IMG/VR virus record: IMGVR_UViG_3300048442_000459
Span: 1 to 21,809 of that record
Length of the DNA: 21,809 bases
Strand: one strand, 5' to 3'
From: a virus
In this document: in pieces, positions 1 through 21,809 of the stretch
How positions within the stretch are numbered: position 1 is the first letter of the stretch
Layout: each line of letters starts with the position of its first letter
Made by a program: the position numbers and the translations under genes
Notes under the pieces: generated by a model
The model's input: only the letters and a program-made list of their open reading frames with translations
Told to the model about the DNA's origin: nothing
Database searches by the model: none

Positions 1-293
1 TCAATCCATAAATTTAAATTTTTTTGATCTGGTCTTACCCACATATTATTGAAAGTAGCAGAAAGGGGAATACCAGTCTGCTCTGTAATCCACAATGCAT
101 TGATGGTAGTTCCCCTTACAGGATCTTTGACAAAGATATCTCCCATCGCATCTTGACCGAATGGTTTGATGCGGCAGGTAAAGTACAAATCATAGATCAG
201 ATCTTTATTCTTTTTCAGAAACGGAATAAAATAATCTTGTGTAAATTTCCAATCACTCTTCGGGTTGATCGGTAGACTGAAGATACTTCGCAT
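1..293 (-). CDS. Unrecognised protein, 5' part only (runs off left edge)
   Basis: The reading frame is open from the start codon to the left edge, giving at least 97 residues beginning MRSIFSLPINPKSDW. I start it at the ATG at 293-291, which has AAGAATGA upstream; an in-frame ATG at 302-300 would add three residues (MKL). An in-frame TAG a few codons further up blocks any longer start. The start lies 41 nt (or 50 nt) inside the end of the upstream 251-aa gene, which suggests translational coupling. The visible part contains DLYFTCRI, a FGQDAMGD stretch and TGIPLSATFNNMWV, with mixed hydrophobic and charged residues and aromatics. This looks like a globular alpha/beta protein, not the Gly/Ser/Thr-rich fibre proteins upstream. 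I vaguely associate such sequences with TIM-barrel-like proteins in marine myoviruses but cannot name the family. The function is unknown. The reality of the gene is well supported by its long open frame in the right strand and position. Confidence 0.75.
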   Translation of the reverse strand, partial: MRSIFSLPINPKSDWKFTQDYFIPFLKKNKDLIYDLYFTCRIKPFGQDAMGDIFVKDPVRGTTINALWITEQTGIPLSATFNNMWVRPDQKNLNLWI

Positions 294-1008
294 TAATTTC
301 ATTCTTAATTTTATCTAGTAATGGTACGTTCAATGTTTCTTCAATTCCATGGAATGTTGGAATGTTTACATCGGGAGACTCAGCATATGCTTGGAAATAT
401 TTTTGAGTTTGTCCGGTAATTTTATCCATAGAAAGTTTCATGAGACATGAATACTGAGATGCAACATCAAGGATAGCAATTTGATCTTCTTGTTTCATCA
501 TAGAAATAGAGTCTAAGTTGCCTGTACCCACTCTACCATTTGCTATCAGATCTAAGGCAGCTTGTTTACCCATCCTAGCAATCCAATACTTTCTTTCTTC
601 TTCTTCGTTCCACTCAGAAGCAGTTTTTAATTCTTCGACAGTGTTAATTTCTTCTTGGATATGTTCCACAAATACATTTAACTCGTATTGGAGTTGATTT
701 ATTTTTCTTTCCCACATCTCTAAGTCTAACTTAGTATCATCAACATCAATCTCTGCTTCTTCTATAGCAAATTTGCCATCTGCATTTGAAAGTCTGTCCT
801 CAGCAATTTTATATGCAAGAATACTCTTTCTCTTGCCAATTTTCATTTTCTCAAAGCTATGCAATCGATTTTCAATCTCAAGCATAACTTGCTTTAATTG
901 CCTATCTCCTGTGACATGTGACTTAATTACAAAATCATCAATCTGGTTTTTTGACATGCCAATAGCAACCTTCTTGGCAAGTTCAAAAATTTCTTCGGTT
1001 GTAACCAT
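253..1008 (-). CDS. Uncharacterised alpha-helical, coiled-coil-rich protein (251 aa)
   Basis: This is a complete ORF from ATG (MVTTEEIFELAKK) to TGA. The composition is unlike the fibre genes: rich in Glu, Lys, Leu and Ile, poor in Gly and Ser. Residues about 40-130 have many charged heptad-like stretches (for example LEMWERKINQLQYELNVFVE), predicting long helices or a coiled coil. I see no signal peptide or membrane segment. It starts 18 nt after the stop of the 247-aa gene, with no clear Shine-Dalgarno, so it is probably translated by coupling. Its 3' end is overlapped by the next gene. It sits at the distal end of the fibre cluster, a place where T4-like phages often keep fibre assembly factors. 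That context makes a chaperone or attachment role possible, but no motif shows it. I do not recognise the family. Confidence 0.88.
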   Translation of the reverse strand: MVTTEEIFELAKKVAIGMSKNQIDDFVIKSHVTGDRQLKQVMLEIENRLHSFEKMKIGKRKSILAYKIAEDRLSNADGKFAIEEAEIDVDDTKLDLEMWERKINQLQYELNVFVEHIQEEINTVEELKTASEWNEEEERKYWIARMGKQAALDLIANGRVGTGNLDSISMMKQEDQIAILDVASQYSCLMKLSMDKITGQTQKYFQAYAESPDVNIPTFHGIEETLNVPLLDKIKNEINAKYLQSTDQPEE

Positions 1009-1026
1009 GATAAATCAAATAATAAC

Positions 1027-1770
1027 TTAGAATGTAATACCAGGAGAAACGGGTAATTGTGATTTAGATGTTTCATCAATTCTACTGTCTTCCCTTGCCT
1101 GTTCGTATGGCATTGGAATTCCCATCTTATCCTCATATAGTCTATTTAGTTGCCTAATTGTAGTGCAATTATAGAACTCTTTTTTCAAAGTATTCATTGA
1201 GACAAATAAATCTTTAGATGCTACTCTATAAAAATTTCTTTTCTCGGTAACAGATGTCTTTAGTTGATCTACAGTAACACTTTTTGCATCTGCAAGAGAA
1301 GATAAAATGAAATCGGTATCATTCTCAATATCAGATACTAGGTACTCCCAGTTCTTTTTCTCTAAAGAAGATACACCTTCATCTAGTGCTTCAAATCTTT
1401 TGTTGAAAGTATCTTCAATAATAACTTTAGCAAATAACTTCATTGTTCTCATGACAGTATTATATCTTGTTTCTGTCATGGGAATTGCTACCTTAGCAGA
1501 CGTAGCAAAATCAGAGTAAGAAAGGTTATCAAACTCTTCATTTAATTCTGCATCAGAAGCAGAAATTTTGATAGTAGAACGGATATCACCCCAACCTCTA
1601 GTACCAAAGATTGCCATATCTTTGCCTAACTCCACCGCATACCCAGGGAGAGCAGCAACCTCTCCCTCGTCTACAGAAAAACAATTCCAATCTAGAATAT
1701 TATTAATTGGTTCAAACGACCTCAATATTGTAGCGTCGAATGTACTTTTACAGATAAAATATTTTTTCAT
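1027..1770 (-). CDS. Uncharacterised protein downstream of fibre gene (247 aa)
   Basis: This is a complete ORF from ATG (MKKYFICKSTFDATILRSF) to TAA, ending SQLPVSPGITF. A strong AGGAG lies 9 nt upstream, inside the last codons of the fibre gene. The N-terminal 70 residues look like a beta-rich small domain, with GYAVELG and an aromatic/Gly segment IFGTRGWGDIR. Residues about 75-215 are mainly helical and charged. A proline-containing, probably flexible tail follows. I see no signal peptide, membrane helix or catalytic motif. The position immediately after a fibre gene and before another alpha-rich small protein would suit a fibre assembly chaperone or a virion adaptor. This is inference from context only, and I do not recognise the family. 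Confidence 0.88.
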   Translation of the reverse strand: MKKYFICKSTFDATILRSFEPINNILDWNCFSVDEGEVAALPGYAVELGKDMAIFGTRGWGDIRSTIKISASDAELNEEFDNLSYSDFATSAKVAIPMTETRYNTVMRTMKLFAKVIIEDTFNKRFEALDEGVSSLEKKNWEYLVSDIENDTDFILSSLADAKSVTVDQLKTSVTEKRNFYRVASKDLFVSMNTLKKEFYNCTTIRQLNRLYEDKMGIPMPYEQAREDSRIDETSKSQLPVSPGITF

Positions 1771-1774
1771 TTAC

Positions 1775-2914
1775 TTAGACTCCTGAATATCCGTTTGCTA
1801 GAGTTCCATACTCCATAGCAGCACCAGAAGCTGTACCCCCAGGTCCAGACCGATTAAGTGAAGAACTAAAGGAAAAACTATGAGTGGAATAGTTGATTGA
1901 TCCTCCGGTATTATTCTGAGCGCCGTTATACATACCGTTCATAAAACCATAATCCATGCCTGTATGGAAAGTTTCTTCTCCTGTAGTTCCTGGTTTACCA
2001 ACAGATGCGAGGTTGGAACCAGAAGAAGTATCTCTTCTTGTCATAGCAGTATTAGTTTGATAACCGCCTGCCTCATTCCAGTAAGAAAATCCTTTTCTAC
2101 TACTACAGGTTTTATTAGTTCCATCTGTTCCTGGAGGAGAACCCCAAGAAGTCCATGACTGTGTAGCAAACTGGAATAGATATCCATTACCTCCTTGCTT
2201 ATACATGCCATTATCTTCACCATAACCACATGCTGGATTATTACCACCAGATCCACCAGATCCAGAAATTGTGGTGACTGATCCAGTTACTAGATCATGT
2301 CTATCTGGATTATCTCCGTTGTCACCAACAACATAAGCATACTTAAAGTCTCTCTTCATCACGGAAGTTCTGTTTCTTCCTGTTGACATACTAGTAGCAG
2401 TTCCAGCATTAGTTTCTGTAGCCATACTAAATGTGGAAACACTGGTACTATTTGTGTTCCAGTTATCACCAGTACAGTAAATATATGCTCTCATATTAGA
2501 GTCTTGTGCCCCTGCCGTATATGCGTCAGAGTACGTAATAAGATCACCTAAGTTAGTAATCGTAAATGTAGAATGTTGTAGTCTATTTACGTTTTTCCAA
2601 GAACTAGAACTTTGATATCCTGCTGCAGGATAACCTCTAGTAATTGCAAAACCTTCTTCAAAGTTAACGATAATTTCCCAGTACGCATTTGTACCATCAG
2701 ATTTAAGTACAGCGCCTACAGTAGCACCATCACCACTAGCAACTTGCGTTGGTAATGTCGAGAATGGTTGACCGTTAACTAGTAGATCGTTTGATCCAAT
2801 GTCAAGATCCCCACCCATAGTTACAGAACCATCTGTATTGAGTGAAATATTTGGTGTAGTAGAACTTCCAGCAGCTGTATATTTAAGCTGGTCTACTCTT
2901 AATTCAGATGCCAT
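1775..2914 (-). CDS. Tail fibre protein with kelch-like repeat domain (379 aa)
   Basis: This is a probable fibre or receptor-contact protein. Residues 1-85 (MASELRVDQLKY..., then GGDLDIGSNDLLVNG and GAVLKSDGTNAYW) form an N-terminal module of the kind that starts many marine phage fibre proteins and probably anchors it. Residues about 86-112 hold GFAITRGYPAAGYQ and SWKNVNR, a signature I associate with these fibres. Residues 114-379 break into six units of about 42-50 residues. Each begins with a Ser/Thr-rich strand (near 114, 158, 203, 245, 288 and 339) and ends in an aromatic-plus-GG, GD or NG turn (CTGDN, VVGDNG, KQGGNGY, EAGGY, NGMYNG, LANGY). That pattern fits a kelch-type beta-propeller. 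An AGGAGAT Shine-Dalgarno and an exact TATAAATA late octamer precede it, so it may be transcribed both alone and by read-through. The fibre role is well supported; the propeller fold is inference. Confidence 0.92.
   Translation of the reverse strand: MASELRVDQLKYTAAGSSTTPNISLNTDGSVTMGGDLDIGSNDLLVNGQPFSTLPTQVASGDGATVGAVLKSDGTNAYWEIIVNFEEGFAITRGYPAAGYQSSSSWKNVNRLQHSTFTITNLGDLITYSDAYTAGAQDSNMRAYIYCTGDNWNTNSTSVSTFSMATETNAGTATSMSTGRNRTSVMKRDFKYAYVVGDNGDNPDRHDLVTGSVTTISGSGGSGGNNPACGYGEDNGMYKQGGNGYLFQFATQSWTSWGSPPGTDGTNKTCSSRKGFSYWNEAGGYQTNTAMTRRDTSSGSNLASVGKPGTTGEETFHTGMDYGFMNGMYNGAQNNTGGSINYSTHSFSFSSSLNRSGPGGTASGAAMEYGTLANGYSGV
1780..1784 (-). promoter_or_regulatory. Ribosome binding site for the 247-aa gene
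   Basis: AGGAG on the minus strand, 9 nt before the ATG at 1770, inside the last codons of the preceding fibre gene (stop at 1777-1775). It supports the chosen start and suggests that translation of the two genes is coupled. Confidence 0.65.
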
Positions 2915-2924
2915 GAATACTGAG

Positions 2925-2931
2925 ATCTCCT
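2925..2931 (-). promoter_or_regulatory. Ribosome binding site for the 379-aa fibre gene
   Basis: AGGAGAT on the minus strand, 10 nt before the ATG at 2914. It is one of the two strong Shine-Dalgarno sequences in the window and fixes the start of the fibre gene. Confidence 0.7.
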
Positions 2932-2938
2932 ATCGTTG

Positions 2939-2946
2939 TATTTATA
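2939..2946 (-). promoter_or_regulatory. T4-type late promoter (TATAAATA)
   Basis: The minus-strand octamer TATAAATA is an exact match to the T4 late promoter consensus, which is read by the phage late sigma factor with its sliding clamp. It overlaps the TAA stop of the 3,037-aa gene and lies 24 nt before the ATG of the 379-aa fibre gene. Transcription starting a few bases downstream would give a short leader that still holds the AGGAGAT ribosome site. The position in one of the few true intergenic gaps raises confidence. The octamer could still be fortuitous in AT-rich DNA. Confidence 0.6.
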
Positions 2947-5900
2947 CAATGTTCCAACTACCACCATCAGCAACAGTGATAACAACACCATTATTTATTG
3001 TAATGGGTCCAAAACTACCAGCATTGTATCCGTTGGGGACTGTGATATTTTCATCAACAAAGTTTCTGTTAGATTTAAATGTACCATAAGTATCAATCCA
3101 TTGTTTGATACCATTAGCATAAAGAACTCTGTTATTTGCTTGGTTAACAAAGTCCTGACCTTCGATATTAACAGAACCAAGAACATGTAATTGATATGCT
3201 GGATCTGCCTTATTAACACCAACTCTAGATAGTCTGTAGATGTCCGAACCGTTAGATGCTTCAGTCCATCTAGAAGTTACAAACTCAGCATTGTTCTGGA
3301 ACAACTGACCGTTGATATTCATATCTCCTTGAATATTCAACTTATAATTTCTAACTGTAGATCCGTCAGTAGGATCGACACCTGACGTGGAAGTTGTATT
3401 AATTGTAACAGCATTATTAACGCCGCTAATTCCAAGAGCAGGAGATCCAGTGAACGTAGTGCTACCAGCAGAATCAGAAGATTCAAACGTGAAGAAGTTA
3501 TTAGATTGAGTATTGCTACCAACCTTCCAATATCTTGTAGCAGAGTTGTTGTAGAAGTTTAATCTACCATTTCCAGTATTACTAATCTGTACGGTTTCAG
3601 AGAACCTTGCCGTACCATCAACTTCCAAATCAAAGTCTGGTTCACGATTGATGCCAATACCAACATACCTAGATGCGATGATATCACCAACAACACGCAA
3701 GTACAAATCTGGTTCTGTACCTTCGAGAGTAAATCCTTCACCATACTCAGAGTTTGGTGATTGACTATCAGAATGATTGTATCTCAGTGTGCCAACTTGA
3801 GATTGGTCGGATGAAACATCACAGAATCTAATTTTTGCTCCAACAGCATTTGTAATAGAGCGAACAAAGATACCACCATCGCCACGAACATCTAAAGTAG
3901 ATAATGGACTAGTTCCAGCGTTAATACCAACTTCATTAGCAGAAACATCAACGAATAGAACACCAGAATCAACATTCAGGTCATTGGTTAATGATGTAGT
4001 TCCTGTGACGGAAGCATTACCAGAGACAGATAGATTAGATCCAGCACCAGTAATGATTAGCGAACCAGTCATGGAATCGCCTGCCTTCAGGACGTTCAGT
4101 GAAGAAGCACCTGTGATGTTTGCCGTAATTGTTCCGGCAGAGAAATTACCAGAACTATCACGAATAACAGCAGAATCTGCTACATTTGCAGTCCTAAAGA
4201 TTACATTTCCTTCGTTCCAAATTTTCTGATTGTTGATAGTGAATGCATCCGCATTTCCAACTAGAGCATTTAGAGTACCTGAGTTTGCAGTAGCGTTTCC
4301 GCCTGCAGCGATAATTGATGCTGTTCTGTGATCGTCAGAATTAGAACTAGGAACAGCTACAGAGGATCTAAAGTAGATTGACGGAGAAGATGCTTGACCG
4401 TCAATTCTTCCTAGTTTCAATAGTGCTGTACCACCATCACTTTCTAACTTACCAACATCAATAGTATTACCGTCAATAATAGAGAAGTCTTCAAACTCAA
4501 CTCTATTTGAAGCAGTACCTGCAGTAAGTGCTCCAACAAAATTGCCTGATGTTAGACTACCAATTAAAATAGTGTAATCATTGAAGTTGTCTACAGGATC
4601 ATCATTAGTAACAACGTTATCAATAGTAAAACTACCAACACCTTGAGCGTTTGCATTGTATAGGTTAATTGGATTGCCTGGTGTAAAATCGCCAGTTGCA
4701 GATGTATCTAGAATTTTTCCAGAGAAATAAATTTGATATCTTGGGAATCCAGAAAATGACTTAACAGTTAAAGAATCTCTTACTCTAGTAGACTCGATAA
4801 ATCTAGGTAATCTTTCGGTTGATAATGTACCATAGTTAATGTTTAATGCATTTTGATACCAAATTCCTTGTCTGTTATCTAACTTGTCAGCATCAAGACC
4901 AGAATCAAGACCATCATTCAGTGAGCTCCAGATCTTCGCCCAGGAACCCCAAGAGGTTTGACCTGTGCCCGATCCACGGAGATACATGTTATCATTATCA
5001 GTGAATGCAAGTTGCCTTGTTCCACCAAAACCAGCATCAAATCCAGTACCACCTGATCTGAGGGTGATAACCATATTTCTTGTTCCACCATCATTGAGTG
5101 CGTTAGCACTATTAAAGATAGTATTTGAAACGAGACCTGGTTGGAAAAAGTTTGGATTTGAAGAAGATGCTGGGTTGTTAGTACCAGTTAATAATCTAAT
5201 TGTACTACCAGACTGGTTGGAAATACTGATGTTGTATGTTCCAGCAAGTCTATCTGGTGATAATGTACCTGCGGTTATGTTACCTGCATTTGTGTAGAAA
5301 GAACCTTGTGCGCCATCTAACAAGTCAGCATCAAGACCACTATCTGCGCCAGTTTTAAGTTCTATAGAACCGTTACCTTTTGTTCCAATGTTAAACTGAG
5401 ATTTCTTATATCTTGCAACACCAATTGTTCCATAGAGGTCAGCTGAAATAGTAAGATCAGATACTCTCTGAATATCAAGAGCAACGTTTGCAAATTGTCT
5501 ATTGACAGTAGAAACTTTTGCTTGTAAAATAAGGTTTGAACCAGTTCCAATAGCGACTGGGGCATTTACAATAGTGAAGTCTCCACTATATCCACTACCA
5601 CCATCTGTAACAGTTAGCTCTGTAACTTCTCCTCCAGCAACAACAATATTTGCTTTAAGACCTGTGCCTGTGCCACCTGTAAGTGGTACGTCAAAATATT
5701 GATTATTAGTAAACCCGCCGCCACCATTAGCAACAATTACAGAATCTACAAATCCACCTTGAGTGAAAGTTGATTCAAACGTAAGAGGAGATCCGCCACG
5801 TTCAAACTCAATAATAGTTCCTAATGGAATGTCTTGTGTTACTGGATTATTGAGGGAAATTGTTGTTAATCCAGCAGCAGTGACAACACCATTAATATTT

Positions 5901-8900
5901 GTATTTGCTGCAATACCATTTACTGATGTTTTAAGTTCATGTCCGATTAGAACATCCGAGTTTGTTACGAAGATCATCGATGATGATCCGGTAGAACACT
6001 GTGCTGCCAGAGGAGCAAAATATCTTGTTTCCGCACCCTTAAGTGACTGAACTGCTAAAGCAAAGTTCTGGTCTCCTCTAAGGAAAGTAAAGGAGTTTGC
6101 AGCACCACCAGATGCAAGTCTATCTGTTTCAATAACACCAGATGTGATGTCTGTCGCAGCAATCTGGTTAGATGATAGTGATACCCAATTGTTAACATTA
6201 AACGAAGATGTGTTAATAACTCTATTAATATTAATTGTATTTGCAGTTGGAGATGTATTATCTTCAAAAGTATCTGTGTCTACAATTTTAATATTATTAA
6301 CAATAGAACCATACAATCTACTTTCTAGTAGAACATTACCCTGTGCTTGTGTTCCAGCACCAGCAGGAGCGGAGAATGTTACAGTTGGTGTAGTAGTGTA
6401 TCCTTTACCACCTTGTACGCCACCAAAATTTTCAATGGTTACTGTTACAACTTGTCCGTTTGCGATAGTACAAGTTGCATTAGCTGCTATTGCACCTGCG
6501 CTAGGATTGCCGCCTGCAAACGTAACAGTAGGAGCAACAGTATATCCAGAACCACCGTCAGTAATATTGATTTGATAAACAACACCTTCTCTATACTCGG
6601 TTGCCTGAATAGCACCAGTAGATACGCTTCCAGTAAAAATATTTCCTATAGTGAATGCAAGTGCTGGATCTGGTTGGAATCCAAGGAATAGACTGTCGTT
6701 ATCTTGGTTTAGAATAAATGATGTGGATGTATCCTGTTGGATCGCAATATCACCAGCAAGTGCTCCTTCGATAGCAGTTCTTTCTGCCTGGTCGGCAACA
6801 GTGTATACTTGGAAAGGTCTGAGTGCTGGGATCTGGTCGATAGAAATCTTACCAGAATCGGTAAGTTCAACCAATGCTCTAGGAACAGCGTTCGTAGAAT
6901 ATGGTTTGTTGATGTATGGTCCAAGGTTGTTAGTGATATAGTCTCTAACTGCCTTCTGTGTAGGTAGTTTAGAGTCGCTGGAGTTAGCACCACCAAGTGT
7001 ATTAGATGCGTCGAAACCAGTAACAACAACTGTACCACCTTTCAGTTTTAAGAATTCAACTTCCGAGATTGTAACTGTACCTGTAAAGGTAATGTTACCA
7101 GTTCTGTTCTCAATTCTAGCGAAAGTACCAACCTTAAAGTCACCTAGTTCGTCCGTACCAGAAACATATGTTCTGCCATAGTTTTCGGAAACTTGCTCGT
7201 TTGCTTCAATTTTAGTTCCACCGTTCTCAGGAAGAGCTAAGTAGTTAGTTCCGGAACCTGCAAATTCCCAAGTATGAGAAGAAGAGTTAACAATAGATGG
7301 TCTGTGTAGATTAATTGTCTTACCTTGTAAGACACTTGTGGATACTGGATTGCCAGTTGCCTTATCAGTAAGATCCATGGCACCACCAGTACCATCATCA
7401 ATAGTTAACTGAGCGGAGAAAGGTGGTCCAACAGTAACTCCGGCAACAACATCAATAAAGTATTCGATATTTGGATTTGTGTTTTCATATCCATCAATCT
7501 TGACAACATAATGCTCCAATGGTTCTCTACCAAGTCCACTAAGTGTTAGGATAGTTCTACCAGTTGGAGTAGAAGAAACATTTGAAACAGTTGCGATATC
7601 AAATGCATATGGGTCTTTACGGAAACCAGTTCCCCTTAAAGCAAAACGTCCAAAGTTGGTAGCAGAGTTTGTGATAGAAGCATAACCACCACTTTCAGAA
7701 AGAACGCCATCTTCGCAGAAAATAACGAAGACTGAAACTAACTGGGTATAACCGTCATTAATAATCTTGTATCCTGTACCACCAAAAGAAACGATCGTGA
7801 ATGCTGCCGCAACCATCGACTTACCCTGGTTGGGGAAGGATGCAGTTCCGTCTAACTCAAGACCAGGGAAGGGGCAGTTAGGTTGCTTGACCTTATCACC
7901 ATCAACCTCAGCACCGCTACCACCCAAGAAGGAGATAACAGATGCGTTCTGGGTATATGGTGATGCTTCAATGATTGGATAGTCATCATAGTCACCACGA
8001 ATTGCAATTCTATTATTACTAGCATCATTAATGAAACTATCAGAATATGTAATAATATTTGATGTATTATATAAAGTTCCGTTTGTTTTTGCTGTAGCAC
8101 CAGGGAGAAGAGTTCCATCTAAAATGTCTTCAAATAAATCCATCTCCGTAGTGATTGAAGATGTAACATTAGTACAAAGAGGTTGTGATCCATAAAGAAG
8201 AATATTCCAATCTTCAAATTTAGGAATTGGCGATGTAAGTGTTACAGGATCGTAGATGAGAATGGTAGCATCAGATTTCGCACTTGAGAAAGCATGTGTG
8301 GATCCAGATGCAGCACCAGCATTTGGTACAAGACATGTTACGGTTGTAGCACCACCACTAGAAGATACATTGCTGATAGCATAACTTTGACCGTAGTTGG
8401 AATCAAACCTAAGAGGACTTGCATGATCGTCAGGTACTCCATTAAAAGTACAACTAAACGTAAGTGCTTCTTCTGCAAAAGCAATTCTATCGCTAGTAGT
8501 TGGTATTGTAGATGGGTCTGGGAACGTTACAGTTACAGTACCAACACTTGCATCATAGGTTGCTCCAGTTGGTGTTGTGCTAATTACATCACCACCAGTC
8601 CAGTTACGTACAGCGTCTTGTGCATATTGCTTAACTCTTTGGAAAGCATAAACTGTTTCGGCACGTTGTGCTTCTGGGATACCAGTTAATTGAGTTCCTG
8701 TGAAATATAGTTCGGCAACTTCTACAATTCCTTTGTTTCCACCAAATACCAAATCCTTAATAAGTCCATCAAGAACAAGTCTGACATCTCTACGGCACTT
8801 TCTTTGGTTAATATCAGAAAGACCTAAGGAAGGATATTGTGTTTCTGTATCTGCAAGTGCTTGATCTGCAATAAGATCTTTGTTTCTAGCTATTAAATAT

Positions 8901-11900
8901 GCAGCATCTAAGTATGTTCCAGATTGATTCTTGGAAATAACATCAACCCAGAGGAATGAAAGGGTATCAATTGCAGCTCTTACATCATTACAAGCAAATC
9001 CAGTATTGTTTGCTGTTCCGTCAGCGTTTAAGAGTGATGTAGATGTGATTACTGTATCATCAAAATATCTTGTTACACTAGAATGGCGAGGAACATAAAT
9101 TGTGTCATTGACAGTACCATTGCCAATTCTCCAATTTCGCATAGCATAAACTGCTAGTTCTCTAGCATATTCAATGGCACGAACACATTGAATAATTTCA
9201 TCTTGAATAAATGCGATTTCATCATTAACAACATACTTCTGTGCTGCTTCAATAATGTTATGGTTGCTTCCAAATTCGAGGTCTCTGATTAGAGCATTAA
9301 TAAAATGCCTTGTGTCTTCACGGCATTGTTCGTCTCCATCGTTGCCTGTGCTATCAGGAGAACTGTATGAAGGATATATTTTTTGTCCTGTATCACATTC
9401 TAGTAGAATATCTGCTAGTTTTACAATACTATCTTCTGCTAAACCTGCTACTGAAGTAGATGTTGTGACGGTTGCAACACCAGTTACAATATTATCGTAA
9501 GTAAATCCACTTATGTTATAAGTTGTTCCTCCAAATGTTACAGTGCCACCTGAGATATAAGTATGTGTTGCTGTAGTTTGACCTAGGTAGATATCAAATG
9601 AATTTCCACTAATATTGTATGCAGAATAATGATCTGTTTTAAATTCCGAATTAATAATTCCAACAACTTCATCAGCAATAAAGTCGATGTTGTTTCTTAA
9701 AAATACACATGCATCTTGGAATCTTCTCTCTACTGGAGTAGCAAGAGGGAATGTGTTTGGAGAGTTGAGTAGAGATAAAGTAACTACTTTTGAAGAATTT
9801 TTAGCTACAGCAAATCCACCTGGATCAAAATTGGCGTCTGTAACTCCCGGCATTTTTTTGGGAATAACAAATCTTCTAGCACGACCATCAGCGTCATCTA
9901 GAACTTTGTAAATTCTTTGTTTTCCGTTAAGTACTGAAAGATCGGGAGAAGAAGTTGGGAGACCTTCAATTAAAATCTCCTGACCCTCCTTAAATTCGTG
10001 AGTGTTTGTTCTACCTACAAGAGCATTAGTATAGAAAACAACACCGCCAATATCTTCTGCACTACCAAATTGTTCTTCTTGGAATCCTCCTGTAGTAATA
10101 CTAGGATCTCCTTGTAAAGAAAAATCAAGTCTTACAATTGGCAGAGTTGTAGTATAGTCTTCGTCAACAGAAACAACCTCACCTTCAGCACGAATCGACT
10201 TGATAGAAGTAGTATCAATTGATTCATTAACAGGAGTAGCAGAGTTAATTGTATAACTACCACCAACACCATCTCCACTCCATGTTGGAGCATTTAGAAT
10301 AGGGAAGAATGTTACATCCCAAATATTGTTAGCAGAAAGAGTGCTATCAATAGACTCTACTTCATAAAATCCTGTAAATGGAGCACCACTAGATGGAGTA
10401 GCTACAATTTGAATAAAAGTTCCTGGAGGAATAACCGATGTTGGATCAGTAGTTAACCTGAGTTTGTTGTCGCCCTGTTGTTGTGTTACTGTTAGAGAAA
10501 GTGAAGAACCCGCACCTGCGGAAGTAATATATTCAAATCTCTCACCCTCAACGAAAGAACCGCCAATCAATTGGACGTTAATATCACCAGTTACAAATGC
10601 GCTAGCTCCAGTAGTTGTGTTAAAATTAACACCAATAATTTTTGCTCTAGCGCCAGTATTAATACCCTTTACTGTTAACCCTGTTTGTAAAGTCGAGAGA
10701 CCTGTATTATTTTGGAATAGAACATTGAACTGTTGTGGTCCAAAAATTTGATGACCGATTGGAAAATCGGTTCCAAAGTCACCATTTGCTTCTTTGTCAA
10801 TGATAATTCTTTGCTTGTCGTCAAAGACCATAGCAAAATCCCAGGTCTCAACAGAGTCACCATTGGAATCAATTTGGTCTCTATATGTAACACCAGTTAC
10901 ATAGTTCTTATCACCAAACTTGAAGATGTGCTTACCAGCATTTGCAGGTCTAATAATTACAAGACGAAGGTTATCACCAACAACCGATGCATCGGGCGGC
11001 AAAGAAATTGGGTTATCTTCTACATAGTCACCACCAGAAACAATAAGAGTCTCCTTGACACCAGGAGTCGCCCATGCAAGCTGTGCCGCTTTCTTGATAG
11101 AACGAACTGGGTTTACTGCAGAACGACCATCATTTAGATCACTACCAATTGTTTGAGAAACATAGATACGACCACCAACGTCATTCGTTGCTAGGTTGAG
11201 GACGTATTCTGTAGTAGCAATCTTATCTGATCTATCTCCTAGTAGAGGAGTAATAGAACGAGGGAACTCTCCAGATGGACCAGTTTCGCCAAACTTATAT
11301 GCATTCTGGTCTACTACACGGAAACCGATATGCTTTAATTGTACTTCTCCGTTTAGTTCAGTTCCATCCTGATGTTCCGGTGCATCTGAACCTGTCTGAC
11401 CTGTATTTACTGCTTGATATACATTAGCACCAAAGTATCTGTAGGAATCTTTTTGGAGAATAACACCAGAAGACCATAGCGTACCAGTATTATTGACGTA
11501 AGTTTTTAGAGATGGTCCTCTGAACGCCATGTTTGGCGTAACAAAGTTGTCAATATCTAGGTTTAGAATTCTTGCCGTATCAGAAATGATAGACGTAGAT
11601 GTTCTAATAGCACCGTTAATATCTAGTTCAAAGTCAACAGTATCAAGAACAGCAGTAGCAGTAGCACCCGCACCACCACCTTCTGTAATGCTTAAAGCAG
11701 GAGCAACTGTATATCCACTACCTTGTTCGTTAACAGCAATAGATACAACTTTTCCATTGAAAATAAAGGCAGACGCGAGAGCTTGAACACCACCTGGTTC
11801 ATTTGGAGCTGCAATTGTTACTGTTGGATTGACAGTATATCCAGAACCACCAGTATCAATAACAATATTATTGACTCTATTGCCAGTTCTGTTGATACCA

Positions 11901-12055
11901 ACACGAGGTAATGCAGTCTGGGAATCTAGTTGAGCTCGGAGAATTTCTTTTTCTCCAGACCCACTACCAGTCCTGATAGTTACTTCATTATCACCGATAA
12001 ATTTAGGACCAACGCCTCTAATTTTTTCTTTATCGGAATTAATATGAAAACTCAT
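2942..12055 (-). CDS. Giant tail-fibre-like structural protein (3,037 aa)
   Basis: A mosaic fibre or baseplate-periphery protein beginning MSFHINSDKEKIRGVGPKF. Approximate residues: 60-130, two GSGYTV repeats; 294-410, start of a right-handed beta-helix-like region (IYVSQTIGSDLNDGR, then GGDYVEDNPISLPPDASVVGDN); 770-1160, two helical units each with C-R-x-D-x-R followed by DLxFG (Cys911 and Cys1087) and ending in RNW; 1365-1490, a second beta-helix-like stretch rich in SxxNS and GFRKDPYAFD. Further on are 1700-1790, a LPTQKAVRDYI linker and a DIAIQQDTSTSFIL module; 1825-1895 and 2110-2160, more GSGY repeats; 2236-2280 and 2381-2420, two DSGLDAD-LDxxQG fibre repeats with a knob-like segment between (SWGSWAKIW); C-terminus, VDGTARFS-type fibre modules and a GGSWNIV end. 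No S74 self-cleaving chaperone motif is seen. A 44-nt gap with a late-promoter-like element precedes it. The exact virion location is unknown. Confidence 0.93.
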   Translation of the reverse strand: MSFHINSDKEKIRGVGPKFIGDNEVTIRTGSGSGEKEILRAQLDSQTALPRVGINRTGNRVNNIVIDTGGSGYTVNPTVTIAAPNEPGGVQALASAFIFNGKVVSIAVNEQGSGYTVAPALSITEGGGAGATATAVLDTVDFELDINGAIRTSTSIISDTARILNLDIDNFVTPNMAFRGPSLKTYVNNTGTLWSSGVILQKDSYRYFGANVYQAVNTGQTGSDAPEHQDGTELNGEVQLKHIGFRVVDQNAYKFGETGPSGEFPRSITPLLGDRSDKIATTEYVLNLATNDVGGRIYVSQTIGSDLNDGRSAVNPVRSIKKAAQLAWATPGVKETLIVSGGDYVEDNPISLPPDASVVGDNLRLVIIRPANAGKHIFKFGDKNYVTGVTYRDQIDSNGDSVETWDFAMVFDDKQRIIIDKEANGDFGTDFPIGHQIFGPQQFNVLFQNNTGLSTLQTGLTVKGINTGARAKIIGVNFNTTTGASAFVTGDINVQLIGGSFVEGERFEYITSAGAGSSLSLTVTQQQGDNKLRLTTDPTSVIPPGTFIQIVATPSSGAPFTGFYEVESIDSTLSANNIWDVTFFPILNAPTWSGDGVGGSYTINSATPVNESIDTTSIKSIRAEGEVVSVDEDYTTTLPIVRLDFSLQGDPSITTGGFQEEQFGSAEDIGGVVFYTNALVGRTNTHEFKEGQEILIEGLPTSSPDLSVLNGKQRIYKVLDDADGRARRFVIPKKMPGVTDANFDPGGFAVAKNSSKVVTLSLLNSPNTFPLATPVERRFQDACVFLRNNIDFIADEVVGIINSEFKTDHYSAYNISGNSFDIYLGQTTATHTYISGGTVTFGGTTYNISGFTYDNIVTGVATVTTSTSVAGLAEDSIVKLADILLECDTGQKIYPSYSSPDSTGNDGDEQCREDTRHFINALIRDLEFGSNHNIIEAAQKYVVNDEIAFIQDEIIQCVRAIEYARELAVYAMRNWRIGNGTVNDTIYVPRHSSVTRYFDDTVITSTSLLNADGTANNTGFACNDVRAAIDTLSFLWVDVISKNQSGTYLDAAYLIARNKDLIADQALADTETQYPSLGLSDINQRKCRRDVRLVLDGLIKDLVFGGNKGIVEVAELYFTGTQLTGIPEAQRAETVYAFQRVKQYAQDAVRNWTGGDVISTTPTGATYDASVGTVTVTFPDPSTIPTTSDRIAFAEEALTFSCTFNGVPDDHASPLRFDSNYGQSYAISNVSSSGGATTVTCLVPNAGAASGSTHAFSSAKSDATILIYDPVTLTSPIPKFEDWNILLYGSQPLCTNVTSSITTEMDLFEDILDGTLLPGATAKTNGTLYNTSNIITYSDSFINDASNNRIAIRGDYDDYPIIEASPYTQNASVISFLGGSGAEVDGDKVKQPNCPFPGLELDGTASFPNQGKSMVAAAFTIVSFGGTGYKIINDGYTQLVSVFVIFCEDGVLSESGGYASITNSATNFGRFALRGTGFRKDPYAFDIATVSNVSSTPTGRTILTLSGLGREPLEHYVVKIDGYENTNPNIEYFIDVVAGVTVGPPFSAQLTIDDGTGGAMDLTDKATGNPVSTSVLQGKTINLHRPSIVNSSSHTWEFAGSGTNYLALPENGGTKIEANEQVSENYGRTYVSGTDELGDFKVGTFARIENRTGNITFTGTVTISEVEFLKLKGGTVVVTGFDASNTLGGANSSDSKLPTQKAVRDYITNNLGPYINKPYSTNAVPRALVELTDSGKISIDQIPALRPFQVYTVADQAERTAIEGALAGDIAIQQDTSTSFILNQDNDSLFLGFQPDPALAFTIGNIFTGSVSTGAIQATEYREGVVYQINITDGGSGYTVAPTVTFAGGNPSAGAIAANATCTIANGQVVTVTIENFGGVQGGKGYTTTPTVTFSAPAGAGTQAQGNVLLESRLYGSIVNNIKIVDTDTFEDNTSPTANTININRVINTSSFNVNNWVSLSSNQIAATDITSGVIETDRLASGGAANSFTFLRGDQNFALAVQSLKGAETRYFAPLAAQCSTGSSSMIFVTNSDVLIGHELKTSVNGIAANTNINGVVTAAGLTTISLNNPVTQDIPLGTIIEFERGGSPLTFESTFTQGGFVDSVIVANGGGGFTNNQYFDVPLTGGTGTGLKANIVVAGGEVTELTVTDGGSGYSGDFTIVNAPVAIGTGSNLILQAKVSTVNRQFANVALDIQRVSDLTISADLYGTIGVARYKKSQFNIGTKGNGSIELKTGADSGLDADLLDGAQGSFYTNAGNITAGTLSPDRLAGTYNISISNQSGSTIRLLTGTNNPASSSNPNFFQPGLVSNTIFNSANALNDGGTRNMVITLRSGGTGFDAGFGGTRQLAFTDNDNMYLRGSGTGQTSWGSWAKIWSSLNDGLDSGLDADKLDNRQGIWYQNALNINYGTLSTERLPRFIESTRVRDSLTVKSFSGFPRYQIYFSGKILDTSATGDFTPGNPINLYNANAQGVGSFTIDNVVTNDDPVDNFNDYTILIGSLTSGNFVGALTAGTASNRVEFEDFSIIDGNTIDVGKLESDGGTALLKLGRIDGQASSPSIYFRSSVAVPSSNSDDHRTASIIAAGGNATANSGTLNALVGNADAFTINNQKIWNEGNVIFRTANVADSAVIRDSSGNFSAGTITANITGASSLNVLKAGDSMTGSLIITGAGSNLSVSGNASVTGTTSLTNDLNVDSGVLFVDVSANEVGINAGTSPLSTLDVRGDGGIFVRSITNAVGAKIRFCDVSSDQSQVGTLRYNHSDSQSPNSEYGEGFTLEGTEPDLYLRVVGDIIASRYVGIGINREPDFDLEVDGTARFSETVQISNTGNGRLNFYNNSATRYWKVGSNTQSNNFFTFESSDSAGSTTFTGSPALGISGVNNAVTINTTSTSGVDPTDGSTVRNYKLNIQGDMNINGQLFQNNAEFVTSRWTEASNGSDIYRLSRVGVNKADPAYQLHVLGSVNIEGQDFVNQANNRVLYANGIKQWIDTYGTFKSNRNFVDENITVPNGYNAGSFGPITINNGVVITVADGGSWNIV
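4797..4917 (-). repeat. DSGLDAD fibre module, copy 2
   Basis: This encodes DGLDSGLDADKLDNRQG followed by WYQNALNINYGTLSTERLPR in the 3,037-aa protein (from about residue 2381). It is the second copy of the module at 5225-5350, about 145 residues further on. The D-ADxLD-xQG-xYxNAxNIxxGTLxxxRL pattern is conserved between the copies. This is a typical tail-fibre shaft element. Confidence 0.7.
5225..5350 (-). repeat. DSGLDAD fibre module, copy 1
   Basis: This encodes GADSGLDADLLDGAQGSF followed by YTNAGNITAGTLSPDRLAG in the 3,037-aa protein (from about residue 2236). It is paired with the copy at 4797-4917. The residues in between (about 2300-2380, with W-G-S-W-A-K-I-W) resemble a pyocin-knob-like element that separates shaft modules. 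Confidence 0.7.
8590..9740 (-). repeat. Two alpha-helical repeat units inside the giant fibre protein
   Basis: This encodes two related helical units. Unit 1 has DACVFLRNNIDFIADE, then CREDTRHFINALIRDLEFG, then IIEAAQKY and AMRNW. Unit 2 has DAAYLIARNKDLIADQ, then CRRDVRLVLDGLIKDLVFG, then IVEVAELY and AVRNW. The conserved cysteines (residues 911 and 1087) are 176 residues apart. Unit 1 also carries a beta-rich insert (HTYISGGTVTFGG...) between its first and second helical parts. The flanking sequence is beta-structured. Confidence 0.7.
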
Positions 12056-12090
12056 GGCGCTGTCGTATCCTTGACTTTTTTCCTATAATA

Positions 12091-12097
12091 TATTTAG
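12091..12097 (-). promoter_or_regulatory. Possible late promoter (CTAAATA variant)
   Basis: The minus-strand sequence GCTAAATATATTATAGG lies in the 44-nt gap before the 3,037-aa gene, with CTAAATA ending 35 nt before its ATG. It keeps the TAAATA core of the T4 late octamer TATAAATA but differs at its first two bases. The location in the longest intergenic gap of the window is suggestive. The alternative is chance in AT-rich DNA. Confidence 0.35.
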
Positions 12098-12099
12098 CA

Positions 12100-12600
12100 T
12101 CAAGCCCAATCAATACTTACTACTTCTGTTTTGGCGATCCATTTAATTGTCGCTGTTGTTCCTGCTCTAGTAGTAGTATAACTAAATCTATTCAATGCCC
12201 CAACTGGTTGAACAAACCATGTTTCTCCACTTGGAATATCATCTTTAATTACTGTTTGAAAAGTAGACTGAACGGTGGTATTTCCAACACCATTGCAAAT
12301 AACTGAAGACTCAAATTTTACTGTATATACGGTTCCTGTATCATTAACAGCAACAATGTGACCTGTAATAAAATTGATTGTATTATTTAAGATTGGAATT
12401 TGTGTTCCCAGACCATCTAAGTCTAATGTAGATGTATTAAGACCTCTTAAGATGTAGTTAGTGGTTCTACTATCTGTGTAATTACTATTTTTTAATTCAA
12501 TAGTATTGAGATCTTTTGCATTTCTTGATTCATCTACAACAGTAGTTCTATCAATAGAAAATCCACCAGTAGAATCAAATTTTTCGATTGTTGTTGCCAT
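12100..12600 (-). CDS. Small conserved-type virion protein (166 aa)
   Basis: This is a complete ORF from ATG (MATTIEKFDSTGGFSIDRT) to TGA, only 2 nt after the stop of the 1,800-aa gene, with an A-rich stretch (AAGAAATAAAA) rather than a clear ribosome site. That indicates coupled translation. The N-terminal 40 residues look extended (GGFSIDRTTVVDESRNAKD). The rest alternates short hydrophobic strands with Thr, Gly and Asn turns, ending IKWIAKTEVVSIDWA, so a small beta-sandwich is likely. There is no signal peptide or membrane segment. Its place between two giant fibre-type genes suggests a structural adaptor or a protein that decorates one of them. No named family is recognised. Confidence 0.88.
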   Translation of the reverse strand: MATTIEKFDSTGGFSIDRTTVVDESRNAKDLNTIELKNSNYTDSRTTNYILRGLNTSTLDLDGLGTQIPILNNTINFITGHIVAVNDTGTVYTVKFESSVICNGVGNTTVQSTFQTVIKDDIPSGETWFVQPVGALNRFSYTTTRAGTTATIKWIAKTEVVSIDWA

Positions 12601-12602
12601 TT

Positions 12603-15600
12603 TTATTTCTTAGTAACGTTTGACACAATTGTAATAGTCACAGTATCAGTCGCATTGACATCAGCACCTAATTCAATATTTAGTCTAGCGGCACCAGTTC
12701 CAGTAACTTCAAATGTTGGAATGATTAGTTGAATACCTGTTCTAATATTTCCATAAGTTGTGTGGAATATATTTGTACCATCATCTAGTACACCAAATTC
12801 AAAGAATTCTTTGTCTTGAGTTACAGTGTTGTGAGCGATAACAGTTGTTTTGCAACCTACATTACTGGCAACTGGATACAACTCAGAACTTCCATTGTTT
12901 GTAGTTCCTTTCACAAGAGATAATTTTTCTGATAACACTCTTACATCAGCAAGTTCAAACTCTTTTAGGTCTCCATCAAAAATTTTGACTAGATCAAGAT
13001 TACCTGATCCGAATCCAACGTTAAGGAATACATCTCCCTGGTCGTCTAGTCTTAGTACAGGATCTGTAGTTAAACCAGCAGAAAGACCTAAGTCGAAATA
13101 CTGCTTAGTTGTATGTAAGAAAGTTCTATCTGCTTGTGTGTTATCAAATGTAGAAGTTCCAGAATCAAAAGTTAATAGTGAGGCGGTAATTTCTAATTCA
13201 TCTGAAGTTACCGATCTAATAGTATCAATACCATAGAAATCTAAAGCTGTTGTAGTTACTTCTAAAGTTTTAGCGCCGTCATTGTAAAAATATAAAGTAT
13301 TTTCATTGGCACCGGGAGAAGTTTCTGGAATAATATAAGTATTCTGATCTACATCTTTAACACCTCCTAAAGATCCCCAGTTTGCTCCGTCATAACCTTC
13401 AAACTGAGATGATGTGGAACTAAATCTGACAGAACCTTGGATTGCAACTCCTCTATCAGCATCTGCTCCAGCAGGAACAACCAAAGAAGTTGCAGAATCG
13501 CAAATAATTTTTTTACCGGAGTTTGGACGGATTAGAAGATCGCTAATGTCACTAGAGATAACATTATTTGCAAACCGGAGATCATTATTAATCGATAAAG
13601 AAAGTTCTGATTGGGGACCGACACGAATTTCGGATACATCTTCAAATGTAATTGAATCAACTGCTAATTGAGACCAAGTAAGTTCTGTTGTACCATTTGG
13701 TGCTACACCGGAGGTGTGTGTTGGTTCATTTCCAGAAGAAGCAGTTGTACCACCAGGATCGCCTGCGCTACCGCCACTAGTTGTTACTTCATATAAGTTA
13801 TTTTTGTATTTGATGTAGTCACCAACTAGTACCGGAGTATTTGCAGACCATTCGGTAAATGCAGGAGCTGTTGTGTTAAGAGATCTAATTTTCTTAACAC
13901 TTGCAAGCTCAAAATATGATGGTGTTACTTTAATCGTATTTACATCATCATTGTAGAACCACAGTGTGTTATCATTGGCACCTACAGTTTTTTCTGCTAA
14001 GATATAAGTATTGCCATCTAGGTCTCTTACACCACCAAGAGAAGACCATGATGATGTTCCTGCACTATAACCTTCGTACTGATTTGTTTGAGTATTAAAT
14101 CGAATAGATCCATTAGTTGCAGCACTCGGACGCTGAGTTGTATTACCAGAAGGAATAGTAAGTGCTCCAAATCCAGTAACTTGTGTTACTCTTCCTGTGG
14201 GAGCAGTTAATATTAAGTCGGAAGATGCATCAGTTGAAATTACATTATCGGTAATAAACAATTTGTTGTTGACATTTAACCTAGTTAATGCTTGTAGTTC
14301 TCCTGATGTGAGAACATCTCCAGTTGCATGATCTACTGAAAATAACCCAACTGTAAAATTATTTGTAGTATCAATAGATGTTCCAGTTAAAGTTAATGGT
14401 CCTGTTGTACTATTTGTTACAAGTGGAGTTGTAACACTGACACTAGATTCGGTAGTGGAAACACTAATGTCTGTTCCAATAATTGAGTCAATTTCACCAG
14501 TAGTTGCAACAACTTTAACAGCTGATAATGTTCCATCCAATACATTACTGGTGATAACATCAGATTCTTGAATTGCGACAACTCTCAATTGGAATCCAGA
14601 TCCAAATACTTTTGGGTTATTTGGATCTATAGTAATTACTGCTTCATTTCCATCTGCGCCGCCAGCATTCTGAAATAACCCATTATCAAAGTAATATAGT
14701 GACGGTGTACTATTAGTAATTTTTAAATCAAGGAATCCGGCTCCAGTTGTCACACCATCTGTATATGGAGCGCCAGCAAATGTTACTACAGTAGCACCAG
14801 AAGTTGTTGGAATCTGTGTTAAGGTAATCTGTGTAGAACTATCAACACTTTCTACTCTGGTATCAGATTCTAACTCACCATCTCCACTATCTTTAGTTAG
14901 AATCATTCCCACAGCAATTCCTGCCGTGCTCGCAACTGTAATAACTCTAGAAGTATTATCTAAAGATGTCGATACTGCTGCTACGCGGGATGGTGAGTTA
15001 AAACCATCAGCAAATGTACTAACATTAAACTGTGTTCCAGATAAAGATTGATCTGATAAATCAAACCTGTATGTAGATCCTGCGTATAGAGTTAAGTTTG
15101 GTGTTAGTTGTGCGCCATTGCCATCTGGATCAATATAGAACCTGACACTAGTTGATGAAGCAGTATCAATTGTGTATATTGGACTTGTTGTTCCAGATTT
15201 TATAATTGATTGTGCGCTAGCATAAGGAGAACCCTGGTCTGTTTCTACCAAAATCGATGTAATATTACCACCAGATTCTGTTACAGAAATTACTTCACCT
15301 GGAGTGCTGCTAGTTGCACCAGCAACATCTACTGTAATATCATGTGTTGGAGAAGTTCCACCAGTTAAAGTACCAGATACCGTTAAAGTTTCTCCAGCAG
15401 TATATCCTACACCACCTTGATTTACTACAACTTGTGTTACTTGTCCCAGACTATTTCTAGTTACATCTACAGTGCATCCGCTACCAGTGCCACCTGTTGT
15501 TGCTAAATCAGAATATGTCGCTGCTTCATCTGATGTAAATGATAGACTTGGAGTTGCTGTCTGTAATGCAGGAGCACTCATTGTAATTTGTGTCGCGCTA

Positions 15601-18005
15601 TCAACGCTCACAACTGTTGGATCAACAGGAATATTACCACTAGCGTTTTCTGAAATAATGTCGCCAATATTAATTCCAGTTGTTGACGATAGAGTTACAA
15701 CAGCACTTCCACTATTCAATGTAGCAGTAAGTGGACCAGTTACATCTGGTGCTTTATCTGGAGTAGTGACTGCAGTTACTCCAGTAGCTACTCCATCAAC
15801 TTCCTTGATGCTATCTCCGGCAGAAACCCATCCAGAAGCGATAGTTTGAGTAAATGATACAGTTTGTACGTATTTTGCTGTTACTAGTATAGTTAGTGGT
15901 TGTGTTAAATCTGATGGAGAAACACTTAGTATATCATCGATAGCATATCCATTACCAGATCCATTGATTGTTATAGTATCGATAGCACCAAGACTATTGA
16001 TTGTATATTCAAAGTCATCTGCTGGATTTCCATATGGAGGAAGAACACTCAGTACAATAGGACCAGCGGTGGTTGGTTGAGATGATAGTGTAATAGTCGT
16101 AGCATCATCAACATTAGCAACTGTTGTTCCTGAATCGAGTATACCTGCACCAGAAACTTTTTCGACGATATCGTCAATATTCATTCCAGTGGTGTCTGGA
16201 ACAGTAACTTGGAATAAATTTTGAGTTGTAAATACAATGTTTGCTGTACCACCACCTAACGGTACAATATCCAAAGTAACTTGTGTTGCACTATCAATGC
16301 TCTGAATAGTTGATACTGGATCAAGAGATCCTGTATCTCCTGCACTAGAAGCAGCATACATGCCAACTTGCAACGCAGAAGTGTCAGAAATTGTAAACGA
16401 TGCGCTACTAATAGAGAGTGTGGTGGCATAAGAAATAGACTGTCCTGGAGCATATGCAGAGATGTTAGTAACACCTTGACCTAAAGAAAGGACATCTCCT
16501 ACTTGATATCCAGTGCCTTTTTGTGCTGGAGCAAAATTCTTAATTATCCCTGGTTGAGATGTTATAGTATATTGGAATCCAGAACCAGTACCGCCAGATC
16601 CAACATCCGAATCATTTATACCTAGGACATCGTTAGTTTGATATCCTGTTCCACTTTGTGTAATAGTAACAGTTGTTACAACACCTGTTAATACAATTCC
16701 AGATGCTGTAAATTCAAATCCAGATCCAGCATTGCCAACATCAAGATTTGAAATTTGTAATACATCACCTGATTTATAACCACTACCATCTGCAATGAAT
16801 ACAATATTTGTTACTGCCTGACCGCTAATAGTAATATCAGCATATGCACTAACACCATGACTTCCTGCAGCACCAGTATTGACTGTAATGTTTCCACCCG
16901 CAGGTGCCATATTCTGATGATTGGCACAGTCATATCTGATAGCATTGGTGCCAGTTGTAGCTCCAGGTTTTACAATTAAATCTTGGAATGCACCAGTAGT
17001 TCCTATAGCACCCTTAACAAAAAATTCATATTCATTTACATCAGGCGAAGATCCATCTGCCATCTGAAATGTCATTCTATGATTAGCACCAGCATCTGCA
17101 CCATTAGAAGGATCTAAGCTAGTATCAGACATATCAAAACGATATGTGTTACCTTCAACCATTGTCAATGATGGTTGGGTATTTCCATCAATTGCATAAA
17201 TGTAATTTGGTTCACCAGGATTACCAGCATTTGGATTGGCAATCGCAGTAACTACAAAAGTTTGTGTTGGAGTATTGAATAACTGAACGAATGCATAGTT
17301 TCCATCAACATAACCAGTACCACCCTGAGTAATAGTACCACTAAGAGATGCTCCGCCCTGGATATCAACAGTTGCTTCTGCTCCGGATCCGTTACCACCA
17401 GTTAGAGGAACACCAGTATAAGTTCCTGGTTTATATGCAGTACCGCCATCATCAATAGTACCATCAATTGGGTCTACTTCAAAGTTTGCTGTAGCACCAT
17501 TGCCATTACCACCAAGTAAAGGAACTGATGTGAAACTGCCATTGTAGTATTGACTACCGAGATTCGTAACTGCTCCATTCCAAGCAGTTACTTCAATATC
17601 AAGAGTACCAAATTGTCCGCTACCACCTACAATAGCAATATCAGTATAACTTCCTGTATCGTAATTCGACCCAACAGATTGGATACTTATTCCACTTTGA
17701 AGAAGTTTTTTCTGTTGAACAATAATATTTTGAAAAGATGTGATACTAGACAGTCCAATATCGGTAATCTTTTTTCCACCTGCAGCAAATCCAAAAGTGG
17801 AAATTGCTGGTCGGTAAATACCTAAATTGTCTTCGTTTACAAATGCTAGAGATGGAGCACCTAGTGTTCCATCCCCCAATTTTAAATTGCCAGTAGATAG
17901 ATCAGAACCACCAGAAGTGACATTAAATAATGCTGTACTAATCGTATTAATTTTGACCCTCTGTTGTTCAAAGGTATCAGTACGTGCTACATTAACTGCT
18001 GACAT
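12603..18005 (-). CDS. Repeat-mosaic tail/fibre structural protein (1,800 aa)
   Basis: A modular, beta-rich virion protein. Approximate residues: 1-60, MSAVNVARTDTFEQQR head; 105-250, GGNGxGA/GTGY repeats; 268-375, a cupredoxin-like domain (TYRFDMSDTSL, His309, then Cys360-x2-His363-x2-Met366); 400-510, 677-695 and 858-877, further GSGY/GTGY repeats; 522-600, 600-656, 758-827 and 1006-1078, four copies of a module containing GM/GDI and SVDSATQITL-like strands; 960-1120, a second, degenerate cupredoxin-like domain (TYRFDLSDQSL) split by the last of those modules; 1235-1375 and 1465-1598, a duplicated module (GSIRFNTQTNQYEGY...WSSLGGVRDLDGNTYI and its relative); and a C-terminal beta domain ending TITIVSNVTKK. 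No membrane or signal sequence is seen. It starts 14 nt inside the upstream 68-aa gene. A tail-fibre or baseplate-associated role is inferred from composition and neighbours. Confidence 0.92.
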   Translation of the reverse strand: MSAVNVARTDTFEQQRVKINTISTALFNVTSGGSDLSTGNLKLGDGTLGAPSLAFVNEDNLGIYRPAISTFGFAAGGKKITDIGLSSITSFQNIIVQQKKLLQSGISIQSVGSNYDTGSYTDIAIVGGSGQFGTLDIEVTAWNGAVTNLGSQYYNGSFTSVPLLGGNGNGATANFEVDPIDGTIDDGGTAYKPGTYTGVPLTGGNGSGAEATVDIQGGASLSGTITQGGTGYVDGNYAFVQLFNTPTQTFVVTAIANPNAGNPGEPNYIYAIDGNTQPSLTMVEGNTYRFDMSDTSLDPSNGADAGANHRMTFQMADGSSPDVNEYEFFVKGAIGTTGAFQDLIVKPGATTGTNAIRYDCANHQNMAPAGGNITVNTGAAGSHGVSAYADITISGQAVTNIVFIADGSGYKSGDVLQISNLDVGNAGSGFEFTASGIVLTGVVTTVTITQSGTGYQTNDVLGINDSDVGSGGTGSGFQYTITSQPGIIKNFAPAQKGTGYQVGDVLSLGQGVTNISAYAPGQSISYATTLSISSASFTISDTSALQVGMYAASSAGDTGSLDPVSTIQSIDSATQVTLDIVPLGGGTANIVFTTQNLFQVTVPDTTGMNIDDIVEKVSGAGILDSGTTVANVDDATTITLSSQPTTAGPIVLSVLPPYGNPADDFEYTINSLGAIDTITINGSGNGYAIDDILSVSPSDLTQPLTILVTAKYVQTVSFTQTIASGWVSAGDSIKEVDGVATGVTAVTTPDKAPDVTGPLTATLNSGSAVVTLSSTTGINIGDIISENASGNIPVDPTVVSVDSATQITMSAPALQTATPSLSFTSDEAATYSDLATTGGTGSGCTVDVTRNSLGQVTQVVVNQGGVGYTAGETLTVSGTLTGGTSPTHDITVDVAGATSSTPGEVISVTESGGNITSILVETDQGSPYASAQSIIKSGTTSPIYTIDTASSTSVRFYIDPDGNGAQLTPNLTLYAGSTYRFDLSDQSLSGTQFNVSTFADGFNSPSRVAAVSTSLDNTSRVITVASTAGIAVGMILTKDSGDGELESDTRVESVDSSTQITLTQIPTTSGATVVTFAGAPYTDGVTTGAGFLDLKITNSTPSLYYFDNGLFQNAGGADGNEAVITIDPNNPKVFGSGFQLRVVAIQESDVITSNVLDGTLSAVKVVATTGEIDSIIGTDISVSTTESSVSVTTPLVTNSTTGPLTLTGTSIDTTNNFTVGLFSVDHATGDVLTSGELQALTRLNVNNKLFITDNVISTDASSDLILTAPTGRVTQVTGFGALTIPSGNTTQRPSAATNGSIRFNTQTNQYEGYSAGTSSWSSLGGVRDLDGNTYILAEKTVGANDNTLWFYNDDVNTIKVTPSYFELASVKKIRSLNTTAPAFTEWSANTPVLVGDYIKYKNNLYEVTTSGGSAGDPGGTTASSGNEPTHTSGVAPNGTTELTWSQLAVDSITFEDVSEIRVGPQSELSLSINNDLRFANNVISSDISDLLIRPNSGKKIICDSATSLVVPAGADADRGVAIQGSVRFSSTSSQFEGYDGANWGSLGGVKDVDQNTYIIPETSPGANENTLYFYNDGAKTLEVTTTALDFYGIDTIRSVTSDELEITASLLTFDSGTSTFDNTQADRTFLHTTKQYFDLGLSAGLTTDPVLRLDDQGDVFLNVGFGSGNLDLVKIFDGDLKEFELADVRVLSEKLSLVKGTTNNGSSELYPVASNVGCKTTVIAHNTVTQDKEFFEFGVLDDGTNIFHTTYGNIRTGIQLIIPTFEVTGTGAARLNIELGADVNATDTVTITIVSNVTKK
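13210..14310 (-). repeat. Duplicated 130-140-residue module in the 1,800-aa protein
   Basis: Copy A (about residues 1235-1375) and copy B (about 1465-1598) share an ordered series of motifs: NVIS-SD-LxL, a GSxRF-T-xQxEGY segment, W-SLGGVxDxDxNTYI, PGAN/GANxNTLxFYND, and xxIRS at the end. They are joined by a variable linker with a LVGDYIKYKNNLYEV stretch. The copies are diverged at DNA level, so this is an old internal duplication. Confidence 0.7.
16480..17690 (-). repeat. GSGY/GTGY repeat tract in the 1,800-aa protein
   Basis: This tract encodes about seven tandem but diverged units of the form hydrophobic strand, G-x-G-Y, 4-6 residues, then hydrophobic strand and a Gly-rich turn (for example ITQGGTGYVDGNYAFV, ITQSGTGYQTNDVLGI, PAQKGTGYQVGDVLSL). 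The cupredoxin-like domain is embedded in it. Related units recur at about 15930-15970 and 15380-15430 in this gene and in both neighbouring giant genes. Confidence 0.65.
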
Positions 18006-18198
18006 TTTTTGCTAACTCTCTAAGTAGGAATTTAATTTCCGAGATTTCATTCTTCAACATATTTATGTCGTCCAACGCGGAATTTAACTGTCTTTGTTTA
18101 CGTCTTGCTTGTATAGCAGAATCATCGTGATTCAAGATGGCACCTGTGGTCTCGTCTCTGACAAGACCATCATGCCCGGAAACTTTAATATAAGACAT
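17992..18198 (-). CDS. Small predicted coiled-coil virion-cluster protein (68 aa)
   Basis: This is a complete short ORF, MSYIKVSGHDGLVRDETTG onward. The first 25 residues form a Gly/Asp-rich segment (SGHDGLVRDETTGAILNHDD). Residues about 30-64 are a charged helix with heptad-like Leu/Ile spacing (LDDINMLKNEISEIKFLLREL), predicting a coiled coil. I associate this small protein, with the GHDGLVRD start, with the same place in marine T4-like genomes, but know no function for it. It starts 9 nt after the stop of the upstream giant gene with no good ribosome site, and its 3' end overlaps the start of the 1,800-aa gene by 14 nt in another frame. Both facts point to translational coupling and perhaps co-assembly with its large neighbours. 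Confidence 0.85.
   Translation of the reverse strand: MSYIKVSGHDGLVRDETTGAILNHDDSAIQARRKQRQLNSALDDINMLKNEISEIKFLLRELAKNVSS
18060..18067 (-). promoter_or_regulatory. Possible late promoter (CATAAATA) before the 1,800-aa gene
   Basis: The minus-strand octamer CATAAATA differs from the T4 late consensus TATAAATA only in its first base. It lies 54 nt before the ATG of the 1,800-aa gene, inside the coding sequence of the 68-aa protein. The position is plausible but the site is also coding, so chance occurrence is likely enough to keep confidence low. Confidence 0.3.
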
Positions 18199-18207
18199 AC
18201 GCGGAAA

Positions 18208-21200
18208 TTAGAATGATGCTACAGCACGAATATCCTGAATTTTTGGCACAAATGCTGGGTCTACACTTTTCATAACAATTTTGATTGCAAAAGTAGAAAA
18301 TTCAGGTAAGTTGGATACACTATACTTTAAATCTTGGTAAGATGATTGTTTCTCGACAGCACTAGAAATAGTATTTTCTGGAGTTGCAATTTCTGCAACA
18401 TCAGGTTGACCGTTTCCATTAAAGTATTCCCAATCAATATCATCAAAGTTATCTTGACTGGATGCTTTTTTGAACTTATAAAGAACTTCAATATCAGAAA
18501 TTTCTTTAGCATTCATTAAAAGATGAACGTCAATTGAAGTTCCTGGATTTGAAATTGAAATTTCTTTAGTTATATATTTTGCAACGGAAGAACTATTTTT
18601 GGAGGTGTCTTCAGCAACAAATTCAGTTCCATTTGAATATGTGACTGATCCAATTTCCCAGTATGCAGCTTGTGTATCTGATTGATCTGCATAACTGATA
18701 AAATCTCCAACTCTAAAAATGTCGCGACCTTGATCTCCAATAACTGCATTTCTATTAAATGCTTCTGGATTATCCTGAATTCTTCCAGTATAATCATCTA
18801 CGATTGGTCTATTGTCATTCTTTAAAGTTAATATTTCAGTTTGGTTATTCCAAGAAACAGTTTTACCAAAAATAATATTGTCGTAAGTATCTCCAGTAAT
18901 ATTACTTGGATTTCTTGCAGTGATAGTTGCACCATCTTCGATAGAAAGATTTACCTTTGATGGAGCTCCATCAACAGTAACAGAAGTTAATGATGTTTGC
19001 TCTGCAAAAGCAACCAATTCTCCAGCAGTAAAAGTTTGTTTTGTTTTTACTCTGACAACAACAGTGCTTCCATCAACTCTTGCGATAGTTCCTGCTGCCT
19101 TTGAAGTAGCACCCTTAATTGTCTGATTTTCAGTAATACCAATTCCAGCTTGTCCTGTTAATTGGAAAGTATAAACGTCAAAGAATTTGATGATTTGATT
19201 TCTAGAACCAAATCTGTCTTCTTTTCCTTTTGCATTTTCAATTCTATTAGTTACTGTTTTCACAGAAGCACTTGATAAATCAATTACAGGTGATAAAGTT
19301 GATTTTGTGGAACTTAGAGACATCTTATATGTAAGAGATCTTTCCAAGTTATTCAAAGTCTCATTAATACGAGAAGCAATTAATTTTTGATTTGTAAAGA
19401 AATGCGATTCATTTAAGAAAGTTTTTTCATATTCTGTCTGAGAATATGATGTATAATTTGTAGTTGAAGAGTCTACAGGAACAGCATTAGTAGTTGATAC
19501 GAAACTTTCTAGTTTAGTATCACTAAATGTGAGGTAATTAATTTGTGGATAAAGAGTTTCATATTTTCTGTTGAAAATTGCATAAACACTATCGCCACCA
19601 CCAACACTATTGCCAGATGCTTGGTTTGTTGAAGTTAAATTGTACTGATCGATACCTATGTTTGTAACTTTAAAAAGATTAGTGTTAATAATATCGGCAG
19701 TAATTCCTCCCGTTTCTAAAGCTCCTTTATAGAAAACATAAGATTTTTCTGAACTATCAAACCCATGATTTCTATGGGATACTTTTACAATGCTATTATT
19801 ACTCTTATATAAAGTTGATGTAGCATTTGTATCAGATCCAGCATTTGTCTCTATAGGATTTTTGTCTAGTAATTCATATCCTAAATTTTTATTCGTAAGT
19901 AAAAGATCACATGGTCTACTAATATCAAACTCTGCTCTATAGAGATTGAATTTCAAATCTAGATCTAAATCTTCCGTCCAAATATCAGTATTTTGTGATT
20001 TGTATAGAGAACCTAAAGATGGTTGTGATGTAATGATACTACTTGTGGAAATATCACTAGATCCAAGTTCCGAAACCCATAATTCATAATCGGTTGAATC
20101 TGTCTCTACAACTAAAGCATATTCTGTATCATTCTGTAAGTATACTGGATAGTCAAATTTAAACTTAGTTGGTGTCGTGGAGTTTGTAACTCCATCTCTA
20201 TCGACCGCTACGCCCATTCTGACTGCAGGTGTGTCAATTTCTATTAAGGTTTGGATTACACAACCTCCTGCCCCATTTCCGACACCTCTGATGACTACTG
20301 AAGGCGGTTCTGTATATCCAATACCACTTAAAGAAATTTCTGCATTGTAAATTTTACCATCAGAAACTTCCACACGAGCAGTAGCAGATGATCCTCCAGG
20401 AAGTTGTGGGCTTTCAATTGTCAAAATTGCACTGTCGTAATTTTGACCTGTATTGACAATTTTGATATCTGAAATCTTTCCACTATCTTTAGCAATCGTT
20501 AATTTTAAATCTGTTCCACCAGTTGCATTTGCATTAGTAACTGAAGGAATAGATAAATCTTCATTGGGTCTAAAAGATTTACCATTATGATTGTCAAGCA
20601 CAATTGTATATACTTGATCGTTTGTTAATGCAAAGATTCCAGTAGTAGATGGTGTTAACTCTACACCGTTCTTATCAATGATTTTGGAAATAGGACCAGA
20701 GGCAGCAGTTGACACTCCCGTTATAAATTCTCCTTTAGTTACAGAAACATTACCATTTGTATAACATCTTAGGTAAGTATTCGGTGAAAGAGTTTTTTCT
20801 GTTCCGGGAAGAATATTTTTTGCTGGTTTGTCTGAATCGATATTAGTCAAATAAACTCTCAGTGGAATAGTATCACTCTTTTTACTAAAGAATAGATCTA
20901 AACCAGTGACAAACACTCCACCGTCATAATTTTCAATCTTGATAATCTGAGCTACAGGATTTGGTTTTAATGGATTGTCTGTATTGCTATTAACAGATTG
21001 AACTCCTTCGTTGGATTTGAAGTAAGATGGTTTTGTTGAAACAATACTAGATGGATTTTGTGGTAAAATACCGGTAGCATAATATTTTACTTCTGCATAA
21101 GAAGCAACTTTTTCTTTACTTTCATCAGTAGCACTAGAAGTAAATCTAATAGTTTTTACACCAGTAGCAATTCTAATTTCTTCTCCTGATGCATCATAGC

Positions 21201-21809
21201 TTACGGTATTGATATCCCCAGTCCAAGTAGTGTTTTCTGTTGGGGGTGCCCCTGCTGGCACTAAAATAATACCACTAGCAGATCCGCTTTCATCAGTTAC
21301 CACAACCCCACCAAATGTGGATAGTGAGTTACCTGCCATTCCAGTAAATCTTAAATCTGGATTTACCCACCTGTTAATATTTCTGCCTTCCATGAAGACG
21401 TTAACAGTTGTATTTGGTTTTAGTCTTTTGATAACAAATTTTACAGGAATGCTTCTAGCATAAAATTGTATAGAAGAAGAAACTAATCTTTCACCAATAT
21501 TGTTGCTTACAATACCTTTTCCAATTTCATTATTTTGAGGACTAATGTTTGAGGAACTTCCCACAGATGCTGATCCAACAGATGAAACTGCATTTTTTGT
21601 AGAAGATTCTCCTAAGGAGTTGATAGCAACAAACGATGGTGATGTTCCAACCCAGTTAATTAAGAATGAATTGTGTAAACTTGAATAACTTTCTTTGGTG
21701 TTTTCCTTTGCTAAGAAAATAGAATATAAACTTGTATTAGTGTCAACAATAAGAGGTTCTACACTTTTGTCATACCACTGATCGATAGATGGAGAAATCT
21801 CACCGTCTC
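18208..21809 (-). CDS. Giant virion structural protein, C-terminal 1,199 residues
   Basis: The frame is open from the right edge (first residues DGEISPSIDQWYDKSVEPL) to the TAA at 18210-18208, so the true start lies outside the window. A GTG at 21564 is only an internal valine. In-window residues: about 1-90, QWYDKSVEP and the SFLINWVGTSPSF segment; about 281-311, NPVAQIIKI followed by GGVFVTGLDLFFSKKSD, a form of the D-P-L-A-Q and GVFLT-DLFF signature of marine T4-like structural proteins as I recall it; about 440-520, two GxGY/NYD repeats (SLSGIGYTEPPSVVI); a central beta-rich part with one helical stretch (FFTNQKLIASRINETLNNLERSL); about 1093-1130, VHLLMNAKEISDIEVLYKFK and W-E-Y; end, FAIKIVMKSVDPAFVPKIQDIRAVASF in two overlapping strands. 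This is probably a tail or baseplate-periphery protein, possibly of the DUF4815-containing type if the missing N-terminus carries that domain. It heads the visible operon. Confidence 0.88.
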   Translation of the reverse strand, partial: DGEISPSIDQWYDKSVEPLIVDTNTSLYSIFLAKENTKESYSSLHNSFLINWVGTSPSFVAINSLGESSTKNAVSSVGSASVGSSSNISPQNNEIGKGIVSNNIGERLVSSSIQFYARSIPVKFVIKRLKPNTTVNVFMEGRNINRWVNPDLRFTGMAGNSLSTFGGVVVTDESGSASGIILVPAGAPPTENTTWTGDINTVSYDASGEEIRIATGVKTIRFTSSATDESKEKVASYAEVKYYATGILPQNPSSIVSTKPSYFKSNEGVQSVNSNTDNPLKPNPVAQIIKIENYDGGVFVTGLDLFFSKKSDTIPLRVYLTNIDSDKPAKNILPGTEKTLSPNTYLRCYTNGNVSVTKGEFITGVSTAASGPISKIIDKNGVELTPSTTGIFALTNDQVYTIVLDNHNGKSFRPNEDLSIPSVTNANATGGTDLKLTIAKDSGKISDIKIVNTGQNYDSAILTIESPQLPGGSSATARVEVSDGKIYNAEISLSGIGYTEPPSVVIRGVGNGAGGCVIQTLIEIDTPAVRMGVAVDRDGVTNSTTPTKFKFDYPVYLQNDTEYALVVETDSTDYELWVSELGSSDISTSSIITSQPSLGSLYKSQNTDIWTEDLDLDLKFNLYRAEFDISRPCDLLLTNKNLGYELLDKNPIETNAGSDTNATSTLYKSNNSIVKVSHRNHGFDSSEKSYVFYKGALETGGITADIINTNLFKVTNIGIDQYNLTSTNQASGNSVGGGDSVYAIFNRKYETLYPQINYLTFSDTKLESFVSTTNAVPVDSSTTNYTSYSQTEYEKTFLNESHFFTNQKLIASRINETLNNLERSLTYKMSLSSTKSTLSPVIDLSSASVKTVTNRIENAKGKEDRFGSRNQIIKFFDVYTFQLTGQAGIGITENQTIKGATSKAAGTIARVDGSTVVVRVKTKQTFTAGELVAFAEQTSLTSVTVDGAPSKVNLSIEDGATITARNPSNITGDTYDNIIFGKTVSWNNQTEILTLKNDNRPIVDDYTGRIQDNPEAFNRNAVIGDQGRDIFRVGDFISYADQSDTQAAYWEIGSVTYSNGTEFVAEDTSKNSSSVAKYITKEISISNPGTSIDVHLLMNAKEISDIEVLYKFKKASSQDNFDDIDWEYFNGNGQPDVAEIATPENTISSAVEKQSSYQDLKYSVSNLPEFSTFAIKIVMKSVDPAFVPKIQDIRAVASF

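What the first reader, a model, noticed from the sequence alone, without database searches (positions are those of the whole stretch)
1778..2575. Six kelch-like units predict a beta-propeller at the fibre tip
Residues 114-379 of the 379-aa protein can be cut into six units of about 42-50 residues. They start at TFTITNLGD, TFSMATETN, RHDLVTGS, LFQFATQSW, MTRRDTSSG and NYSTHSFSF, and each ends in an aromatic-x-x-GG, GD or NG turn. A regular six-fold repeat filling exactly the part after the anchor module fits a six-bladed propeller, a fold suited to glycan or protein receptor binding. I know of no characterised receptor for such fibres.
Basis: partly seen in the sequence, partly recalled or inferred. 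Interest (0 to 1): 0.55.

Follow-up and report, generated by a model that had tools for sequence, protein, structure and literature searches.

The report
Six-bladed propeller on cyanophage fibre protein
A marine cyanophage protein of unknown function is predicted to end in a six-bladed propeller on a short fibre-like stalk, and wherever it was found it came with the same three partner genes, which makes it a likely but unproven host-attachment part.

Summary
The six-fold repeat is real: residues 86-379 repeat with a period near 44 (single sequence, 0 of 100 shuffles reach the score). A confident AlphaFold2 model (pLDDT 84-97 per ten-residue block over 91-370) matches six-bladed kelch propellers over residues 90-372 (Z up to 29.6). 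The domain begins at residue 89, inside the supposed anchor, and its last strand is the C-terminal one.

"Fibre tip" and "receptor binding" remain inferred. For: the gene follows a tail-fibre gene, the propeller is C-terminal, stalks and heads are exchanged between phages. Against: no variable face, and it evolves more slowly than GC352 and GC353 beside it.

The family is PHROG 1417 / T4-GC 351, named "sericin 1 precursor-like" or hypothetical. New here: the propeller is inherited with GC352, GC353 and GC354 (11 of 11 complete genomes with it, 0 of 6 without), in a block that co-isolated P-HM1 lacks. GC354 joins a predicted TIM barrel to a methyltransferase domain.

The parts
2660..2914 (-). 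N-terminal stalk or anchor module, residues 1-85
   Evidence: Low-confidence in the monomer model (blocks 1-8 pLDDT 51-77); replaced by other N-termini in relatives
1799..2650 (-). Six-bladed propeller domain, residues 89-372
   Evidence: Model and structural matches over about 90-372; repeat from residue 86
2543..2650 (-). Blade 1, strands b-d, residues 89-124
   Evidence: Strands of the model, blade assignment by hand
1799..1822 (-). C-terminal strand 365-372, taken as strand a of blade 1 (ring closure; pairing inferred from kelch topology)
   Evidence: Strand in the model; alignment to closed kelch rings to residue 371-372
2399..2512 (-). Blade 2, residues 135-172
2270..2365 (-). Blade 3, residues 184-215
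2147..2233 (-). Blade 4, residues 228-256
2000..2107 (-). Blade 5, residues 270-305 (strand a only two residues in the model)
1868..1969 (-). Blade 6, residues 316-349
1027..1770 (-). GC352 (phrog_1604), partner gene of unknown function
253..1008 (-). GC353 (phrog_1409), partner gene of unknown function
3..302 (-). GC354, first 100 aa only, cut by the window edge
   Evidence: full copies
2942..12055 (-). Upstream 3037-aa tail-fibre protein
   Evidence: phrog_5342 tail fiber protein, E 0

Best explanation
The 379-aa protein is a virion appendage adhesin of cyanomyoviruses. A short exchangeable N-terminal module (1-85) docks on, or forms, a fibre-like stalk; the C-terminal six-bladed kelch-type propeller (89-372) is the distal head and binds a conserved component of the host surface, most likely a glycan. 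It is gained and lost as a block with GC352, GC353 and GC354, which would serve its assembly or modification. Shown by computation: the repeat, the fold prediction, the C-terminal position, the modular N-terminus, the block difference between P-HM1 and P-HM2, and the co-inheritance. Inferred: presence in the virion, distal position, oligomeric state, receptor binding, the glycan, and the roles of the partners.
For: Repeat; model and kelch matches; distant homologue from S-RIM12 predicted with the same fold. The gene lies next to a tail-fibre protein and, in other cyanophages, behind fibre genes. The same propeller sits on different N-termini, and proteins of P-SSM7, S-CAM22, Syn30 and S-MbCM6 keep a related N-terminus without the propeller. 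P-HM1 and P-HM2 differ by the whole block at one site. Co-inheritance of the four genes (counts 7, 108, 109).
Against: No virion, binding or localisation data. Conservation does not differ between the two faces or between loops and strands. The propeller is more conserved than GC352 in 33 of 33 and than GC353 in 32 of 32 loci compared, unlike a fast-evolving receptor binder. The window's anchor resembles the upstream fibre only weakly (11.1 bits).
Confidence: 0.5

Rival explanations
1. The propeller is a structural or decorative virion part (whisker, collar, sheath decoration or fibre joint) that binds another phage protein, perhaps GC352 or GC353, rather than the host.
For: Slow evolution and no variable face; obligate company of GC352 and GC353. 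Phage CBB carries kelch-type proteins, one found in the virion, and has unassigned tail whiskers (PMC5259590, passages).
Against: The gene is dispensable: P-HM1 and other cyanophages lack it. Exchange of heads on related N-termini is the pattern of adhesins.
Confidence: 0.23
2. The four genes form a modification module: GC354 changes a sugar or protein of the host surface or of the particle, and the propeller presents or recognises the target.
For: GC354 has a Methyltransf_24 domain in 28 of 28 members and a model whose methyltransferase part matches, among many others, sugar O-methyltransferases MycF and SpnH (Z 13.5-13.9). The four genes are co-inherited even where GC354 lies apart, in S-ShM2.
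Against: Many unrelated methyltransferases and barrels score within one unit; no substrate is known; GC354 may act on something else.
Confidence: 0.14
3. The protein is not in the virion but works inside the infected cell as a kelch-type adaptor that binds a host protein.
For: The closest solved folds are intracellular adaptor domains such as Keap1 and KLHL17, a resemblance of fold only.
Against: A fibre-like N-terminus shared with short fibre-region proteins, and a place in the fibre cluster.
Confidence: 0.07
4. The propeller is a catalytic head such as a glycosidase.
For: Endosialidases of phages K1F and phi92 carry trimeric propeller domains on a stem (PMC4901313, passages).
Against: The rows listed are kelch domains or designed SAKe rings nearly throughout; no enzyme family was hit. 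Sialidase residues were not tested.
Confidence: 0.05

Closest known systems
PHROG 1417 / T4-GC 351, 'sericin 1 precursor-like protein' (P-HM2 PHM2_098, Syn19, P-SSM4, Syn33, S-ShM2)
   Same: Orthologous propeller, same neighbours GC352-354
   Different: The window copy has a short stalk of the P-HM2 type and no GC514 between it and the fibre gene
Kelch six-bladed propellers (Keap1, KLHL17; SAKe designs)
   Same: Predicted fold, Z 29.1-29.6 for the best rows over 260-271 residues
   Different: 9-15% identity in those rows; no Kelch sequence model matches
Staphylococcus phage phi11 receptor-binding protein (PMC4901313, passages)
   Same: Propeller domain behind an N-terminal stem in a tail protein; proposed glycan site
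   Different: Five blades, a coiled-coil stem, and a C-terminal tower after the propeller
Kelch-type proteins of jumbo phages (CBB_552, BcepSaruman, EL)
   Same: Predicted propeller matches in BFVD (E 6e-12 to 3e-6); CBB_552 is in the virion (PMC5259590, passages)
   Different: Only 11-13% identical; CBB proteins carry recognised Kelch signatures; their stalks were not examined here
Phage SU10 nozzle protein (PMC9509320, passages)
   Same: A propeller in a phage tail
   Different: Seven blades, part of the tail channel, not an appendage head

Membership tests
PHROG 1417 / T4-GC 351 | Profile match over the propeller | tested here: met
   E 1.1e-71, residues 60-375
Kelch-type six-bladed propeller (fold) | Six blades in a closed ring | tested here: met
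   By prediction only: pLDDT 84-97 over 91-370, Z up to 29.6 to six-bladed kelch rings over 90-372. Strand pairing at the closure inferred; coordinates not available
Pfam Kelch families (sequence) | Kelch motif above the curated cut-off | tested here: not met
   No Kelch hit in the window protein; 1 of 60 members at E 0.056; Kelch_1 and Kelch_4 silent in 4 phage genomes, with controls ringing
Phage receptor-binding protein | Part of the virion, at the host-facing end | not testable with these tools
   No proteome covers it; S-SM1 lacks the gene
Phage receptor-binding protein | Modular: exchangeable N-terminal stalk, distal C-terminal head | tested here: met
Phage receptor-binding protein | Variable binding face, a common but not universal feature | tested here: not met
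   Mean conservation 0.603 for DA+BC loops, 0.615 for AB+CD loops, 0.606 for strands, 59 rows
Phage receptor-binding protein | Binds a host receptor | not testable with these tools
   Needs a binding assay
phi11-type RBP (five-bladed platform) | Five blades followed by a C-terminal tower | tested here: not met
   Six repeats and no domain after the propeller
Endosialidase-type tailspike | Catalytic residues of the sialidase active site | not tested
   No alignment to a sialidase was made
Sericin | Homology to silk sericin, as the record name suggests | not tested
   The name is the depositors'; no sericin model was compared
U32 peptidase-like domain (GC354 N-terminus) | TIM barrel of the U32 type | tested here: inconclusive
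   5d88 Z 13.5, rmsd 4.7, 209 residues, but other barrels within one unit; no Pfam U32 hit listed
SAM methyltransferase (GC354 C-terminus) | Methyltransf_24 above cut-off | tested here: met
   28.2 bits against 26.3 in L001; 28 of 28 members match at E up to 1

The most novel reading that the evidence does not exclude
A four-gene cyanophage module, exchanged as a block, couples a six-bladed kelch-type propeller adhesin to its own modifying enzyme: GC354, a barrel-plus-methyltransferase protein, chemically alters the propeller, its stalk or the host glycan it recognises, and GC352 and GC353 are dedicated assembly partners. An adhesin with an obligate private modification enzyme would be a new arrangement in phage attachment.
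Probability: 0.2. Interest if true: 0.75.

Novelty: new member of a known kind. Interest (0 to 1): 0.5.

Why it matters
What cyanomyovirus appendage proteins bind is largely unassigned (recalled, from no call). A fold for a family found in 123 phage records under an empty name, with a natural with/without pair (P-HM2 and P-HM1, isolated from one water sample on one host), lets one ask directly what a swappable appendage head does. The strict company of GC352-354 names partners that carry no function in the libraries searched, and makes the module testable by gene removal.

Tried and rejected
Sequence routes to function gave nothing: no relative of the propeller in PDB sequences at E up to 10, and only noise-level hits in Pfam and NCBIfam (DUF863 E 0.047, TIGR04089 E 0.0034, both below cut-off). 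GC354 has no PDB sequence relative, GC352 and GC353 only hits at E 0.08 or worse. A hypervariable face was sought and not found. A second propeller in the loci held at that time was sought: the profile hit 205 ORFs, lowest 186.7 bits, no locus with two (plus-strand frames only). A cellular source was sought: the genome scan gave one locus, on a MAG contig of the same length and match place as IMG/VR locus L052, read as a phage contig (a pattern scan, so not exhaustive). GC352 was used to look for a propeller-less sister of the window: 4 loci, each with the propeller.

The phrase 'Kelch-repeat-containing protein ... unique to P-HM2' in PMC3037559 (section 16) raised the question whether this protein was already recognised. 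In the P-HM2 record that name stands on PHM2_035, a glycine-rich protein without a match to the propeller profile, while GC351 is PHM2_098. I read P-HM2 annotation at 1-50000, 78401-103567 and 133807-183806, not the rest; the paper's Table S5 was not seen.

Ten paper searches were made; in their listings and abstract openings I saw no account of this protein's fold. The two that pair sericin with cyanophage or Synechococcus found 0 papers. Of the papers, PMC3037559 was seen as outline and sections 14, 15, 16 and 26 plus passages; PMC4901313, PMC5259590, PMC6224464, PMC9146016, PMC9509320, PMC10743442 and PMC12923769 as passages only.

Full report
What is there. The window is a 21,809-base virus record. 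ORF 1775-2914 (-) encodes 379 aa of PHROG 1417 (E 1.1e-71, unknown function), called T4-GC 351 and 'sericin 1 precursor-like' in several cyanomyovirus records. The nearest named copy is PHM2_098 of Prochlorococcus phage P-HM2 (45% identity). P-HM2 has the order fibre (GC513), GC514, GC351, GC352, GC353, GC354; the window has the same order without GC514.

The repeat. The six unit starts lie at residues 116, 161, 205, 246, 291 and 341. In the single sequence, local self-alignment at offset 44 scores 111 against 30.6 (SD 8.1) in shuffles, 0 of 100 reaching it, with peaks again at 88 and 92. In a 60-sequence profile the offset has z 13.3, and the best score over offsets, 37.6, exceeds all 40 shuffles (highest 28.1). 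HHalign on that alignment reports it only weakly (probability 4.2%, P 0.0097). The repeat alignment starts at residue 86.

The fold. AlphaFold2 on the window protein with 59 IMG/VR relatives gives mean pLDDT 85.2 and pTM 0.77; the blocks from 91 to 370 lie between 84 and 97, those from 1 to 80 between 51 and 77. Foldseek's first solved match is Keap1 4xmb (E 2.3e-13, TM-score 0.78 by target). The second aligner gives Z 29.6, rmsd 2.3-2.5, over 263-271 residues to three SAKe designs and KLHL17, and 29.3 to Keap1 1x2j, across model residues about 90-372. Read as four strands per blade, blade 1 is 89-124 plus the C-terminal strand 365-372, and blades 2-6 are 135-172, 184-215, 228-256, 270-305 and 316-349. 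Among predicted viral proteins the first match is an S-RIM12 homologue (33% identity, E 4.5e-28), and kelch-named proteins of unrelated phages follow.

Sequence versus fold. By score it is no Pfam Kelch member: 1 of 60 relatives touches Kelch_4 at E 0.056, and Kelch_1 and Kelch_4 find nothing in 4 whole phage genomes although control genomes ring.

Stalk and head are separate modules. The propeller sits behind a stalk of about 85 aa (window type), about 140 aa or more (Syn19 type), or a much longer open frame (7 of 193 orthologous frames are 600-718 aa; start codons were set mechanically). Conversely, P-SSM7, S-CAM22, Syn30 and S-MbCM6 have short proteins in the same region with a Syn19-like N-terminus and no propeller. 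Syn19 GC351 matches phrog_5906, the family of the short P-SSM7 protein, over residues 1-66 (E 5.9e-16). GC349, GC350 and GC514 likewise share N-termini with several PHROGs. The window's own anchor resembles one stretch of the 3037-aa fibre only weakly (11.1 bits).

Difference between near-twins. P-HM1 and P-HM2 come from the same water sample and host and share 200 genes at 83% mean identity (PMC3037559, section 16). Their DNA aligns to the last base of GC514 and again after the block: P-HM2 has GC351, 352, 353, 354, 585 and 586 (5.85 kb) where P-HM1 has GC515, GC516 and a 2OG-Fe(II) oxygenase (2.0 kb). One 106-base match (74%) joins a spot inside the P-HM2 block to the region just beyond the P-HM1 block. 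The whole P-HM1 record has no match to any of the four profiles; the same profiles ring in P-HM2.

A co-inherited set. Profiles of GC351, GC352 and GC353 each match the same 11 of 16 complete genomes; GC354 matches those 11 and gives one hit with three stops in S-MbCM6 that I count as noise. With P-HM1 this makes 11 of 11 genomes with the propeller and 0 of 6 without. The 11 were chosen because they have the propeller, the other six because they lack it or for their proteome, so this tests the partners, not the frequency. In P-SSM3 GC354 is interrupted by stops, and in metaG-MbCM1 GC352 and GC353 each by one. All 146 distinct propeller proteins with at least 1,800 bases behind them have GC352 and GC353 in the same locus; of 17 propeller-less loci none has GC352, GC353 or GC354. 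In the phage collection of 50,697 records the propeller (window query, E up to 10), GC353 and GC354 each match 123 records, with the same split by organism name, 77/38/8. Many of these are isolates of S-RIM2 and S-RIM12, and I did not compare the lists record by record. In S-ShM2 GC354 lies apart (from 41,390, GC351 from 32,431) and is still kept.

GC354. The window holds its first 100 aa. The copy in L001 has Methyltransf_24 above cut-off (28.2 against 26.3 bits), and 28 of 28 members match. A model of middling quality (pLDDT 77.5, pTM 0.53) matches the U32 peptidase 5d88 over residues 3-281 (Z 13.5, rmsd 4.7) and SAM methyltransferases over 366-568, among them the sugar O-methyltransferases MycF and SpnH (Z 13.5-13.9). 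Methylenetetrahydrofolate reductases and many other methyltransferases score within one unit or so, so the substrate is open. Conserved cysteines (CWGGC; C326, C330, C333, C336) lie in or beside low-confidence loops. That U32 proteins can carry an iron-sulphur cluster is recalled, from no call.

How it most likely works. I commit to an appendage adhesin: stalk to the particle, propeller to a conserved host-surface component. C-terminal position, module exchange and the fibre neighbourhood support it. Two results speak against a fast-changing host-range factor: conservation is equal on both faces and in strands, and the propeller is more conserved than GC352 in 33 of 33 and than GC353 in 32 of 32 loci compared. 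A conserved ligand, or a partner within the particle, would fit both. Virion presence is untested: S-SM1, whose proteome PMC3037559 describes (section 26), lacks the gene. Experimental evolution of cyanophage S-TIM4 put mutations mostly in tail-fibre and baseplate genes (PMC6224464, passages), but I did not link them to this gene.

What is known. phi11 RBP carries five-bladed propellers in a trimer with a proposed GlcNAc site (PMC4901313, passages); phage CBB has kelch-type proteins, one in the virion (PMC5259590, passages); SU10 has a seven-bladed propeller in its nozzle protein (PMC9509320, passages); propeller lectins occur on fibres of contractile injection systems (PMC12923769, passages). 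A propeller in a phage tail protein is thus a known kind. I saw no account of this family's fold or its partners in the ten paper searches made.

Noticed in passing
window 3-302 (-); full copy L001:7613-9319: GC354: predicted TIM barrel with conserved cysteines fused to a Methyltransf_24 domain, present in the complete genomes that carry the propeller and absent from six without it.
   Followed up: partly
L007:11995-17845 against L228:18176-20179: Block difference between co-isolated P-HM2 and P-HM1 directly behind GC514.
   Followed up: yes
L229:27671-28591 (P-HM2 PHM2_035): Named 'kelch repeat-containing protein' but glycine-rich and without a match to the propeller profile; the name looks misplaced.
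   Followed up: partly
L009:1523-2569, L009:85-1521, L007:16488-17393, L206:6596-7489: The fibre-region cassette holds several small proteins with shared N-termini and different C-termini. By eye some look like fibrinogen-type or glycine-rich heads, which no Pfam model confirmed; Syn19 GC348 has a sub-threshold CBM_4_9 match (E 2.6e-4).
   Followed up: partly
L015:2499-3266 and P-SSM3 record 114201-115894: GC352 and GC353 of metaG-MbCM1 and GC354 of P-SSM3 are broken by stops in the records; assembly errors or decay not told apart.
   Followed up: no
L227 (PBPE01000072.1): A contig binned as a Dehalococcoidia MAG carries this phage gene and has the same length as the contig of IMG/VR locus L052: probably a mis-binned phage contig.
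   Followed up: no
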